Below are positions 1-64,000 of a stretch of 64,000 nucleotides of DNA, in pieces. A program made the position numbers and the translations under genes. This DNA comes from an uncultured Kiloniellaceae bacterium. GTDB lineage: Bacteria > Pseudomonadota > Alphaproteobacteria > Kiloniellales > Kiloniellaceae. Position 1 is the stretch's first letter. Each line of letters opens with the position of its first letter. The notes beneath the pieces are model-generated. The model searched no databases and was not told where the DNA came from. It worked only from the letters and a program-made list of their open reading frames with translations. The DNA is taken from positions 124,001 to 188,000 of the forward strand of contig CANLSF010000007.1 in the NCBI GenBank assembly GCA_947493695.1. Reading direction: 5' to 3'.

Positions 1-1
1 C

Positions 2-118
2 CTTGATGGCACCTTCAGCAACCTCGACCGGATGCGCAGAGTTCCACGTTGGACCTTTAACGATCCAGTGGTGGAATTGGATGCTGCGGTCGCAAAAGAA
101 TGCTGGAAGGCAGATTGA
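2..118 (+). CDS. 3' end of an unrecognised gene (partial)
   Basis: An open plus-strand frame enters from the left edge and stops at a TGA at 116-118, giving the last 38 residues of a protein that ends in ECWKAD. The tail is mixed hydrophobic and charged, with no membrane segment. I do not recognise the family. A second open stretch follows in another frame up to the AlkD-like gene, so a frameshifted longer protein cannot be excluded. Confidence 0.35.
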   Translation, partial: LDGTFSNLDRMRRVPRWTFNDPVVELDAAVAKECWKAD

Positions 119-253
119 TGGGAAAGCAACCATACCCGTCACCTAATTGAGCGATGGCAAAGTCCCCCATGGCAGGAACGCGCACACATTGTCGAATGCT
201 ACAGACGGCTTGAATGTTCGCACTTCAGTGCTGCAAATCGTCAAACGCGTTTG

Positions 254-1000
254 TTAAATGAGTTGATTGATGATGGCTCGGCGTTCCTCACCTTTGATAT
301 CCCGCAATGCATAAAGGGTAATTCTACTGCTTACGCCTTTGTTCCTCAGGTCGACAACATAGTTTAACACCTCTTCTTTATGCCACCGCATAAGGTCTCG
401 CAGGCACCAACCTACTCCGGTCTGTACCAGATGTTCCGGGTCATTGATCAGAGAGCTGCAGTTCGCCAGCGCCACATCCTTGTACAATCCTGACTTGGCA
501 ACCTTACGAGTGAAAATGACTACACTTGCCCTGCGGAGCCAGGGATCGCGATCAGCATTCCAAGATTTTAATAGGTCAACCAGCTCGGTATCATGGGTCT
601 GTAGAACCAGCCGCAGAAGAGACCCAGTATACGCGTCGATCTTACTCCACCCGTGAAGACCTCTGATCAATTGTTCCAAAAGATCAAATCGCGCTGGCGA
701 AAAATAGTCCGGCATTCGTTCAAGCAACGCCAGGGCGACAGTCTTTTGTTCACCGTATCCGGAGCAGATAAGACGCTTGGCCAACTCAATCTTCTGCTCT
801 ACGTCCAATAGGCCAAAGTCAGCCTTGAGGTCAGCGATCACGCGCTTCATTTCCGGTGCTCTGACGCCATACCCGAGATACCGTGGGTCGGGCTCGTTCG
901 CATCCGCTGTGTAAGGCGAAGATTCACCTAACGCGCTAAGCCTGGAAGCTATGATCTGATGCAGCCTGTAAGTGACAGGGTCGCTATCCCGCTTGTTCAT
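254..1000 (-). CDS. AlkD-like DNA alkylation repair protein (HEAT-like DNA glycosylase)
   Basis: The 248-residue protein fits the DNA alkylation repair (AlkD) family, which excises cationic alkylated bases such as 3-methyladenine and 7-methylguanine using a superhelix of HEAT-like repeats. Residues known to matter in Bacillus cereus AlkD are present at matching spacing: Trp118 and Asp122 (WSKID) correspond to W109/D113, Arg157 (WLRRAS) to R148, and Trp198 (VGWCLRD) lies near the W187 equivalent. Length is normal for the family (about 230-250). The gene stands alone, convergent with the partial gene at the left edge and about 100 bp from cobO. Its base composition looks somewhat less GC-rich than the cobalamin operon beside it, so recent acquisition is possible. 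Confidence 0.85.
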   Translation of the reverse strand: MNKRDSDPVTYRLHQIIASRLSALGESSPYTADANEPDPRYLGYGVRAPEMKRVIADLKADFGLLDVEQKIELAKRLICSGYGEQKTVALALLERMPDYFSPARFDLLEQLIRGLHGWSKIDAYTGSLLRLVLQTHDTELVDLLKSWNADRDPWLRRASVVIFTRKVAKSGLYKDVALANCSSLINDPEHLVQTGVGWCLRDLMRWHKEEVLNYVVDLRNKGVSSRITLYALRDIKGEERRAIINQLI

Positions 1001-1098
1001 GGGAACAACGTAATCCGGACATTATCGACCAGCAAGCAAACGACAGTTTTGTGCGCAAAGCTGTCACTGCTCCTTTGCGCGTTGCATGAGCGCCGCCC

Positions 1099-1767
1099 CT
1101 AAAACTCCACGCCCTTCTGCGCCTTGACGCCCTGCTCGCGGAAGGGATGCTTGATCTGGGTCATCTCGGTGACCAGGTCAGCAACCTCGATCAGTTCCGG
1201 CTTGGCGTTGCGGCCGGTGACGATGACGTGCAGGTCATCAGGCCGGTTGTCGAGGAACTCGACCACTTCCTCAAGCGGCAGGTAATCGTAGCGCAGAACG
1301 ATGTTAAGTTCGTCCAGCAAGACCATGTCATACTTGGGTTTTTCGCCTTTGGATTTATCGACCCGGCAGGCTTCGATCATTTCCTTTGAGACCTCCCAGG
1401 CGCGCTGGGCAGCGGCGATGTCGCGGGCGCGGTCCTGGGTGTCCCAGGTGAATCCCTCGCCCATGGTGCGGATCTCGGTCAGTTCGGGGAAGCGTTCCAG
1501 TACGACGCGCTCGCCGGTTTCCCACTTGCCCTTTACGTATTGAACTACGCCGGTGCGCATACCGTTGCCGATGGCCCGGGCGATCAGGCCGAAGGCCGCC
1601 GTGGACTTGCCCTTACCCTTGCCGGTGTGAACGATCAGCAGACCCTTTTCCTCAGTCTTGGTGGAGAGCATGCGGTCACGGGCGGCTTTGCGCTTGCGGG
1701 CCTTTTCGTTGGCGCGTTCGTTCAGTTCCGCCTCGGTCATTTCGCCCTTCGGCTTATCGCTTGTCAT
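1099..1767 (-). CDS. cobO: Cob(I)yrinic acid a,c-diamide adenosyltransferase
   Basis: This 222-residue CobO/BtuR-family protein transfers the 5'-deoxyadenosyl group of ATP to cobalt in corrinoids in the cytoplasm. The diagnostic glycine-rich P-loop GKGKGKST sits at residues 49-56, after a basic N-terminal tail rich in Glu, Lys and Arg. The later motifs VLLDELN and VTGRNA are typical of the family. It is the last gene of the minus-strand cobalamin operon; its ATG overlaps the TGA of cobN by four bases (ATGA at 1764-1767), indicating translational coupling. In the aerobic pathway CobO acts right after cobaltochelatase, which matches the gene order. Confidence 0.96.
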   Translation of the reverse strand: MTSDKPKGEMTEAELNERANEKARKRKAARDRMLSTKTEEKGLLIVHTGKGKGKSTAAFGLIARAIGNGMRTGVVQYVKGKWETGERVVLERFPELTEIRTMGEGFTWDTQDRARDIAAAQRAWEVSKEMIEACRVDKSKGEKPKYDMVLLDELNIVLRYDYLPLEEVVEFLDNRPDDLHVIVTGRNAKPELIEVADLVTEMTQIKHPFREQGVKAQKGVEF

Positions 1768-4700
1768 CTTACCACCTCGTGTTCTTTTTCGTGTCCAGCC
1801 AGTTCTCGCAACCTGGCCTGCGCGGAATTCGATTTTGCCCGCCAGAGCCCCCGCTCCTGCGCCTCAATCATACGATCAGCCATCTCGCGCGCCGCCGCCG
1901 GGTTGTTCTGCTCCAAAAATTCCAGCACCTCGGCGTCGCCCAGATAGGCATCGTATACCGCATCGAAGTGGTGGTCGGCCACCACCCGTGCGGTCGCGGC
2001 GAAGGCGAAGAGATAGTCCACGGTCGCCGCCATCTCGAAGGCGCCCTTGTAGCCGTGACGCATCACCCCGGCAATCCACTTGGGATTGACCACGCGGGCG
2101 CGCACAACACGGGCGACCTCCTCCTCCAGGGTGCGGATCTTCGGGCTCTCTGGTCGGGAGTGGTCGTTGTGATAGACCTGCGGCTGCTGCCCGGAAAGAT
2201 GCCGCACGGCGGCGGTCAAGCCACCCTCGAACTGGTAATAGTCATCGGAATCCAGCAGGTCGTGCTCGCGGTTGTCCTGGTTATGAACGACCGTATCGAC
2301 CGCGCGCAAACGGGTTTCGAAGAGACCGTGTGCCGCGGTCCCGCCACTACCCGCGCCGTAGGCATAGCCGCCCCAGGCCAGATAGGCCCGCGCCAGATCG
2401 CCCTCGTCTTCCCAGCCGCGCTCGTCAATCAAAGCCTGCAAGCCCGCGCCGTAAGCGCCTGGTTTGGAACCGAAAACCCGGTAGCCCGCGCGCTTCTCCG
2501 CATCTTCCGCAGCCATGCCTTTGGACATCAGTTCATCGCGTTCCTGCCGGAAAGAAGCAGCCAAAGGGTTCTTCTCTGCCGGTTCATCCAAAGCCGCAAC
2601 CGCGCGCACGGCAGAATCGAACAAATCGATCTGCGCCGGGAAGGCATCACGGAAAAACCCGGAGACGCGCAGCGTCACATCCACGCGCGGACGGTCCAGC
2701 ACAGTCAGAGGCAATATCTCAAATCCAGTCACCCGGCGCGAGGTCACTTCCCACGTCGGGCGCACACCCAGCAATGCCAGGCCCTGCGCGATGTCGTCGC
2801 CGCCGGTGCGCATGTTGGCCGTGCCCCAGGCCGACAGGGCGATGCGGCGTGGCCAGGCGCCCTGCTCCTGCCGGTGACGCTCGATCAGCAGGCAGGCGGA
2901 TTTCCAGCCCAGATGCCAGGCGGCGGGGGTCGGGACCGTGCGGCTGTCGAGGGAGTAGAAGTTGCGACCGGTCGGCAGGACGTCCAGGCGGCCACGGGTC
3001 GGCGCACCGGACGGACCCGGCGGCACAAAAGCGCCGTCCAAGCCTTTGAGAACGCCGGTAATTTCGGCGCCCCCTGATTCGGCAACTGAAGGTCGGACGC
3101 TGCTCTGGATCTTCTCAAGCACTTGAAGAGTCTGTCCCCATTCGGATGCCGCCGACTGTGCACCCGATACCAAGCGCTGAGCCAGAAGCTCCAAGCGCTC
3201 GACCGTATCGCCCTGACTGCGCCAGGAGCCTTCAACCGCCAGCACCTCCGGTCGCGGGCCGGTCCAGTCCGCACCCATTTCGCAGTCCAAAGGGTCGAAG
3301 CCTTCAAAGCCCAGATCGGTTGCCAGTGCTCGGATCAGTGAGGCATCGCCCTCCTTGCCTTCGCCGCGTGGCAGGCGGGTCAGGGCCACCAGCAGGTCGG
3401 TGAGTTGCGGGCCTGCAGGCGCTTCACCGAAGATGTGCAGGCCGTCGCGGATCTGCAGTTCCTTCAATTCGCAGAGGTAGTTATCCAGCTTGCTTAAGGC
3501 GGCGTCCGCATCGTCCGCCGCAACGATCCCGCAATCCTTATCCAGACCGATGGAAGCGCTGAGCTCCAGGATCTGTTCGCGCAGGACCTTGAGGCGGCGC
3601 GGGTCGACACCGGCGGCTTCATAGTACTCGTCGACCAGTAGTTCCAGGTCGGCCAGCGGCCCATAGGATTCCGCGCGGGTCAGCGGCGGGGTCAGATGAT
3701 CGATGATCACCGCCTGTGCGCGGCGCTTGGCCTGGGTGCCTTCGCCCGGGTCGTTGACGATAAAGGGATAGAGATGCGGCATGGGTCCCAGGACCGCCTC
3801 GGGGAAACAGTTTTCCGAAAGCGCCAGGGACTTGCCGGGCAGCCATTCTAAGTTTCCGTGTTTACCCATGTGGATAACCGCATGAACCTGCTCGACTTTT
3901 CGCAACCAGGCATAGAAGGCCAGATAGCCGTGAGGCGGTACGAGATCCGGGTCGTGGTAGGTCGCGGTGGGGTCGATGTTATAGCCACGGGCGGGCTGCA
4001 GGCCGACGGTGATCTTGCCGCAGCGGAAGAAGGAAAGCGCGAAGCTCCCCGAACTGGTTTCATCTGAAACAAAGAAGGGATCGTCTTCCGGCGCCCCCCA
4101 ACGCGCGGTGACGGCGGTCTGCACTTCAGCGGGCAGATCTTTGTAAAAAGCCTTGTAAATGTCACAGGTCAAACGCACACGAATAACGCGCCCGTCAACG
4201 GCGGCGTTGGTCGGTCCTTCGGCCAGACGTTCGACCAGGGCATTGCCGTCTTCGGGGATATCTTCGACGTCATAACCCGCCGCCGCCAGTGCCCGGAGAA
4301 GCACGACAGAGCCGGCAGGGGTGTCGAGGCCGACACCGTTGCCCATGCGTCCGTCCCGGTTCGGATAGTTGGCCAGGATCAGCGCGACCTTCCGTTCGCA
4401 GACCGCCGCGCGTTTCAGCGTCAGCCACTTCGCCGTAAGTGCCGCTACGAAATCGATGCGGTCGGCGACCGGTGCGTAGGTGACGATCGAGGATTGGGTC
4501 GCCGGATCGAAACGGGCCTCGGATTTGAAAGAGACGGCGCGCGACAGGATGCGACCGTCCACCTCGGGCAAGGCAACGTTCATGGCGATGTCGCGGGCGG
4601 AAAGGCCATTGGCGGACTCGCGCCAAGCGGCTTCGTTGCCGCCGGAGAAAACCACCTGCAGGATTGGACAGTCCAGGCCGTCGAAAGGTGTCTCCTTCCG

Positions 4701-5558
4701 CGCGGCACCGGGGCTGGAAATGGCAAAGCCGGTGGCGTTGAGCACGATCTCGCTGCCCGCGTCTTCGAGGAGCTGGCGCAGGGTCTCTGCGGAGAGCGCT
4801 TCCTTGAGGCTGGCGCAATAGACCGGCAGAGGATTCACACCCTGTTGTTTGAGGCTCTCGATCAGCGCGTCGACCGGCGCGAGATTGGCTGCCTGGACCA
4901 GAGCCCGGTAAAAGACGATGGCGGCGACCGGCGCACCCTCGGTCCAGTGGGACTTCAGGTCTTGCAGACCCGGCTGATCGAGCCCCGGCCAATAGATCCC
5001 GGCACGCAGCAGCGGGCGCGGTTCGCCCCAATCGGGTAAGCCTTCGGCCTTCCCGCCCATGTCCAGAAGGGTTCCGGCATAGAGCAGGAAGTTGCGCGCG
5101 TTCTCCGGCCCGCCATGAATGCAGTACTGCCAGAGCCGGTGACAGGCTTCTGCGCCCAGGGTGGAGTGATCCGCCAGCTCCGCATCCGGTTGATCGTCGC
5201 CGGGCAGCAGCGCCAGAGGAATGCCGCGTTCGGCACAGGTGGCACGCAGTTGCTCGACACCGTAGGGCCAGTATCCGACCCCGCCGAGCAGGCGCACGAT
5301 CACCAGCTTCGCATTGGCAATCATCTCCTCGGCATAGAGATCGACCGAGAGGTTGTGGCCGAGCTGCATGAGGTTGGCGAGACGCAGGCTCGGAACCTCG
5401 CCGCTCGCCCCTTCCCGGATATGCCCGTAGGCCAGCGAGAGGCTGGCCAGCTCGGTGTCCGCCGCCGAGAGCACGATGATGTCGCCGGGGGTCTGACCGA
5501 GCTCGACAGCTTCCGAACCGTCGGAGATGCCACCCGCCTGCGCTTGCAAAAGATGCAT
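1764..5558 (-). CDS. cobN: Cobaltochelatase large subunit
   Basis: This 1,264-residue protein has the size and motif pattern of CobN, the large subunit of the ATP-dependent aerobic cobaltochelatase (CobNST) that inserts cobalt into hydrogenobyrinic acid a,c-diamide. Supporting stretches are VIHMGKHGNLEWLPGK, GNGVGLDTP and YAYGAGSGGTAAHG, all characteristic of the CobN/BchH superfamily. CobS and CobT, which form the AAA+ motor, are not in the window and must lie elsewhere. The gene is followed with a 4-bp overlap by cobO and preceded by cobW after 61 bp. The start at 5558 gives an N-terminus of usual length. Several long ORFs lie antisense to it; they are frame shadows caused by high GC. Confidence 0.97.
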   Translation of the reverse strand: MHLLQAQAGGISDGSEAVELGQTPGDIIVLSAADTELASLSLAYGHIREGASGEVPSLRLANLMQLGHNLSVDLYAEEMIANAKLVIVRLLGGVGYWPYGVEQLRATCAERGIPLALLPGDDQPDAELADHSTLGAEACHRLWQYCIHGGPENARNFLLYAGTLLDMGGKAEGLPDWGEPRPLLRAGIYWPGLDQPGLQDLKSHWTEGAPVAAIVFYRALVQAANLAPVDALIESLKQQGVNPLPVYCASLKEALSAETLRQLLEDAGSEIVLNATGFAISSPGAARKETPFDGLDCPILQVVFSGGNEAAWRESANGLSARDIAMNVALPEVDGRILSRAVSFKSEARFDPATQSSIVTYAPVADRIDFVAALTAKWLTLKRAAVCERKVALILANYPNRDGRMGNGVGLDTPAGSVVLLRALAAAGYDVEDIPEDGNALVERLAEGPTNAAVDGRVIRVRLTCDIYKAFYKDLPAEVQTAVTARWGAPEDDPFFVSDETSSGSFALSFFRCGKITVGLQPARGYNIDPTATYHDPDLVPPHGYLAFYAWLRKVEQVHAVIHMGKHGNLEWLPGKSLALSENCFPEAVLGPMPHLYPFIVNDPGEGTQAKRRAQAVIIDHLTPPLTRAESYGPLADLELLVDEYYEAAGVDPRRLKVLREQILELSASIGLDKDCGIVAADDADAALSKLDNYLCELKELQIRDGLHIFGEAPAGPQLTDLLVALTRLPRGEGKEGDASLIRALATDLGFEGFDPLDCEMGADWTGPRPEVLAVEGSWRSQGDTVERLELLAQRLVSGAQSAASEWGQTLQVLEKIQSSVRPSVAESGGAEITGVLKGLDGAFVPPGPSGAPTRGRLDVLPTGRNFYSLDSRTVPTPAAWHLGWKSACLLIERHRQEQGAWPRRIALSAWGTANMRTGGDDIAQGLALLGVRPTWEVTSRRVTGFEILPLTVLDRPRVDVTLRVSGFFRDAFPAQIDLFDSAVRAVAALDEPAEKNPLAASFRQERDELMSKGMAAEDAEKRAGYRVFGSKPGAYGAGLQALIDERGWEDEGDLARAYLAWGGYAYGAGSGGTAAHGLFETRLRAVDTVVHNQDNREHDLLDSDDYYQFEGGLTAAVRHLSGQQPQVYHNDHSRPESPKIRTLEEEVARVVRARVVNPKWIAGVMRHGYKGAFEMAATVDYLFAFAATARVVADHHFDAVYDAYLGDAEVLEFLEQNNPAAAREMADRMIEAQERGLWRAKSNSAQARLRELAGHEKEHEVVR

Positions 5559-5619
5559 GTCAGCTCTCGCCCTTATCCCCGGCTGATAACCCGGAGCTTA
5601 AAAAAACCTGATCGCCGCT

Positions 5620-6708
5620 TCAGCTCGCTGGCGCTGCGACGGCTTGAGCCGGAGCTCCCTGGGAGGCTGCACGACCGGACTCCAGCGCCGTCGTAATCGC
5701 GTCGCTGTCCATACCCGCCTCGCCTATGACCACCAGCCGGGTGGACTGGGTTTCGTCCGGGTGCCAGTCGCGGTCGTAGTAGTGCTGCAGACGGCCGCCG
5801 ACCCCTTGCAGGACCAGACGCATGTCCTTACCCGCGACCTTGGCGAAGCCCTTGATGCGCAGGATGCCGTGTTGTGCGATCACCGGCTGCAGGCGCTCGA
5901 CCAGCCCCTGCGGGGTCTCGACCTCGCCCAGATCCACGGCGAAGGACATGAAGTCGTCGTGATCGTGCTCGTGACCGTCATCGTGGTGGCTGGGACGTGC
6001 CTCCAGATCGGATTCAGCGGCGGCCTCCAGACCCAGCAGGATCTTGGCGTCGACCTTGCCGTAGGAACTGCGGACCACCTTGACCTGAGGGCGCAGCTCG
6101 GCCTTCACGTCGCGCAGCACCCGCGCCAGATCGGCGTCGGACAGCAGGTCGGTCTTGTTGATCACCACCATGTCGGCGCAGTTGATCTGCTCCTCGAAGA
6201 GCTCCTCCAGCGGGCTTTCGTGATCCAGGGATTCGTCGGCCTGACGCTGAGCCTCGACCGCCGCCGGGTTGCTGGCGAACAAACCTTCGGCCACCGCAGG
6301 GCCATCAATCACCGTGATCACGCCATCGACCGTGACCTTGGTGCGGATCTCCGGCCAGTTGAAGGCCTTGACCAGCGGTTTCGGCAGCGCGAGGCCGGAG
6401 GTCTCGATGATGATGTGATCCGGCGGCTCGGCCCGGTTCAGCAGGGTCTCGATGGTCGGGATAAAGTCGTCGGCCACGGTGCAGCAGATACAACCGTTGG
6501 GCAGTTCCAGAACCGCGTCTTCCTCGCAGTTCTCGATGCCGCAGCCCTTGACGATCTCGCCGTCCACGCCCAGATCGCCGAACTCGTTGATGACCAGTGC
6601 CAGCCGCTTGCCCTGACTGGTTTCCAGAAGATGCCGGATCGTGCTGGTCTTGCCGGCCCCGAGGAAACCGGTGATGACGGTAGCGGGAATTTTGTTACCT
6701 TGCGACAT
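5620..6708 (-). CDS. cobW: CobW-type G3E GTPase, cobalt metallochaperone
   Basis: This 362-residue GTPase carries the Walker A motif TGFLGAGKTS (residues 13-22), the CxCC metal-binding motif of the COG0523 family (C73-I-C75-C76 within NGCICCTVADD), the guanine-specificity motif NKTD, and a His/Asp-rich segment (HHDDGHEHDHDD) before the C-terminal CobW domain. Family members deliver metals to client enzymes; position between cobU and cobN points to cobalt delivery to cobaltochelatase. A short Ala/Pro-rich tail ends the protein. It sits 47 bp after cobU and 61 bp before cobN, consistent with one transcript. Confidence 0.95.
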   Translation of the reverse strand: MSQGNKIPATVITGFLGAGKTSTIRHLLETSQGKRLALVINEFGDLGVDGEIVKGCGIENCEEDAVLELPNGCICCTVADDFIPTIETLLNRAEPPDHIIIETSGLALPKPLVKAFNWPEIRTKVTVDGVITVIDGPAVAEGLFASNPAAVEAQRQADESLDHESPLEELFEEQINCADMVVINKTDLLSDADLARVLRDVKAELRPQVKVVRSSYGKVDAKILLGLEAAAESDLEARPSHHDDGHEHDHDDFMSFAVDLGEVETPQGLVERLQPVIAQHGILRIKGFAKVAGKDMRLVLQGVGGRLQHYYDRDWHPDETQSTRLVVIGEAGMDSDAITTALESGRAASQGAPAQAVAAPAS

Positions 6709-6755
6709 GAACTCTGCTCACCAGTAAATTGTTGTTATTATCTAATTTCGATTTC

Positions 6756-7328
6756 TCAGTGCGATGACTTCACTATCATGGGCAAGCCCGCAACCATGAA
6801 AACCACCGAATCCGCGACCGCTGCGACGGCCTGATGCAGGCGCCCGGCGTGGTCCCGAAAGTCTCGCGCCAATTGGTGCATGGGCACAATCCCATGACCG
6901 ACTTCATTTGAAACAAAGACGACCGGACCCGCGAGTCCCGCCCCGCCTTTACCAGAGAGAGCTCCGATCAGTCCCGCGATCTCCGCCTCTATGTCCCGCT
7001 CCTCGGCCATAAGGTTCGAAAGCCAGAGGGTCAGGCAATCCACCAGGATCGGCCGGTCCGCGCGCGCCTCGCGCTGCAGCACAGCGGCGAGATCCAGCGG
7101 TTCCTCTATTGTGTGCCAGGCAGTGCCCCGGCGGGCTTTGTGTTCTGCGATGCGCGTGGCCATCTCATCATCGCGCTCCGCCTGCCCCACCGCCGTCGCG
7201 ATATAGAGGCAGTCGCCGCCCGCCGATTCCACCAGTTGCTCCGCATGGCGGCTCTTGCCCGAGCGGGCACCGCCCAATACCAGGGAGATCGCGGGAAGCG
7301 GGGTTTGGGGGGCGGAAGACACGATCAA
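6756..7328 (-). CDS. cobU: Bifunctional adenosylcobinamide kinase / guanylyltransferase
   Basis: This 190-residue protein (CobU in Salmonella, CobP in Pseudomonas denitrificans) phosphorylates adenosylcobinamide and then transfers GMP to it during nucleotide-loop assembly. The P-loop GGARSGKS spans residues 19-26, the guanylylation region is EHKARRGTAWHTIEEP, and SNEVGHGIVP is another family signature. The sequence ends cleanly at a typical length. It is the first gene of the minus-strand cobalamin operon. I searched its 5' region for a cobalamin riboswitch and found only a partial B12-box-like string, so regulation is left open. Confidence 0.94.
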   Translation of the reverse strand: MIVSSAPQTPLPAISLVLGGARSGKSRHAEQLVESAGGDCLYIATAVGQAERDDEMATRIAEHKARRGTAWHTIEEPLDLAAVLQREARADRPILVDCLTLWLSNLMAEERDIEAEIAGLIGALSGKGGAGLAGPVVFVSNEVGHGIVPMHQLARDFRDHAGRLHQAVAAVADSVVFMVAGLPMIVKSSH

Positions 7329-7688
7329 AGCAGCCTGTTCAAATCCGAATTTGCGGCGAGTTTCCTTAGCCCGCCCACTTCACGCAAGAACAATCGTCAC
7401 AAGAGTAAAAACGACACCAAATCAGCGGTTTCATACGGCAGCTCTCACCTCCCCCGCGAGCGCATGTCGCGATTACCTGCGATCTCCCGCCGGTCCGAAC
7501 GCGTTATGCTCTGCAAACGCTGCCTCGGCTCGACCTTCGACCACATTTATTCGATTTGACGCGACACACGCTAAAACGTGATCGCCCCGTGTCTGGCACT
7601 TCGAGATACCCGAACCCAAATTTTTAACCACGAGGCTGCAACTCCGACCGCCTGGAAACGGGCAATCGGAAAGAAGGGAGAGTTACGC
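7329..7688. other. Divergent intergenic region between cobU and the repeat-protein gene
   Basis: This 360-bp gap holds the promoters of the cobU operon (minus) and of the secreted repeat protein (plus), plus one copy of a 68-bp repeat at 7461-7528. On the minus strand, around 7433-7447, a string GAGAGCTGCC resembles the end of the B12 box (GAGACCTGCC), but the conserved CCCGCAACTGT and GGTG-AAT-CC segments expected of a cobalamin riboswitch were not found. No gene is seen. Confidence 0.4.
7461..7528 (-). repeat. 68-bp dispersed repeat, copy 1 (minus orientation)
   Basis: Read on the minus strand this begins CCGAGGCAGCGTTTGC and ends CGCGACATGCG. It aligns without gaps to plus-strand 8427-8494; the first 35 bases differ at only two positions and the last 11 are identical, with more divergence in the middle. 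The two copies face each other across the secreted repeat-protein gene. Confidence 0.7.
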
Positions 7689-8384
7689 ATGTTGAAACGA
7701 ACCGCACTGACTGGACTGCAGATTGTCACGATCCTCGCTGTGATCACCCTGATGCTGACCTCCGCAGCGCGGGCCGCTGTTCCGCAGCCGGGCCTTGGCG
7801 CCCTGAAGCTGTCGGATCGCGCCACCGCCCAGGAGGCGGGGGTTGTGAAGGCCGGATACTTCAAGAAGCGCCATGGCCACCGCGGTTTCAAGAAACGCAG
7901 CTATGGGCACAAGAAATTCGGCCACGGCAAGTTCGGCCATAAGCGGAAATTCGGTCATCGGAAATTCGGACATAGAAAGTTCGGCCACCGCAAATTCGGG
8001 CACAAGCGCTATGGGCACCGGAGTTTCGGGCATCGGAAATTCGGACATCGCAGCCACCACGGGCACGGAAGTTTCAAGTTCAAGAGCCACGGCGGCTTCA
8101 AGTTCAAGAGCTACGGACATTCGAGCCACGGCCACAAAAAATTCCTCCGCAAAGGCCACGGCTACCGAAAACTGAGTTCAGGCAAGTTCGACTACGGCTC
8201 AAGCAGCTATAAGCACGTCACGCCCAAGAACCATGCCCATAACTTCCGCAACAAAAGCGGACACAAGAAGTTCGTCACCAAGGTCGTCCCGCGCAGAAAG
8301 CCGAGCCCGGCCAAGTTTGACTACGGCAACAGCAAGTTCAAACCCAGCGCGCCGAAAAACCACGGGCACGATTTCCGGAACTAG
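7689..8384 (+). CDS. Secreted histidine/lysine-rich repeat protein
   Basis: The chosen ATG at 7689 follows a strong ribosome-binding site (AAGAAGGGAG at 7671-7680), giving 231 residues; the longer frame from 7578 lacks one. An N-terminal signal peptide (basic MLKR, hydrophobic core, cleavage near AARA/AVP) is followed by a very basic domain in which the pentapeptide F-G-H-[RK]-[KR] and close variants recur more than ten times between about residues 60 and 120. A second half repeats KFDYG-N/S-S-x-x-K with NH-x-H-x-F-R-N at two places. Cys is absent and acidic residues are rare. Such composition suggests binding to metal ions, polyanions or the cell envelope, but no family was recognised and no function is assigned. 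Confidence 0.75.
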   Translation: MLKRTALTGLQIVTILAVITLMLTSAARAAVPQPGLGALKLSDRATAQEAGVVKAGYFKKRHGHRGFKKRSYGHKKFGHGKFGHKRKFGHRKFGHRKFGHRKFGHKRYGHRSFGHRKFGHRSHHGHGSFKFKSHGGFKFKSYGHSSHGHKKFLRKGHGYRKLSSGKFDYGSSSYKHVTPKNHAHNFRNKSGHKKFVTKVVPRRKPSPAKFDYGNSKFKPSAPKNHGHDFRN

Positions 8385-8426
8385 GGCGTGTCGCGTTCAA
8401 TTTAATAGGATTATTCGAAGACAGAT

Positions 8427-8494
8427 CCGAGGCAGCGTTTGCGGAGCACAACGCGTTCGGAGCTGCCAGAGAATGCAAGCAAACGCGACATGCG
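8427..8494 (+). repeat. 68-bp dispersed repeat, copy 2 (plus orientation)
   Basis: Begins CCGAGGCAGCGTTTGC and ends CGCGACATGCG. It is the inverted partner of 7461-7528 (same length, no gaps). It lies 42 bp after the stop codon of the secreted repeat-protein gene. Confidence 0.7.
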
Positions 8495-8562
8495 TTTGAA
8501 CCTGAGTTCAAAGCGCCCCGTATAGCGTTTTACGTTTCTCTCGAACCAAAGAACTTCAAAAA

Positions 8563-8639
8563 TTTGCGTTCGAGATCAGCAACGTGCTGATTGAGAGGCA
8601 GTGAATTTTGAATCAGCATAAACGCAAAATGCTTTAGCA
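8563..8639 (+). repeat. 77-bp palindrome-rich dispersed repeat, copy 1
   Basis: Starts TTTGCGTTCGAGATCAGCAA and ends AACGCAAAATGCTTTAGCA. The ends are inverted (TTTGCGTT / AACGCAAA) and an inner palindrome GATCAGCA..TGCTGAT lies near the left end. Related copies are at 10140-10200 (plus, shorter, without the inner palindrome) and 41948-42024 (minus, also 77 bp). Confidence 0.7.
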
Positions 8640-8655
8640 ATCAGACCGGCGCTCA

Positions 8656-8691
8656 CAGGCCCGGCGGTGCCACCCCTCACCGCCGGGCCTG
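8656..8691. terminator. Strong hairpin, likely terminator of the repeat-protein transcript
   Basis: A perfect 14-bp stem CAGGCCCGGCGGTG / CACCGCCGGGCCTG (8656-8669 and 8678-8691) encloses an 8-nt loop and is followed by TCTTGTTCC, a weak U tract on the plus strand. It ends the transcript coming from 7689-8384, or isolates the tRNA-like gene downstream. Confidence 0.65.
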
Positions 8692-8825
8692 TCTTGTTCC
8701 ACCGCCCTGCTCTTGCAATCGGGCGGGGAATTCCGTATATCCAAGACATGCAACGACTTGCCCACACACCCTTTCGAATATGCCTCAGGCTTCCAGTCCC
8801 GGAAGCCGCCCGATTGGCAATTCGA

Positions 8826-8917
8826 GGGGGAGTAGCTCAGCGGTAGAGCAGCGGGTTTATACTCCGTAGCGCCCGATAAGCGGCAGGTCGTCGGTTCGAA
8901 TCCGACCTCCCCTACCA
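8826..8917 (+). tRNA. tRNA-like gene 1, anticodon loop TTTATAC (UAU), long variable region, CCA encoded
   Basis: A full cloverleaf can be drawn: acceptor GGGGGAG / CTCCCCT, D arm GCTC-AGCGGTA-GAGC, anticodon arm GCGGG-TTTATAC-TCCGT with two G-T pairs, a 22-nt variable region (8868-8889) and T arm GTCGG-TTCGAAT-CCGAC, ending ACCA. The loop places UAU at positions 34-36, which would read AUA (Ile); bacteria usually read AUA with a CAU-anticodon tRNA modified by TilS. A 22-nt variable region belongs to the Ser/Leu/Tyr/Sec class, not to Ile. Identity is therefore uncertain; it may be an unusual tRNA or a tRNA-like relic. Antisense to it is a spurious ORF of a kind often found opposite tRNAs. Confidence 0.65.
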
Positions 8918-9242
8918 AACTTTTGATTGTCCAGTCCCTAGACATAGATCCCAGTTCGCACTTGTGTAAGTCCCCCGATTTACACTTACGCGGATTCTGA
9001 TTTTTACAATGACTGCTGCGTGCGTCACCCTGGTTCTAGATACGATGCACAAAAGGGAATCTGACCCCGACTATCTGCCGACTATACACATCCCTGGACA
9101 CGAAATCCTTCTCCGAGATTTATGCGACGGACGCTTTCTATCTCGTCCCTGCCTCTCCGCTCATCCAGGGTCTCGATGGCGTTAAATCGAGCTGGGACGG
9201 CTGGTTCACGCGGATGGAAAAAGCCAAGGCTGGAAGGATCAA
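8918..9242. other. Intergenic region after tRNA-like gene 1
   Basis: About 325 bp separate the tRNA-like gene from the convergent PEP-CTERM-like gene. A short direct/inverted feature CTTGTGTAAGTCC..TTACACTTACG lies near 8960-8990. From about 9104 an open frame without a start (reading TDAFYLVPASPLIQGLDGV) looks faintly protein-like but ends in the next gene; it is too short to call a pseudogene. Confidence 0.3.
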
Positions 9243-9716
9243 TCAAGCGCGCCGTAATCGACGACCGGCAAAAAGCATCATGCCCATACCACTCAGTATT
9301 AGTATAAGGGTATTGGGTGCAGGCACCACGATTGATGGAGACACCAGTGACGCAACAGCAAAGGTATTTTGTGTCGTAAAATACGAAGGGTCAAAGATCT
9401 GACGGTTAAACGCAGTTAAGACCCCGCTGCCTCCACTTAGACGGGCGAAGCCGATCCCTTCCGCTCCACCCACGCTAAACGCAAAAAATACGTTTGCGAG
9501 GGTTGCCTGGCTAACGGCGCTTTGTGCAAGACCGACCGAAGAAAACCAGGGTGTGTCGGACAGCTCGGGTAGCAAATCATTGTAAGTGCCTTCGACAGTC
9601 GAGATCAGGTATTGATCATCTCCCAACGTGATTGGCACGGCCTTTACCGACGGCGCCGAGAACGCGGTAAAAAAAATTACGGCAGCCGACGCCGCCAACA
9701 TTTTGAAAGTCATCAT
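9243..9716 (-). CDS. PEP-CTERM-like secreted protein
   Basis: The 157-residue protein has a signal peptide (MMTFKMLAASAAVIFF, cleavage after VKA) and a C-terminal sorting tail: VPAPNTLILIL, a hydrophobic helix and the basic end RRLRRA. This is the layout of PEP-CTERM proteins, processed by an exosortase and often linked to exopolysaccharide, with PAP in place of PEP. The body is rich in Ser, Thr, Ala and Phe and shows no known domain. No exosortase gene is visible in the window. It lies inside the duplicated tRNA-like island. It lacks the 41-bp upstream motif seen before the two PEP-CTERM paralogs at 42.7 and 43.4 kb, so it is probably regulated differently. Confidence 0.7.
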   Translation of the reverse strand: MMTFKMLAASAAVIFFTAFSAPSVKAVPITLGDDQYLISTVEGTYNDLLPELSDTPWFSSVGLAQSAVSQATLANVFFAFSVGGAEGIGFARLSGGSGVLTAFNRQIFDPSYFTTQNTFAVASLVSPSIVVPAPNTLILILSGMGMMLFAGRRLRRA

Positions 9717-10131
9717 AGTACCTCAGTGTGTGAAACTCGCCAGCTGCTAACAACCGGTTGGAACGCCTGGAGTGCCCTATTTCCACACACTCTCCCTTAA
9801 GCAAATTGTCAGCAACCCTGACCGGTTACCAACAGTTCTGCACCTTTACATGATATTCGTCCAATACTTGTTTTGTATCATTTGATACAATTTTTAGATC
9901 AGTTCTTTGATAGGGTGATAACTATGCGGTTCCCTATCCCAAAAAGGTTGCAGCATTGCCCAAACTCTGTATCGCTCATTCTTCAGTTGTCAGTGTGACT
10001 TGGGTCAGGTCTTAAATTGTGCGTGCTATCAAGTTAAGCCTCTTATCCTCAAGGCACACCCAAAACCACGTCGCATCCCCGGGGCAGGAGAACCGGGAGC
10101 AGAGCAAGTTGCGTTTTTTATAACGACAGAA
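9717..10131. other. AT-richer intergenic region upstream of the PEP-CTERM-like gene
   Basis: This 415-bp stretch holds no convincing gene. It contains an AT-rich segment at about 9850-9920 with TTGTATCATTTGATACAA, whose core TTGTATCA/TGATACAA is an inverted repeat (two 8-bp arms with two bases between). It could be a promoter or operator. Remaining sequence is unassigned. Confidence 0.35.
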
Positions 10132-10439
10132 TTTCAAAATTTGCGTTCCAGGTAAGAGGTAGTGAATTTTGAATGAGCTTACACGCAAAACGCTTTAGCG
10201 ATCAGACCGGCGCTCACAGACCCGATACCCTGTATTGTAATCAGGCGGGGAATTTCGTATATCCAAGCCATGCAACGACTTGCCCACACACCCTTTCGAA
10301 TATGCCTCAGGCTTCCGGTCCCGGAAGCCGCCCGATTGGCATTTCGAGGGGGGAGTAGCTCAGCGGTAGAGCAGCGGATTTATATCCCGTGTAGCGCCCG
10401 ATAAGCGGCAGGTCGTCGGTTCGAATCCGACCTCCCCTA
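10132..10439 (+). repeat. Duplicated block, copy B (contains tRNA-like gene 2)
   Basis: Homologous to 8554-8917. The region matching the strong hairpin of copy A is deleted here and replaced by a short stretch. The 77-bp repeat at its left end is also shortened (10140-10200). The tRNA-like portion is almost identical to copy A apart from changes in and just after the anticodon arm. Confidence 0.8.
10349..10439 (+). tRNA. tRNA-like gene 2, UAU loop, probably degenerate copy
   Basis: Acceptor, D and T arms are identical to those of tRNA-like gene 1. The anticodon arm reads GCGGA-TTTATAT-CCCGT, which leaves an A-C mismatch closing the loop, and a GT insertion follows the arm, making the variable region 24 nt. 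The sequence after the discriminator A is TCA, so CCA is not encoded. The UAU triplet is kept. The changes suggest a decaying duplicate, although expression cannot be excluded. Confidence 0.5.
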
Positions 10440-10800
10440 TCAACCATAGAGTTGTTTGACAGGATAGCGGCGCTTTTGGTCAGGCCTGCGCCCAATATCG
10501 CGCATGATTCCCTTTAGTAACGCCCTTTGCGAAATGCATTTTTCGTTTGTACACAGCTCTAGCCTCGACATAGAGTCGGTAGGTTGTTCAAAATAAAGAT
10601 CGGCGAGGTGCAGTAACGGCATAAAATTAGGCCGCCAAGCAACTGAGCATGCGAAGGCCGCTTAGTTTACGTTACTCATCCGGAACGACAGGTAGTTCAG
10701 CAAAGCAGGAAAGTTCGGCAGGCTTTTCTGGTGCGCCGGACCGATTTCAGCAGGTAGCCCCAAAAGCAGTCTAAGCAATAAGAAACGGGGATGCGGAATT
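10440..10800. other. Intergenic region upstream of the membrane protein gene
   Basis: About 360 bp without a supported gene. A 60-codon minus-strand frame (10440-10622) has no ribosome-binding site and no recognisable features. The end of the stretch supplies the leader of the gene at 10801. Confidence 0.35.
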
Positions 10801-12138
10801 ATGGGGAACGAGATCAGCACAACCGGCAACGCAGCGCCGGAACGCAGAACCCGCGAGAGGCGCGAGAGTCACGCGCCCACAGTCCTGGGATTCTCGGCCA
10901 ATGCCGCGCTTGCGGCCATGACCTTCGGCGCTTTTGCGCTGGTTATCGCCGGGTATTTCTACTGGGACGGGGTGCTCCAACCCACGGCACCGGAATACAG
11001 TAGCCCGGCCATCCTCTATCGGCTGATCCTGGTCGTCATTCTGATGCTCTTCATCCCCTTCACCGCCATGAGCTTTTATTTCGTCCGGCGCGATGTCCGG
11101 CGGCGCGAGCTGCGCGAACACTGCCGGACCCTGGAACTGAACTACGAACACTACTACCACATCTACAAACGCGAGACGCGCTCGGCGCACTTTCTCTACG
11201 CGGTCTGTTTCACTTCGGTGATCACCATACTGGGGCTGACGGCCATCCTGCTGGGCAAGGAGCTCAAGCTGGACGAAGGCGCGAACCTGCTGCTTATGGG
11301 CGTCTTCACCGGCGCCGATCCAAAAGATGTCGGCGCCTTGCAGACCGGGCCGCTGCTGTTTTTCGGGACGGCCTTCCTCGGGGCCTATCTCTGGGGACTG
11401 CAAAACATCCTGCATCGCTACTTCACCAATGACCTGGTGCCAGGCGTATACTACGGGCTGGGGACGCGCATGATCTTTTCGGCGGTCATCGCGCTGATCA
11501 TCTTCCATCTCCTGCCCGAAGCGGGCAGCGAAGATAACATCGGCACCGGTACGCTGCCCGCGCTCGCCTTCCTGATCGGCATGTTCCCGCAGCGGGCGTT
11601 GCAATACATGACCGAGAAGGTCAACATCCTCTCGAGCCCGACAAACATAAAGAGCCGCGAACTTCCCCTGGAACTGATCCAGGGTATCTCGGTCAACGAC
11701 AAGCTGCGCCTGAAGGAAGAGGGCGTGGAATCCAGCTACGACCTGGCCAATGCGGACTTCGTTCAGCTGCTCTTCACCACCCCTTTCCGGCCGCTGGAGC
11801 TGGTCGACTGGCAACTGCAGGCGCGGCTCATCGTGTTCTTTGGGAGTTCGGTCGATGAATTGCGCGACCACGGCGTGCGCACCATTGCCGAACTCAAGAT
11901 GCTCGATGATGCCACAGCGCAGGAACTCGCCGAGAAGACCCACGCAACCAAGACGGCGATTGAAATGGCCCGCAGGCGCGCAGCCGAAGATCACGGCGTC
12001 GAATTTCTCGAGTCTCTGCGCAAGCTGCTGCTTTCCGGCAGCGGCATTAAAAAAGAGGACTTGGCGCAGCCGAACGTACACGCAGACACATCTGCCGAAA
12101 ACCAGGTGCCGGGCAAGGAACTGCAGGCCGCGCAGTAG
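10801..12138 (+). CDS. Multi-pass membrane protein with C-terminal helical (HhH-like) domain, function unknown
   Basis: This 445-residue protein has five or six predicted membrane segments: about 28-55, 70-95, 130-155, 180-205, 225-245 and possibly 255-272. Loop residues between segments 2 and 3 are charged (RRDVRRRELREH). The cytoplasmic C-terminal third contains two similar helical units, ELIQGISVNDKLRLKEEG and VDELRDHGVRTIAELKMLDD, which resemble the helix-hairpin-helix units of DUF4332-like proteins that bind nucleic acids or proteins. The tail is polar and disordered. A minus-strand frame of 486 codons fully overlaps it, but its composition is that of an antisense shadow. I do not recognise a named family and assign no function. 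Confidence 0.75.
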   Translation: MGNEISTTGNAAPERRTRERRESHAPTVLGFSANAALAAMTFGAFALVIAGYFYWDGVLQPTAPEYSSPAILYRLILVVILMLFIPFTAMSFYFVRRDVRRRELREHCRTLELNYEHYYHIYKRETRSAHFLYAVCFTSVITILGLTAILLGKELKLDEGANLLLMGVFTGADPKDVGALQTGPLLFFGTAFLGAYLWGLQNILHRYFTNDLVPGVYYGLGTRMIFSAVIALIIFHLLPEAGSEDNIGTGTLPALAFLIGMFPQRALQYMTEKVNILSSPTNIKSRELPLELIQGISVNDKLRLKEEGVESSYDLANADFVQLLFTTPFRPLELVDWQLQARLIVFFGSSVDELRDHGVRTIAELKMLDDATAQELAEKTHATKTAIEMARRRAAEDHGVEFLESLRKLLLSGSGIKKEDLAQPNVHADTSAENQVPGKELQAAQ

Positions 12139-12419
12139 TGCGATCACGGCGCGCAGGTTTTGAGGCGCGATGGGCGCATGGCCTGTCGCGCCAAGCTGCC
12201 CGCTATCGCTCCTCTCAAAAACACTTCGCATCTCCCGAGCAGAAGAGCCGGGGAACAGGACATGAGTCTAGCCAGACGATTATAGTCTGGGCGCAGATAG
12301 CAGGGCACGACAGCGCCTCCACATCCACGACCAGCCATAGTCAAAACCTCTAACGCATTCATAAGTCGCAAAAAATTTCATGCCCTTCCTGTCAGGGCTT
12401 TGCTATCAATGCCACCGAC
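12139..12419. other. Intergenic region with small hairpins upstream of DUF1636
   Basis: Contains a palindromic element CCAGAC-gattata-GTCTGG at about 12273-12291 and CCCTTCCTGTCAGGGC near 12382. No open frame with a ribosome-binding site. No cobalamin riboswitch signature was found despite the B12-linked gene that follows. Confidence 0.3.
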
Positions 12420-12842
12420 ATGTCAGGTCCTGTACCCACAAAACTCACAATCTGCTCAACCTGTTTGGATACCAGCTGCGGCGGCGAAGCCGGCATTGGC
12501 GGCGGTGGGAAGATGTTTGCGATGATCGAGGCGAAGCATCGCGATCATCCTGACAGGGATGCCGTCGAGCTGGTGGCTCTGCGGTGCCTGATGGCCTGCA
12601 CCGAAGGCTGTGTGGTCACGGTCGCGGCCGAGGGAAAGATGCAGTATCTGCTGGGGCGCCTGTCGGCCGAAGAGGAAGTCGCAGAGCAGCTTCTCGACTT
12701 TGCCGTACTGCATGCGCGCTCGAAAACCGGCGTCACCGAGAACCATAACTGGCCCCCGAAAATCCGCGCAAATTTTCTGGGCCGCATACCGCCGCCTGCC
12801 GCGATGGATGTCGACTGGAACGATGAAGGCTGTAATTTGTAG
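12420..12842 (+). CDS. DUF1636 family metal-binding protein
   Basis: This 140-residue cytoplasmic protein matches the DUF1636 family, small proteins with conserved cysteines often encoded in or near cobalamin synthesis loci of alphaproteobacteria. Visible cysteines are grouped as ICSTCLDTSCGG near the N-terminus and LRCLMACTEGC in the middle, a thioredoxin-like ferredoxin pattern that could hold a 2Fe-2S cluster or a metal. PPAAMDVDWNDEG is the typical end. The gene stands alone 5 kb from the cob operon, with no clear strong ribosome-binding site at its ATG. A role in cobalt or corrinoid handling is inferred from genomic habit, not shown by the sequence. Confidence 0.75.
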   Translation: MSGPVPTKLTICSTCLDTSCGGEAGIGGGGKMFAMIEAKHRDHPDRDAVELVALRCLMACTEGCVVTVAAEGKMQYLLGRLSAEEEVAEQLLDFAVLHARSKTGVTENHNWPPKIRANFLGRIPPPAAMDVDWNDEGCNL

Positions 12843-13159
12843 GTGAAGGCGATCTCCAGGAAATAACTTTTCCCGGTCGGAAGAGATGTTTTTCACACCT
12901 TCCGCCAAAAGCACTATCGGCCTTCAGACTGTATTGGGTCGGGCATGGCCGACCAAGCCGGAGAGAAAACAGAGTCAGGTTGAGCGACCCCGATCACTAG
13001 AGCAAGTCAAGTTTAGATAGAATCGCCGAAGGCGATCTGCCGAGCTTGTGAATCTGCTCTATCTATATGATATAGATCGGATTTACATGTTTCGGTTGAG
13101 CATTCATATTTATGGATTTCAACCGAAACATGACCCGGTCTGGTCTCATGCGCAGCGCA
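12843..13159. other. Intergenic region with hairpins
   Basis: About 317 bp between convergent genes. It holds ATCGCC-gaa-GGCGAT at 13022-13036 and the long inverted repeat at 13086-13132. No gene is seen. Confidence 0.4.
13086..13132. terminator. 14-bp inverted repeat downstream of the racemase-family gene
   Basis: Arms CATGTTTCGGTTGA (13086-13099) and TCAACCGAAACATG (13119-13132) are perfect complements with a 19-nt AT-rich loop. It lies between the convergent DUF1636 and proline-racemase-family genes, so it may end transcription or stabilise a 3' end. There is no clear U tract on either strand. Confidence 0.45.
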
Positions 13160-14242
13160 CTATGTGGTGGTTACGCCGGTGGCCTTGCCGGGCGTATGAG
13201 CGTTCGGCACATCCGGTCCCCACATATCGGGTAAGCAGACACCCATCGGATAAGGGTCTTCCGGATCGACAGCCAACTGGCTGGTGCCATAAATAAACGC
13301 CCGGCCAGAGATCTCCGGCAATACGGTATTCACGCCGTCGATGAGTTTCTCATCGAGGAGTTTTATGCTGAATTCGCCGTCGGTAATGGAGCGAGCCGTA
13401 TAGGTCTCTCCAAGGCCAATTTTCCCGCGGGCATAGAGAATGGCGGCATGCGCGGCTGCGCCCGTTCCGCAAGGGGAGCGGTCAACCCGTCCACCGGGCA
13501 TCATGTTCGCGTAGCGATAGCTTCTAGCATCCTCTTCTGATTCCAAGGTCAGAAAAGGAAATGCGCCAAGCTTGATCTTATTTATGGAGGCATCATAGGG
13601 ATGTTTTATTTCGACCTGCTCCCGTAACGCCGTTCCCAGATTTTTCTGGAACTCCGCGATATCGGCGGCCTCATCCGGAAGAAGTGCGAAACCGAGCGCC
13701 CTGGCATCGACAAAGCCGTAGAACCATCCACCCCAGCCGATATCGGCGTAGAGCGTTCCGTAACCTTTCACATCCAGCGGCTGCTGCAGTTTTACCGGCA
13801 TTGCCGGCGGCGTGCTGACGGTGCAAGCCACGCACCGACCGTTGTCACAGAATGCCCGGACCGGCACCAGGCCCGCCGCAGTATCGAGCACTACGGTTGT
13901 TTCAGGCTCTTTCATAGGCAACATGCCGGTTTCCAGCAAAACGGTGACAACACAGATCGCGTTCGCGCCCGACATCGGATAACAGCCGTTGGCTTCCATA
14001 GGGATAAAGCCGACGTCCGCTTCTTCGCAGGTTGGGGGAACGAGAAGGTTTGTTGTCTTGTCCACGCCGCCTCGTGGCTCATGAATGACGAACCGCCGCA
14101 AGCTGTCGTCTTCCTCATTCAGAAAAGTGAGCTTCTCGCTCATCGTTTTGCCGGGTATATCGATCACACCACCGGTAATGACCCGGCTGACTTCACAGCC
14201 AATATGTGCATCCACTGTCGTAACGACGCGCGACCATTTCAT
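13160..14242 (-). CDS. Proline racemase superfamily enzyme (hydroxyproline epimerase/dehydratase type), Ser/Cys variant
   Basis: This 360-residue protein aligns along its length with the proline racemase superfamily (proline racemase, 4-hydroxyproline 2-epimerase, trans-3-hydroxyproline dehydratase). The N-terminus (VDAHIGCEVSRVITGG), HEPRGG and the C-terminal DRSPCGTG motif are clear. Of the two catalytic Cys of classical racemases, the second is kept (C258) but the first is replaced by Ser91 (YPMSGANA instead of MCGH). Such changes are known to shift chemistry between epimerisation and dehydration, so the exact reaction is left open. It is the last gene of an ABC-importer operon, so its substrate is probably the imported (hydroxy)proline-like amino acid. 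Confidence 0.85.
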   Translation of the reverse strand: MKWSRVVTTVDAHIGCEVSRVITGGVIDIPGKTMSEKLTFLNEEDDSLRRFVIHEPRGGVDKTTNLLVPPTCEEADVGFIPMEANGCYPMSGANAICVVTVLLETGMLPMKEPETTVVLDTAAGLVPVRAFCDNGRCVACTVSTPPAMPVKLQQPLDVKGYGTLYADIGWGGWFYGFVDARALGFALLPDEAADIAEFQKNLGTALREQVEIKHPYDASINKIKLGAFPFLTLESEEDARSYRYANMMPGGRVDRSPCGTGAAAHAAILYARGKIGLGETYTARSITDGEFSIKLLDEKLIDGVNTVLPEISGRAFIYGTSQLAVDPEDPYPMGVCLPDMWGPDVPNAHTPGKATGVTTT

Positions 14243-14330
14243 CCCGACATTCCCAAATTTAACGCAGCACCGACTGCAAACAACCGCGTGCGATTGAACT
14301 CCGTATCAGGTCAAGCACTGGGCCCGACCA

Positions 14331-15095
14331 CTATCTGTACCTGCTGACAAACTGCCTCAGACGTTCCGTGTCGGGATCGCCGAAGAATTTTTCGGGCGCT
14401 GCCTGTTCGACGACCACACCCTTGTCAATGAACACCACCTCATTCGATATGGTCCTGGCAAAATCCATCTCGTGGGTAACGATAACCATGGTGAAATTGT
14501 CCGCGGCCAGTTCACCGATGACCCCCTGAACCTCTCCCACCAGCTCCGGATCGAGCGCGGAGGTTGGTTCGTCGAATAGGATGACTTCCGGGTTCATGGC
14601 CAATGCCCGGGCGATGGCAACCCTTTGCTTTTGCCCGCCTGACAAGGTCCAGGGGTAGGCATCCTTCTTCACCAGCATGCCGACACGTTCCAGCCAGACT
14701 TCAGCCTGCGCAATGGCCTCATCCTTGTTGACCCCCTGCACGTGAACCGGCGCCTCCGTCACATTGTGTAGGACGCTGAGGTGGGGCCAAAGGTTAAAGC
14801 TTTGAAACACCATAGCCGCGCGCGCACGCACGCTCGCCAGTTCTTTTTCGGACATGGGTGTCTTGCCGTCCGCCCGGATCCCGACACGATCGCCGACGAT
14901 CCGGATCGAACCGCTGTCCGGCTCTTCAAGCCAGTTGATACAGCGTAACAGGGTAGATTTTCCCGAACCGGACGAACCAATGATGCTGATGATCTGACCG
15001 CGGTTGACGTCGAAGTCGATACCCTTGAGCACCTCCACACCGTCAAAGCTCTTGTGCAGGTCACGAACCTCGATAACCGGCAAGACTTCATTCAT
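14331..15095 (-). CDS. Polar amino acid ABC transporter ATP-binding protein
   Basis: This 254-residue ATPase of the GlnQ/HisP type has Walker A GSSGSGKST, the ABC signature LSGGQKQR and Walker B VILFDEPTSALD, followed by the H-loop VTHEMDFA. It energises import together with the two permeases just upstream and the binding protein. Its start overlaps the end of the preceding permease gene by 8 bp, showing one transcriptional unit. The family distribution points to polar amino acids; gene context suggests proline derivatives. Confidence 0.95.
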   Translation of the reverse strand: MNEVLPVIEVRDLHKSFDGVEVLKGIDFDVNRGQIISIIGSSGSGKSTLLRCINWLEEPDSGSIRIVGDRVGIRADGKTPMSEKELASVRARAAMVFQSFNLWPHLSVLHNVTEAPVHVQGVNKDEAIAQAEVWLERVGMLVKKDAYPWTLSGGQKQRVAIARALAMNPEVILFDEPTSALDPELVGEVQGVIGELAADNFTMVIVTHEMDFARTISNEVVFIDKGVVVEQAAPEKFFGDPDTERLRQFVSRYR

Positions 15096-15759
15096 AGCTT
15101 AAGCCTCTGTGTTTTGCGTAACGACCCATTGACCTGAGCGCTTGTTCGACAACCAGACTGATGCACCAGTACAGGGCGATGACCACGATGAACGCCGGCA
15201 TCGGGATGAAGTACACCGCCTGCAGGTCGTTGGCCGCTGCCGTCAGTTCAAAAATCGTTATGATTGAAAGGAACGCGGTGTCCTTGAGACACCCGACCAA
15301 CTGATTGCCGAACAGGGGGCCTGACCGAAGCACCATCTGCGGCAGCAGTATCCGGTAATACATCCGAAATGACGTAAAGCCGTGGGCTTTGGCAGACTCA
15401 ATCTGTCCCTGGGGGAGCGCAACACGAGCCCCGCGAAGGATCTCGGCGTAATAGGATGCATGATAGAGACTGAGCGCGATCATGCCCGCCGTCCACGCGT
15501 TCAGACGAATCCCAACCTGGGGAAGTCCGTAGTACAACAAGTACAGGACAATCAGAAAAGGCAGCGTACGCAGCACATCGAGCCCGCTGCGCAAGCTCGT
15601 TTTTAAAAAACTCGGCCGCCCCTCCATCAGATAAACAAGAATGCAACCACCTATGAAGGCGGTCACCGTTGCAAAGGCGAAGAATAGAACCGTAACCCCG
15701 AACCCCAGCGCGACACGGTCTATATTGATCCAGACCGTCAACCAATCCTGCAAATTCAT
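15088..15759 (-). CDS. Amino acid ABC transporter permease (second)
   Basis: This 223-residue inner-membrane protein belongs to the HisM/GlnP permease family. It has about five membrane helices and the cytoplasmic EAA loop (SAKAHGFTSFRMYYRILLPQ) that docks to the ATPase. It follows the first permease by 12 bp and overlaps the ATPase gene by 8 bp. The two permeases are similar in size but distinct in sequence, as expected for a heterodimeric channel. Confidence 0.92.
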   Translation of the reverse strand: MNLQDWLTVWINIDRVALGFGVTVLFFAFATVTAFIGGCILVYLMEGRPSFLKTSLRSGLDVLRTLPFLIVLYLLYYGLPQVGIRLNAWTAGMIALSLYHASYYAEILRGARVALPQGQIESAKAHGFTSFRMYYRILLPQMVLRSGPLFGNQLVGCLKDTAFLSIITIFELTAAANDLQAVYFIPMPAFIVVIALYWCISLVVEQALRSMGRYAKHRGLSYE

Positions 15760-15771
15760 CGCCCTGCCCTC

Positions 15772-16443
15772 CTACATCGCCAAACGGCGTGCGTACTTGT
15801 CGGCGACACGCTGCAGCCGAACCAAGGCACCGATCATGAGGATGTATAGGGCGGCGGCAGCCAGGATTGGCGGCAGAGGTTCGTAAGTGACCGCGGTGAT
15901 GCGATTTGTAATGCGTGTCAAATCCGCGAGGCCAACCATGGCAATCGCGGGGCTGCTTTTGATGAGGAGCGTCATTTCGTTGACGAGTCCAGGGAGGCTC
16001 GTAATCATCATCTGCGGCAGCATGATGCGCCTCAGCATCACCCTGCGGGTCATGCCTGCCGCCTTGGCGGCTTCGACTTGTTCACGCGAAAAAGTGGCAA
16101 GCGCGGAACGCCAGATCTCAGCATTGAACGCCGTCGTATTGATGGTCAAGGCCGCGACCGCGATGATCCAGCGATCGATATCGATGGGTAAATACGGCGC
16201 TGTGACGAAGAGAAAGAGCACCAGAGTGACCATCGGGGTCGCACGGATGATGCTGATGTAATAGTACAGAAATTTGCTGATCACCGGAATGCGGGCGTTT
16301 CGCAACACGGCAACGCCGAAGCCGGCAACGATGCCTAAAGCGATCGAGATACCAGATATCCACAAGGTCACCCATGCGCCTTCAAAAAGGGTTATCCACG
16401 CATTCCAATCCACAGAGCCAGTATCCTTCGCATTCAAAGCCAA
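15772..16443 (-). CDS. Amino acid ABC transporter permease (first)
   Basis: This 223-residue permease has the same domain layout as its neighbour. Hydrophobic helices begin at about residue 20, and the EAA loop reads EAAKAAGMTRRVMLRRIMLPQ in its central part. NEMTLLIKSSPAIAMVGLADLTRI is a typical later segment, shown here only to its family-defining core. It lies about 90 bp after the binding-protein gene. It pairs with the permease at 15088-15759. Confidence 0.92.
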   Translation of the reverse strand: MALNAKDTGSVDWNAWITLFEGAWVTLWISGISIALGIVAGFGVAVLRNARIPVISKFLYYYISIIRATPMVTLVLFLFVTAPYLPIDIDRWIIAVAALTINTTAFNAEIWRSALATFSREQVEAAKAAGMTRRVMLRRIMLPQMMITSLPGLVNEMTLLIKSSPAIAMVGLADLTRITNRITAVTYEPLPPILAAAALYILMIGALVRLQRVADKYARRLAM

Positions 16444-16533
16444 GCGGCATAGAAGCCGCAGCCTTTGAGGCGCCGCGCCCGGAACTCAACCGAAGGGCAC
16501 GACACCTCAAGACCAGGGAGAACTCTTTTTGTA

Positions 16534-17430
16534 TTAACCGCCGGTGAGGCTGCGGAACTGTTCGACGCTCTTGATGCTCTCCTGGGGCAAATCAGGGAAG
16601 CTCTTGCCAAACCACTTCGTCTGCAATTCTGCAAGCTTGCCCGTAGTATGCAGATGCCTGACGAAGCCCGCGAGGTATTCGAGCAGTTCTTCGTTGCCCT
16701 TTTTTACCGGCCAGGCGATGAAGCCAAGTCCGGACGTCGCCTCACCCAGAGCAAAGGTGTCGGATCGCTTGGCAACCATCGTCGCGGCGTTGATCACCGA
16801 GTTTACGGCATAATCCAGCCTGCCATTGGCGAGATCGGCGTAGACTTCCGGATAGGATTGGTACTCGACAACTTCACCCAAACTTCCGCCCATAGCCTTT
16901 AGTTTAACCTCCAGCTGAGCGAGACTGGCGAGGACGGCGCTGCCGGCCTGGACGCCGACTTTCAAACCGGAAAGATCCTTGAGACCTCCGATACGATCGT
17001 CACCTTTACGCGTAATGTAGTAGGTGACATTGACGCTGATCGGCGGTGCATAATTGAACTTGGCAAGACGTTCCTCGGTTACGCCGGCGCCTGTAATTGC
17101 CGCATCGTACTTCCCGGCGGTCACGGCGGCCAACAGCCCGGTCCAAGGCAGCTGTTCCTGATCAATGGCAAAGGGTGCATAGTTCCGCAGCTCGTCAATT
17201 ACATCCTTGTGGAACCCGTCCGGTTTACCGTTGGTGATAAACTCGTACGGCGGAAATGCGTCTTCCGTCACGACCTTCAGAGTGCCACGCGCTTTGATTT
17301 CATCAAGCGTCGCTGCGGTCGCAAACATCGGTACAGCCGCCGCAAGAACGAGCCCTACCCAGCCAGCGATCAGGAACCTTCGCGGTCCGGTACTCGTGTG
17401 CTCAACTAAGGTTTTCGGTATTCCTGTCAT
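16534..17430 (-). CDS. Amino acid ABC transporter periplasmic binding protein
   Basis: I chose the ATG at 17430 because GGGGATG sits just upstream; the alternative ATG at 17463 would add an unlikely 11-residue extension. The 298-residue protein has a signal peptide ending near TAATLDE, then a two-lobed type II binding fold (SBP_bac_3): TLKVVTEDAFPPYEF, GKYDAAITGAGVTEERL, LSGLKVGVQAGSA and a final KWFGKSFPD. It captures an amino acid in the periplasm and hands it to the permease pair. It is the first gene of the operon. Its promoter region contains two identical palindromes that are probably the operators of the divergent GntR-type regulator. Confidence 0.93.
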   Translation of the reverse strand: MTGIPKTLVEHTSTGPRRFLIAGWVGLVLAAAVPMFATAATLDEIKARGTLKVVTEDAFPPYEFITNGKPDGFHKDVIDELRNYAPFAIDQEQLPWTGLLAAVTAGKYDAAITGAGVTEERLAKFNYAPPISVNVTYYITRKGDDRIGGLKDLSGLKVGVQAGSAVLASLAQLEVKLKAMGGSLGEVVEYQSYPEVYADLANGRLDYAVNSVINAATMVAKRSDTFALGEATSGLGFIAWPVKKGNEELLEYLAGFVRHLHTTGKLAELQTKWFGKSFPDLPQESIKSVEQFRSLTGG

Positions 17431-17556
17431 TGTTGCATCCCCATAAAAGATAGTGACAATCAAGGTTTCTGCTTGCCAGTCTGTTCGCTGCTAGCAGGAC
17501 GCCTGTTGGTTTCCCAGACATGTTTTTTTAGTTTGGGTTACTCAGTCTTTGTGAGT

Positions 17557-17570
17557 TTGGTATATACCAA
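17557..17570. promoter_or_regulatory. Operator palindrome 1 (GntR-type)
   Basis: Perfect 14-bp palindrome TTGGTATATACCAA. An identical copy starts 33 bp downstream, about three helical turns, so two dimers could bind on one DNA face. It lies between the divergent transporter operon and its GntR/HutC regulator. The form (GT-N-TATAC core) fits GntR-family operators. Confidence 0.8.
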
Positions 17571-17589
17571 CATCACAATACACATTCAG

Positions 17590-17603
17590 TTGGTATATAC
17601 CAA
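17590..17603. promoter_or_regulatory. Operator palindrome 2 (GntR-type)
   Basis: Second perfect copy of TTGGTATATACCAA, ending 15 bp before the regulator's ATG and next to its ribosome-binding site. Binding here should block the regulator's own expression. Confidence 0.8.
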
Positions 17604-17618
17604 AGGAAAATTGACGTT

Positions 17619-18335
17619 ATGTCGAATAGTGAACCCTCTCTTTACCTTTGGGTCCGTGATCAACTCGCAGAAGATATTCAAAAGGGTGTGCTCCGACCCA
17701 ACGACAGCCTGCCGTCAGAACGGGCGTTGAGTGAGCGTTTTAACGTGAGCCGCATGACAGCGCGCCAAGCGTTAATTCAGCTAGAAAAGGAAGGGTTGGC
17801 CTACACCAACGGCCGGCGCAGCCGATTTGTGGCCGAACCGAAGGTAAATTACGACCTCTCGAAAACCATCAGTTTTTTTGCCAGCAGCGCCGACCGGATG
17901 AGTGAACTTCATATCTCGGTACTGAGACGCGAAACGCTTGAAGCAAGTCACCTTCAGTGCGAACAGCTGAACCTGCCCAGCGGCAGCAAGATCCATTTCT
18001 ATTCGCGTTTGTGCAGACTGGGAACCCGCCCGGCTTTTGTGGAGGAGGAATATGTGTCTGCGGACCGCTTCCCCGATCTGTGGAATCACGATATAGCCCA
18101 ACCGGTCTCTCTTTTATTCGAGCAGGTCTATGGCATCCGGTCCGTTCGCGATCAGATCGTCCTCAAACAAAGTCATTTTACGACTGAGATATCGGAAACC
18201 CTTGCCCTTGCCGAGCCGGCCATCGGGATTCTGTTGGAACAAAGTGTATTTGACGAAGATGACCAGCCGATCAGTTTCGGATGTCAATACTGGCGCGGCG
18301 ACGTGGCTCGATTCTCAGCAGACATCAGGCGCTGA
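17619..18335 (+). CDS. GntR/HutC-family transcriptional regulator
   Basis: This 238-residue regulator has an N-terminal winged helix (LPSERALSERFNVSRMTARQ, residues about 30-50) and a C-terminal UTRA ligand domain from about residue 80, including YVSADRFPDLW. UTRA domains bind small metabolites and release the repressor from DNA. It is divergent to the ABC importer operon and two perfect palindromes lie in the shared intergenic region. The likely inducer is the transported amino acid or a catabolite of it. The ATG follows AAAGGAAAA. Its 3' end is convergent with the Lrp-type gene, 100 bp apart. Confidence 0.93.
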   Translation: MSNSEPSLYLWVRDQLAEDIQKGVLRPNDSLPSERALSERFNVSRMTARQALIQLEKEGLAYTNGRRSRFVAEPKVNYDLSKTISFFASSADRMSELHISVLRRETLEASHLQCEQLNLPSGSKIHFYSRLCRLGTRPAFVEEEYVSADRFPDLWNHDIAQPVSLLFEQVYGIRSVRDQIVLKQSHFTTEISETLALAEPAIGILLEQSVFDEDDQPISFGCQYWRGDVARFSADIRR

Positions 18336-18435
18336 CGGATATGCGCCTAACTGGCGTGAAGTTCGCGTTTTCACGCGATACATTTGTGCTCCCTACAGGC
18401 ATTGGAACTTGCCTCCAATCATTCGCCCCCCGAAA

Positions 18436-18894
18436 TCACGTCACCAATGGAAACACCCCCGTCTTCTTGACCACACCATAAACGAAGCTGCTGTCGATTG
18501 AGGCGATGCCGCCGATGGGGTGAAGGCTTTTGCGCACGAAGCGCTCGTAGTCAGGCAGATCGGCGACGACCACCCGCAGCAGGTAGTCCGAGGTGCCGGT
18601 CATGACGAAGCACTCCAACACCTGATCGACCCGGCGGATGTCCTCCTCGAACTGTTTGACCGTGGCTTCGGTGTGGCTGTCCAGGCTGACCCGGACGAAG
18701 ACGGTCACCGGCAGACCGTAGATCGCCGCATCCACATCCGCGCTGTAGCCCTTGATCGCGCCGCTTTTCTCCAGGAGCTTCACGCGCCGGAGACAGGGCG
18801 AGGGAGAGAGATTGACCTCCGCGGCAAGGTCCTGATTGGTCATGCGGCCGTTGCGCTGCAGGGCGCGCATGATCTGGCGATCTTTTTGATCCAT
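18436..18894 (-). CDS. Lrp/AsnC-family transcriptional regulator
   Basis: This 152-residue protein has the classical Lrp architecture: N-terminal helix-turn-helix (NQDLAAEVNLSPSPCLRRVK) and a C-terminal RAM domain that binds amino acids and mediates oligomerisation. It is divergent to methionine gamma-lyase with about 110 bp between starts. That gap is AT-rich, with TTAGTAAC and TTAGCAATTTT strings that could serve as Lrp-type sites. By analogy with the MdeR/MdeA pair of Pseudomonas putida it probably activates the lyase gene in response to methionine or a related amino acid. Confidence 0.92.
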   Translation of the reverse strand: MDQKDRQIMRALQRNGRMTNQDLAAEVNLSPSPCLRRVKLLEKSGAIKGYSADVDAAIYGLPVTVFVRVSLDSHTEATVKQFEEDIRRVDQVLECFVMTGTSDYLLRVVVADLPDYERFVRKSLHPIGGIASIDSSFVYGVVKKTGVFPLVT

Positions 18895-19007
18895 CGATTA
18901 CTATCGTAGCAGACAATGCCAATATTAGTAACTTTTTTAGCATAATTAGCAATTTTCAGGAGTCAAAAGCAATCTAATCTGGGCGTGACTTCCTTCAGGA
19001 GACCATC

Positions 19008-20213
19008 ATGCGCAATCGCCCCGACAGCTTTTCGACCCTCGCGATCCACCACGGCTACGACCCCATGGAGAACGAGGGCGCCCTGACCCCGCCGCTGCAC
19101 CTGACCTCGACCTTTGCCTTCGAGACGGCGGAGGCCGGCGGCGAGATGTTCAGCGGCGAACGCGAGGGGCACATCTATTCGCGGATCTCGAACCCGACCT
19201 GCGATCTGTTGGAACGACGCATTGCGGTGCTTGAGGGAGCGGAGGCCGGTCTGGCGCTGGCATCGGGCATGGGCGCGATCACGGCAACCATGTGGAGCCT
19301 GCTCGCCCCCGGCGACGAAGTCATCCTGGACAAGACACTCTACGGCTGCACCTTCGCCTTCATGCAGCACGGCCTGAAGAAGTTCGGCATAGAGGTGACC
19401 CATGTGGATCTGACCGAACCGGAAAATCTGAGGGCCGCGATCAGCGATAAAACAAAGATTGTCTACTTTGAGACACCGGCCAATCCCAACATGCGGCTGG
19501 TCGACATTCGCGCCGTCTCCGACATTGCCCACGCCCATGACGTATGTGTCGTCGTCGACAACACCTACGCGACCCCCTACCTGACGCAACCGGTCAAGCT
19601 GGGCGCCGACATTGTCCTGCACTCCGCCACCAAGTATCTGGGCGGACACGGCGATGTGGTCGCGGGCCTGCTGGCCGGGTCCGCAGAGCTGGTCTCCCGG
19701 ATCCGGCTCTTCGGCATGAAGGATATGACCGGCGCGGTCATGGCCCCCTTTAACGCCATGATGATCCTGCGCGGACTGAAAACACTCGAGGTCCGCATGG
19801 ACCGGCACTGCGCCAGCGCGATGACCGTGGCCGAGTTGCTGCAGCAGTCATCGGCGGTTCAGAAAGTCTGGTACCCCGGCCTGGAAAGCTTCGAGCAGCA
19901 TGCACTGGCCCAGCGCCAGATGTCGCAGTTCGGCGGCATGATCGCCTTCGAACTGAAGGGCGGGATCGACGCCGGCCGTGAGATGATGAACAAGCTGAGC
20001 TTGATCACCCGCGCGGTTTCGCTCGGGGATGCCGAAACCCTGATCCAGCACCCCGCAAGCATGACCCACTCGACCTACAGCCCCGAAGAACGGATGGCCC
20101 ACGGGATCAGTGAAGGTCTGGTGCGCCTCTCGATCGGCCTGGAAGGTGTGGACGATGTGATTGCAGATCTCGTGCAGGCCCTGCCGAAACCGCCGGTGCG
20201 CAGCGCTGCCTGA
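19008..20213 (+). CDS. mdeA: Methionine gamma-lyase
   Basis: The 401-residue protein matches methionine gamma-lyase of the Cys/Met-metabolism PLP enzymes along its length. It breaks L-methionine into methanethiol, 2-oxobutanoate and ammonia. The PLP lysine is K209 (HSATKYLGGHG), and the residues that distinguish this lyase from cystathionine gamma-synthase and beta-lyase are present: Tyr112 and Cys114 (LYGCTFAF). FELKGGIDAGR and SLGDAETLIQHPASMTHS are also near-identical to the P. putida enzyme as I recall it. The ATG follows TTCAGGAGACC. The divergent Lrp-type regulator probably controls it. Confidence 0.93.
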   Translation: MRNRPDSFSTLAIHHGYDPMENEGALTPPLHLTSTFAFETAEAGGEMFSGEREGHIYSRISNPTCDLLERRIAVLEGAEAGLALASGMGAITATMWSLLAPGDEVILDKTLYGCTFAFMQHGLKKFGIEVTHVDLTEPENLRAAISDKTKIVYFETPANPNMRLVDIRAVSDIAHAHDVCVVVDNTYATPYLTQPVKLGADIVLHSATKYLGGHGDVVAGLLAGSAELVSRIRLFGMKDMTGAVMAPFNAMMILRGLKTLEVRMDRHCASAMTVAELLQQSSAVQKVWYPGLESFEQHALAQRQMSQFGGMIAFELKGGIDAGREMMNKLSLITRAVSLGDAETLIQHPASMTHSTYSPEERMAHGISEGLVRLSIGLEGVDDVIADLVQALPKPPVRSAA

Positions 20214-20452
20214 CGTGAGAGCGGAACGGGGTTTAGCGCGCATTCTTGCGGGAGGCGCGGACGTTCGGTCGATCTTGGGGCAGTCGGTGCGAAACGATTG
20301 CCACTACGAATGCTCAAGGGACAATAGCCCACCGCTTCGGTCATAAAGTGTTGAAAAGCTGCCGCGCTTCACAAGATAGAGTCCTAAGCGGTGAATTCCT
20401 GAGAGCGTTCGGACCGCGCTTGAAGCGGCAAGATGTAGGAGAGTTAAACAAA

Positions 20453-20674
20453 GTGACGGTGCTTTCGGGAAATCCGATGTACGACGTAACACTGACACAC
20501 ACGGCAGATCCGTTCTTACAGCTTGCCGTCAGCACTGGTGACTTCATCGCCCCCTTCATCGCCCTTGTTGTACTGAGCGCCTGTGCGGCCAGGATGTGGA
20601 AGAAGATGAGGCGCAAGAGTAAAGCTGCCCCAGATCTCGAAGACGACGACAGAGATTTGGGCGTTCCCAGTTAA
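20453..20674 (+). CDS. Small membrane protein, unknown
   Basis: A GTG at 20453 preceded by TAGGAGAG opens a 73-residue frame: a polar start, one hydrophobic segment (DFIAPFIALVVLSACAA, about residues 30-46), then a basic stretch (RMWKKMRRKSK) and an acidic tail. This is a common layout of single-pass small membrane proteins with the positive side in the cytoplasm. A longer frame exists from 20246 but has no start signal. Coding status is uncertain. Confidence 0.45.
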   Translation: MTVLSGNPMYDVTLTHTADPFLQLAVSTGDFIAPFIALVVLSACAARMWKKMRRKSKAAPDLEDDDRDLGVPS

Positions 20675-20756
20675 ACAAAACCTGGAGGCGCTCAATCTGC
20701 GTTCAGATGCAGATTCATTGTAAGGCTCTGCCCCCGCCCCTCGCCACATCCAGAGC

Positions 20757-21212
20757 CTACTTCGCCCCGATACAGTCGACCTCAACCGCCGCTCCAATCG
20801 CCAGGCCATTCGCGCCGAAGGCAGCGCGGGCGGGGAAACGTCCCTTTTCGAAATAGTCTTTGTAGACTTTGTTGAAGGCCCCCCACTCGCCGATGTCCGC
20901 GAGCATGACCGTGCACTTCACCAGGTTCTCCAGGCCGTACCCATGAGCTTCCAGGGAGGTCCTGATGTTTTCCATCACCTGCTTGGTTTCGCCCGCAATG
21001 CCGCCGTCCGCCAGTTCCAGCGTGCCGGGCTTGTTGCCGATCTGACCTGAGAGATAGAGCGTGTTCCCCACCTCGACCAGCTCAGAGAAAGGCAGGTTCG
21101 TGGGCAGAACACTGCCGGAGTTCTTGAAGCTTACAGGATCCTCCGCCAGCGCAAGGCTCGCGGTCATTGTCAAAGCAGATGCCAGGGTCGTAAGCGTTAA
21201 AAGACGCGCCAT
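20757..21212 (-). CDS. Exported RidA/YjgF family protein
   Basis: The start at 21212 follows GGGAGACTG and yields 151 residues. An N-terminal signal peptide (MARLLTLTTLASALTMTASLALA) precedes a RidA domain with NTLYLSGQIG, VMENIRTSLEAHG and FPARAAFGANGL. The Arg of FPARAAFG is the residue that RidA enzymes use to bind the imino acid carboxylate. RidA proteins hydrolyse reactive 2-aminoacrylate-type enamines/imines, usually in the cytoplasm; a signal peptide places this one in the periplasm. It lies beside methionine gamma-lyase, whose PLP chemistry gives similar intermediates, but the location differs, so a link is only speculative. Confidence 0.85.
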   Translation of the reverse strand: MARLLTLTTLASALTMTASLALAEDPVSFKNSGSVLPTNLPFSELVEVGNTLYLSGQIGNKPGTLELADGGIAGETKQVMENIRTSLEAHGYGLENLVKCTVMLADIGEWGAFNKVYKDYFEKGRFPARAAFGANGLAIGAAVEVDCIGAK

Positions 21213-21393
21213 CGTTTCAGTCTCCCAATTGTGGAACACCAAAAAGTAGCATGACCAAATTGAGAGGGATAGATGGCAAGCGTCAGAGGTTTTCCGCTAT
21301 CCAAATCGCTTCCCCCATCTCGGGCGGCGCAGGTGGAGAAAGCTTGCTGCTTACGGGAGTCCAGACAAGCGCCCCGTAAGCAGCTAAGCAAAT

Positions 21394-23340
21394 TTAAGCC
21401 GAGCGAACCTGCCTGAGGAAGGTGTCGACTTCCTGTTTCAGACCGACGGACTGTTGGGACATCTCTTCCGCATCACTCAGGATCTCGGATGCGGCGGTGC
21501 CGGTATCGGAGGCGGCCTGACTCACGCTGGCGATGTTTGTGCTGACCTGCTGCGTGCGCGAGGCGGCCTCCTGGACGTTGCGGGCGATTTCCTCGGTGGC
21601 CGCCGACTGCTCCTCCACAGCCGCAGCGATGTTGGTGGTCACTTCGTTGATGTTGCTGATGATCTTGCCGATCCCCTCCACGGAGGTCGCGGCGTCCTTG
21701 GTCGAATCCTGAATGCCGGAAATCTGCTGGCTGATCTCTTCCGTTGCCTTGGCCGTTTGGGTCGCCAGATTTTTCACCTCCGAGGCAACCACAGCAAAGC
21801 CTTTACCCGCGTCACCTGCACGGGCCGCTTCAATCGTGGCATTCAACGCGAGCAGATTGGTTTGCTCCGCAATGTCGGTGATCAGATTGACCACATCGCC
21901 GATCTTCTGCGCCGAATCAACCAGTCCCTGAATGGTCTGGCTGGTCGTTCCGGCATTCTCAACCGCCCGGTTTGCCGTGTTGGCGGCATCCGTCACCTGG
22001 CGGCCGATCTCGTTGATGGAGGCGGTCAGTTCCTCGGTCGCTGCCGCGACCGTCTGCACATTGGCCGAGGCCTGCTCGGAAGTGGTCGCGACGGATTGGG
22101 ACTGGGTCAGGGCCTGATCCGCCGTGGAGGACATAGTCTGCGCCGAAGACTGCATCGACTTCGAGGAGGACGACACCGTCTCTGCGACAACGCCGACGCT
22201 GCGCTCGAAGCTGTCGGCCAGGGCGTTCATCTCCTTTAGCTTCTGTTCCTTGGCGCGGACTTCGGCCTGCGCCTGCTCCGCATCAAGGCGTTTGATCTTG
22301 ATGGCGTTGTCTTTGAAGACCTGTACGGCCGTCGCCATCTCGCCGAGCTCGTCGCTGCGCCCCTGGGCCGGCACTTCGGTCTCCAGGTCACCGTCTGCAA
22401 GGCGTTGCATGGCGCCGGTCATTCCCGCCATCGGCTTGAAGACGAGATACGTCGCGAGCACCCCGATCATGACCGCGGACAGGATCAAGGCAACCAGCGC
22501 CTGCAGGCTGGAAGCATAGAGATTCGCCGTTGAATCAGCCTGGATAGTGCTTTTTTTCTCAAAGACCCACACTTTCCAGCCCAGATCCTGAATAACGTTC
22601 AGGGATCCATCGTAGGCTTCATCGTCAATCTGAAACTCCAGGCGCGCGCTTTCGGTCTCTGCGCTGTGCTGCTCGAGGCCGGGAATGACATCCCACAGCT
22701 TCTTGCCGATGAATTCTTCATTCTGATGCGCCATGATAAAGCCATCGGCGCGGGTCAGAATGATGTTCTCAAAATCGAGCAGACCCTTCGTGAAATCCGT
22801 AATTTCTGTGAGCTTCAGGTTTATGCAGAGGGTGCCGGTCACCGTCTGGCCATCGAGCAGCGGCACGCCGACCGCCATAACCAGGAAACCCGCAGAGGAA
22901 ACGTAGGGCGTCGTCACGATCCGCTTTTCGCCGCCGTGAATACGTTTGTACCACTCGCGCTGCAGGGCTTTTTCCTTGAAGTTCGGGATCAGCCCCTTGG
23001 TCGTATAGGTCGAACCATCCTTGAAGCCATAGTAGCTCTCCAGGGTATCGGTGTTGGCCAGGAGGTCCTTGACGAGATTTTGCCGGAAGTTGAAGAGGGC
23101 ATCGCCCTCCAGAGTCTCCGCGTTGTTGAATTGCTTTGAGGCCAGCTCCAATGATCCGAAGTACCCCGCCATTTTCACCGAAACAGCCTGGGCCACAGCC
23201 CGTGCCATAACGTCCAGCTCATGATGCTTCGTGGTCTCCGACGAAGAACTGAAGTTCTTGTAGGAGAGCCCAGTCATAACCACGATGACGGCAAAAAAGA
23301 ACGTAAAAACGCTCAGGATAATCTTGGTTCTGGCTTTCAT
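21394..23340 (-). CDS. Methyl-accepting chemotaxis protein with dCache sensor
   Basis: The start at 23340 ([12 protein letters not shown]) follows GGGGTGGGGTT and gives 648 residues. A TM segment (about 7-29) leads to a periplasmic dCache-type ligand domain (about 40-270) with [14 protein letters not shown] and [20 protein letters not shown] second TM follows near 280-300, then HAMP and a full signalling domain with the conserved tip ([20 protein letters not shown]). The ending lacks a CheR-tethering NWETF pentapeptide. Ligand unknown. No che genes are in the window. A longer N-terminal reading from 23442 exists but would place residues before the first TM without support. Confidence 0.92.
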
Positions 23341-23682
23341 GGATGTAACCCCACCCCTATGCGCTGGACGAGAGAGCAGACGAAACGGTTCGGGGTACTC
23401 GACAGTTTCGCGTTCTTTGGGACGTAATTGACCCACTGGCAAATTAGGGGTCGCGCGTTAACGCGCAGTTACTTGGAACCAGCTTAAAGCTCTAATCGAA
23501 CTGATTTTTTTACTCCGCGCGCAGAAAAAAAACCGCCCTTCAATCAAGTAACAATTATACCCTGAAGAGAAAACAATTATAGGTAGGCGGCATCCTTACC
23601 TCCTTACCGTCACGGATAGGCTACCGACCTTCTTTCAGACCCGCTCATACCGCAAAGCCCTGCAGGATAACGGAACGGACGT
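23341..23682. other. Leader region of the chemoreceptor gene
   Basis: This 342-bp region precedes the chemoreceptor and follows the next minus-strand gene upstream on the other side. It contains the perfect palindrome GCGCGTTAACGCGC at 23453-23466, two A/T runs (23504-23512, 23526-23533) and GC-poor sequence near 23540-23580. No gene is supported. Confidence 0.4.
23453..23466. promoter_or_regulatory. 14-bp palindrome upstream of chemoreceptor
   Basis: GCGCGTTAACGCGC is a perfect palindrome about 113 bp before the chemoreceptor start. It may be an operator; no regulator is identified. Confidence 0.35.
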
Positions 23683-24576
23683 TCAGAGATCCTTCAGCGC
23701 CGCAATGTGCGCGGGACCGATCCCACAGCAACCGCCGACAAGCGTCGCGCCTGCAGCGACCCAGGCGCGTGCAAAGTCCCGATAGAGCTCGGGCGTGAGC
23801 TCTTTGCGAACCGGTGTGATGGTCTCGTTCGCCACCAGTGGAGCGTCATCTTTCGCCTCCACAAAGGCGTTGGCGTAGGCGCCCAGTGGGATCTCAGTCT
23901 TATGATCCGTCAGGATTTTCGAAGCCACCCGAAGCGCCTCTTCCATAACCTCGGGCGCCGAGCAATTGAAGAGAAGTGCATCCGCACCGCAATCAGCGGC
24001 CAGTTGCGCGGCCTCCGCCACGCTTTCACCCGAGCGCAGGCGCACCATGTCATGGATCTTGTCTTCGAGGGTGAAGGCGAGCCAAACCGGCATATCGGTC
24101 GGTAAAAGCGCTGCGTGGATCGTCCTGGCTTCGATCAATGAACTGATGGTTTCTACGAGCCAGAAATCGACATGGGGCGAAAGGCCCTCGACCAGGGGCG
24201 CGAGCAGGCTGAGCGCCTGGCCTGCCTCAAACAGGTCCGGACGGTAGGAGCCGAACAAGGGCGGGATCGAGCCCGCAACCCGAACCTTCCCGCCGCTATT
24301 CGCATCGGCGGCCTCCCGGGCCAGCGTGCCGGAAAGTGCGGCCAGGCGCTGGGCGTCGCGTTCAAAACGCTCCTCCCCGATGTGGAAAGGCACCAGCGCG
24401 TAGCTGTTGCTCGTCACGATCTCGGCTCCGGCCCGGACAAAGTTCCGATGGGCCTCTAGTACGGCTTCCGGTTTTTCCATCAGCGCCAGAGCCGACCACT
24501 CGGGCTGCCGCAGCTCCGCACCGCAGTTTTCCAGTTCCCGGCTGAGCCCGCCGTCAAGAAGTGTGATCAGACTCAT
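23683..24576 (-). CDS. Homocysteine S-methyltransferase family protein
   Basis: This 297-residue protein has the betaine/S-methylmethionine-homocysteine methyltransferase fold: N-terminal LLDGGLSRELE, the first zinc-ligand motif LLFNCSAPE and the C-terminal GGCCGIGPAHI that supplies two further Cys ligands. These enzymes transfer a methyl group to homocysteine to form methionine. The sequence is nearer the MmuM-type stand-alone domain than to MetH. With methionine gamma-lyase 3.5 kb away, methionine turnover is a theme of this region. Preferred methyl donor cannot be told from sequence. Confidence 0.88.
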   Translation of the reverse strand: MSLITLLDGGLSRELENCGAELRQPEWSALALMEKPEAVLEAHRNFVRAGAEIVTSNSYALVPFHIGEERFERDAQRLAALSGTLAREAADANSGGKVRVAGSIPPLFGSYRPDLFEAGQALSLLAPLVEGLSPHVDFWLVETISSLIEARTIHAALLPTDMPVWLAFTLEDKIHDMVRLRSGESVAEAAQLAADCGADALLFNCSAPEVMEEALRVASKILTDHKTEIPLGAYANAFVEAKDDAPLVANETITPVRKELTPELYRDFARAWVAAGATLVGGCCGIGPAHIAALKDL

Positions 24577-24671
24577 CGCTCGCCTCGTGTTCGCTATAGC
24601 AACGACTTTGAAACTTACAGAAAATCGCTGCGCAGGCTACGGTAAAGGCTCCTCCCCCCTTTCCTGCTGAC

Positions 24672-25082
24672 CTATTGCGTTGCGGTCGGCCGCAGCGCCT
24701 GCGAAAGGAAATCCCGACCGAAGCGCGTCAGTCTGTAGCCACGGACGCGCTCCGCCAGTTGTTCCGCCACCACTCCGTCATCGACCTCACTCATTCCGAC
24801 CAGCGAGAGGTGTGTCCATAAAAGATCGTTGGGCGAACAGCGTGAGGTCATGAGGACCGTCGCGTCTTGCCGCAAGACAGCGACCAATGTGGACCTGTCT
24901 CCCTTGCTGAGATTGTTATAAAGCTCCACGAACTCTACATTCCATTCCCTAAGGTCCGGCATGTCGCCGAGCAATCCAGGTTCCGGCGCGGCGCTGCCGT
25001 CAGGAAAAGTGCACGCTGCCCAACTGCTGGACGGAAACAGCAGAACCGCAAGCAGGAGAAGAAGGGGAAAACGCCACGCCAT
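24672..25082 (-). CDS. Secreted protein of unknown function
   Basis: 136 residues: a strong signal peptide (MAWRFPLLLLLAVLLFPSSSWA) with cleavage before ACTFPDG, then a mature domain with two cysteines (ACTF and TSRCSPND), likely a disulfide. The C-terminal part (VAEQLAERVRGYRLTRFGRDFL) looks like a helical regulator-of-growth-state domain but matches no family I know. It stands between two unrelated minus-strand genes. Its function is unknown. Confidence 0.6.
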   Translation of the reverse strand: MAWRFPLLLLLAVLLFPSSSWAACTFPDGSAAPEPGLLGDMPDLREWNVEFVELYNNLSKGDRSTLVAVLRQDATVLMTSRCSPNDLLWTHLSLVGMSEVDDGVVAEQLAERVRGYRLTRFGRDFLSQALRPTATQ

Positions 25083-25171
25083 TACGGAAAACCCTAATTA
25101 CAAAGCAGTTCTGCTCTCATAGTTGATTGCAGCGCGAACGCCCAGCATTTTACACGGCTGGGTCCCTCTAC

Positions 25172-26122
25172 TCAGCCTCGCTGTCGGCTGATCAGTCCCA
25201 TGGTCACCCCGAGAAGGCGGGCGGCGACCAGTGCGCCGCGGCCACCGATGTCGTTGGCGGGCATGAGTTCGACCAGATTGAGGCCGACGATCTGTGAGCG
25301 CTCGGCTATGGCTTTTAGCAGATTGACCACCTGCCAGTAATGAAAGCCTCCCGGTGCCGGTCCGATCACCGAGGGCACGATGGCCGGGTCCATGGCGTCG
25401 ATATCGAGGTTCACAAACACCTTGCGGTCGCTGGGCATAGCGTTGGTCACCTCGCCGAAATCCCGGTTCACGATGTCCTGCATGGGGAAGAACTTCACTC
25501 CCCAGTCCGTTGCATCGCGAAAGTCCTGCGGACGCGCGCTGCCCAGGCCTCTTGCACCAAGTTGATGCATGGTTTCGACCCAGGGCATTTCCGAAGCCCG
25601 GCGCATGTTGCTCGACAGGCCCATGCGCTCCCCCGCCACCTCATCCCGCCAGTCGATATGAGCATCGAGCTGGACGATGGAAATCGGTCCGTGGGATTCA
25701 TAAGCCTGGAAGACCGGGATGGGCACAGAGTCGTCGCCGCCGATCACAAGAGGCACGGCGCCTTGATCGAGCACGGTCTTCACGGCCCGGGAGATGCCAT
25801 CTCGGTTCGCGGTAAAGTCGTTGTCACTGTAATCGAGGTTTCCCCAATCCACGGCCTTGGTGCCTTCGGCCAGTATGGTTCCACCCAGGTCAAAATCATG
25901 GTGTTTCAAAACACCGGCCCAGCCGTCGGCGGATCGAATGGCGTCCGGAGCATCGGCGCAATAGGGGCCGACCGACTCATAGGGTGTCGCGCAGGGAGCG
26001 CCCATCACCACAATATCCGCATCACCGACCTCGCCCATTGGCGCGGTTGGGATGTCGAAGAGGCCACCGCTTGCCGGGCCGCCGAACATGGCGTCCATGG
26101 TTGGAAAGTCTGCTTCAGACAT
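25172..26122 (-). CDS. Agmatinase-like ureohydrolase with altered metal motif
   Basis: This 316-residue protein belongs to the arginase/agmatinase (ureohydrolase) family, which hydrolyses guanidino compounds at a binuclear Mn centre. Two of the three metal motifs are intact: DAHID at 153-157 and DIDAMDP. The first motif, normally GGDHS, is GGDDS here (Asp131 for His), which changes one metal ligand. The protein could still be active, since Asp can bind Mn, but substrate and activity cannot be assigned. Acting on agmatine or another guanidino acid is inference only. It precedes a DJ-1/PfpI gene on the same strand after a terminator-like hairpin. Confidence 0.85.
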   Translation of the reverse strand: MSEADFPTMDAMFGGPASGGLFDIPTAPMGEVGDADIVVMGAPCATPYESVGPYCADAPDAIRSADGWAGVLKHHDFDLGGTILAEGTKAVDWGNLDYSDNDFTANRDGISRAVKTVLDQGAVPLVIGGDDSVPIPVFQAYESHGPISIVQLDAHIDWRDEVAGERMGLSSNMRRASEMPWVETMHQLGARGLGSARPQDFRDATDWGVKFFPMQDIVNRDFGEVTNAMPSDRKVFVNLDIDAMDPAIVPSVIGPAPGGFHYWQVVNLLKAIAERSQIVGLNLVELMPANDIGGRGALVAARLLGVTMGLISRQRG

Positions 26123-26168
26123 AGGGCGCTCCTGCTGATCGATGTGAATTCAAGAGAGGATACTGAGC

Positions 26169-26199
26169 GAGCCCCAACGCAACCAATACGTCGGGGCTC
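26169..26199. terminator. Hairpin between DJ-1/PfpI and agmatinase-like genes
   Basis: 11-bp stem GAGCCCCAACG / CGTCGGGGCTC (one G-T/A-C irregularity aside, read as GAGCCCC core) with a 9-nt loop, then TATTTTA on the plus side. On the minus strand it follows the DJ-1/PfpI gene and precedes the ureohydrolase start, so it probably separates the two transcripts. Confidence 0.5.
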
Positions 26200-26265
26200 T
26201 ATTTTAACGCTCGGGTTTTACAGGTCACTATCGGAATCGCACCCTGCCCTCTCGCCGCGCTCCCC

Positions 26266-27093
26266 TCATTGTTTCGCCAGGGCTCTGATACGGTCGGGGA
26301 GACCGACAAACATGTCACGCATCATCTTGGTGACCATGGGAGGCGCGACATCCGGCGTGCCTGCGTTGAAGGGAGGTTCCGGTGCATATTCGGCTAGGAG
26401 CTGGACCGATTGCGCATAGGTTTCGTCCCGCATTTCACCGACCAGCGAGAGGCCGAAGTCGATGCCCGCCGTGACCCCTGCCCCGGTAATCCGGTTGCGG
26501 TCGCGCACCACGCGCGCATCAACCGGGATCGCCCCGAATTCGGTCATCAGGGGCCGGGTAAACCAGTGGGACGTGACACGGTAACCATCGATCAAACCTG
26601 CCTTGCCGAGCAGAAGCGTGCCGGTGCAGACCGAGGTGACGTAACGCGCCTTGGAACCTCTGTCGGCGAGGAAGTCGATGGTCTCGGAATCCTGCATGGC
26701 ATCGAGCGCGCCTCTCACCGCGCCCGGCGCGCAGATCACATCCGGCGCAGTGGCGGCCTGATCGAAGGTGACGTCCGGAAGGATCGTGAGACCGGTATCG
26801 GTGGGGAGCGGGTCAAGGGTCTTTGCCGCGATCTTGACCTTTGCGCCCCAAAGGCTCGCCAGCATGTACTGAGGCCCGACGAGGTCCAGCGCGGTCATGC
26901 CGGGATACCCGAGGAAGACGATCTCCTCCGAGCCCTGCCATTCGGCGGGGAACTCGGTCATCGTGTGGGCGGCCGCGTTGGGATCCGCATGCCCGCTGTG
27001 GCTGTCGCCTGTTTTGCTCTCCGAGGCGCGGACATGGGGCGCCGCAAGCAGGCTGGTGAGGGCCGCGAGGCTGAAATAGCGTCTGTTGATCAT
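26266..27093 (-). CDS. Exported DJ-1/PfpI (GATase1-like) protein
   Basis: 275 residues. The N-terminus INRRYFSLAAL resembles a twin-arginine (Tat) signal and is followed by a His/Ser-rich linker. The DJ-1/PfpI domain spans about residues 55-240, with the nucleophile elbow SVCTGTLLLG (catalytic Cys) and GLTILPDVTFD. Closest known relatives by motif are isonitrile hydratase-type proteins and the sensory half of AraC-type GlxA regulators, here without a DNA-binding domain. Substrate unknown. It is the gene right after the TonB-dependent receptor on the minus strand, so a link to metal or siderophore use is possible. Confidence 0.82.
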   Translation of the reverse strand: MINRRYFSLAALTSLLAAPHVRASESKTGDSHSGHADPNAAAHTMTEFPAEWQGSEEIVFLGYPGMTALDLVGPQYMLASLWGAKVKIAAKTLDPLPTDTGLTILPDVTFDQAATAPDVICAPGAVRGALDAMQDSETIDFLADRGSKARYVTSVCTGTLLLGKAGLIDGYRVTSHWFTRPLMTEFGAIPVDARVVRDRNRITGAGVTAGIDFGLSLVGEMRDETYAQSVQLLAEYAPEPPFNAGTPDVAPPMVTKMMRDMFVGLPDRIRALAKQ

Positions 27094-27168
27094 CGTGGTG
27101 GTTCCTTAATCAAACGAGGGATATCTCTTGCAACGAGCAGGGGGAGGTCTGCCCCTCCCCGCGCGCTT

Positions 27169-29316
27169 TCAAAACTTCACGCGCAGTGTGGCGAGAAAGC
27201 TTCGGGGCTGCCCTGGCGCGACGCTGTTGCCTAAAAAGCCATAGGGCAGAAAGTATTCTTCATCGAAGAGGTTCTCGACCGAGACTGAGACCTTCGCCGG
27301 ACCGATTTCATAACCGATCCGGGCATCGGCCACGGCGTAACCGTCAGTTTCGAAGCTGTTGGGCAGGGTTATCTCGGCACCGGACGACGCCGTCAGGCCC
27401 GCGCCCAGCGAAAGGCCTTTCGCATCGCCCTTCAGGAACCGATATTGCCCGGCAATCCGCCCGAAGCTTTGCGGCACGCGCACGAGCCTGTCCCCGACCG
27501 GAAGCGTGGTATCCTTGGTGACCTCGGCCTGCTGGTAGGTGACGTTGGCCAGCAGCGAGAGCTCCGGCATGGGTTGCCACAGAAATTCCGCCTCGACCCC
27601 GCGGGTGCGTTGCTCGCCTGACTGGATCTGGGTGAGCGGAATCTCGGGGTTCGACACAGTGACGTTCTGCCGCTCCACCTGAAACACGGCCAGGGATCCG
27701 GAGAGGCCGACGTCCAGATCAAATTTGACCCCCGCTTCGATCTGTTTCGAGGTCTCGGGCTCAGGTGTTTCACCCGCGACCGCCGGTGTAAAAAAGAGCG
27801 GTTGTTCAAAGCCCTCTCCATAACCGGCGAAAAGCGTGACCTGGTTGGTAATGTCATAGGCCACACCGACACGCGGCGTCAGTTCGTTCTGTCGGGACTC
27901 TGTCCCCTCGGTCAGCGCGTCGCCACGGTCGTCAAGCTTCAGCCGTGTGTAACGCAGTGAGCCGGTGAGATGCAGATCCTCCCACAGCGTGACCTGGTCC
28001 TGGACGTAGATGCTGTAAGAGGTGCTGTGAATGTCGGCGCTGGTACCCGGATTTACGGGACTTGGGAGGGACGTGAAATCCGGCCTGACAGGGTTCAGGA
28101 GGTCCAGCACCCCCCCAGTCGGCAAAAAGGTTGTGGTGCCCGCGTACTCGGTTCGGTCCACCTCCACCCCAAACAGCAACCGGTGACTTGCCGATCCGGT
28201 CGTAAAATCCTTGGTCGTCCAGAGGTTCCCGGTGAACTGCTCCACGTCGTTGGTCAACTGACCTGTGAAAACCGGAAAGCTCAGTCCCCCTAAACTCGAT
28301 CCGAAGAGGAAGCTGTCGTTTTCCTCGAATTCATCCGAGATATACTGAAACGAACCATGCAGGTTCCAGCTGTCACTGATTGCATGATCGATGAATGTCT
28401 GGATGCTGTAGGTCTCTGCATGACTTTCCGGCGGATTGAGCGCGCCCGGAAACTGCGTTTCGTCAAAACCGCTGAAGGTCACCGCCGCGGCGGGCAATCC
28501 CGGATACTCGACGAAATCGCGTTCGCCGTAGAAGCCCAGCACGCTGAGCGTCGTATCCTCGCCGACATCGACTTCGACTGCCGGGAAAAGATTGGTCTGC
28601 TGCGACTGAAGATCGTCGATAAAGCCGTCTTCGGTCCGCATCTCCGCCTGCATTCTGAAACGAAGCTGCCCGTCCTCGACGAGCGGAGCATTGACGTCAG
28701 CGCCGATCCCCCGATTTCCGAAACTGCCGCCGTCGACTTCAACAGAGCCGAAGAATTCCTTCGGGTCAGGTCGTTTGCGCACGATGTTGATGATCCCGCC
28801 CAGGGGAGATCCAACGCCGCCGCCGAACAGCGCGCCCGATGGTCCCTTGATAACCTCAACCCGCTCGACCTGAATGGTGCTCAGGGGATCGGCACTGTTC
28901 GTGAAACCGAACGCCGGTTGGCCATCATAAAAATTACGCGCCTCAAAGCCGCGAATGATCGGCGCGGTCAGAAAAAGCTCGTCATCCCTGCTGACAACAA
29001 CGCCGGGCACATTGCGCAGAACGTCTGCCACGCTTTGGGCGTCCTGCTCTTCAATGATCTGCTGAGGAAGAACCTGCAGCGATTGGGGAATTTGCCAGAC
29101 CGGTGTGCGGGTGCGGGTCGGGCCGTCCGCCGTTGGCGCGCGCCAGCCCTCGACAGGACCGGCAGGCGTTTCGGCGGGGCCCTCTTCCTCAATCACAACC
29201 GCATCCAGTTCCAGGATTTCGCTGCTGTCTTGAGAAGCTGCGGGCACGGCCGTAAAGGCCGCAAAAGCAGCGCTTGCGACAGCGCTGTGCGCCATCGCAT
29301 GAAGGTACTTCGTCAT
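27169..29316 (-). CDS. TonB-dependent siderophore-type outer membrane receptor
   Basis: This 715-residue outer membrane receptor has a signal peptide (cleavage near AASQD), a TonB box-like segment (ELDAVVIEEE), a plug domain (QSLQVLPQQIIEEQDAQS, VERVEVIKGPSGALFGGG) and a 22-strand barrel ending in LRVKF with the C-terminal aromatic needed for Bam insertion. The plug signatures are those of ferric-siderophore receptors (FhuA/FoxA type). No siderophore synthesis genes or TonB are in the window. It is followed by a DJ-1/PfpI gene and preceded by a small DUF2946-like gene, all on the minus strand; Fur-box sequence was not confirmed. Confidence 0.93.
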   Translation of the reverse strand: MTKYLHAMAHSAVASAAFAAFTAVPAASQDSSEILELDAVVIEEEGPAETPAGPVEGWRAPTADGPTRTRTPVWQIPQSLQVLPQQIIEEQDAQSVADVLRNVPGVVVSRDDELFLTAPIIRGFEARNFYDGQPAFGFTNSADPLSTIQVERVEVIKGPSGALFGGGVGSPLGGIINIVRKRPDPKEFFGSVEVDGGSFGNRGIGADVNAPLVEDGQLRFRMQAEMRTEDGFIDDLQSQQTNLFPAVEVDVGEDTTLSVLGFYGERDFVEYPGLPAAAVTFSGFDETQFPGALNPPESHAETYSIQTFIDHAISDSWNLHGSFQYISDEFEENDSFLFGSSLGGLSFPVFTGQLTNDVEQFTGNLWTTKDFTTGSASHRLLFGVEVDRTEYAGTTTFLPTGGVLDLLNPVRPDFTSLPSPVNPGTSADIHSTSYSIYVQDQVTLWEDLHLTGSLRYTRLKLDDRGDALTEGTESRQNELTPRVGVAYDITNQVTLFAGYGEGFEQPLFFTPAVAGETPEPETSKQIEAGVKFDLDVGLSGSLAVFQVERQNVTVSNPEIPLTQIQSGEQRTRGVEAEFLWQPMPELSLLANVTYQQAEVTKDTTLPVGDRLVRVPQSFGRIAGQYRFLKGDAKGLSLGAGLTASSGAEITLPNSFETDGYAVADARIGYEIGPAKVSVSVENLFDEEYFLPYGFLGNSVAPGQPRSFLATLRVKF

Positions 29317-29351
29317 GTAAATTATCGTCCTTTATTCTAAAACACTGCGGT

Positions 29352-29732
29352 TCAGAACAAAGTTGGCGGACCTCGCGCGCCGGGACGATCAGCCGCCTGA
29401 CCGGCGGGTACTTTCCGCGTCCGAAGCCTCAAAGTATCTTCGATCGCCCTGTGCTCAACGCTGTGCGACTGAGCGAAAAGTTCTGGCAGGATTGTCGTCG
29501 CCGTCAGAAGCGGGCAGTCGATTGTGTGTGCAGCGTCCGGGGCACCTTCGCCCGGGTCTCCATCCTTCGCTAGCCCCGCATCACTTAAATCGAGAAATAT
29601 GATCTGACCGCCGCTGCAGATCGGGACCAGGAAACCACCATCATCCTTTTCGACAGCCGACATGAATGCCGACGCAGAAACTGCGTTGAGAAGCCAAAGA
29701 AGGCTCATCAGAATGGCGATCAGGCGATGCAT
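29352..29732 (-). CDS. DUF2946-like small exported protein
   Basis: The ATG at 29732 gives 126 residues starting with a signal peptide (MHRLIAILMSLLWLLNAVSASA). The mature part has ICSGGQIIFLD and IDCPLL, the paired-cysteine pattern of DUF2946-type proteins often encoded next to TonB receptors and copper genes. An upstream ATG at 29768 is possible but adds an unlikely charged extension. It lies 35 bp before the receptor gene on the same strand, so the two are probably cotranscribed. Metal binding is an inference from the Cys pattern and context. Confidence 0.6.
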   Translation of the reverse strand: MHRLIAILMSLLWLLNAVSASAFMSAVEKDDGGFLVPICSGGQIIFLDLSDAGLAKDGDPGEGAPDAAHTIDCPLLTATTILPELFAQSHSVEHRAIEDTLRLRTRKVPAGQAADRPGARGPPTLF

Positions 29733-29966
29733 CGAGGCGAATCTTCTTTGAGAATTAGTACGATACAATCAAGACGTGTGAACTGTGCCGGTGTCAATGG
29801 GAATTGATGGAGAGAGGAGAATCCGTCAGGTTTGGAGAGCGCGCGGCTTTTCGCACGCCATGCAGGTTATGTCTAACTGCATTCCTGGTTAAACCAGACC
29901 CGCTGAGCTTTTCAAACGCTGCCCAGGGTCGGCCAGAACAGCCTGTTCTTCGGTGCCGGGCCCAGG

Positions 29967-30419
29967 TCAGGCCACAGGAAGCTGAGCGGAATCGAACCAA
30001 TACTTCTTCAGGGACTTCATGACCTCGATCATGTCCGCGAAGCTTGTAGGCTTTGTGATGAAGGTGTTTGCGCCGATATCGTAACTCTTGACGATGTCGG
30101 TTTCCGCCTCGGATGTGGTCAGAACAACGACCGGAATCCTGCGCAAATCCATATTGCTCTTGATCTGTTTCAGCACAGTGAAACCATCCACGCCGGGCAT
30201 ATTCAAGTCGAGCAGGATAAGATTAGGACGCGGGGCGCGGGACTGATCGGTGAAGCGACCTTCGGTGAAGAGGTAATCGAGGACTTCAGCGCCATTTGTG
30301 ACGACTTGAAAATCAACTTTATGACCCGCAGACGCAATCGCCTTTTGAACGAGGACGCCGTCTTCCGGGTCATCATCCACCATCAGAACCTTAAATCGCT
30401 TCGTTACGCCCTGCATCAT
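29967..30419 (-). CDS. Single-domain response regulator (Rcp1-like)
   Basis: From the start at 30419 (or the next ATG at 30416) it encodes 150 residues forming a lone receiver domain. The acid pocket is VDDDPED, the phosphorylation Asp lies in LILLDLNMPGVDG, and the Thr/Lys switch residues in VLTTSEAE and ITKPTSF. There is no output domain. Such Rcp1-like regulators pair with phytochrome-type and related kinases. Its start overlaps the end of the ethylene-receptor-like kinase gene by about 28 bp, so it is probably that kinase's partner. Confidence 0.9.
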   Translation of the reverse strand: MMQGVTKRFKVLMVDDDPEDGVLVQKAIASAGHKVDFQVVTNGAEVLDYLFTEGRFTDQSRAPRPNLILLDLNMPGVDGFTVLKQIKSNMDLRRIPVVVLTTSEAETDIVKSYDIGANTFITKPTSFADMIEVMKSLKKYWFDSAQLPVA

Positions 30420-31725
30420 TATTCCGCCGCGTTGGTTGCGAGGTGGGCAATTGGATCTTAAAGATCGCACCCTCGCCACGTGAGGAAACGGCTTCAATCG
30501 CACCGTTATGATTTTCCACGATTTTCTTGCAGATAGCCAGACCTATTCCTGTTCCATCAAATTCACTGCGTCCGTGCAACCGCTGGAAGATCGAGAAAAT
30601 TCGTTCTGCATCCTCCTGATTAAAGCCGATCCCATTGTCCTGTATCGTAAGCTCAACATAGGCGCCGCCGGTCCCTGGTGCGCCCCTTTCATGCAGTGTT
30701 GCGTTTACTTTTACTTCTGGAGTGGAATCAGCGGCGCGGTATTTAAATGCGTTGACCAGCAGATTTTGCATCAGCAGTCGGATCTGTGTCCGATCACCGG
30801 GCACGAGAGGCAAATCACCGATTTCAAGCTTCCCGCCCGACTCTTCGATGCGTTCCGCCAAATCGAATTCTACTTCCTCCACCACTTCGGCGAGATCGAC
30901 GCTCGCAAACTTGATTGAATCCCAGGAGAGGCGCGAAAGCGTCAAAATATCCTTCGTCTGTTTGTTCATTCTGTGCGCAGCGTTCTGCATGATCAGAACG
31001 TACTGCAGAGCCTCTTCCGGCAGATCGTTTTCATACTCGCGTTTCAGGAGGTCGCTGAAGGCCTGAATTTTCCGAAGGGGTTCCTGCAGATCATGAGACG
31101 CGACATAGGCAAAGCGCTCCAGCTCGGCATTCGTCGCGGTAAGCAACTCGGCTTTTTCGCGTAACTCTTCTTCCAGCAGGGTACGACGCTGCACATCCTC
31201 TTTAAGCCGCTGGTTCACTTCCTGAAGTTCACGGGTTCGCGCGACGACCTGCGCCTCCATCTGACTATAGGCATTGTGGAGCTGAATCTGCGCCTCGTTT
31301 TTATCCGAGATTTCATCCGCGAGCCGTTCGTTCATCGCGCGGAGCTGGCTGGGGCCTGGCAAGGCAAGTACTTTTGGCAGCATCGGCCAGAGCGAGATCG
31401 CCGTAATCACCGAAATCAATGCCGTCATCAGTTTTATCATCCCCTGAGCCCCGTAGTAGGGCTCCCACAGCATGATCATCCCGGTCAGATGGGTGACCCC
31501 GCAGGCGAAAATGAAAAGCGCGAAGAGGCCGAAGGTCCTCTTAAACGCAAGATCTTCGCGTTTGTTCAGCAGCAGGATCAGAGCAATCGGGATCGAAAAG
31601 TACGACACAGCAATGACGCCGTCCGAGAGCGCGTGTATCGCAATCAGATCGGGCCGCCATGCGAGACAGTAACCATGGGGGACGAAAGAAGCGGCACCGA
31701 ACAGATATTCGTAGATTGCTTGCAT
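30391..31725 (-). CDS. Histidine kinase with ethylene-receptor-like membrane sensor domain
   Basis: The 444-residue kinase begins with three membrane helices (about 30-53, 63-85 and 95-118). This domain matches the copper/ethylene-binding domain of plant ETR1 and cyanobacterial SynEtr1: with ETR1 numbering plus ten, Asp35, Tyr42, Ile72, Cys75 and His79 correspond to D25, Y32, I62, C65 and H69 of ETR1; motifs are YFSIP and ACGVTH. Glu38 of ETR1 is Ala48 here. A coiled coil (about 130-210) leads to HisKA (ASHDLQEPLRK, His within) and a HATPase domain (DNGIGF, GTGIGLAIC). It is the middle gene of a three-gene signalling operon; 18 bp separate it from the upstream kinase gene. Ligand is inferred, not shown. 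Confidence 0.9.
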   Translation of the reverse strand: MQAIYEYLFGAASFVPHGYCLAWRPDLIAIHALSDGVIAVSYFSIPIALILLLNKREDLAFKRTFGLFALFIFACGVTHLTGMIMLWEPYYGAQGMIKLMTALISVITAISLWPMLPKVLALPGPSQLRAMNERLADEISDKNEAQIQLHNAYSQMEAQVVARTRELQEVNQRLKEDVQRRTLLEEELREKAELLTATNAELERFAYVASHDLQEPLRKIQAFSDLLKREYENDLPEEALQYVLIMQNAAHRMNKQTKDILTLSRLSWDSIKFASVDLAEVVEEVEFDLAERIEESGGKLEIGDLPLVPGDRTQIRLLMQNLLVNAFKYRAADSTPEVKVNATLHERGAPGTGGAYVELTIQDNGIGFNQEDAERIFSIFQRLHGRSEFDGTGIGLAICKKIVENHNGAIEAVSSRGEGAIFKIQLPTSQPTRRNNDAGRNEAI

Positions 31726-31743
31726 GGAAAACCCCCGAGGGTG

Positions 31744-33012
31744 TTACGAGATAAAAGGCCGCTTCTTAAGCCTGTCTGGCGGAAAGGTCAGAATGACCCG
31801 CGTGCCGGATCCCAAGTCACTTTTTATGTCGAGAACCCCGTTATGCAGTGCGATAAAAGAACTGATAATGGAGAGCCCGAGACCAGCGCCGGCGGCAGGG
31901 CTCTGAGACTTTCGGATCTGCGTGAAGGGCTCCTTGACCCGTTCGATCTGCGCCGGCGGGATCCCGATACCCGTGTCTTCGACAATCAGATCCAGACCAT
32001 CACCTGTAACCTCAACGCAAAGCATGATACGGCCATTTTCAGGCGTGAATTTTATCGAATTGGTGAGAGAATTGATCAGCATGCGTTCCGCAAGCTGACG
32101 ATCAGCATAGAGCAATGGCAATCCCTCCGGAAGGATGGTTTCAATCGACAGCTTTGCTGCCGTCGCGCTCGGCGTAATCAGCTTAAGCACCATCGATATC
32201 ATGTCCTCAATTTCGATATCGGTCTCGTTCAGTTCGACGTTTCCGGACTCGATTTTCGACAGATCGAGTATATCACTGATCATTGACAGGAGGATTTGCC
32301 CGCTTTGATTGATGTCGCTGGCATACCCCAGATATCTCTGGGCCCCGATCGGCCCGGCGATCTGCTGTTGGATGGCTTCGGAGAATCCGATAATCGCGTT
32401 CAATGGCGTCCTGAGGTCATGGCTCATCCGAGCCAGAAAATCGGATTTCGCCAGGTTCGCCGTCTCTGCCTCATGCTTAGCCTGCCGCAAGAGGGACTCG
32501 CTGCGGCGTAACTGCTGCTCCGTTTCGAACTGAACCCGGACATGGCGGATCGTCCGTTCGAGCAGAACCCCGGTGAGACCATCCTTATCGAGGTAGTCGT
32601 AGGCTCCCGCCGCGGTCGCTTCCATATCGACTGCGTAATCACCGCGTCCGGTCAGGATAATCATCGGGGTGCCACCCAAGCGCCCACCCAGCTCTTCCAC
32701 AAGTTCGAGCCCGCAGTGCTCGCCGAGGTGATAGTCGATGAGGCCAACGTGGAAATCTTCATTCTTTAAAAGTCCGAGCGCGTCTTCGAAACTCGCAACG
32801 GTGACAACACTGAACCTCGGGGTCTCAATTTTCGACAGAAGCTTATTGATCAAAAGATGATCGACTGAATCGTCATCCACATAGAGAATTCGACAGCGTG
32901 CAGTCTGCAAGGCTTCTTGGCGACGGTGTTTTGCTTTCGGCGCGCAGGAACAAGGACTGCAGGCACTTGACGAGCTTCGATCTGACGTCAACCGGGCTTT
33001 GGAGTAGGTCAT
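31744..33012 (-). CDS. Receiver-histidine kinase (REC-HisKA-HATPase)
   Basis: This 422-residue soluble protein has an N-terminal receiver domain ([32 protein letters not shown]) followed by a coiled coil, HisKA with [17 protein letters not shown] and a HATPase with DTGIGIPP and GAGLGLSI. The order REC before kinase marks it as a relay element that may accept phosphate from another kinase. The first 40 residues, rich in Ser and Cys ([14 protein letters not shown]), are unusual and may mean that translation begins later. It is the first gene of the operon containing the ethylene-receptor-like kinase. Confidence 0.9.
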
Positions 33013-33529
33013 CGCCTAAAACCTTACGTGAGGCTGCACTTACAACATAAAAATAATGTAATTAATTTAGTGCACCCGATTTTTCATCCCCATCTAAACT
33101 CTAGTATAAAATAAAAATAGAGAATCTGAAATATTTATTTCAATCAACGCCATGTTATAGAAAATTAATAAACTCTTTTACTGCGATACCACTTAGATTG
33201 AATTCTCCGACAACTCCTTATATTTCTTTTTAGTTGATTAATAATAACAATTCACACCACTTTAGATGGCCGCAACTTCATCGCCTTACCTGGTTGCTCG
33301 CATCCAAAAATAACCGAGTTCACGCGGCTTTAGCTGGCGTTCTTTGATTTGAATGGAAACCTGCGGCCGCACTTGGGTAACACGCCCCAAACTCTTGCCA
33401 CGAAATGAGTCAAATTCCGCCACGGTGGAACCATCGCTTTGCCGCAACTCTCGGGCCTGCTGCTGGCGCAACAGGTTAACAGCCAGGCAGCGCACAATGC
33501 CGCTGTCACGGCAAGTCCCGAAAGAAGCG
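33013..33529. other. AT-rich promoter region of the signalling operon and GH25 gene
   Basis: About 517 bp between divergent genes. The part 33040-33250 is strikingly AT-rich (runs such as ATAAAAATAATG and TTTTTAGTTGATTAATAATAAC) compared with the surrounding DNA, which suggests promoter or nucleoid-protein binding sequence. No frame in it has a start signal. The longer GH25 reading frame from 33353 is rejected in favour of 33530. Confidence 0.45.
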
Positions 33530-34306
33530 ATGTCAGAACCGGAATCCTCACCCATTGACGCACAGAAACCGGCGCCGCCCCGCCGCGGCGATCGGAACCC
33601 TTTGGCGCGATTCTTGTTGAAGCTTGGAGTGGCCATCAGCGCTTTAACCGGATTGGCCGCCTGCGCGTACCTCTACTTCCTCACTTTCCATCCCGACGAA
33701 GAGCGATATCCGGTACGGGGCATCGACGTTTCGCATCATCAGGGAGCCATCGACTGGCCGGCGGTTGCCGGCAGCGGCATTGCCTTTGCCTACATCAAGG
33801 CCACGGAAGGCGGAGACTTCAGCGACCGGCGGTTTCAACAGAACTGGCGCGAGGCCAGCACGGCAGGGCTGCGCATCGGAGCCTATCACTTCTTTACCTT
33901 CTGCCGCCCTGGCAGAGAACAGGCGGCTCACTTCATCGCCACAGTCCCCGCCGAACCGGAGAGGCTGCCGCCTGCGGTCGATCTGGAGTTCGGCGGTAAC
34001 TGCGGCACAGGCAGCAAACGCCTGGATGTGATGAAAGAGCTCGCGGCCTTTCTGGATATCGTCGAAGCACACTACGGGATGAAGGCGCTGCTCTATGCGA
34101 CGCCGGAATTTTACATGGCATATCTGGCGAACCGGAAAATCGACAACCCTCTCTGGTTCCGCTCCATCCTCTTCGAGCCGAGCTACAACCGGCAGCCCTG
34201 GACGTTCTGGCAGTATCACAACCGGGGCCGGATCGCGGGCATCGAGGGGCCGGTCGATTACAACGTCTTCGCCGGATCTCTGGAGGCCTTCGCCAAAAGC
34301 TGGTGA
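33530..34306 (+). CDS. Membrane-anchored GH25 lysozyme-like muramidase
   Basis: The ATG at 33530 follows CCCGAAAGAAG and gives 258 residues. A charged proline-rich start is followed by one TM segment (about 28-52), then a GH25 domain (about 62-255) with GIDVSHHQG (Asp66), YIKATEGGDF and AVDLEFGG (Asp151, Glu153), the acidic residues typical of the family. It should hydrolyse peptidoglycan MurNAc-GlcNAc bonds in the periplasm. It is not near phage genes, so a housekeeping or cell-wall remodelling role is more likely than phage lysis. Convergent with the PhyH gene, 31 bp apart. Confidence 0.88.
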   Translation: MSEPESSPIDAQKPAPPRRGDRNPLARFLLKLGVAISALTGLAACAYLYFLTFHPDEERYPVRGIDVSHHQGAIDWPAVAGSGIAFAYIKATEGGDFSDRRFQQNWREASTAGLRIGAYHFFTFCRPGREQAAHFIATVPAEPERLPPAVDLEFGGNCGTGSKRLDVMKELAAFLDIVEAHYGMKALLYATPEFYMAYLANRKIDNPLWFRSILFEPSYNRQPWTFWQYHNRGRIAGIEGPVDYNVFAGSLEAFAKSW

Positions 34307-34337
34307 GGACGACGCCAACCAGAGACAGGAACAGGCT

Positions 34338-35162
34338 TTAACCGATCACCCGCGGCCAGAGTTCAGAATCAAGTGGTGCACCGGGTGCGAGTTCGGGCAG
34401 AGGCGGCATTTCCTGCAACCCCTCGCGTGGCCGGAAGGTCGCGTCGTCTCCCGCCCAGCGCGATACATGGGCGCGCCGCCGGGTCTGCAGCGATTTGTTC
34501 CCGGGCGACCCATGGACGGTGAGTGCATGATGGATCGTGCAGTCTCCTGGCTCCAACTCATATTGGACAAGGGAGAGCTCATCGCGCATAGCGTCAATGT
34601 CGGGGACCTCCGGCAGCGCCTCCTTGTACTGATTGCTGCCGCTGAAGCTCGCCGGCTTAAACTTCTGACCCCATCTGTGCGAGCCTTTCACGTATTCTAC
34701 AGCGCCGCTCTCGGCAGTCACCGGATCCAGCGCCAGCCAGAGTGTACAGATCTGCGCGCCACCGATGGGCCAATAGGTCATGTCATGATGCCACGGCGTT
34801 CTCGTCTCGGTCTCCGGCTCCTTGATCAGCCACTGATCGAAAAAGATGTTTATCTTCTTTGAGCGCATGACCTGAGCGGCAAGGCGCGCAGCCGGTGACT
34901 CGAATACGAACTGCTTGCAGGCATCGTTACGTGTCCAGATAAAGGTGTCGTGAAAAAACCGGCCCTTCTCAGCGCGCAGGCTGGCGAGCTCGGCATGGAG
35001 TTCGCCTGGTTTCTCAAGAGAGTCTTCCGCCGCGTCGCGCATCCGCGCCACCCAATCAGGCGTAAATAGGCCACGAAGGCAGACGATGCCGTCCTCTTGA
35101 AAGGTCCTGATTTCGTCTTCTGTAATGCTGCGCAAAGCATGTCCCCCGGGTGGATGCGGCAA
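34338..35162 (-). CDS. Phytanoyl-CoA dioxygenase (PhyH) family protein
   Basis: This 274-residue Fe(II)/2-oxoglutarate oxygenase has the metal triad motif HHDMTYWPIGG (His and Asp), the distal His in HHALTVHGSPGN and the 2-oxoglutarate-binding Arg in RRRAHVSRWAG. DQWLIKEPETETRTPWH is family-typical. These enzymes hydroxylate diverse small molecules and the substrate cannot be told here. Starts at MPHPPGGHALRS. Convergent with the GH25 gene. No biosynthetic partner genes are adjacent. Confidence 0.88.
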   Translation of the reverse strand: MPHPPGGHALRSITEDEIRTFQEDGIVCLRGLFTPDWVARMRDAAEDSLEKPGELHAELASLRAEKGRFFHDTFIWTRNDACKQFVFESPAARLAAQVMRSKKINIFFDQWLIKEPETETRTPWHHDMTYWPIGGAQICTLWLALDPVTAESGAVEYVKGSHRWGQKFKPASFSGSNQYKEALPEVPDIDAMRDELSLVQYELEPGDCTIHHALTVHGSPGNKSLQTRRRAHVSRWAGDDATFRPREGLQEMPPLPELAPGAPLDSELWPRVIG

Positions 35163-35354
35163 GCGTCGTATCGCCTGGGCAGTCTCGGTGATTATTCCGG
35201 GCTTGTAAAATTCGGATGCCGGTCACGGGTGACGCTCAGCCTGGGCCGCAAAGTTCCAGGAACTGCGGAGAAAAAGCGGGCGCATGAAAAGATAAAGTCT
35301 ATAAACTATTGGAAAATAACAAAAAATTATTTTTAGAGAACTATATTTCAAATG

Positions 35355-35368
35355 CCCCTCAAATGGGG
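35355..35368 (+). promoter_or_regulatory. CCCC-TCAAAT-GGGG element, copy 1
   Basis: The inverted repeat CCCC-TCAAAT-GGGG ends 57 bp before the ATG of the first secreted paralog (35426). The same element (one base pair longer in the stem) occurs at 39807-39822, 56 bp before the second paralog. Identical spacing to the start codon suggests a shared promoter or activator site. Confidence 0.6.
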
Positions 35369-35425
35369 ATGCCGTTCAGACAAGATCGGCATCACTGTCT
35401 TGCAACACTCAATTGGAGGACAGAC

Positions 35426-35833
35426 ATGCTTTACAAAACTTTTTCAAAACTCGCATTGGCAGCCAGCGTTGCAGCCGTTTTCGCCTTTTCCCCGGCCCAG
35501 GCCGAAAAGATCACCCCAGGCCTGAAGTCCGAGCTTCAGGGGGCCATGATCGATTACATCGACTACAACACGGTCGACGGCAAGTTCCTGTATCTGAACG
35601 CGACGCAAGACAAGGTGGTCAACTACTTCCCGGCCAATCTGCATCCGCGCATTCTGCAGATCGGTGACTACTTTGTGCTCTGTTCCGATTTCAAAACACT
35701 CGACGGCGCGAACGTTGACGTCGACTTCCTGGCCGTCTCTGTCGACAACGAAATCCGTGTGATTCAGGCCCTCGTCGGACAGCGGGATGTCATCCGCAGA
35801 ATGATGAAAGCCCACATGGCATCAGCCGGCTGA
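35426..35833 (+). CDS. Secreted 135-residue protein, paralog A
   Basis: The ATG at 35426 follows GGAGGACAGAC; the longer frame from 35309 is rejected. A signal peptide ends near PAQA/EKI. The mature protein is about 113 residues with the pattern SELQGAMIDYIDYNTVDGKF, FVLCSDF and a C-terminal RRMMKAHM. It contains one Cys. A second gene at 39879 encodes a clear paralog of identical length, differing mainly in the middle. Both flank a histidine kinase and a secreted protease. No family was recognised. A role as an extracytoplasmic ligand or substrate is only a suggestion from context. Confidence 0.8.
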   Translation: MLYKTFSKLALAASVAAVFAFSPAQAEKITPGLKSELQGAMIDYIDYNTVDGKFLYLNATQDKVVNYFPANLHPRILQIGDYFVLCSDFKTLDGANVDVDFLAVSVDNEIRVIQALVGQRDVIRRMMKAHMASAG

Positions 35834-35899
35834 ACCGGATTTAAACCACAGCTTTCAGCGTGAACGCAGAGGGATTTGGCGCACAACAGGAGACGTAAG

Positions 35900-37552
35900 A
35901 TGGCACTGTTCAATGATGCGGCGGACTCGGGGATCGAAATCCAGGAACAGACCGGCTGGTTCCGGAAACTGGATGTCCGCCGCTCATTGATCGCCAAGTT
36001 TATTCTCTTCTCGGCGCCGGTAATCCTGATCTGCAACGCTTTCTTTTTATATCTCTACGCCGACTTCCGGCGCGAGGCGATGCAGGACGAACTGGCCGTC
36101 GAAATGGCCGCCCTGGCTGTCCGCACATCACAGTCGCTGAAAGTCCCGGTGCGCAGCGGAGACATCGAACTGGGCCGCACCCTTCTGGACGGCCTGGCCG
36201 GACATCCAGATGTCATTTGCGGTGAAGTTTTCGACGCAGGCGGCGCGCGCCTCTTCGCCTGGCCCGGCCTCGGCTGCAGCCAGATCCAGGAACGCGGCAT
36301 CGCCTTCGAGCGGGCGATCAAGGACCGCAGGAAATCCATCGGCACACTGACCATCGAATACCGCGACAGCCTGCTTGAGGAAAAACTCTTCGCGGACGTT
36401 CTTTACATCGTGGCCGCCCTCGGCTTCTCAGGCCTGATCGCGGTTCTCTTCACCTCTATCGTCCACTGGCTCACGATCGGCCGCCCACTGGGCCGCCTGC
36501 TGAGCGCCCTGAACAAGACCGCCCAGGCCGGTGAGCGCGCATCCGTCATCTGGCGCAGCCGTGATCAGCTGGGCATCGTCATCAATGCCTATAACCGGAT
36601 GAGCGAAACCGAGGCAAAGCGCAAGGCTCAGTTGCGCACCGCGAACGAGGAACTGAAAGTCGAGGTCGCCGAACGTCTTCAGGCGGAGAAATCGCTGAAG
36701 GAAACCCAGGCACAGCTTATCCAGGCCTCGAAGATGGAAGCGCTGGGTACGCTGGCCGGCGGCATTGCCCACGAGATCAACACACCGATCCAGTATATCG
36801 GCGACAACCTGCGTTTTCTCTCTGACGGTTTTGGTGACCTCCGCGATCTGGTCGCCAGCTACGAGAGCGTTATCGGTAAAGTCGATCAAACCGAGAGCAT
36901 GGCCGCGGTCCTGGCTGAACTGGAAAAGCAAAAAGAGGTCTCGGACGCAGAGTATCTCTTTGAAGAGGCCACCGTGGCGGCGCAGCAATCGCTCGATGGT
37001 GTCGGGCAGGTGTCGCAGATCGTCACAGCGATGAAAGAATTCTCGCACCCCCGCGCGAAGGAGACAGGACCGGTTGCGCTCAACGACATCGTCGAGCGCG
37101 CAACGGCCATCTGCCGCGGCGAATGGCGACAGGCGGCGACGCTGGATCTGGAACTGGAGGAGGCGCTGCCCATGGTGCCGGGCCTCGAAGGCGAGCTCAA
37201 TCAGGTCATCCTCAATCTTGTCGTAAATGCGTCCCATGCAATCGCCGACACGGAACGCAGCGACGGCAAGATCAAGGTCACCAGCCGCAGCACGGAGACC
37301 GGTGTCCGGCTGGAAGTGCGCGACAACGGCAACGGCATCCCGGAAGACGTGCAGGCACGGATCTTCGATCCTTTCTTTACGACAAAGGACGTCGGCAAGG
37401 GCAGCGGCCAGGGCCTTGCCATCTGCCACGACATCATCTTCAACAAGCACAAGGGCAAGATCTACTTCGAAACCGAGGCCGGTACAGGCACAACCTTCAT
37501 CATCGAACTGCCGGGTGACCCGGGCGGCGACATCGATACCAAAGCGGCGTGA
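35900..37552 (+). CDS. Membrane histidine kinase
   Basis: From the ATG at 35900 (ACAGGAGACG upstream) it encodes 550 residues: TM1 at about 30-52, a periplasmic region of about 120 residues with two Cys ([15 protein letters not shown]), TM2 at about 172-198, HAMP, coiled coil, HisKA with [14 protein letters not shown] and a HATPase ([26 protein letters not shown]). It has the Hpk4-type insert seen in NtrB/FleS-like kinases. No cognate response regulator is adjacent. It follows secreted paralog A by 66 bp on the same strand and is convergent to a secreted protease, so it may sense the envelope events those proteins report. Confidence 0.9.
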
Positions 37553-37556
37553 GATA

Positions 37557-39017
37557 TCAGATCTGATAAGTGGAAATGATCACAGCCAGGGCCGCCGCCG
37601 CCCAATCGCGGGTTTTGGCCGGGTTCGCATAGGCGCCCGTATCGTAGAATTCGCCATTGACCGCGACAATACCGAGATAAGAGTTCATACGCCCTAGATG
37701 GGCGACGAAATTATAGGCCTGCTCGCCACTTTGGGCATGGTAGCAAAGGGCGGCGAAGCGCCGCGCAAGCAGCCCGTCGACCCGAGAGTGCGGCACGGCC
37801 TGCGAAAAAGCGAGATCAGCCTGACAGTTGATAAAGCCGAGACCCTGACTGAGCGTATTCACGAACTGGTTGGAGACGAATTCAACATTCGTGTAATTCG
37901 GATCAAAGACCTGGCCCTGGAAAATCAGCGCGATGTCGCCCTGGTTCGAACTTGCGACGCAGAAACCACTCTCCTCAGCGAGCGTCATATTTTCCGGAAC
38001 CGCGACAGTCGCCCCGGTTTCCGAATCTACAAAGAGATTGAAGCTCAGGGCGGCCAGATCGTTTTCCGGCACATTTTCTGCGAGGGTCGTAACGACATAG
38101 GCGAAGCCCTGGGGGTCATCCAATGTTCCCGGCGTCTCCATGGAATCCACGATCTCGTTCAGACTCCGCGTCGCGAGGTGAAAGTAGCTGCGCCCACCAC
38201 AGACGAGATCTTGGTTTACGGAGGCAGCGTTTTCGCCCGTTTCCGGTATCGAAAATGCAAACACCGACTCTGCGGCAGCACCCAGCCCGACGTTCGCGCC
38301 ACTCTGGCCGCGTTCTGCCAGCTCCTGAAGCAGATGTGCGGGCACGGCCCAATTGAGAGAGGATGCGCCACCGTCCAATCCGCCGTCGACAATACCGACC
38401 ACAGCACCCTGAGCATTGATGATCGGACCGCCGGAGGAACCCGGCTTCACCACCGCGGTCAGCCGAAAGACGTCCAGGTCGATAGCCGGGGCACCGAGGT
38501 TCTCGATTTCGCGCCGGGCGGAGTCATTCAGGATATCGCTCAGGCGATTCACGTTGAGGCCCCGGGAGCCATAGGTCTCCTGCCAATTCCGGACATTCAG
38601 GGGCAGGCCGATAGCCGCCAGCACCTCCTGGGTTTGCGCGGTCGCGGTTTTCGAAAGCGGCTGAACGGAAGGTGGGTTTTCGACCGTGAGCAACGCCAGA
38701 TCGGCACGACGCAGGGATTTAGTCGCCTGCGCACGGCGTTGAACGCCAGCCTCGACATATTCGACGGTCAGGGTCTGACAGTCAGCCACCAGATGCAGAG
38801 CGGTGACGATCTTGCCGGGCTCCGGCCAGACAAAGCCCGAGCCGGCGCGTGACCCCTTCGCACCGGGGCAACCCTCAGCCATCACCCTCACCACCGAGTT
38901 TGCCGCGGCCCTGACAATGTCGGCGGAGGGTTTGGCCCAGGTGGCTCCGGTCTCGAGGAACGACGTTCCGGCTATGAGAGCGCAGGTCAGGACTAAAGAG
39001 TGAGTCGCTCTCATCAT
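37557..39017 (-). CDS. Secreted trypsin-like serine protease
   Basis: The ATG at 39017 overlaps the upstream stop codon as ATGA and follows GAAGGAGCG; the protein has 486 residues. Signal peptide to about residue 28, then a chymotrypsin-fold domain with His (TALHLVADC), Asp (RRADLALLTV) and Ser (KPGSSGGPIIN). The C-terminal half (about 250-486) is of unknown fold with several Cys (LVCGGRS, FCVASS, INCQAD, ALCYHA). There is no PDZ domain, unlike DegP. Convergent with the kinase gene, 4 bp apart. It is translationally coupled to a small membrane protein. A regulatory protease in the periplasm is inferred. Confidence 0.85.
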   Translation of the reverse strand: MMRATHSLVLTCALIAGTSFLETGATWAKPSADIVRAAANSVVRVMAEGCPGAKGSRAGSGFVWPEPGKIVTALHLVADCQTLTVEYVEAGVQRRAQATKSLRRADLALLTVENPPSVQPLSKTATAQTQEVLAAIGLPLNVRNWQETYGSRGLNVNRLSDILNDSARREIENLGAPAIDLDVFRLTAVVKPGSSGGPIINAQGAVVGIVDGGLDGGASSLNWAVPAHLLQELAERGQSGANVGLGAAAESVFAFSIPETGENAASVNQDLVCGGRSYFHLATRSLNEIVDSMETPGTLDDPQGFAYVVTTLAENVPENDLAALSFNLFVDSETGATVAVPENMTLAEESGFCVASSNQGDIALIFQGQVFDPNYTNVEFVSNQFVNTLSQGLGFINCQADLAFSQAVPHSRVDGLLARRFAALCYHAQSGEQAYNFVAHLGRMNSYLGIVAVNGEFYDTGAYANPAKTRDWAAAALAVIISTYQI

Positions 39018-39637
39018 GACGCTCCTTCGCAGTGGCTGGCCCACACGGTCTGCAGGTTATCTTTGGAAACTTCCGCCAATCCGGCAGCCAGATCAGGCCA
39101 GGGCGCTGGCGCGAGCGACCAGTTGTTCCGCGCCTCCTTGGCATCGGGTGCACGCGACGGATCGGTGCGTTGGCAATCCGCCTCTGAAACGCCTGAGAAA
39201 AGAATGCTCGCGGTCTTCTTGAGCGCCTCGGGGGATTCGGCTTTCACCTCCCCTTTTGCACTGAGACTCAGGCCGCTGAGTTGCAGCACCGCGATGCGCT
39301 GCGCGACCTCCGGTTCGACGCCTATCCCGGTCCAGCGCGCGGCGATTTCCCCAGGGGTCGGCGATAGCAGATCATGGGTCCGCGCCCAGAGGCCGCTGCC
39401 CAGTCCGATGATGGTCAGGAGGGCGAAAGCCGAAACCGCCCAGTTATGACCGGGACTGCGCTCCGCCGCGCTCTCGCCTTTCGGCAGAAAAGGATTCTTC
39501 ACACCGGTCAGAGCCACGACCCCAGCCGCCATGGCCAGAACCGCGGAGACGACAGAGCCGGTGAGCCCGGACGTCGAAAGGCCTATGAGCAGGCCCGTCA
39601 GAAGACCCAACGAACAAGCCGCCGCGAACATTGCCAT
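39014..39637 (-). CDS. Membrane protein coupled to the protease, unknown
   Basis: 207 residues: two TM helices near the start (about 1-45), a short cytoplasmic or periplasmic loop, a third TM (about 68-85), then a soluble domain of about 120 residues ending in CQRTDPSRAPDAKE and VWASHCEGAS. Two Cys in the soluble part could pair. Its stop overlaps the start of the protease gene as ATGA, so the two are made together and may form a complex. No family was recognised. Confidence 0.7.
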   Translation of the reverse strand: MAMFAAACSLGLLTGLLIGLSTSGLTGSVVSAVLAMAAGVVALTGVKNPFLPKGESAAERSPGHNWAVSAFALLTIIGLGSGLWARTHDLLSPTPGEIAARWTGIGVEPEVAQRIAVLQLSGLSLSAKGEVKAESPEALKKTASILFSGVSEADCQRTDPSRAPDAKEARNNWSLAPAPWPDLAAGLAEVSKDNLQTVWASHCEGAS

Positions 39638-39806
39638 GCCTTTCCCCCGAAAGCCGTTTTACACGGCTCTTCTGAATTGCCCCAACCGCATGTGTGCTGA
39701 CAATTCTCACCTCCATCGGGTGATGAGGTCAATGATGCTCTTCAGACTTAAAAATAAATATTTGTTTTCAACAATTTAATCCACTTCGGCGACTTTTATC
39801 TAAAAG

Positions 39807-39822
39807 CCCCCTCAAATGGGGG
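39807..39822 (+). promoter_or_regulatory. CCCCC-TCAAAT-GGGGG element, copy 2
   Basis: Stem CCCCC / GGGGG with the same TCAAAT loop as copy 1 (35355-35368), ending 56 bp before the ATG of secreted paralog B. Both genes also share strong ribosome-binding sites, but the sequence between element and start is not conserved, so this element is under selection on its own. Confidence 0.6.
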
Positions 39823-39878
39823 TGCAACTTCCGCGGCGTCTCCGACATGATCTGAGCAGATTGAAACGGAGGGCAGCC

Positions 39879-40286
39879 ATGTTTAACAAATTTTTATCCA
39901 AGATTGCTTTGACCGCCTGCGTCGCAGTGGGCTTCAGCCATGCACCGGCAAATGCCGAGACGGTCTCGGGAAACCTGAGATCCGAACTGCGGGCTGCGAT
40001 GGTGGACTACATCGACGCCAACTCGATTGACGGCAAGTTCCATTACCTGAACCCCGTAAACGGCACCTTCGTGACCTACGAGCCCGTCGAAGTCTCGGCG
40101 GTCGTGTTGAAACTCGGCGAGCACTTCGTCATTTGCTCCAGCTTCGACACCAAGGACGGTAAAACCGTGTATCTCGACTTCCTGGCTGTTCAGGCAGAAG
40201 GGGAAGCGCGCGTGCTTCAGGCGCTGGCCGGGAAAAGAGGCGTCACCCGACGGATGATGCAGGCCCATCAGGAAGCAGAGGGCTGA
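39879..40286 (+). CDS. Secreted 135-residue protein, paralog B
   Basis: The ATG at 39879 follows GGAGGGCAGCC. Signal peptide to about ANA/ETV; the mature region keeps the paralog pattern SELRAAMVDYIDANSIDGKF, FVICSSF and RRMMQAHQ. Like paralog A it is 135 residues with a single Cys. It is followed by a good terminator hairpin. The two paralogs are 4 kb apart with the kinase and protease between them, which argues for a functional locus, not mere tandem duplication. Confidence 0.8.
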   Translation: MFNKFLSKIALTACVAVGFSHAPANAETVSGNLRSELRAAMVDYIDANSIDGKFHYLNPVNGTFVTYEPVEVSAVVLKLGEHFVICSSFDTKDGKTVYLDFLAVQAEGEARVLQALAGKRGVTRRMMQAHQEAEG

Positions 40287-40344
40287 TCTCACTTCCATCC
40301 CACCTTCCCTATTCCAGCGGCAGTATCTTCATGATTGACGGCCT

Positions 40345-40370
40345 CCCCTCATCGGCTTAAGCCGGAGGGG
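40345..40370 (+). terminator. Terminator after paralog B
   Basis: Stem CCCCTC and CGGC / GCCG and GAGGGG with a 2-nt bulge and TTAA loop (10 bp in total), 59 bp after the stop of paralog B. It isolates that gene from bluB. The U tract is short. Confidence 0.6.
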
Positions 40371-40402
40371 ATGTCGTAATTCTCCGGAAGCATTGAACTG
40401 CC

Positions 40403-41065
40403 GTGACGCCCGCTCCAGACACCAAGGACACCCCGCCGCTCTTCAGCGAGCTTTTCAACGACGAACTCACTCAGCTGTTGCGCTGGCGGCGGGACGTGCG
40501 ACGCTTCAAAAGCGATCCGGTGCCGGCCAAGCTGATCGACGAGCTCCTGGATCTTGCCTGCCTCGCCCCCTCGGTCGGCAACAGCCAGCCCTGGCGCTTT
40601 GTGGCGGTGGAGAGCGCCGAGGCCCGCGCGGCGATCAGAAAAAATTTCGAAGCCGCCAACGCCGAAGCTCTGGAGGGCTATCAGGGGGAACAGGCGGAAC
40701 GCTACGCCGGGCTCAAGCTCTCCGGCCTGGATATGGCGCCGGTTCAGCTCGCGGTCTTCTGCGATGAGCAAACCCTGCAGGGCCACGGTTTGGGTCGCCG
40801 GACCATGCCCGAGACCCTGCGTTACTCCGCCATCCTCGCCGTCCACACCCTCTGGCTGACGGCGCGCACGCGCGGCGTCGGGGTCGGCTGGGTCTCGATC
40901 CTGGATGCAGAGCAGGCGGTGAAGGACCTGGCGGTGCCGGGAGGCTGGTCTCTGGTCGCCTACCTCTGCATCGGCTGGCCCGAAGAAGAGCACGAAGACC
41001 CGGAGCTGGTGCGCCACGGCTGGCAGGACCGCACAGCGGACTGCCGGAAGATTGAGAGGCGGTAA
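40403..41065 (+). CDS. bluB: 5,6-dimethylbenzimidazole synthase
   Basis: This 220-residue protein is of the nitroreductase-like BluB type, which fragments FMNH2 in air to make 5,6-dimethylbenzimidazole, the lower ligand of B12. The family-defining start RRDVRRFKSDPVP and LAPSVGNSQPWRF are clear, as are GRRTMPETLRYSAI and VGWVSILD. It begins with GTG at 40403. It completes nucleotide-loop synthesis together with the cobU/P gene 33 kb away. I saw no cobalamin riboswitch upstream. The paralog-B terminator separates it from the preceding gene. Confidence 0.92.
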   Translation: MTPAPDTKDTPPLFSELFNDELTQLLRWRRDVRRFKSDPVPAKLIDELLDLACLAPSVGNSQPWRFVAVESAEARAAIRKNFEAANAEALEGYQGEQAERYAGLKLSGLDMAPVQLAVFCDEQTLQGHGLGRRTMPETLRYSAILAVHTLWLTARTRGVGVGWVSILDAEQAVKDLAVPGGWSLVAYLCIGWPEEEHEDPELVRHGWQDRTADCRKIERR

Positions 41066-41118
41066 GATTAACAGTTAGTCACCGCTTCGACCTGACTTCC
41101 CAAAAGAACACATGCCTT

Positions 41119-41727
41119 TTACTGTTTTTCTATCCAAGTAGAGAACCAAAACTCAGATTCGCCGTAAGAACGCCCGGCATGGACTTTCTTGATCAATGGC
41201 TCGACACCATCCGAGGAATAACTGCCTTCCAGATACCTCAACGCCAATGTTCTATTGATTAAGAATGTTGAGGCAGGGAGATAGAACTCTTCGAGTGGAT
41301 TGGCCTCACGTAGGTGTTTCTTGAGCTTTTCGCCGTAGGTCGCAGCGTTATCCGAAACCTCATCAAGCAAATCGAGAAGCGCCGTACGAACCATATCCGC
41401 TAACCGAATAGTCTCTATTTCTTCCTTCGAATCATGGACAGCTTTAGCAAAGGTCAGCCAACCCGACGGTCGAGGTTTCTTAAAGCCTTTTTCTAACATG
41501 AACGACACCTCGTAGCGGTCGATCAGTGCTTCAACAGACGGGATCATAAAGCCCACGCTTGCGCTCTCAGTGTACTCTCGCCGCTTTGACCACGAGTTGA
41601 CTTGGATACCAATCTGCAGGTCAACGCTCAGGCTCTTCAATAGAGTCGTTCTGTTGGCATGCGGATATCTGCGAACGATATAATCGTCGCCCAGGCTGGC
41701 GCACAGAATTGGTACGACTTTGTGCAC
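41119..41727 (-). CDS. Hypothetical protein
   Basis: 202 residues without a signal peptide or TM helix, charged and helical, starting MHKVVPILCASLGDDYIV. The reading uses more AT-rich codons than its neighbours, suggesting horizontal transfer. Motifs such as EKLKKHLREANPLEEFYLP give no family match I recognise. A small region with repeats follows upstream. No adjacent phage or mobile genes are visible. Confidence 0.55.
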   Translation of the reverse strand: MHKVVPILCASLGDDYIVRRYPHANRTTLLKSLSVDLQIGIQVNSWSKRREYTESASVGFMIPSVEALIDRYEVSFMLEKGFKKPRPSGWLTFAKAVHDSKEEIETIRLADMVRTALLDLLDEVSDNAATYGEKLKKHLREANPLEEFYLPASTFLINRTLALRYLEGSYSSDGVEPLIKKVHAGRSYGESEFWFSTWIEKQ

Positions 41728-42103
41728 CTGCTAGCTCCATAGTATCGGTTTAGGTGAAGAGTGCAGCATCACACTCTGAACGACCCTAACAGCATGGCCA
41801 AGATCCGGACACTAACATCGCGCCGGGGTGGCTTGGTCGCCAATCGGAAGACAGCCGGAAGGTCGAGACGCGGCAGGACTACCGCCAAGGAAAAACGGCG
41901 ATCCTGTAAGCGATCTGCGTTTAAGCACACACAACACTCGCTGCCTCTTAGAGCAGTTTGCGTTGCAACAGACTCAAAAATCTCTGCCTTTCGATCAGCA
42001 AATTGCTGATCTCAAAAACGCAAGTTTCGTGGACCTGTGATTCAAGAAAACCGCAAATCACCTTAGGTTAGATGCCGCCGCCAAAGTCAGCCGAAAATTC
42101 TGT
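41728..42103. other. Intergenic region with one copy of the 77-bp repeat
   Basis: This 376-bp gap lies between the hypothetical protein and the first PEP-CTERM paralog. It holds the minus-oriented 77-bp repeat at 41948-42024. Two overlapping short frames on the plus strand are shadows without start signals. Confidence 0.45.
41948..42024 (-). repeat. 77-bp palindrome-rich dispersed repeat, copy 3
   Basis: Minus-strand sequence begins CTTGCGTTTTTGAGATCAGC and ends CTGCTCTAA, with the inverted ends TTGCGTT / AACGCAA and inner palindrome GATCAGCAAATTGCTGATC. Length equals copy 1 at 8563-8639, to which it aligns along its length with small gaps. Confidence 0.65.
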
Positions 42104-42721
42104 TCAGGCCGCTTGCTTATGTCTCCGCCGGGCAAAGCCGAGCCCGGCCAGCCCCAGGAGCGCAAGCGTGCCAGGTTCCGGGACAGCCACCGACGCGCCG
42201 GCAGGGGAGAAAACCGCCCAAACCTGGGCCGGATCATCCGCAGTGTCCTGGCGTAGGTTCAAAACGTCGATACCCGAGAGATCACCCGCACCCGAAACGC
42301 TGCTTCCGTTGATCACAAAACCGATCTCCAGGAGCGATCCCAGACCAAACGGGAGGAAAGTGACGCAGAGACTGGAAGATGAACATCCGAAGGTCAATTC
42401 AGGGTTCGAGTCGAACAGGCCCACCGGGCCGTCAAGGAACACCTGATCCAACAGGGCTTGAACTGCCGCTTCGGCGGAATTCGCGTCCGTGAAAGCGAAG
42501 TCGTCCGATGCGTTATCGCAGCCGTTGAAAATAGCGCTGCAGGTGCCGTCCCGGAACCTGACGTCGAAGAGCGTTCCGTTGACATCGACATTGTCTGCGC
42601 CGAGCAATTGATCATTCTCGACAATCAGCAAGGGCACGGCGCTGGCAGTGCCGGAATGTGTTGCAAAAAGGGCTACGGCCACGGCAAAGGCAAAGGCCAG
42701 TCCCTGGAATGATTTCATCAT
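42104..42721 (-). CDS. PEP-CTERM protein, paralog 1
   Basis: The start is the first of two ATGs at 42721/42718, after GGGGAGCGCAGAAC. The protein has 205 residues: signal peptide (MMKSFQGLAFAFAVAVAL), a mature domain with four Cys (GTCSAIFNGCDN, GCSSSSLC), and a classic sorting tail VPEPGTLALLGLAGLGFARRR. Exosortase should cut in the tail and the protein be sorted to the surface. Upstream at 42793-42833 is a 41-bp motif shared with the next PEP-CTERM gene, starting 72 bp before the ATG. The protein's function is unknown. Confidence 0.85.
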   Translation of the reverse strand: MMKSFQGLAFAFAVAVALFATHSGTASAVPLLIVENDQLLGADNVDVNGTLFDVRFRDGTCSAIFNGCDNASDDFAFTDANSAEAAVQALLDQVFLDGPVGLFDSNPELTFGCSSSSLCVTFLPFGLGSLLEIGFVINGSSVSGAGDLSGIDVLNLRQDTADDPAQVWAVFSPAGASVAVPEPGTLALLGLAGLGFARRRHKQAA

Positions 42722-42792
42722 GTTCTGCGCTCCCCAAACTTTATGCGGGGAAGAAACCCATTTGCATGCATAAGAACAAGGGCTTGCAGCCA

Positions 42793-42833
42793 TTTTGTCC
42801 AATACGCGCGCAAGTTTGTCCGTTTTGGAACAG
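42793..42833 (-). promoter_or_regulatory. PEP-CTERM upstream motif, copy 1
   Basis: On the plus strand it reads TTTTGTCC-AATACGCGCGCAAG-TTTGTCC-GTTTTGGAACAG. It begins 72 bp upstream of the PEP-CTERM paralog 1 start and has two direct TTTGTCC repeats. Copies 2 and 3 are at 43519-43559 and 44788-44828. Confidence 0.65.
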
Positions 42834-42897
42834 TGTAGATCGGATTCACATTACTGGACCGGAAAACCACCGGCTTCATTTACCTGGTTGGCCGAAC

Positions 42898-43446
42898 TTA
42901 CCCCCTGCCCCACATCCGCCTACGCCGAGCAAGGCCGAGGCCTGCGAGACCAAAGCCGAACAGCGCCAGCGTGGCGGGCTCGGGGACGGCGACGCTGGCG
43001 TGCTGTGTGACGAGTTCGATCGAAGCCAGCACCCCAAGACGAGCAGTATCGAGCCGACGCACGGAGAAGGTCACGCTGTTCTCGGTAAAACTCACACTGC
43101 CAATACCCTGAACCGAGTCCAATAAGACGTCCACGATCAAACCCGCCTCACCGACCCAGTCCAGGTCGGTAAAGACAAAATCAACATTGGCTGAAAACCG
43201 AACGGGGCCGATTAAGCTCGTGATCTCAATACTGGAGGCACCAACATCGAAAGTGAGTCTATTCTGCGGGTTGAACTCAACGCCATCCCCCACAGTCTCT
43301 GTCAAGAGACCGGAAGCGCTTTGACCATTTGCGAAAATTTCCAGATTTACCTCATCGCCAATCAGCGTTGCTTTTGCGGTCCCTGGAAGTGTTGTGAAAA
43401 GGGCTACGGCCACGGCAAAGGCCAGTCCCTGGAATGATTTCATCAT
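42898..43446 (-). CDS. PEP-CTERM protein, paralog 2
   Basis: 182 residues starting MMKSFQGLAFAVAVALF after GGGGAGCGTAGAAC. The signal peptide and leader are almost identical to paralog 1, but the mature part is different (a beta-rich, DxGV-like domain without Cys). The tail VPEPATLALFGFGLAGLGLARRR is a standard PEP-CTERM sorting signal. Signal and leader similarity with unlike bodies suggests a shared export cassette. The 41-bp motif at 43519-43559 begins 73 bp upstream. Confidence 0.85.
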   Translation of the reverse strand: MMKSFQGLAFAVAVALFTTLPGTAKATLIGDEVNLEIFANGQSASGLLTETVGDGVEFNPQNRLTFDVGASSIEITSLIGPVRFSANVDFVFTDLDWVGEAGLIVDVLLDSVQGIGSVSFTENSVTFSVRRLDTARLGVLASIELVTQHASVAVPEPATLALFGFGLAGLGLARRRRMWGRG

Positions 43447-43823
43447 GTTCTACGCTCCCCAAAAATCTCTGCCGCCAAGAAACCCGTTTGTATGCACAAG
43501 AACAAGGGTTACCAGCCATTTTGTCCAATATGCGCGCAAGTTTGTCCGTTTTGGAACAGCCCCCCCCCGAAAACAGAACCTTGGCGTTCAGCTCTGAGCG
43601 TTCAACGTTCACCTCTTTAGACAGAGAAATCAGCAGAGACTTCATCCGCTTAGGCCAACAAGTCTGTGAACAGACCTATCAGTGGGATCTGACGAGGGGA
43701 TGCGTCGGGCAAAATCATTGCTTTCCGACGAATGCGAAGTGACCAAAGTCAAGGCGCTCAGGCGGATCCGCGATAGACTCCTTCGAGGCCGAATTAACCT
43801 CCAATAACAGGAAGGACCTGAAG
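43447..43823. other. Intergenic region with PEP-CTERM motif copy 2 and a C9 run
   Basis: 377 bp between PEP-CTERM paralog 2 and the divergent cytochrome gene. It includes the 41-bp motif (43519-43559) and a run of nine C (43560-43568). The sequence ends in the cytochrome's ribosome-binding site CAGGAAGG. No gene is supported. Confidence 0.45.
43519..43559 (-). promoter_or_regulatory. PEP-CTERM upstream motif, copy 2
   Basis: Plus strand TTTTGTCC-AATATGCGCGCAAG-TTTGTCC-GTTTTGGAACAG, one base different from copy 1. It starts 73 bp upstream of paralog 2 on the minus strand. Confidence 0.65.
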
Positions 43824-44507
43824 ATGCTCCCTCTGGCACGCGGCACAACGGCCCCTGCCCGACACACACGATACCACCCAGGTCCGGGAAGCCTCCAAAG
43901 TCTGGTCACAGGACTTGGCATTGCCATCCTCACGGCCTGTCTGGCCCTCCCCGCCGCAGCAATCTCGGCAGAAGAAGACCCTCGCGCGGCAGTGTCCCTG
44001 CCCGCCGATGTGGCAACAGCCTTCCTCGCAGAGATGCGCACCCACATGGCGAACCTGGACGATGTGGTCGCGGCTCTCGCGGAAGAAGACTTTAAGACGG
44101 CGGCAAGCATTGCAGAACTCCAAATGACCCAGGGCCATCACCGCTGGGCGACGATGGCTGAAAATGGCGCGAGCGACGAAGAGATCGCTGCGGCGAAGGC
44201 GCGCTTCAAAGCAAAGCGCGCGGCTCGAAACGGGCAGATGGGCGCGGGAAGCGGCCAGGGCAAAGGCATGGGCGGCGGTAGCGGCGGTATGGGCATGGGC
44301 CCCGGCTTTGGACGCTACATGCCTGAGGGCTTCCGGGCCATGGGAGACTCTTTCCACGAAGCGGCGGAGTCCTTTGCCGCCACCGCGCGCAGCCTGGCAA
44401 ACCCCGCAGGGCGTGAGGACTACCGTTCCGTTCTCGAGGGCCTGCAGGAAGTCACCTCTGCCTGTCGGGCCTGCCACGACGCCTATCGGATCGAAGTTTC
44501 GGAATAA
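43824..44507 (+). CDS. Cytochrome c556/c'-like protein with Gly/Met-rich linker
   Basis: 227 residues. A hydrophobic segment (about 27-48, SLVTGLGIAILTACLALPAAA) serves as signal peptide or anchor. The helical body ends in a single heme-binding motif C214-R-A-C217-H218 near the C-terminus, the position typical of class II (c556/c') cytochromes. Between the helices lies a Gly/Met/Ser-rich stretch at about 137-168 (GAGSGQGKGMGGGSGG, MGMGPGF) with many Met, unusual for the family and possibly metal-binding. It stands alone and is followed by a strong terminator at 44538-44562. Redox partner unknown. Confidence 0.75.
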   Translation: MLPLARGTTAPARHTRYHPGPGSLQSLVTGLGIAILTACLALPAAAISAEEDPRAAVSLPADVATAFLAEMRTHMANLDDVVAALAEEDFKTAASIAELQMTQGHHRWATMAENGASDEEIAAAKARFKAKRAARNGQMGAGSGQGKGMGGGSGGMGMGPGFGRYMPEGFRAMGDSFHEAAESFAATARSLANPAGREDYRSVLEGLQEVTSACRACHDAYRIEVSE

Positions 44508-44537
44508 AGAGGCGTGCTCTGCCGACACAGAAAAAAA

Positions 44538-44562
44538 GGCGGTTCCTGCACCAGGAACCGCC
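44538..44562 (+). terminator. Terminator of the cytochrome gene
   Basis: Perfect 11-bp stem GGCGGTTCCTG / CAGGAACCGCC with a 3-nt loop, 30 bp after the cytochrome stop. A run of seven A precedes it, so it can also act on the minus strand with a U tract. Confidence 0.7.
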
Positions 44563-44587
44563 GCGAGGTATAAGGAGCAACCTCCTC

Positions 44588-44746
44588 ATGTCACTCGTGA
44601 CCACAGCCTTCGGTTGGGACGATGCCGAGCATGGCAAAGGCATTGCCCTGAAGGGCGGGTGTCGGGGGCTCCGAAGCAATGATGCTCCGGGCAATAACTT
44701 CGAGCGGGCAAACAAGTCGAGCCCTCTCGACAAATTCTATTGGTAA
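44588..44746 (+). CDS. Possible small ORF of 52 residues
   Basis: The ATG at 44588 is preceded by TAAGGAG at ideal-to-long spacing (10 nt). The peptide begins MSLVTTAFGWDDAEHGKG and ends in DKFYW, with one Cys. It lies after a terminator and before motif copy 3. No similarity is recognised; the same DNA is also open on the other strand, so coding is uncertain. Confidence 0.3.
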   Translation: MSLVTTAFGWDDAEHGKGIALKGGCRGLRSNDAPGNNFERANKSSPLDKFYW

Positions 44747-44787
44747 ATAAGGCAGCTCGGGCGAGACAGTGAAAGCCCCTCAGGGCA

Positions 44788-44828
44788 TTTTGTCCAATAT
44801 GCGCGTGATTTTGTCCATTTTGGATCAG
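44788..44828 (-). promoter_or_regulatory. PEP-CTERM upstream motif, copy 3 (orphan)
   Basis: TTTTGTCC-AATATGCGCGTGAT-TTTGTCC-ATTTTGGATCAG on the plus strand. It differs from copy 2 at about six positions. In the orientation of copies 1 and 2 it has no PEP-CTERM gene after it, only the small ORF region on the opposite strand. Confidence 0.5.
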
Positions 44829-44848
44829 TGTTTGCGAAAGCCCTCGCG

Positions 44849-46087
44849 CTATCGGGGTCGACGCCGCGCGAGAATCGCCTGGATGGCGTCAGCGAGTTGA
44901 AGCTGCCCGATCACACCGACCGAGCGTGGGTTGATGTGAGAAAAGCCGTCGATCAGGAATAGCTCCGTGTCATGCACTGCGCGGCTGAGGGCGAGGCTCT
45001 CGCTGAAAGGCACCAGCGGATCTTCACGGCCATGGATCAGAATCAGGCGGCCGGCGAGATGCGTAAGGTCGCGTTTCCGTAGACTCAGGGCATCGAGTTG
45101 CACGCGCAAAGCCCCGGGTAGCGCCGCTAACAGAGGTTCGACCTGCGCAGGATCTTCGTTTGTCATGAGAGTGTAAAGCGCCCGGCCCTCCGGTCCGAGT
45201 TGCGCCACCAGATCCCTGCCCTGGGCGTCGGCGAGAGCTGCGCGGCCACTGCGCTGACGGATGTCGGCGATAGCGGTCAGGGTTGCCCGGTCCTTCGCAT
45301 CTTTCAGAGCCTCGATGTTGCCGGAAAGAAAATACCACTTGGCGGCTCGCAAAGGTTCGGCATTGCGCCAGCGCCTCTCGCCCGGCAGGCGGTAGGCGCC
45401 AGTGGTGGTGAAGCGCACGACCTCAGTCGTGTCGTAGTATCCGCCCAGACCGACCAGAAATCCCGCGTGGTCCTTCGCATCCGGCTCAATCGTGGCCAGG
45501 ACCGCCAGCCCGACTGCATAGGATATGGCGACGATGCCGACTTCAGGTGTCGCCTCCTCGCCGGTCAGGGCTTTGAGTTCTGGCCGCGCCGAAAGCTGGA
45601 CAACAGCATCGGCGATCCGCCTTGCATCTTCCAGCCGCACCCGGGTCTCGCGGGAGCCACGCAGGTCCGGCACCAACACCAGAAAGCCGCTGCGTGCGAA
45701 GGACTTCGCCAGGGCGACCAGCCGCCGGTCATTCTTGCCGCTGGGGGTGAAGCCGGGCACCAGCACCAATGCACCCTCCAGGTCGTCCGGATCAGGCCGA
45801 TTGGGATGGTAGAGATCGGCGGTCTGAAGCGAGCCGGGCTGACCGCTCTCAGGCTGCGTGACCCGATAGGTGATCTCTCGCCGGCTCGGTGTCGGCGTGT
45901 TTTCCTTCAACGCAGACGGCGCCTCGCCCGCATCGATATCCTTCAGCACCCCTACAGCCTCCCAGCTCTGTGGCGAAACACAGGCGCTCAGCAGAAAAGG
46001 GAGAAGCAGGATAACAAGGAAAACCCGCGTGTGAGCGGTGGCTCCTTCTAAAAGTTCCCGCCCGCGCGCTTCGGCGTACCACCTCAT
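44849..46087 (-). CDS. Lipoprotein alpha/beta hydrolase
   Basis: The start at 46087 overlaps the upstream stop as ATGA; 412 residues. A lipobox LLSAC at about residue 35 makes it a lipoprotein anchored in the envelope. The hydrolase domain has the elbow VAISYAVG (Ser nucleophile), a later Asp in HGREDPLVPF and His in GFSHINP, forming a Ser-Asp-His triad. The substrate is unknown. It is coupled to the small membrane protein gene at 46084-46347, so both probably act together at the membrane. Confidence 0.82.
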   Translation of the reverse strand: MRWYAEARGRELLEGATAHTRVFLVILLLPFLLSACVSPQSWEAVGVLKDIDAGEAPSALKENTPTPSRREITYRVTQPESGQPGSLQTADLYHPNRPDPDDLEGALVLVPGFTPSGKNDRRLVALAKSFARSGFLVLVPDLRGSRETRVRLEDARRIADAVVQLSARPELKALTGEEATPEVGIVAISYAVGLAVLATIEPDAKDHAGFLVGLGGYYDTTEVVRFTTTGAYRLPGERRWRNAEPLRAAKWYFLSGNIEALKDAKDRATLTAIADIRQRSGRAALADAQGRDLVAQLGPEGRALYTLMTNEDPAQVEPLLAALPGALRVQLDALSLRKRDLTHLAGRLILIHGREDPLVPFSESLALSRAVHDTELFLIDGFSHINPRSVGVIGQLQLADAIQAILARRRPR

Positions 46088-46347
46088 CGTCCGACAAAGA
46101 GCCGCAGATAGTCCGGCTCGGCAATCAGAAGCACGAGAGGCAGCCAAAAGGCCAGGAAGCTGATCACCGCGATCAAAAGATTACTGCGATTGCCTGAGGC
46201 ATAGAGCTCTTCAAACCTGAAATGACGCCCTGACGCTTCCAGGGCGATGCGAATGCTCCGGAAGGCATAGAGCTTGAAGAGATACCCAAACGCCGCCGTG
46301 TAACAGAAGAGCGCAAAGAGATTCATACCGATGGAGTTGACGGTCAT
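46084..46347 (-). CDS. Small two-helix membrane protein
   Basis: 87 residues with two TM helices: about 9-26 (LFALFCYTAAFGYLFKLY) and 57-76 (LLIAVISFLAFWLPLVLLIA), separated by a charged loop. Its stop overlaps the start of the lipoprotein hydrolase, indicating coupling. No family recognised. Confidence 0.65.
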   Translation of the reverse strand: MTVNSIGMNLFALFCYTAAFGYLFKLYAFRSIRIALEASGRHFRFEELYASGNRSNLLIAVISFLAFWLPLVLLIAEPDYLRLFVGR

Positions 46348-46464
46348 CGCGACGGGGCCTCAAATGCCAAATTCACTCAGCCATAATGTTGGCAGAAATG
46401 CTGTAAAATCAATTCCCGCGGCGGGTTGAAGCCTTCCCGATTCCCCGCCCAGTCTGTCCGCACA

Positions 46465-48261
46465 TCACCCGACCTCAAAGTTCTTGAGCGACTCGCTCGG
46501 CGTTTCGTCAAACTGCGCCCGATAGAGCTTTGAAAAGTGACCGACGCTCGCAAATCCGGCGGCGCGGGCAACTTCGCCAACCGACTTGTAGCGTCGCAGC
46601 AGGATCAGGTCCCGTGCGAAGCTCAAACGGACCGAGCGGATAAAGGCCGCCGACGTCAGACCATGAAGATCCTTCAAACGGCGCCCCAGGGTCTTCTGAC
46701 TGATGCCGAGCCCGGAAGCCAGTTCGCTCACATCGAAACCTGCCTCGCCGACATGGTCGAGAACAAGTTCCGTGGCGCGTTCGAGGAACTGTTGCTCAGC
46801 GGAAAGATGCTGCTTCCTGTCCGGGTCGTCCGCCAGGGCAGTCTCAAGAGCCCTAACCCGCGCAATGGTGGTTCGTTGTACTTCCTGGTATTCGCTTTCG
46901 ACGGATTTCAGATGCTGTTGCAGGGACTCGACCTCTACAACAGCCGACTGGCGCTGCGCCTGCAGTGTGCGCACCAGCACCGATATGGCCATCATCATGA
47001 AAATAGGCTCGCTGAAGACTGCAATAAAATAGGTCATGTTCAACGGGCGCATGAAAATCAAATCGAAAACCGACGAGGTTGCTCCGATCTCGGCAGGTGA
47101 TAAGAAGCCGTAGGTTCCAACACCCAGACCGAAGACCAAAGCGGCCAATCCGGCGGCAACCCATCTGGCGTGCACGAGACCGGCACGGTGAGCCCGAAAT
47201 GACAACAGCAAGAGTGTCAGCGGCACCAGTGTTTTCAGAAGAAAAAATGGCGCGGAGAACCTCCAGGGATCCATAACCACCAACGTGACCAGGATGCTTC
47301 CGATTACAAGCAGCACGCGGTAAAGCCATTCACGCCGCACTGAAGGCTTGTCGGTTTCCAGCAAAGCCCGGCAAAAAAGCACCAGGACAAGGGTGCCGAC
47401 ACCACCGCAGAGCATTGTCCAGCGCGCAACAAAGGACACCGGCAGATTCATAAAAGGAACCTGCGCCAACCAATCGTGATAGATCAACGCCAAAGCGAAC
47501 TGGCTGGCCATGTATCCGGCGTAGAGCCGGGAAAACCCCGGCGCGATATGGCGATAAACAATCAGGCTGACCGTCGCCATCATGGCAAGAAAGGCAATCA
47601 CGGACAGCGAGATGTTGTTGGCGACCTTGGATAGATCCGCCAGGAGATCGGGCGAAATGATCAGCGGCGTTACCTTCGGCGCAAACATACCCGAAATCCG
47701 AAGATAATACGTCGTACTGCCACCTGCGCTTACGGTCAGGGGAACGGCGAGCTTTCCGGCCTTCGCGGGCCGGTCCAGATACGCGGTGGTACGGCCGTTT
47801 CGCGCGACGAACACGAGGCCATCCTGCGTTCGCTCATACAAAAGAATTTCGTCGACGACAATTTCCATGGTCGTAATGAACCAGCGCATGGAGGTCGCGT
47901 GAGGATTGGCGACATCGAAGCGGAACCAGAGAGCCCCGCCCGGCGGCGGAACCGGGTAACTGGACTTACATCCCCCGGCGTGGAAGCTTTCCGTCAGGAC
48001 AGCAACGGCATCGACGGTGCCCTGAGCATCTGAGAAATAGGCCGTCGACAGGGGACTCGCCTGACCTTGCGGGACGACAGCGAGGGTATTGACGTGCGAG
48101 GACGCCGCGGCCCCGCCTTCACAGGCGGCACCCTGAAGAGCCGTCTGCTCCTCCGCAGACAACGGCATGACAGCCGACATTGCGCCCAAAGCCAAACTGA
48201 CGATCGAGAGCAGCAAAAAAAGCGACCCGCAGAGGCCCTGTGAACCGGTTACCGCTTTCAC
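46465..48261 (-). CDS. Membrane-bound AraC-type regulator with 7TM (DISM-like) sensor
   Basis: 598 residues. A signal peptide or first TM (about 10-32) precedes an extracytoplasmic domain with GGCKSSYPVPPPGGALWFRF and YLRISGMFAP, the pattern of 7TMR-DISM type 2 sensors. Seven hydrophobic segments follow between about 213 and 445. A coiled coil (about 450-485) leads to a C-terminal AraC HTH domain (VSELASGLGISQKTLGRRLK, VGEVARAAGFASVGHFSKLY). The DISM module is usually linked to kinases or cyclases; here it is joined directly to a DNA-binding domain, so signal and output sit on one membrane protein. Its target genes are unknown; the nearest divergent neighbours are not obviously related. Confidence 0.88.
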   Translation of the reverse strand: MKAVTGSQGLCGSLFLLLSIVSLALGAMSAVMPLSAEEQTALQGAACEGGAAASSHVNTLAVVPQGQASPLSTAYFSDAQGTVDAVAVLTESFHAGGCKSSYPVPPPGGALWFRFDVANPHATSMRWFITTMEIVVDEILLYERTQDGLVFVARNGRTTAYLDRPAKAGKLAVPLTVSAGGSTTYYLRISGMFAPKVTPLIISPDLLADLSKVANNISLSVIAFLAMMATVSLIVYRHIAPGFSRLYAGYMASQFALALIYHDWLAQVPFMNLPVSFVARWTMLCGGVGTLVLVLFCRALLETDKPSVRREWLYRVLLVIGSILVTLVVMDPWRFSAPFFLLKTLVPLTLLLLSFRAHRAGLVHARWVAAGLAALVFGLGVGTYGFLSPAEIGATSSVFDLIFMRPLNMTYFIAVFSEPIFMMMAISVLVRTLQAQRQSAVVEVESLQQHLKSVESEYQEVQRTTIARVRALETALADDPDRKQHLSAEQQFLERATELVLDHVGEAGFDVSELASGLGISQKTLGRRLKDLHGLTSAAFIRSVRLSFARDLILLRRYKSVGEVARAAGFASVGHFSKLYRAQFDETPSESLKNFEVG

Positions 48262-48418
48262 ACCAACGTCACTTTATCAATCTTCAAAATGTTAGAGTCC
48301 AGCGTGCCGCCGCAGGAACTCCGGGGTAAGCCTACACACCAGTTGGTTAGTAAAGCCTCTGCAGCCGATGTCAAAATGAATCCGGTCTTGCAGCCACCCG
48401 ACAACCTTAACTCTCCGG

Positions 48419-49501
48419 CTAACCTCGCACCGATAATCCTGCGAAAACCTCTGCTGTTTCGCCGGCAAGCTGTTGCACCAGCTCGGCTGCAGGCAGGAGA
48501 CGATTCAGTGCCGCAGCCTGCCCGTAGAGATGGAAGGAGAAATCCTCGCTGCCTGTCTCAGTCGATGCCGCGCGCAGGGGTGACGACAAAGAATACATAC
48601 TCGGGAAATCAGGCACCGGGCTTCGTTCCGCAGCCATTTCATCTGCGTAGCGTGACCGCTTGGCCCGGGCGGACCGGCCTGAATAGGCGTCAGTGACCAT
48701 CGTATCGAAATCGCCCGCATCCCGGATCGCCGTACGGCGCACCTCGTCCGTGCCCGCTTCGGGACAGGAAAGAAAGGCCGTGCCCATCTGAACGCCACTT
48801 GCGCCCAGAGCAAAGGCCGCGGCTATGCCGCGCGCATCACCGATACCGCCCGCAGCAATCACCGGCAGATCAACCGCATCGCAAACCTGCGGGATCAGGG
48901 CAAGGCTGCCCACACCATCGCCAGGCTCGGTCGCTTGATGTGAACCACGGTGTCCGCCGGCCTCCCAGCCCTGCGCGACCACCGCATCGAAGCCTGCAGC
49001 TTCGATCGCTCGGGCTTCATCGGCCCTGGTTGCCGAACAGAGCAGCAGAATGCCTGCGTCCTTAAGTGCCGCAGTCGCATAGGCTTCGGGCAGGCCAAAG
49101 TGGAAGCTCACGACCCTTGGGCGGATCTCGAGCAGCCGGGCAAGCTTTTCATCATCGAAGCCCGGCCCGAGTTCCGGCAGAGTCTCTGGCGGAGTCCCCA
49201 AACCCTGCGCTGCGTAATAGGACTGCAGACGTTCGCGCGTGCGCGCCAGGACCTCAGGTTCCGCTCTGGGTGTATCGTAGGCGAAGAAGTTCAGATTGAA
49301 GGGCCGGTTGGTGGAGGCCCGCATTTGATCGGCAACCGCCTGCAGCTCCACCCCCGTCATCTCGCCGCAACCGAGCGATCCCAGGCCGCCGGCGTTACTC
49401 ACCGCGGAGGCCAGTTCCGGGGTCGCGGAACCGGCCATGGGGGCCTGAATGATGGGATGCTCGATCTCGAGCAGGTCACAAAGGCGTCGCGTCGGCCACA
49501 T
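48419..49501 (-). CDS. Nitronate monooxygenase family protein
   Basis: 360-residue FMN-dependent TIM-barrel protein of the NPD/nitronate monooxygenase family, which oxidises alkyl nitronates. The core motifs are QAPMAGSATPELASAVSNAG, AQGWEAGGHRG with the catalytic-type His, and VIAAGGIGDARGI with GVQMGTAFLSC. Length is standard. It is followed on the minus strand by other genes without an obvious operon; 71 bp separate it from the nitrilase-family gene upstream. Physiological substrate is not known. Confidence 0.88.
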   Translation of the reverse strand: MWPTRRLCDLLEIEHPIIQAPMAGSATPELASAVSNAGGLGSLGCGEMTGVELQAVADQMRASTNRPFNLNFFAYDTPRAEPEVLARTRERLQSYYAAQGLGTPPETLPELGPGFDDEKLARLLEIRPRVVSFHFGLPEAYATAALKDAGILLLCSATRADEARAIEAAGFDAVVAQGWEAGGHRGSHQATEPGDGVGSLALIPQVCDAVDLPVIAAGGIGDARGIAAAFALGASGVQMGTAFLSCPEAGTDEVRRTAIRDAGDFDTMVTDAYSGRSARAKRSRYADEMAAERSPVPDFPSMYSLSSPLRAASTETGSEDFSFHLYGQAAALNRLLPAAELVQQLAGETAEVFAGLSVRG

Positions 49502-49572
49502 CGGATTTCTCCCGCAGATAAAATTGGCGGAAGGTCAGCCGCCGGATGAGTTCATTCGGAACCCGGTCGACT

Positions 49573-50436
49573 TTAGAGGTCGGTAAGACGTCCATAGGTT
49601 TCCGGACGGCGGTCGCGGAAGAACTGCCAGGTGTTACGCACCTCACGCACCAGCTCCATATCCATATCGGCGGTGACCAGTTCGTCCTTGTCTTCGCTGG
49701 CTTCCACCAGGAACTCGCCGCGCGGATTGACCACGTAAGAGCTGCCGTAAAAGCGTCCGATGTTCCAGGGGTCTTCGGTGCCCGGGCGGTTGATCGCGCC
49801 GATGTAGACACCGTTCGCCACTGCCGAGGCCGGTTGCTCCAGCTTCCAGAGGTACTGGCTGAGCCCTGCGACCGTGGCCGAAGGGTTGACGATGTACTCC
49901 GCCCCGTTCAGCGCCAGGGCACGCCACCCCTCGGGAAAATGCCGGTCATAGCAGATGTAGACACCGAGCTTGCAGAAGGCAGTCTCGAAGACCGGCCAGT
50001 TGGAGCTGCCGGGCTTGAAGAAGAACTTTTCGTAGAAACCCGCGACCTGGGGAATATGCGTCTTGCGGTACTTGCCCAGATACTTGCCGTCGGCGTCGAT
50101 GACGGCAGCGGTGTTGTAGTAGATCCCGGTAATCTCTTCCTCATAGATCGGCACCACGATCACCATGGAGTGCTTCTTGGCGTACTCCTGCATCAGCCGG
50201 ACCGTCGGACCGTCGGGAATCTTCTCCGCGGCGGCATACCACTTGGCATCCTGACTGGGACAGAAATACGGCTGGGTAAATACCTCCTGGAAGCAGAGCA
50301 CATTGACGCCCGCCGCCCCAGCCTGATCGATAAATGGGATGTGCGCCTCAAGCATCTTCTCGCGGATGCTCTCGGGCGTACCCGAAGTGTCGCCCTTTAA
50401 TCCGACCTGGATCAAACCTGCCTTTACCGTCGCCAT
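49573..50436 (-). CDS. Nitrilase-superfamily amidohydrolase, beta-ureidopropionase-like
   Basis: The ATG at 50436 follows ACAGGAGTTTC; the protein has 287 residues. The catalytic triad of the family is present: Glu51 (LCFQEVF), Lys125 (YRKTHIP) and Cys162 (VYICYDRHFPEG). Features such as FYEKFFFKPGSS are typical of N-carbamoyl-beta-alanine amidohydrolase and N-carbamoylputrescine amidohydrolase types. A role in pyrimidine or polyamine degradation is thus plausible, but hydantoinase or dihydropyrimidinase partners are not in the window. A GGAGTTC / GAACTCC hairpin lies in the leader. Confidence 0.85.
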   Translation of the reverse strand: MATVKAGLIQVGLKGDTSGTPESIREKMLEAHIPFIDQAGAAGVNVLCFQEVFTQPYFCPSQDAKWYAAAEKIPDGPTVRLMQEYAKKHSMVIVVPIYEEEITGIYYNTAAVIDADGKYLGKYRKTHIPQVAGFYEKFFFKPGSSNWPVFETAFCKLGVYICYDRHFPEGWRALALNGAEYIVNPSATVAGLSQYLWKLEQPASAVANGVYIGAINRPGTEDPWNIGRFYGSSYVVNPRGEFLVEASEDKDELVTADMDMELVREVRNTWQFFRDRRPETYGRLTDL

Positions 50437-50461
50437 TGTGAAACTCCTGTATGTTTTTGTT

Positions 50462-50481
50462 GGAGTTCCTTGTTGAACTCC
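50462..50481 (-). promoter_or_regulatory. Leader hairpin of the amidohydrolase gene
   Basis: GGAGTTC-CTTGTT-GAACTCC: a 7-bp stem with a 6-nt loop, 25 bp before the start codon. It may affect the mRNA leader or be a regulator site. Nothing else is visible. Confidence 0.3.
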
Positions 50482-50647
50482 TTGTTTGCGTTCAAGCGCC
50501 GCTTGGGCTGCACGCCTCAATGGCGCTAGTCCTCGGCTTCGCCTTGTCCGGGTGGGATCAGCACGAGGCGTAAAAGATCACAGGGTAATCTTGGACGAAA
50601 ATTGACCAGATGGTCAAGAATACAAGCGCGCCTGGCAGGCCGGGAAA

Positions 50648-51085
50648 TCAGATTCCGAAGAGCCCGATCACCGCGCCTTGAAGCAACAGCACGCCGAGCC
50701 AGTGACCGCCGTCGATCACACTCAGGGATCGTTTCTGGCCTTGAAAACCATGATTGATCAGCATGGTGGTCAGGACAAAACCGAACCAGATGCAAAAGCC
50801 GGTGATCAGACCGTTGGTCAGGGTTACGGACGGCACAGCGCCGTCCCCGCCTCCCAAAGGAATCAAATGCCCCAGTACCCCGGCCATCATGAAAGCCATA
50901 ACCAGCTGCGCGATAATGACGACGATGTAGATCAGCGGCGAAGACTCGCTCTTGACCTGCTCTTCAGTCTTACCGATGGCCGCCATCCAGGGCTTGGCCA
51001 GCGTCATATAATACACCGCACCAAAGGCAAAGGACGCGACACCTGCCACGACAACGGCGATGTAGTTAATACCCGCGAAAAGCAT
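50648..51085 (-). CDS. DUF1761 membrane protein
   Basis: 145 residues with four hydrophobic segments (about 5-28, 50-75, 83-107 and 123-143). The start ITYIAVVVAGVASFAFGAVYY-like region (residues 6-26) and WMAAIGKTEEQ are typical of DUF1761, a family of small membrane proteins without known function. ATG at 51085 follows GGGGGAGAAAC. Standing alone between the amidohydrolase and signal peptidase genes. Confidence 0.8.
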   Translation of the reverse strand: MLFAGINYIAVVVAGVASFAFGAVYYMTLAKPWMAAIGKTEEQVKSESSPLIYIVVIIAQLVMAFMMAGVLGHLIPLGGGDGAVPSVTLTNGLITGFCIWFGFVLTTMLINHGFQGQKRSLSVIDGGHWLGVLLLQGAVIGLFGI

Positions 51086-51318
51086 TTTCCTGTTTCTCCC
51101 CCTAATGATGGACTTGCTCCGGACAAATCAAGCTATGCCCAGCCCCGCTCCCCAATTACCGATTGTATCGCACGCCTCCATCCAAAGCGACAGGGCGATA
51201 CTCCGTCAGTCCGAATTGCAACTAGATGGTTTCCACCGCAGCCACTATAACGAGCGCAGCGCGAAGCTACGCGGCACTGCACAATTACTGAAGACCCAGC
51301 GGCGGAGTTATTCCCATC

Positions 51319-52275
51319 ATGTCGGCATTTATCAATCGAAAGCCCTGGGCGACGGCCCTGCTCGCCCTGCTTTTCGGGCCGTTCATGATCATGATGTATC
51401 TGGGAAGAGGATGGGCCGCTGCGGGCTATTTCCTTCTAAACATCCTTCTTCACCTTTCGCTCGTCATCAGCCTCCACAACGGAATCATCGACCTCGACAC
51501 GGAAACAGGCGGATACTTCATCGACGGATTTCAGCGGGTAATTGCAATTCTTCATGGCGTTGTGCTGGCGCGCCGCATGGCCGGTTCAAAACCGTCTGCA
51601 TGGTTTTCCCGATGGTATGCGGTCATCGGAGTGGGAGGGCTGGCCCCGCTGCTGTTTTTGTTGGTGGTGCGCGTCTTCCTTTGGGAACCCTTCACCATCC
51701 CCTCCGGCTCAAACAAGCCGAGTTTGCGAGTCGGCGATTTGGTTTTCGTCTCGAAGCACGCCTATGGTTATTCAACCCACGCATTGCCCTTCAGCCTTGA
51801 CGTCTTTTCTGGAAGAATATTCTTCACAGCTCCGGAATACGGCGACATTGCCGTCTTCAAGGATCCGCGCGGCACCGGTACTGATTACCTTAAGCGCATT
51901 GTCGGTCTGCCGGGCGACAGCATTCAGGTCATTGGCGGCATTCTGCATATCAACGGCGAGGCCGTTGTGCGCACGTCGCTGGAACTCACGCCTGGTGAGA
52001 GCGGAAGCCTAACCCCGGATCCAGATCTGAAGCGCTACCGCGAACGTCTCCCCAACGGGGTCGAGCACGACATCTACGAGGTTGGCGACAGTTTGCGCTT
52101 TGACAACACAAGACTCTTCGAAGTACCCGGCGGCCATTACTTCGCGATAGGCGACAATCGGGACAACAGCCTGGACAGCCGGGCCATCGGTCCCATCCCT
52201 GCGGAAAATCTGATCGGTCGCCTGGCATTGATTCTCTGGAATGATCAGGAACAACGCATCAGAATCTGGGATTAA
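51319..52275 (+). CDS. lepB: Signal peptidase I, variant catalytic motif
   Basis: The 318-residue protein is a type I signal peptidase (S26). Catalytic Ser131 is in IPSGSNKPSLRVGD and the general-base Lys192 in DYLKRIVGLPGD; FAIGDNRDNSLDSR is box E. The residue after Ser, almost always Met in this family (PSGSM), is Asn132 here. An N-terminal extension of about 110 residues with three or four membrane helices precedes the usual single anchor, more than in typical LepB. A second, canonical LepB may exist elsewhere. Role: removal of Sec and Tat signal peptides on the periplasmic side. Confidence 0.85.
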   Translation: MSAFINRKPWATALLALLFGPFMIMMYLGRGWAAAGYFLLNILLHLSLVISLHNGIIDLDTETGGYFIDGFQRVIAILHGVVLARRMAGSKPSAWFSRWYAVIGVGGLAPLLFLLVVRVFLWEPFTIPSGSNKPSLRVGDLVFVSKHAYGYSTHALPFSLDVFSGRIFFTAPEYGDIAVFKDPRGTGTDYLKRIVGLPGDSIQVIGGILHINGEAVVRTSLELTPGESGSLTPDPDLKRYRERLPNGVEHDIYEVGDSLRFDNTRLFEVPGGHYFAIGDNRDNSLDSRAIGPIPAENLIGRLALILWNDQEQRIRIWD

Positions 52276-52699
52276 GGGGCTTAGCTCCCTGATGGCAGCG
52301 GGCGGCTCGCAGGCTAAGGAAACAACCAGTCCAAGACAGGTTCACTGATAAGCCCTCAAGCTGACCTCTGATTGCATGACGCCAGCGCGGATCCTCCGGG
52401 ACTGCAGCAATACCATGCCGCGACGGAAAGCCTCGGGCCGTCGCAGAAAAGAGAGCTTAGCTCCTTAGACGATGTCCCCGCTTCGATTTTGACCAACACA
52501 CCAAAAATTAGAACTACTACAAGTCAATTCTACAAATCAAACAAAGTATACAGGCCACACAACAAATACGATAATCAACACAACACACGACAAAACCCTA
52601 GGCTGAAGCATCTGACAATTAATATTTTATTTATGAAAATCCGTGTAATTACTTGAAAATATCAACATACCATTGTACTCCACCAGGGATTGACGGAAC
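52276..52699. other. AT-rich promoter region of the PAS chemoreceptor
   Basis: 424 bp without a gene. The segment 52490-52640 is AT-rich and A/C-biased on the plus strand (e.g. ACACACGACAAAACCC), unlike the flanking GC-rich DNA. A strong start signal, GGGATTGACGGAAC, precedes 52700. Confidence 0.4.
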
Positions 52700-54793
52700 A
52701 TGCTTGGCCGACTCTTCTCATTGCGAAAAAGCGCTGTAGACCAGACTCTGGAGCAGGCGCTCGACGCTGTTGTCTCGATCGATGCGAAAAACCGCGTCAC
52801 CTTCTTTAACGGCGCTGCCGAAAAGCTCTGGGGATATGAGCGCGCCGAGGTGATTGGCCAGAACGTCAAGATGCTGGTGCCGGAAGAAATCCGCGCCGGG
52901 CATGACGAGCTTGTAGACGCGAACCGTACGACCGGGCAGGACAAGATCGTCGGCACTTCGCGGGACGTGGAGATCCAGCGCAAGGACAATAGCCGGATCT
53001 GGGCAAACCTCTCGCTGTCCAAAGTGAAAAGCGGCAACGGCATCACCTACACCGCCTTCGTGAAAGACATCACGAAAGAACGCGAGTCCCGCGAGCGGAT
53101 TACGCAAACCCTGGAGCAGGCGCTCGATGCCGTGGTCTCGATCGATCACGACAACATCGTGACCTTCTTTAACGGCGCTGCCGAGACGCTTTGGGGCTAC
53201 ACGCGCGCAGAAGTCGTGGGTCAGAACGTCAAGATGCTGGTTCCGGACGAAATTCGCGCCGGACACGATGATCTCGTCAATGCCAACCGCACCACCGGGC
53301 AGGACAAGATTGTCGGCACGTCGCGCGATGTTGAAATCCAGCGCAAAGAAGGCGACCGGATCTGGGCCAACCTCTCCCTTTCAAAGGTCGATGTGGGCGG
53401 AAAGATCAGCTACACCGCCTTCGTGAAGGATATCACCGAGGAGCGCAGAGGCCGCGAGATGATCAACCAGACGCTGGAGCAAGCGCTGGATGCCGTGGTC
53501 ACCATCGATGAAAACAACATCGTGACCTTCTTCAACGCCGCCGCGGAGAGCCTCTGGGGTTATCAGCGTGTCGAAGTCGTCGGACAAAACGTCAAGATGC
53601 TGGTGCCGGATGAAATCCAGGCCAGCCACGACGATAAGGTCAATGCCAATCGCACCACCGGTCAAGACAAGATTGTCGGCACCAGCCGCGAGGTCGAAGT
53701 CCAGCGGAAGGACGGAACCCGGGTCTGGGGCGCGCTCTCTCTGTCAAAGGTAAAACTGGACAACGAGATCGTTTATACCGCGTTCGTGAAGGACGTGGAC
53801 GAGGAAGTCCGGCGCCGGGATCAGTTCAAGTTGCTCTCGCTGGTCGCCAACGAAACCGACAACTCAGTGGTTATCACCGGCCCTGAAGGTTTGATCGAGT
53901 ACGTCAATCCGGGCTTCTCCAGATTGACCGGATACAGCCTGGAACAGGTGATGGGCAAGAAGCCGGGGAGCATTCTTCAAGGTAAGCATACTTCACAGGA
54001 AACGGTCGCCAGGATCCGCGAGAAACTGAATGCGCGCGAACCCTTCTACGAAGAAATCCTGAACTACTCGGAGAGCGACGAGCCTTATTGGATTTCCCTC
54101 TCGATCAACCCTGTCTTCGGCGAAAACGGACAGTTGACCAAGTTCATTTCGGTCCAGGCCAACATCACCGCAACAAAGCTCGAGGCGCTGGCCTCCAACG
54201 CCCGGATCGATGCGATACGGCGGTCCAATGCGGTGATCGAATGGAACGGCAACGGCCAGGTCGCGGATGTCAACGACGTTGCGCAACGACTCCTGAAGGC
54301 CGAAGGCAGCGAGTCATCACTGCTGAGCCTATCGAAATACGTCACGAATGACGAACATCAAAACCTGAAAAACGGCGCACCGGTGGCCAAGGAGTTCTCG
54401 CTGGAGAACAGCGCCCAGGAGACTGTCTGGCTCTCGGCCACCTTCCAACCAATCATGGATGTGTCCGGCGCACTGGACCGGATTGTGATGAATGCTTCGG
54501 ACGCAACGGCGCGGCGCGTTGCGATCGCCCAGTCCACCGAGCTGATGTCCGGCGTTCTGGATCGTATCGATGGCGTGGCGTCGCAGATCAATCAGCTTTC
54601 TTCACAGACCAACCTGCTGTCGCTGAACGCCACCATTGAGGCTGCGCGAGCGGGTGAGCATGGCCGTGGCTTCGCGGTGGTCGCGGAAGAAGTCCGGGAG
54701 CTGGCCGGCCGCTCGTCCGGGTCGGCGACGGAGATCGGTAATCTGATTTCCGAAACCAGGGGCCAGATTGAGAAGCTGGATCTCGCGGGCTAG
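52700..54793 (+). CDS. Soluble PAS-repeat chemoreceptor with short signalling domain
   Basis: 697 residues, no TM helix. Three PAS domains of 121 residues each (15-135, 136-256, 257-377) are near-identical at DNA and protein level, each with QNVKMLVP and [16 protein letters not shown] different fourth PAS (about 378-495) and a fifth PAS-like domain (about 500-600) follow, then a signalling tip [20 protein letters not shown] with [15 protein letters not shown]. Only about 90 residues of MCP domain are present and the protein ends just past the hairpin tip (EKLDLAG), so the helical bundle is short. Similar short PAS-MCP proteins exist in alphaproteobacteria. Ligand and partner are unknown; PAS domains may bind heme or flavin. 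Confidence 0.88.
52742..53830 (+). repeat. Three tandem 363-bp PAS-coding repeats
   Basis: The repeats begin at 52742, 53105 and 53468 (exactly 363 bp, 121 codons apart), each starting CAGAC/CAAAC-CTGGAGCA and coding for a PAS domain. They are alike along almost their whole length, so duplication is recent or maintained by gene conversion. Confidence 0.9.
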
Positions 54794-54824
54794 GTCGAGA
54801 CTCTGACGAAGCTCAGGCGCCTCG

Positions 54825-55721
54825 TTACCGATCTTCATCGGCAAATTCCTGACTGAGAAAGTCGATCAGTGCGCGCACCCGTTTCGGTAGCTTACGTCCG
54901 CCGGGATAGATGATCTGCAATGACGAAGGTGGTGGCTCGAACGCCGAGAGCAGTTCAACCACCCTGCCCGCCGCAAGATCATCCCCGATGTCCCAGAAAG
55001 ACTTCAACGCGACGCCATGCCCGCTGCAACACCAGTGACGCACCAGCTCGCCGTCATTGGCCATGCGATTGCCGCGGACAATGAAAATCTTGCGCTTTCC
55101 CTCCACAATAAACGGCCACTCCTGATCGATATTCTCGCCGAAGCGCATGAGCAGGCAGTTGTGATCTGCGAGGTCGTCCGGGTGCCGGGGAACACCGTAA
55201 CGTTCCAGATATGCGGGTGAGGCGCAGACCAGGCGCCGATTGTTCCCAAGCTTTCGGGCATGCAGCGAGCTGTCCTTCAGATTGCCAAAGCGTATGCCCA
55301 GGTCCAGGCCCTGCGTCACCAGATCGACGTAACCATCCGTCAAAGAGAGATCAACGCTGACCTCCGGGTGCACCGACATAAAGACATCGAGCGCACGAAC
55401 GACCCTGTGGCGGCCTAGATCAAAGGGCGCACTGATCCGGATCGGACCCGAGAGCTGCTCCACACCGAGTCGAACACGCGCCTCCAGGTCGTTGGCCTCA
55501 CTGACCAGATCCCTGGCCCCTTCGGCCAGCACACGCCCTTCATCGGTCAGGCTGATCGCCCTCGTGGTGCGATTGAGCAGCCGGGCTCCATAGTGGGCCT
55601 CCAGCGCAGCCAGCCGTTCGGTCACGGCAGCAGGCGAAAGACCGAAATCGCGGCCCGCGGCGGCAAGACCGCCCTTTTCGAGAATGCGCAGGAACAGCGC
55701 CAAATTACCGAGACGATCCAT
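54825..55721 (-). CDS. LysR-family transcriptional regulator
   Basis: 298 residues with N-terminal winged HTH (GLAAAGRDFGLSPAAVTERLAALEAHYG) and a C-terminal effector-binding domain (GPIRISAPFDLGRHRV, VSVDLSLTDGYVDLV). It is divergent to the zinc-type oxidoreductase at 55861, with 139 bp between the starts; such pairs typically mean control of the divergent gene. The inducer is unknown. TTATTC-AGG near 55721 marks the start region. Confidence 0.9.
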   Translation of the reverse strand: MDRLGNLALFLRILEKGGLAAAGRDFGLSPAAVTERLAALEAHYGARLLNRTTRAISLTDEGRVLAEGARDLVSEANDLEARVRLGVEQLSGPIRISAPFDLGRHRVVRALDVFMSVHPEVSVDLSLTDGYVDLVTQGLDLGIRFGNLKDSSLHARKLGNNRRLVCASPAYLERYGVPRHPDDLADHNCLLMRFGENIDQEWPFIVEGKRKIFIVRGNRMANDGELVRHWCCSGHGVALKSFWDIGDDLAAGRVVELLSAFEPPPSSLQIIYPGGRKLPKRVRALIDFLSQEFADEDR

Positions 55722-55860
55722 TATTCAGGTTTTCCGAATTATCATTCCTGTTTTCTCGCAATTACGACAGCTTTCCACAAGGACTAGATTGGCAATCAGA
55801 CAGGATCCCGGCTGTAAGAACCGACTGTCGATACCGCACCCGCCAATGATGGAGGCCTCA

Positions 55861-56871
55861 ATGAAAGCCGTTGCCCTGACCCGTTACCTGCCGATTGACG
55901 ACCCTGAGTCCTTTATCGATGCAGAGCTGCCGAAACCAACCGCCGAAGGCCGAGATATCCTGGTTGCCGTCAAGGCGATCGCAGTGAACCCGGTCGACAC
56001 CAAGGTTCGGGCCCCGAAGGATCAGGCACCGGACGGACCACGCGTCCTTGGCTGGGACGCCAGTGGTGTGGTCGAAGAAGTCGGTCCGGACGTTACGCTC
56101 TTCAAGGCCGGAGACGAAGTCTTCTACGCCGGAGATATCACCCGTTCCGGCACCAACGCCGAATTCCAACTGGTCGACGAGCGCATCGTCGGTAAAAAGC
56201 CACAATCCCTAAGCCATGCGGAAGCCGCCGCCCTGCCCCTGACTGCGATCACTGCCTACGAGGCGTTTTTCGACCGTCTGGGAATTGATCGTGATGGCGC
56301 GGACAAAGGCCAGAGCATTCTCCTGATCGGCGGCGCCGGTGGTGTGGGCTCGATCGGCATCCAGTTGGCCAAGCGGGCCGGACTTGTCGTCATCGCCACA
56401 GCCTCACGCCCCGAGACCATCGCCTGGGTCAAAGAGCTTGGTGCCGATCATGTAATCAATCACCGCGAGCCGATGGTCGAACAGGTCCGCGATCTCGGCT
56501 TTCAGCATGTCGATCATATTGCGATTTTCAACGACATGCGGCATTGGGAGGAATGCGTTGAACTGATCCGGCCTCAGGGCGGTATCGTATCCATCGACGA
56601 CACGAACCTGCCCATGCCCATGGCCGGTATGAAAATGAAAGCGGCCAGCCTGCACTGGGAGTTCATGTTCGCCCGCGCGATGCATCAAACTCCCGACATG
56701 ATCGAGCAGCACAATCTGCTCAATCATGTCGCTGCGGAAATCGACGCCGGACGCATTCGCACGACGCTCGCCGAGGTTCTCACTCCGATCAATGCAGGAA
56801 ACCTGCGCAAGGCGCACGCCATGATCGAGGCCGGAACGGCGAAGGGAAAGATCGTGGTGGAGGGGTTCTAG
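55861..56871 (+). CDS. Quinone oxidoreductase-type zinc-binding alcohol dehydrogenase family protein
   Basis: The ATG at 55861 follows GATGGAGGCCTC; 336 residues. MDR family with the nucleotide-binding motif GGAGGVGSIGIQLAK and a catalytic N-domain starting MKAVALTRYL. Catalytic zinc ligands are not evident, placing it with NADPH quinone oxidoreductase-like members (ZADH/adh_fam_1). It probably reduces an activated double bond or quinone. A divergent LysR gene is the likely regulator. It is followed by a terminator hairpin at 56884-56908. Confidence 0.88.
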   Translation: MKAVALTRYLPIDDPESFIDAELPKPTAEGRDILVAVKAIAVNPVDTKVRAPKDQAPDGPRVLGWDASGVVEEVGPDVTLFKAGDEVFYAGDITRSGTNAEFQLVDERIVGKKPQSLSHAEAAALPLTAITAYEAFFDRLGIDRDGADKGQSILLIGGAGGVGSIGIQLAKRAGLVVIATASRPETIAWVKELGADHVINHREPMVEQVRDLGFQHVDHIAIFNDMRHWEECVELIRPQGGIVSIDDTNLPMPMAGMKMKAASLHWEFMFARAMHQTPDMIEQHNLLNHVAAEIDAGRIRTTLAEVLTPINAGNLRKAHAMIEAGTAKGKIVVEGF

Positions 56872-56883
56872 GGTCTAGACCAC

Positions 56884-56908
56884 CCGGGTGCCGTCTTCCG
56901 GCACCCGG
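56884..56908. terminator. Bidirectional terminator between convergent genes
   Basis: 10-bp stem CCGGGTGCCG / CGGCACCCGG with loop TCTTC, then TTTCTCC on the plus strand. It separates the MDR oxidoreductase and the convergent dehydrogenase gene. Confidence 0.75.
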
Positions 56909-56914
56909 TTTCTC

Positions 56915-57838
56915 CTATTCCTGACCCGGATCGAAGGGATAGTCCCATGCGTCGCCGCCAATGAGCTTGGAGATGCCGGAGTAGTCGGTCTGACTATCGC
57001 CGGAATCGCAGAAGTGCGAGAAGATCGAGAGCGCATGGGCGGCGAGCGGCGTGCAGGCGTCGACCGAACGGGCTGCGTCCTGGGACAGGCGCAGATCCTT
57101 GCGCATCATCTCGGCAGTGAAGCCAGGTTTGTAACCGTTGCCGGACGGCACACCCTCGACAAAACCCGGAAGCGGACAGTAGTTGCTAAGCGCCCAGTTC
57201 TGTCCCGAGGCATTGGTGACGATCTCATAGGTGCGTTCCAGGTCGAGACCCAGGCGCTTTGCCATCATCAAGGTCTCGGCGGCGGCGATCATGGAGATCC
57301 CAAGCGACATGTTGTTACAGATCTTGACGCCAATGCCGCTGCCCTGCGGGCCGGCGTAGAAGAGTTTCTGCCCCATGACATCCAGGACCGGCCGGGCCCG
57401 TTCGAAGGCCTGTTCCGTCCCACCGACCATGAAGTTGAGTTTTCCAACGCGCGCCGCCATGACACCACCGGTGACTGGCGCATCGATCATTTCCAGCCTG
57501 GAGCCTGCCGCTGCGGTTCCCACTTCACGCGAAGTCTCGACGTCGATGGTCGAAGAATCGATCAACAAGGTACCAGCTGCGGCCGAGGCGATCAGACCGT
57601 CGTCACCGAGATAGACCGCACGCACATGCTGACCGGCTGGCAGCATAGTGATGACCGTCGTTGCGCTTTGCGCCGCATCGGAGATGGACTTCGCGATGGT
57701 AGCCCCTGCCTCGCTCGCTTGCTTCAGTGCAGGTTCTGACAGATCGAAAGCCCGGACGGCATATCCTGCCTTTAAAAGCTGTTCGACCATGGGCAGGCCC
57801 ATGTTGCCGAGACCGATAAAACCGATCGTTTCCGCCAT
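56915..57838 (-). CDS. 3-hydroxyisobutyrate dehydrogenase family protein
   Basis: The start at 57838 (GGAGAT eight bases upstream) gives 307 residues. Rossmann motif GFIGLGNMGLPM, DAPVTGGVMAARVGK and the catalytic Lys in GIGVKICNN are typical of beta-hydroxyacid dehydrogenases. It oxidises a beta-hydroxy acid with NAD(P), probably 3-hydroxyisobutyrate or a related tartronate-type compound. It follows an aldehyde dehydrogenase on the same strand by about 60 bp; the two likely act in sequence on the same carbon source. Confidence 0.88.
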   Translation of the reverse strand: MAETIGFIGLGNMGLPMVEQLLKAGYAVRAFDLSEPALKQASEAGATIAKSISDAAQSATTVITMLPAGQHVRAVYLGDDGLIASAAAGTLLIDSSTIDVETSREVGTAAAGSRLEMIDAPVTGGVMAARVGKLNFMVGGTEQAFERARPVLDVMGQKLFYAGPQGSGIGVKICNNMSLGISMIAAAETLMMAKRLGLDLERTYEIVTNASGQNWALSNYCPLPGFVEGVPSGNGYKPGFTAEMMRKDLRLSQDAARSVDACTPLAAHALSIFSHFCDSGDSQTDYSGISKLIGGDAWDYPFDPGQE

Positions 57839-57900
57839 CGTCATATCTCCATGGATGGTGCGCACCATGCGGCGCAACAGTGTTCACTTTCAGCCTTGAT

Positions 57901-59448
57901 TCACAGGCCGGGATTCGGGGTGCCGCGGTTGATCAGAACCGTCTTCGAGCAGGTGAAGTGATTCAGCATGCTGTCGAGGGCATACTCTTTGCCCAAACCG
58001 CTCATTTTCAGCCCGCCGTAGGAGACATTCGAGCGCGGCGCGACGCACTGGTTGACCTGCACAAAGCCCGCCTCGATGCGCTCGATGTATTCCATGGCGC
58101 GGGAGAGATCGCGGGTCCAGAGGTTCGCCGCAAGGCCGTAGGGCGTGTCGTTGGCTTTTTCGATCATCTCATCGAAGCTGGTGAAGGGTAGCGCTGTGGC
58201 AACCGGTCCGAAGATTTCGTCCTGGCAAAGCTCGGATGTCAGCGGCAGTCCATCGAGCAGCGTCGGCGGATAGTAATAGCCCTTGCTGAGTTCTGGATCG
58301 GACGGACGCTGGCCGCCGAAGAGAACACGCGCGCCGGGTGTGTTATGAGCAATGTCCATGTAGTGCAGCGTCCGCTGAAACTGTCCAGCCGAGATAATCG
58401 CGCCCATATCGGTGGCCTCATCCATCGGATCGCCGAGTTTGATATCAGCCAGCTTTGCCGCCACGCCCTCGACAACCTGATCGTAGATGCTTTCCTGCAC
58501 GAAAACGCGCGTGCCTGCAGTGCAAGCCTGTCCCTGGCGGGTATAGCGCATGCCGTCGATGATGCCGGGAATCGCAAGATCCAGGTCCGCGTCCTGGAGC
58601 AGGATACTTGGGTTTTTGCCGCCCAACTCCAGGGTCACCGGGCAAAGCTTCGGCGCGGCGTAACCGGCAATCGCCTGCCCTACTGCGAGCGATCCTGTAA
58701 AGGTCACCTTGCGGACGGCAGGGTGCTCGACCAGCGGCTTGCCGCAGTCCTCGCCGTAACCGGAGATCACGTTGAGCACGCCGGGCGGCAACTCCCGATT
58801 CATGATCTCGGCCAGGAACAGCACGCAGAACGGCGCCTGTTCCGCCGTCTTGATGACGACCGTATTGCCGGCCGCGATAGCCGGGGCAACTTTGGCGACG
58901 AACAGAAACAGCGGCGCGTTCCAAGGGATGATGCCTGCGACCACACCGATCGGATCGCGCGTGCTGTACTGCAGCACTTCAGGATTGGCGGAGGGAATGG
59001 TGTCCCCCTTCAATTCGCCGGCGAGCCCGCCAAACATGCGGGTGAGATCGATGCTGGATGCGGTTTCGGGCCGGGCCTGGGTGCGCAGCGCGTTACCGGT
59101 ATCCAGCGCCAAAACCCGCTCCACCATTGCCGCATTAGCCTCAATGGCGTCCGCCGCCTTTTGCAGCATCCGTCCACGGTCACGCGCAGCAACCTTTTTC
59201 CATTTTACGAAGGCACGCTGAGCGGCCTCGACCGCCGCATTGACGTCCGCCTGGGCACACTTGGGTGCCTGCCCGATGACGGAAAGATCGCCCGGATGAA
59301 TGACCTCGAACTGCTCCTGCGTCACTGCCGGGCGCAGGTCTCCATCCACGAGCACGCTGCCGGACAGCCGCCGGGTTTCGACAAGCGCCAGAGTGGTATT
59401 TTTGATTGCTTCGGAAGGGGAGTCCGTCATCACAGTTTCACTCATCAT
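57901..59448 (-). CDS. Aldehyde dehydrogenase (NAD(P)-dependent)
   Basis: Starting at the MM pair (59448) it has 515 residues; a longer frame reaches 59907 but the extra part overlaps the TRAP gene and lacks a start signal. ALDH motifs: VTLELGGKNPSILL with catalytic Glu, GQACTAGTRV with catalytic Cys, and PWNAPLF and FTGSLAVG for cofactor binding. It oxidises an aldehyde to an acid, in a run with an SDR and a hydroxyacid dehydrogenase. A strong hairpin lies between it and the TRAP binding protein gene. Confidence 0.92.
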   Translation of the reverse strand: MMSETVMTDSPSEAIKNTTLALVETRRLSGSVLVDGDLRPAVTQEQFEVIHPGDLSVIGQAPKCAQADVNAAVEAAQRAFVKWKKVAARDRGRMLQKAADAIEANAAMVERVLALDTGNALRTQARPETASSIDLTRMFGGLAGELKGDTIPSANPEVLQYSTRDPIGVVAGIIPWNAPLFLFVAKVAPAIAAGNTVVIKTAEQAPFCVLFLAEIMNRELPPGVLNVISGYGEDCGKPLVEHPAVRKVTFTGSLAVGQAIAGYAAPKLCPVTLELGGKNPSILLQDADLDLAIPGIIDGMRYTRQGQACTAGTRVFVQESIYDQVVEGVAAKLADIKLGDPMDEATDMGAIISAGQFQRTLHYMDIAHNTPGARVLFGGQRPSDPELSKGYYYPPTLLDGLPLTSELCQDEIFGPVATALPFTSFDEMIEKANDTPYGLAANLWTRDLSRAMEYIERIEAGFVQVNQCVAPRSNVSYGGLKMSGLGKEYALDSMLNHFTCSKTVLINRGTPNPGL

Positions 59449-59513
59449 CTGGTTTCTCAAAGCTACTATGGCATTGCGACGCCGATCATCGCGCCGGGCG
59501 CCTGACCTAAAGA

Positions 59514-59543
59514 GGGTACGTGGGGCGGCAACCCCACGTACCC
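59514..59543. terminator. Hairpin between TRAP binding protein and aldehyde dehydrogenase genes
   Basis: 12-bp perfect stem GGGTACGTGGGG / CCCCACGTACCC with a 6-nt loop (59514-59525, 59532-59543). In minus orientation it follows the TRAP gene; it may end transcription partly or stabilise the TRAP mRNA, as is common for binding-protein genes. The T tract is weak. Confidence 0.6.
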
Positions 59544-59611
59544 CTTTGAGCAAGAGGAAAGCGCAACCTCTCACTCGCCTCCAGGGAGGATCGCTGAGAC
59601 CCGGTCGCCGG

Positions 59612-60844
59612 TTACGACTTCCACCAGCGGCGCGGCTCGACGTTTTCGACCAGCGTATCGGCGGGCAGTTCACGCGCGATCCGGTGGATCTCCGTGTAGG
59701 TGTCGATTCCGCCGGCCCAGCCGTTGATGCGCTCCCGCCACTCTTCCCAAGGCTGCGGCACATATTCAGGGGCACAGAGTTCGGCCGCCTTTTGGCGCTC
59801 ACCGTCAGACAGCGGAATAAAGCGCGTGCCGTACTTCGCGAAGATGGTATTCGGCAGCTGCGGCACCGAATGGCCGACCGTGTTGACCAGCGCGGCTTCA
59901 TGCGCACCCTGGATCAGAGCCTGGGTGAAGTAAGCCGATTCCATGACGTCATCCTGTAGGTCGCTGCCGAGCGAGTCGAAGACCGAGGTGCTCATCGCTG
60001 TGTGCTCGAAGCCGGAGAAGAAGCGCAGGTCGATCACCTGACTAACCACCGGCGACATGTTGGCGTAGGCCACCGCCGAGGACCAGGTCTCCGCGCCATC
60101 GATCAGGCCCGTCTTCAAACCGTCGAGCGTTTCTTCCCAGGCAATCGGCGTCGGGTTGAGCTTAAGAAGAGTCATGGCGATCCGGCCGAGCTGCGTACCG
60201 GTCACGCGATTCTTGGTCCCATAGAGCTCTTCGATCTTGGAAACGTCCGGCCGGTCTTTCCATTTCAGGCCCATCTGCAGACCACGCAGCTGGCAGACCG
60301 AGAAGAGGAAATGCAGCTTGTGCTGTTTGCGCAGGGGTTCGCGGAATATCCGCTCGCTCTCCGGGTGGTAGAGGAAATGGTACTGCGAAGCCCGGTTCGG
60401 GAACATATAGGCGTAGTCGAGCACGTTGTAATAAGGCGCTCCACCCGCTGAATTCTGGGTCGAGGCAGCAAAGATATCGACGATGCCCTGCTGGGTTTTC
60501 TTTACACAGTTGAGCTGACCGCAGATCGCATTGTCGCCGATGAACTCGACCCGGATAGCGCCGTTGCTGCGTTCTTCCAGATCCCGGACAAACTCAAGAC
60601 AACCCGCGCGTTCAATCAGGAGATTTCGTTCGTTGAAGCCGGATGCGCCAAACTTCAAAGTGTGCTTGGCCGGTGTCTTGAAGCGTTTTTCATAAGTCGA
60701 GTTCGCCGCCTCGGCCAGACGCGGCAGGGTGATCGCTCCGGTCAGGGTCGCGCCGCCCAGCAGCGTCGAGGTCAAACCATAGCGGCCTGCGACCCGCATG
60801 AGGTCGCGTCGCGAAATGCCTTCACTCACCAATTTGTTCAACAT
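59612..60844 (-). CDS. TRAP transporter periplasmic binding protein (DctP family)
   Basis: The start at 60844 follows GGGAGGAAGGCT; 410 residues. A Tat signal (SRRDLMRVAG, residues 11-20) precedes a DctP-type domain with AIRVEFIGDNAICG, LDYAYMFPNR and the conserved Arg region GTQLGRIAMTLLKLNP. TRAP carriers bring in carboxylic acids such as keto acids or sugar acids. The DctQ and DctM membrane subunits, normally adjacent, are not here. It is placed between an SDR and an aldehyde dehydrogenase. Confidence 0.88.
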   Translation of the reverse strand: MLNKLVSEGISRRDLMRVAGRYGLTSTLLGGATLTGAITLPRLAEAANSTYEKRFKTPAKHTLKFGASGFNERNLLIERAGCLEFVRDLEERSNGAIRVEFIGDNAICGQLNCVKKTQQGIVDIFAASTQNSAGGAPYYNVLDYAYMFPNRASQYHFLYHPESERIFREPLRKQHKLHFLFSVCQLRGLQMGLKWKDRPDVSKIEELYGTKNRVTGTQLGRIAMTLLKLNPTPIAWEETLDGLKTGLIDGAETWSSAVAYANMSPVVSQVIDLRFFSGFEHTAMSTSVFDSLGSDLQDDVMESAYFTQALIQGAHEAALVNTVGHSVPQLPNTIFAKYGTRFIPLSDGERQKAAELCAPEYVPQPWEEWRERINGWAGGIDTYTEIHRIARELPADTLVENVEPRRWWKS

Positions 60845-60952
60845 AGCCTTCCTCCCAATATTTTCGCGCTTTTTGCGCATTGCGTTCAGGCCGTTCATGG
60901 CGCACCACGTCAGCCTTTCCTTCCCGGCCTCAGGCTGGGAAAATCGGTTTGC

Positions 60953-61735
60953 CTAGTCCCATAGAGGTATCTCTCCCGACCGCGACCTGGCACCGAGCCA
61001 GCCGCCCTCGATCTTGATCTCCGAGCCATTGACGAAGCCCGATTCCTCACTGGCCAAAAATACTGCCGCACCGGTAATGTCGTCGGGCTGCCCCCAACGT
61101 CCCATCAGATTTTCCTCGGCCCAGGCCGGCCCCGTATCCGAAGCCTCGGCAAAGGATTGATTGAACGGCGAAGCGATCATGCCGGGGGCGATCGAGTTAA
61201 CGCGGATATTTTTGCCAGAGAGGTCCATTGCCATCGCACGCGTCAGGCCCAGCACGCCTGATTTTGCGGCGACGTAGGCGCAGCGATTTGGACGCCCCAT
61301 GAAACTGGCGATGGATGCAAGGTTGATGATATTGCCGCCACCTCGTCTGATCATCCCGGGTAAAACAGCCTGCGCACAGATAAAGGGGCCGGTCAGATTA
61401 ACCCGCAGCATCTTGTCCCAATCTTCCAGACTGTGCTGCATCAGGCCCTTGATAATGCGCGCGCCGGCGTTGTTTACCAGCACATCGATCTGACCATATT
61501 GCTCGAGCACCATGGCCGCCATCTGCTCGGCGCTGCCCTGGCTGGTAACGTCGAGCTTGACGGGAGTGGCGGTCCCACCGGCCTCTTGTATGGATTGGGC
61601 AACCTGGTCTGCGGCGACCTGATCGATATCGGCAACCACAATCCGCGCACCCTCCTTGGCGTAAGCGGAGCAGATTGCGGCACCGATGCCATTACCCCCA
61701 CCGGTGACGATCGCGACTTTGTTTTCCAGCCTCAT
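60953..61735 (-). CDS. Short-chain dehydrogenase/reductase
   Basis: The start at 61735 gives 260 residues. Classical SDR: GGGNGIGAAI nucleotide motif, NNAG, active-site Ser/Tyr/Lys in LASIASFMGRPNRCAYVAAKSG (Tyr-x-x-x-Lys near its end) and PG-region IAPGMIASP. It oxidises or reduces a hydroxyl/keto group with NAD(P). It is the first gene of the minus-strand catabolic run that continues with TRAP, ALDH and hydroxyacid dehydrogenase. GAGGAGG lies 11 bases upstream. Substrate unknown. Confidence 0.9.
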   Translation of the reverse strand: MRLENKVAIVTGGGNGIGAAICSAYAKEGARIVVADIDQVAADQVAQSIQEAGGTATPVKLDVTSQGSAEQMAAMVLEQYGQIDVLVNNAGARIIKGLMQHSLEDWDKMLRVNLTGPFICAQAVLPGMIRRGGGNIINLASIASFMGRPNRCAYVAAKSGVLGLTRAMAMDLSGKNIRVNSIAPGMIASPFNQSFAEASDTGPAWAEENLMGRWGQPDDITGAAVFLASEESGFVNGSEIKIEGGWLGARSRSGEIPLWD

Positions 61736-61881
61736 GATTGAGCAGACCTCCTCGGTTCCTCCGCCAGGTCGACTGGACGGCAGGCCGTTCCGTTTTGGGT
61801 TTCGTAACATGCCGTCGACTGCCGTATAGACCAGTCAAGTTCTGTCGTTCGCAGGTATTGAAAAGAAGACTACAGCGGTTC

Positions 61882-61921
61882 GGATAGCGTGAATGTCAGA
61901 TTTTTGACATTCACGCTATCC
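61882..61921. promoter_or_regulatory. 17-bp inverted repeat with Crp/Fnr-like centre
   Basis: Arms GGATAGCGTGAATGTCA and its complement (61882-61898, 61905-61921) with a 6-nt spacer. The core TGTCA-N6-TGACA has the spacing of Crp/Fnr operators (TGTGA-N6-TCACA). It lies 147 bp before the SDR start and just after the stop of the Crp/Fnr gene at 61949-62632, so it may be an operator or a terminator of that gene. Confidence 0.55.
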
Positions 61922-61948
61922 ACGTTGCCGACACGGCGCGCTCAGGGA

Positions 61949-62632
61949 TCAACCGGCCAGAATCCGGTTCAACCGCTCGGGCCGCAACACACGGATCCGG
62001 CGACGTTTGTTTTCGATCATACCGTCGGACACAAAACCGCGTAAAATCGCGGTAACATACTGTCGCCTGGAAAGGACGAGCGTCGCCAGTTCCTCGTGGG
62101 TGATCGGCAGGACCGGATCCACGCCCGGTGGCGTGCGGGTGGCAACCTCGGCATTGAGCTGTAGAAGCACCCGCGCCAGACGCTGCTCCACACTATGACC
62201 GGTGACATCGCTGACCCGGGCGTGCAAATGCTGCTGCCGCTTCAACAGAACCCGGACCAGCAGGACTCCAAGCTCGCCATCGGCACGCATGTAGTTGAAG
62301 AACTCGTCTCGGCTGAAACAGGTCGTCTCGACTGCCTCGAGAGCGATGCCATTGGCATCACGCAGCGCATGCGGCCGGAGCGCGGAAAGCCCCAGCAGGC
62401 TGCCCGGGCCATGTATCTTCAGCAGGGTTTCATGACCATTCTCGTCGGTGCAAGTCGCCTTCACCGTGCCGCTGTTGAGAACGTAGACCTGTCCTGCGGC
62501 GTCACCCTGGAAATAGAGATGTTCGTTGCGCTTGAAAGCACGCTTCTGACCGCGCGCCGCCAGCTTGCGTATATAGGTATCGTCGAGATCCTGCTCTAAG
62601 TCGATACCGTCGCTGAGTTCTAAATCCGGCAT
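61949..62632 (-). CDS. Crp/Fnr-family transcriptional regulator
   Basis: 227 residues: cyclic-nucleotide-type sensor domain (about 25-145, with VYVLNSGTVKA and GPGSLLGLSAL) and C-terminal HTH (THEELATLVLSRRQYVTAILRGF). The four Cys of oxygen-sensing Fnr are not present in order (only ATCTDE and TTCFSR Cys), so oxygen sensing by an Fe-S cluster is unlikely. Effector unknown. It lies between the catabolic run (SDR, TRAP, ALDH, HIBADH) and a two-component pair. A palindrome at 61882-61921 is a candidate target. Confidence 0.9.
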   Translation of the reverse strand: MPDLELSDGIDLEQDLDDTYIRKLAARGQKRAFKRNEHLYFQGDAAGQVYVLNSGTVKATCTDENGHETLLKIHGPGSLLGLSALRPHALRDANGIALEAVETTCFSRDEFFNYMRADGELGVLLVRVLLKRQQHLHARVSDVTGHSVEQRLARVLLQLNAEVATRTPPGVDPVLPITHEELATLVLSRRQYVTAILRGFVSDGMIENKRRRIRVLRPERLNRILAG

Positions 62633-62697
62633 ATCACGGTATAGTGTTTACCGGTGGCTGTTGGCAATGGCGCCGCTTAAACCGAAGTCCGACGACT

Positions 62698-63114
62698 TCA
62701 GGTCTCGACCACCGTTGAACGGGCTTCATCGTTGGCGCGCTGGGTCTTTTGCAGGATCTGACGCAGGGTGTTGACTCGGACCGGCTTTGCTATCGGACTG
62801 ATCTTCAGGTGCTTCGAACGGCCCATGGCGAGTTTGTCCGCCATCATTGCGTAACGAGGATTGTACCCGGTGGCGAGCACAACGTGTACAGGGCGTTCTT
62901 TGGAGGACAGCCATTGAATAATTTCGATCCCGTCAATGTTCGGCATCACCAGATCAAGGACAATCAAAGTCGGGTTGAACGATTCATACAACGCCTCGAA
63001 TTCCCGGGAGTCCTGGAGCGTTTTGACAATATAGTTTTCCTGTTCCGCAACCTTGCGCACGTATTCGCAGAACTCCGGTTCGTCGTCGAGAACGAGCAAT
63101 CTCTGCTGCATCAT
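62698..63114 (-). CDS. Single-domain response regulator
   Basis: From 63114 (MMQQRLLVLDD) it encodes 138 residues: a receiver domain with DDEPEF, phospho-Asp in LIVLDLVMPNIDG, and Lys switch region SPIAKPVRV. No output domain is present. It overlaps the end of the upstream hybrid kinase as ATGA, indicating a coupled pair in a phosphorelay. It is 65 bp upstream of the Crp/Fnr gene on the same strand. Confidence 0.9.
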   Translation of the reverse strand: MMQQRLLVLDDEPEFCEYVRKVAEQENYIVKTLQDSREFEALYESFNPTLIVLDLVMPNIDGIEIIQWLSSKERPVHVVLATGYNPRYAMMADKLAMGRSKHLKISPIAKPVRVNTLRQILQKTQRANDEARSTVVET

Positions 63115-64000
63115 CTTTCTCCCCAATCACCAGGTATCTCCTGCATCAGAGCCTCCCGCATCTTCAGCGCGAGATCTTTTTTGCGGAAAGGCTTTTGCAA
63201 CAGCACCGCGTCCCGATCCAAACGACCGTGATGAATAATGGCGTTCTCGGTGTAGCCGGACATGTAGAGTACGCGCATTCCCGGCCAGCGTTTCTTCACT
63301 GCGTCGGCTAGCTCGCGCCCGTTCATCCCGCCTGGCAAAACGGCATCGGTCAGCAGCATGTCAAAGGCCTCGCTCTGTTCGATAATCTTGAGTGCCGCCG
63401 GCCCGGCTTCGGCTGTCGCAACCTCGTATCCAAGGTCCAGCAGGAGGTCGCGCGTAAGATCACGCACAAGCTGTTCATCCTCTACGACAAGGACTCGCTG
63501 CCCCTGCCCCGAAAGGTCACCGACCTGGATAGGCTTGATCGCATCCTGTTCATCCTGAACAGTGGCGCGCGGAAGGTAGATCTTGATAGTGGTCCCTTCC
63601 CCCTCTTCGCTATAAACCGAGACATGGCCGCCAGACTGTTTGACGAAACCGTACACCATGCTGAGACCGAGCCCGCTGCCCTGACCGACTTCTTTGGTCG
63701 TGAAGAAGGGCTCGAAGATCCGCGATCTTACATCGGACGGCATGCCGCAGCCGGTATCTGTGACAGCGAGCATGACGTATTGACCCGGCTTAACGTCGAC
63801 TTGCGCAGCGACATATTCATCGTCCAGGTGGGCGTTGGCCGTTTCGATCGTCAGCTTGCCGCCTTGACGCATGGAATCTCGTGCATTGATCGCAAGATTC
63901 AATACGGCATTCTCGACCTGGGAGGGATCGACTTCGCAGCGCCATAAACCCGCGGCGCGCACAAACTCGAGTTGGTTCTGTTCGCCGAGCGCGCCGTGCA
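63111..64000 (-). CDS. Hybrid histidine kinase, 3' part (cut by the window edge)
   Basis: The frame continues beyond the right end; 296 codons are visible. It holds the HATPase region (NLAINARDSM, DTGCGMPSD, GSGLGLSMVYGF) followed by a receiver domain (VLVVEDEQLV, LLTDAVLPGGMNG, MSGYTENAI, LLQKPFRKK). The N-terminal sensor and HisKA domains are outside the window. It overlaps the downstream single-domain regulator by ATGA. Confidence 0.9.
   Translation of the reverse strand, partial: HGALGEQNQLEFVRAAGLWRCEVDPSQVENAVLNLAINARDSMRQGGKLTIETANAHLDDEYVAAQVDVKPGQYVMLAVTDTGCGMPSDVRSRIFEPFFTTKEVGQGSGLGLSMVYGFVKQSGGHVSVYSEEGEGTTIKIYLPRATVQDEQDAIKPIQVGDLSGQGQRVLVVEDEQLVRDLTRDLLLDLGYEVATAEAGPAALKIIEQSEAFDMLLTDAVLPGGMNGRELADAVKKRWPGMRVLYMSGYTENAIIHHGRLDRDAVLLQKPFRKKDLALKMREALMQEIPGDWGER

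Follow-up and report, generated by a model that had tools for sequence, protein, structure and literature searches.

The closest described counterpart of the locus reported here is the AzoEtr1-AzoRR(etr1) system of Azospirillum brasilense, in which a 525-residue kinase combines an ETR1_N domain, a PAS domain, and a HisKA/HATPase transmitter, and in which a lone-receiver gene overlaps the end of the kinase gene (PMC11819568). Residues 1-130 of AzoEtr1, in which D35, C75, H79, and K98 are the numbered residues, bind ethylene in yeast (Pichia); Azospirillum forms less biofilm and colonises roots less when exposed to ethylene or when the receptor is lost, and the authors predict from other receptors that ethylene lowers kinase activity (PMC11819568). 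SynEtr1 of Synechocystis PCC 6803 has the same ETR1_N input and a histidine kinase that signals to a response regulator, but it is also light-sensing and acts via slr1213 and a small RNA, whereas plant ethylene receptors signal mainly via a Ser/Thr kinase (PMC11819568).

Within the window (the whole 64,000-nucleotide stretch of DNA that was analysed, from a genome of 6.46 Mb in 20 contigs), a comparable kinase, here called EtrHK, lies in a row of three minus-strand genes, as an earlier note on this DNA had claimed. In their order on that strand, these encode (i) a receiver-kinase of 422 aa (31744-33012; Response_reg, HisKA, and HATPase_c by Pfam); (ii) EtrHK itself, of 444 aa (30391-31725), which comprises, by Pfam and a structural model, ETR1_N, a long helical linker, HisKA with H211, and HATPase_c; and (iii) a lone receiver, listed as an ORF of 178 aa with a Response_reg match in Pfam (29967-30503). 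The likelier start of the receiver is the ATG at 30416, where its alignment with two sister genomes begins, giving a protein of ∼149 aa of the Rcp1/BphR type (29967-30416). The receiver-kinase and EtrHK genes are separated by 18 bases, and the receiver gene, read from 30416, shares 26 bases with the end of EtrHK. We consider it probable that EtrHK is a copper-dependent membrane ethylene receptor kinase of the bacterial ETR1_N family, which signals to the lone receiver and has the receiver-kinase as a third partner. The ethylene-receptor reading draws on a profile match, seven of seven binding residues, a three-helix model, the binding-proven relative AzoEtr1, conservation of the sensor half, and gene order.

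The input domain of EtrHK, residues 27-122 (31360-31647, minus strand), matches ETR1_N (PF25487) with E=2.5e-35 and 121 bits, against a curated cut-off of 27, and was found at the same place in the search of its own genome. Alignment with ETR1, which had been proposed as a check, points the same way: BLASTP of EtrHK against ETR1 residues 1-130 alone gave 32% identity over 108 columns (E=5e-13 in this one-subject search), and the local alignment score was 126, whereas none of 1000 shuffles scored above 60. Since the profile and BLASTP E-values and a score far above the shuffles agree, the likeness to ETR1 is not due to chance. In this alignment, D35, Y42, I72, C75, and H79 of EtrHK correspond to D25, Y32, I62, C65, and H69 of ETR1 plus ten, which is the spacing that the earlier note had read from the sequence, and the alignment adds I45 and P46, which pair with I35 and P36 of ETR1, so that all seven positions are kept. 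Plant ETR1, which also has a GAF domain, shares with EtrHK the seven binding positions, as well as a three-helix domain that is predicted in EtrHK. The residues D25, C65, and H69 of ETR1 are also named as ethylene-binding in PMC11819568. By the alignments, the helix-1 residues D35, Y42, I45, and P46 are encoded at 31588-31623 and the helix-2 residues I72, C75, and H79 at 31489-31512, both on the minus strand, with C75 and H79 being the predicted copper ligands. We read AzoEtr1 from plasmid ABSP7_p1 of strain Sp7 (our locus L160), where its length and first residues fit the published description (PMC11819568); over the N-terminal 125 residues, it is 45% identical to EtrHK.

In an alignment of 100 rows (A3: the window, AzoEtr1, and 98 fetched rows, with 14 of the 112 listed rows left out), all seven positions are kept in 89 rows, and H79 and K98 are present in every row; among the omitted rows are the divergent L049, L050, L052, and L066, with H79 missing from at least L050 and L052, and family rows with lost binding residues thus exist. 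In comparisons with two genus relatives, taken one at a time, EtrHK is 92% conserved in its sensor half, versus 78% in the rest of the protein. A domain tree (100 rows, 125 columns) places the window with these two relatives in its sole well-supported small group, the deeper forks being poorly supported. Preceding helix 1, and not covered by the Pfam match, is a PHGxC motif (residues 16-20; 31666-31680, minus strand, from alignments A1 and A3), which is nearly invariant in bacterial domains and represents a bacterial form, being absent from the ETR1 sequence aligned here. All 22 rows of A1, from which L030 and L031, both lacking PHGxC, were excluded, have P16, H17, and C20. Of the 100 rows of A3, 97 have H17 and 99 have C20, but a scan with the pattern PHG[YFM]CL[LA]W supplied most of these rows, which were hence selected on PHGxC itself. 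H17 and C20 may be extra metal ligands that bind or deliver copper, or may form a disulfide.

A fold prediction, the second check proposed for this domain, gave the arrangement expected of an ethylene-binding domain. An AlphaFold2 model of residues 1-125 (65-row alignment; mean pLDDT 89.1, pTM 0.78) contains three long helices (25-55, 62-84, and 91-112): helix 1 carries D35, Y42, I45, and P46, helix 2 carries I72 together with C75 and H79, which are i/i+4 to each other, and helix 3 carries K98. In the predicted models the ligands are thus on the second of three predicted transmembrane helices, and the full-length model (28-row alignment) has a mean pLDDT of 82.7 and a pTM of 0.53. A comparison of the domain model with solved structures returned 63 matches, none at E≤0.001, and a domain-profile sequence search of solved structures returned only xanthorhodopsin (E=0.53) and no solved ETR1_N structure. 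The profile match, the residues, the predicted fold, and the experimentally proven relative together support the original proposal that the kinase is ethylene-receptor-like.

The remainder of EtrHK and the lone receiver resemble an orthodox two-component pair, with (i) H211, a D363 box, and a G391 box in the kinase; (ii) an adjoining receiver carrying LLDLNMP with D99 (178-aa ORF numbering); and (iii) the 26-base gene overlap. Probable phospho-sites are H211 of EtrHK, D99 of the lone receiver, and D93 and H198 of the receiver-kinase. The closest solved relatives of the lone receiver, which has no output domain, are the phytochrome response regulators RcpA (1.4e-29), RphyB (1.4e-29), and Rcp1 (2.2e-29), and among the solved relatives of the EtrHK transmitter the first is an entry named only histidine kinase, while the second to fifth are bacteriophytochromes. 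EtrHK and its receiver thus look like a phytochrome-type kinase/receiver pair fitted with an ethylene-type input. They nevertheless differ from the Cph1-Rcp1 and BphP-BRR pairs, as Pfam found no PAS-GAF-PHY chromophore module in EtrHK, and from AzoEtr1, as EtrHK has no PAS match in Pfam and is paired with an Rcp1-type receiver. Nor did Pfam match a light domain or transcription-factor output in the three proteins, unlike in the SynEtr1 system. The earlier note had also seen a phosphorelay with its whole chain encoded together; no HPt, DNA-binding, or enzymatic output domain was matched by Pfam in any of the three proteins, and a complete phosphorelay is therefore not supported.

In a rival account, the receiver-kinase has no part in ethylene signalling and is a neighbour through history only, the working unit being the EtrHK-receiver pair as in Azospirillum; this is compatible with our preferred reading in all but the third partner, and we regard it as a serious possibility, somewhat short of an even chance. 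A lone receiver lies directly 3' of 8 of 22 non-hybrid EtrHK-type kinases among the profile-surveyed loci and of 13 of 24 among the named loci, whereas a receiver-kinase on the same strand within two genes occurs at none of the 75 non-duplicate named loci and at 6 of the 40 profile-surveyed ones, three of the six being from this genus (all counts are approximate, since genes were called with a simple ORF script and our own profiles). Likewise, our profiles matched no receiver-kinase in the 16 kb around AzoEtr1, and none is among the upstream genes that PMC11819568 names, unlike in the window. A weak terminator-like hairpin (31773-31756) overlaps the receiver-kinase 3' end, which would also favour the two-gene account; we place little weight on it, because the stretch contains 3 such sites versus a mean of 4.9 in shuffles. 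Against that account, the three genomes of the genus that have the receptor, among them the window's, all carry the receiver-kinase 5' of EtrHK and keep the three-gene order; furthermore, a receiver-kinase lies 3' of the pair at three more distant loci in two genomes (L039 and L045, both of G435, and L070 of G361), and a split version of that arrangement occurs in a third genome (L075 of G295). The survey of homologs that had been suggested thus upholds the three-gene order within the genus, where the genes may form the operon that the earlier note proposed. The receiver-kinase had no sensor domain matched by Pfam.

We observed that its N-terminus carries a short Cys motif, SPC[SA]C (32944-32958), which is kept in all three genus members while the rest of the tail varies. 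We also observed that at L075 (9791-13503) and L071 the ETR1_N domain is a separate protein of 138-140 aa, and the kinase gene that comes next has no ETR1_N match; these are possibly split receptors.

Under our preferred reading, with the receiver-kinase as third partner, ethylene would bind to Cu(I) that C75 and H79 hold within a dimeric three-helix domain, and autophosphorylation at H211 would change upon binding, most likely to a lower level, in line with proposals for other ethylene receptors. The Rcp1-type lone receiver, whose gene overlaps that of EtrHK, would then receive the phosphate, and the receiver domain of the receiver-kinase would either take phosphate from EtrHK or be set by the same signal, thereby branching the signal to regulators encoded elsewhere. 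By analogy with AzoEtr1, the physiological output may be surface attachment or metabolism. For EtrHK itself, we infer copper and ethylene binding, the direction of the response, partner specificity, and physiological output.

Ethylene or copper sensing had been called unusual for a heterotrophic alphaproteobacterium, a view that our surveys do not bear out. Profile searches found ETR1_N in 3 of 4 genomes of the genus (G001 gave no match), 4 of 23 of the family, 9 of 61 of the order, 28 of 385 sampled from the class, and 29 of 398 sampled from the phylum, with 28 of these 29 over the cut-off; each search gave 0 of 14 among control genomes. A scan with a single peptide pattern (one genome per species) returned 267 stretches encoding relatives, from which the best 80, being those most similar to the window's domain, were kept, and 18 plasmid records match, 7 of them from Azospirillum. 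By these genome, pattern-scan, and plasmid counts, ETR1_N in bacteria is patchy but not rare, and it includes the binding-proven Azospirillum receptor (PMC11819568). Since bacterial ETR1_N sensors are already known, the window locus is not surprising, though it is a good new example: through it, the Denitrobaculum group joins the bacteria whose ethylene receptor seems intact, and it supplies two genome-encoded candidate partners.

A second rival account retains the metal and dispenses with ethylene, in that the domain would be a copper (or metal/redox) sensor whose signal is the occupancy of C75/H79, perhaps together with H17/C20. The invariance of H17 and C20 alongside C75 and H79 (22 of 22 rows) suits such a sensor, as does the presence, 3' of the lone receiver on the minus strand, of a DUF2946 gene (29352-29768, Pfam) and a TonB receptor gene (27169-29316), which recur in one of the two sister genomes (G003). 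However, the TonB receptor is of the siderophore type, exceeding the cut-off of the siderophore-receptor family TIGR01783 (326 bits), and no copper-receptor family is among the best 25 of the 29 families that match it; in the other sister genome, G002, the two genes do not adjoin the receiver. We therefore rejected the link to copper uptake, and as the nearest tested relative binds ethylene (PMC11819568), we consider a copper sensor unlikely.

A side finding concerns the ETR1_N proteins without a HisKA or HATPase_c match, which make up 33 of 115 non-duplicate loci by our own profiles (a few being fragments or split genes). PhyK is the kinase of the general stress response, and phyR encodes a regulator of that response. 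A PhyR gene lies near the ETR1_N gene at 20 of these 33 loci, versus 0 of the 82 loci with a HisKA or HATPase_c match (phmmer with the PhyR of L086, >60 bits, same strand, within the fetched stretch; farthest distance 4,514 bases), and at 16 of the 20 the stretch also holds an EcfG-like gene. The 20 loci are L086 (8692-11803), L065 (8672-12291), L050, L051, L052, L064, L066, L083, L085, L087-L089, L096, L099, L103, L105, L106, L108, L114, and L116, and they come from, among others, Roseibium, Stappia, Amorphus, a Tepidamorphus MAG, and, within the window's order, three genomes (L064, L065, and L066). They do not amount to 20 independent events, because many are closely related and the named set consists of the best 80 by likeness to the window's domain. 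Five of the 33 proteins were scanned with Pfam, and all are HWE kinases, four with PAS; one of the five, L092, has no PhyR nearby. All six PhyR proteins scanned with Pfam combine a receiver with the two PhyR sigma-like domains. The ETR1_N kinase at these loci thus seems to stand in PhyK's position, and our literature search, judged by titles and the beginnings of abstracts, found no report linking an ethylene receptor with the PhyR/EcfG general stress response.

Key residues could be read at 18 of the 20 PhyR loci, with 14 keeping all eight positions; the cysteine ligand is gone from L050, L051, L052, and L066, and in three of these the histidine is gone as well. These four still match the domain profile, which indicates that the domain can be reused, and from their residues they seem to serve something other than ethylene; that ETR1_N was similarly retuned in the window's lineage to another small gas or hydrophobic signal at the same copper (another alkene, CO, or cyanide) is nevertheless very improbable, as EtrHK keeps all seven ethylene-binding positions and its sensor half is its slowest-evolving part.

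The surveys suggest that alphaproteobacteria connect ETR1_N to at least three kinds of output, namely a HisKA kinase with a lone receiver, a hybrid kinase, and an HWE-type kinase, often beside phyR, and this variety leads to the prediction that ethylene modulates the general stress response in some alphaproteobacteria. Taken as a whole, the following extension is tentative, and we would sooner doubt than assert it: an ethylene sensor grafted onto a phytochrome-type kinase/Rcp1 pair would form, together with the receiver-kinase, an ethylene-controlled branched relay, and alphaproteobacteria would have plugged ETR1_N into various stress circuits, including the PhyK position of PhyR-NepR-EcfG, which would place general stress resistance in, e.g., Roseibium and Stappia under the control of ethylene.

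The window genome also encodes an ACC deaminase (G000:C9:147474-148478; 591 bits versus a cut-off of 392) and so may both sense ethylene and destroy its precursor. Across the order, a link between the two traits was rejected for want of a clear association (5 of 9 genomes with ETR1_N versus 17 of 52 without it); within the genus, the receptor-bearing G002 and G003 have no ACC deaminase over the cut-off, and the receptor-less G001 has one. Elsewhere in the window, a further histidine kinase gene with a HATPase_c match in Pfam lies at 35876-37552, and two genes (35309-35833 and 39816-40286), whose proteins are alike by eye and each have a signal-peptide-like stretch, lie on either side of it.
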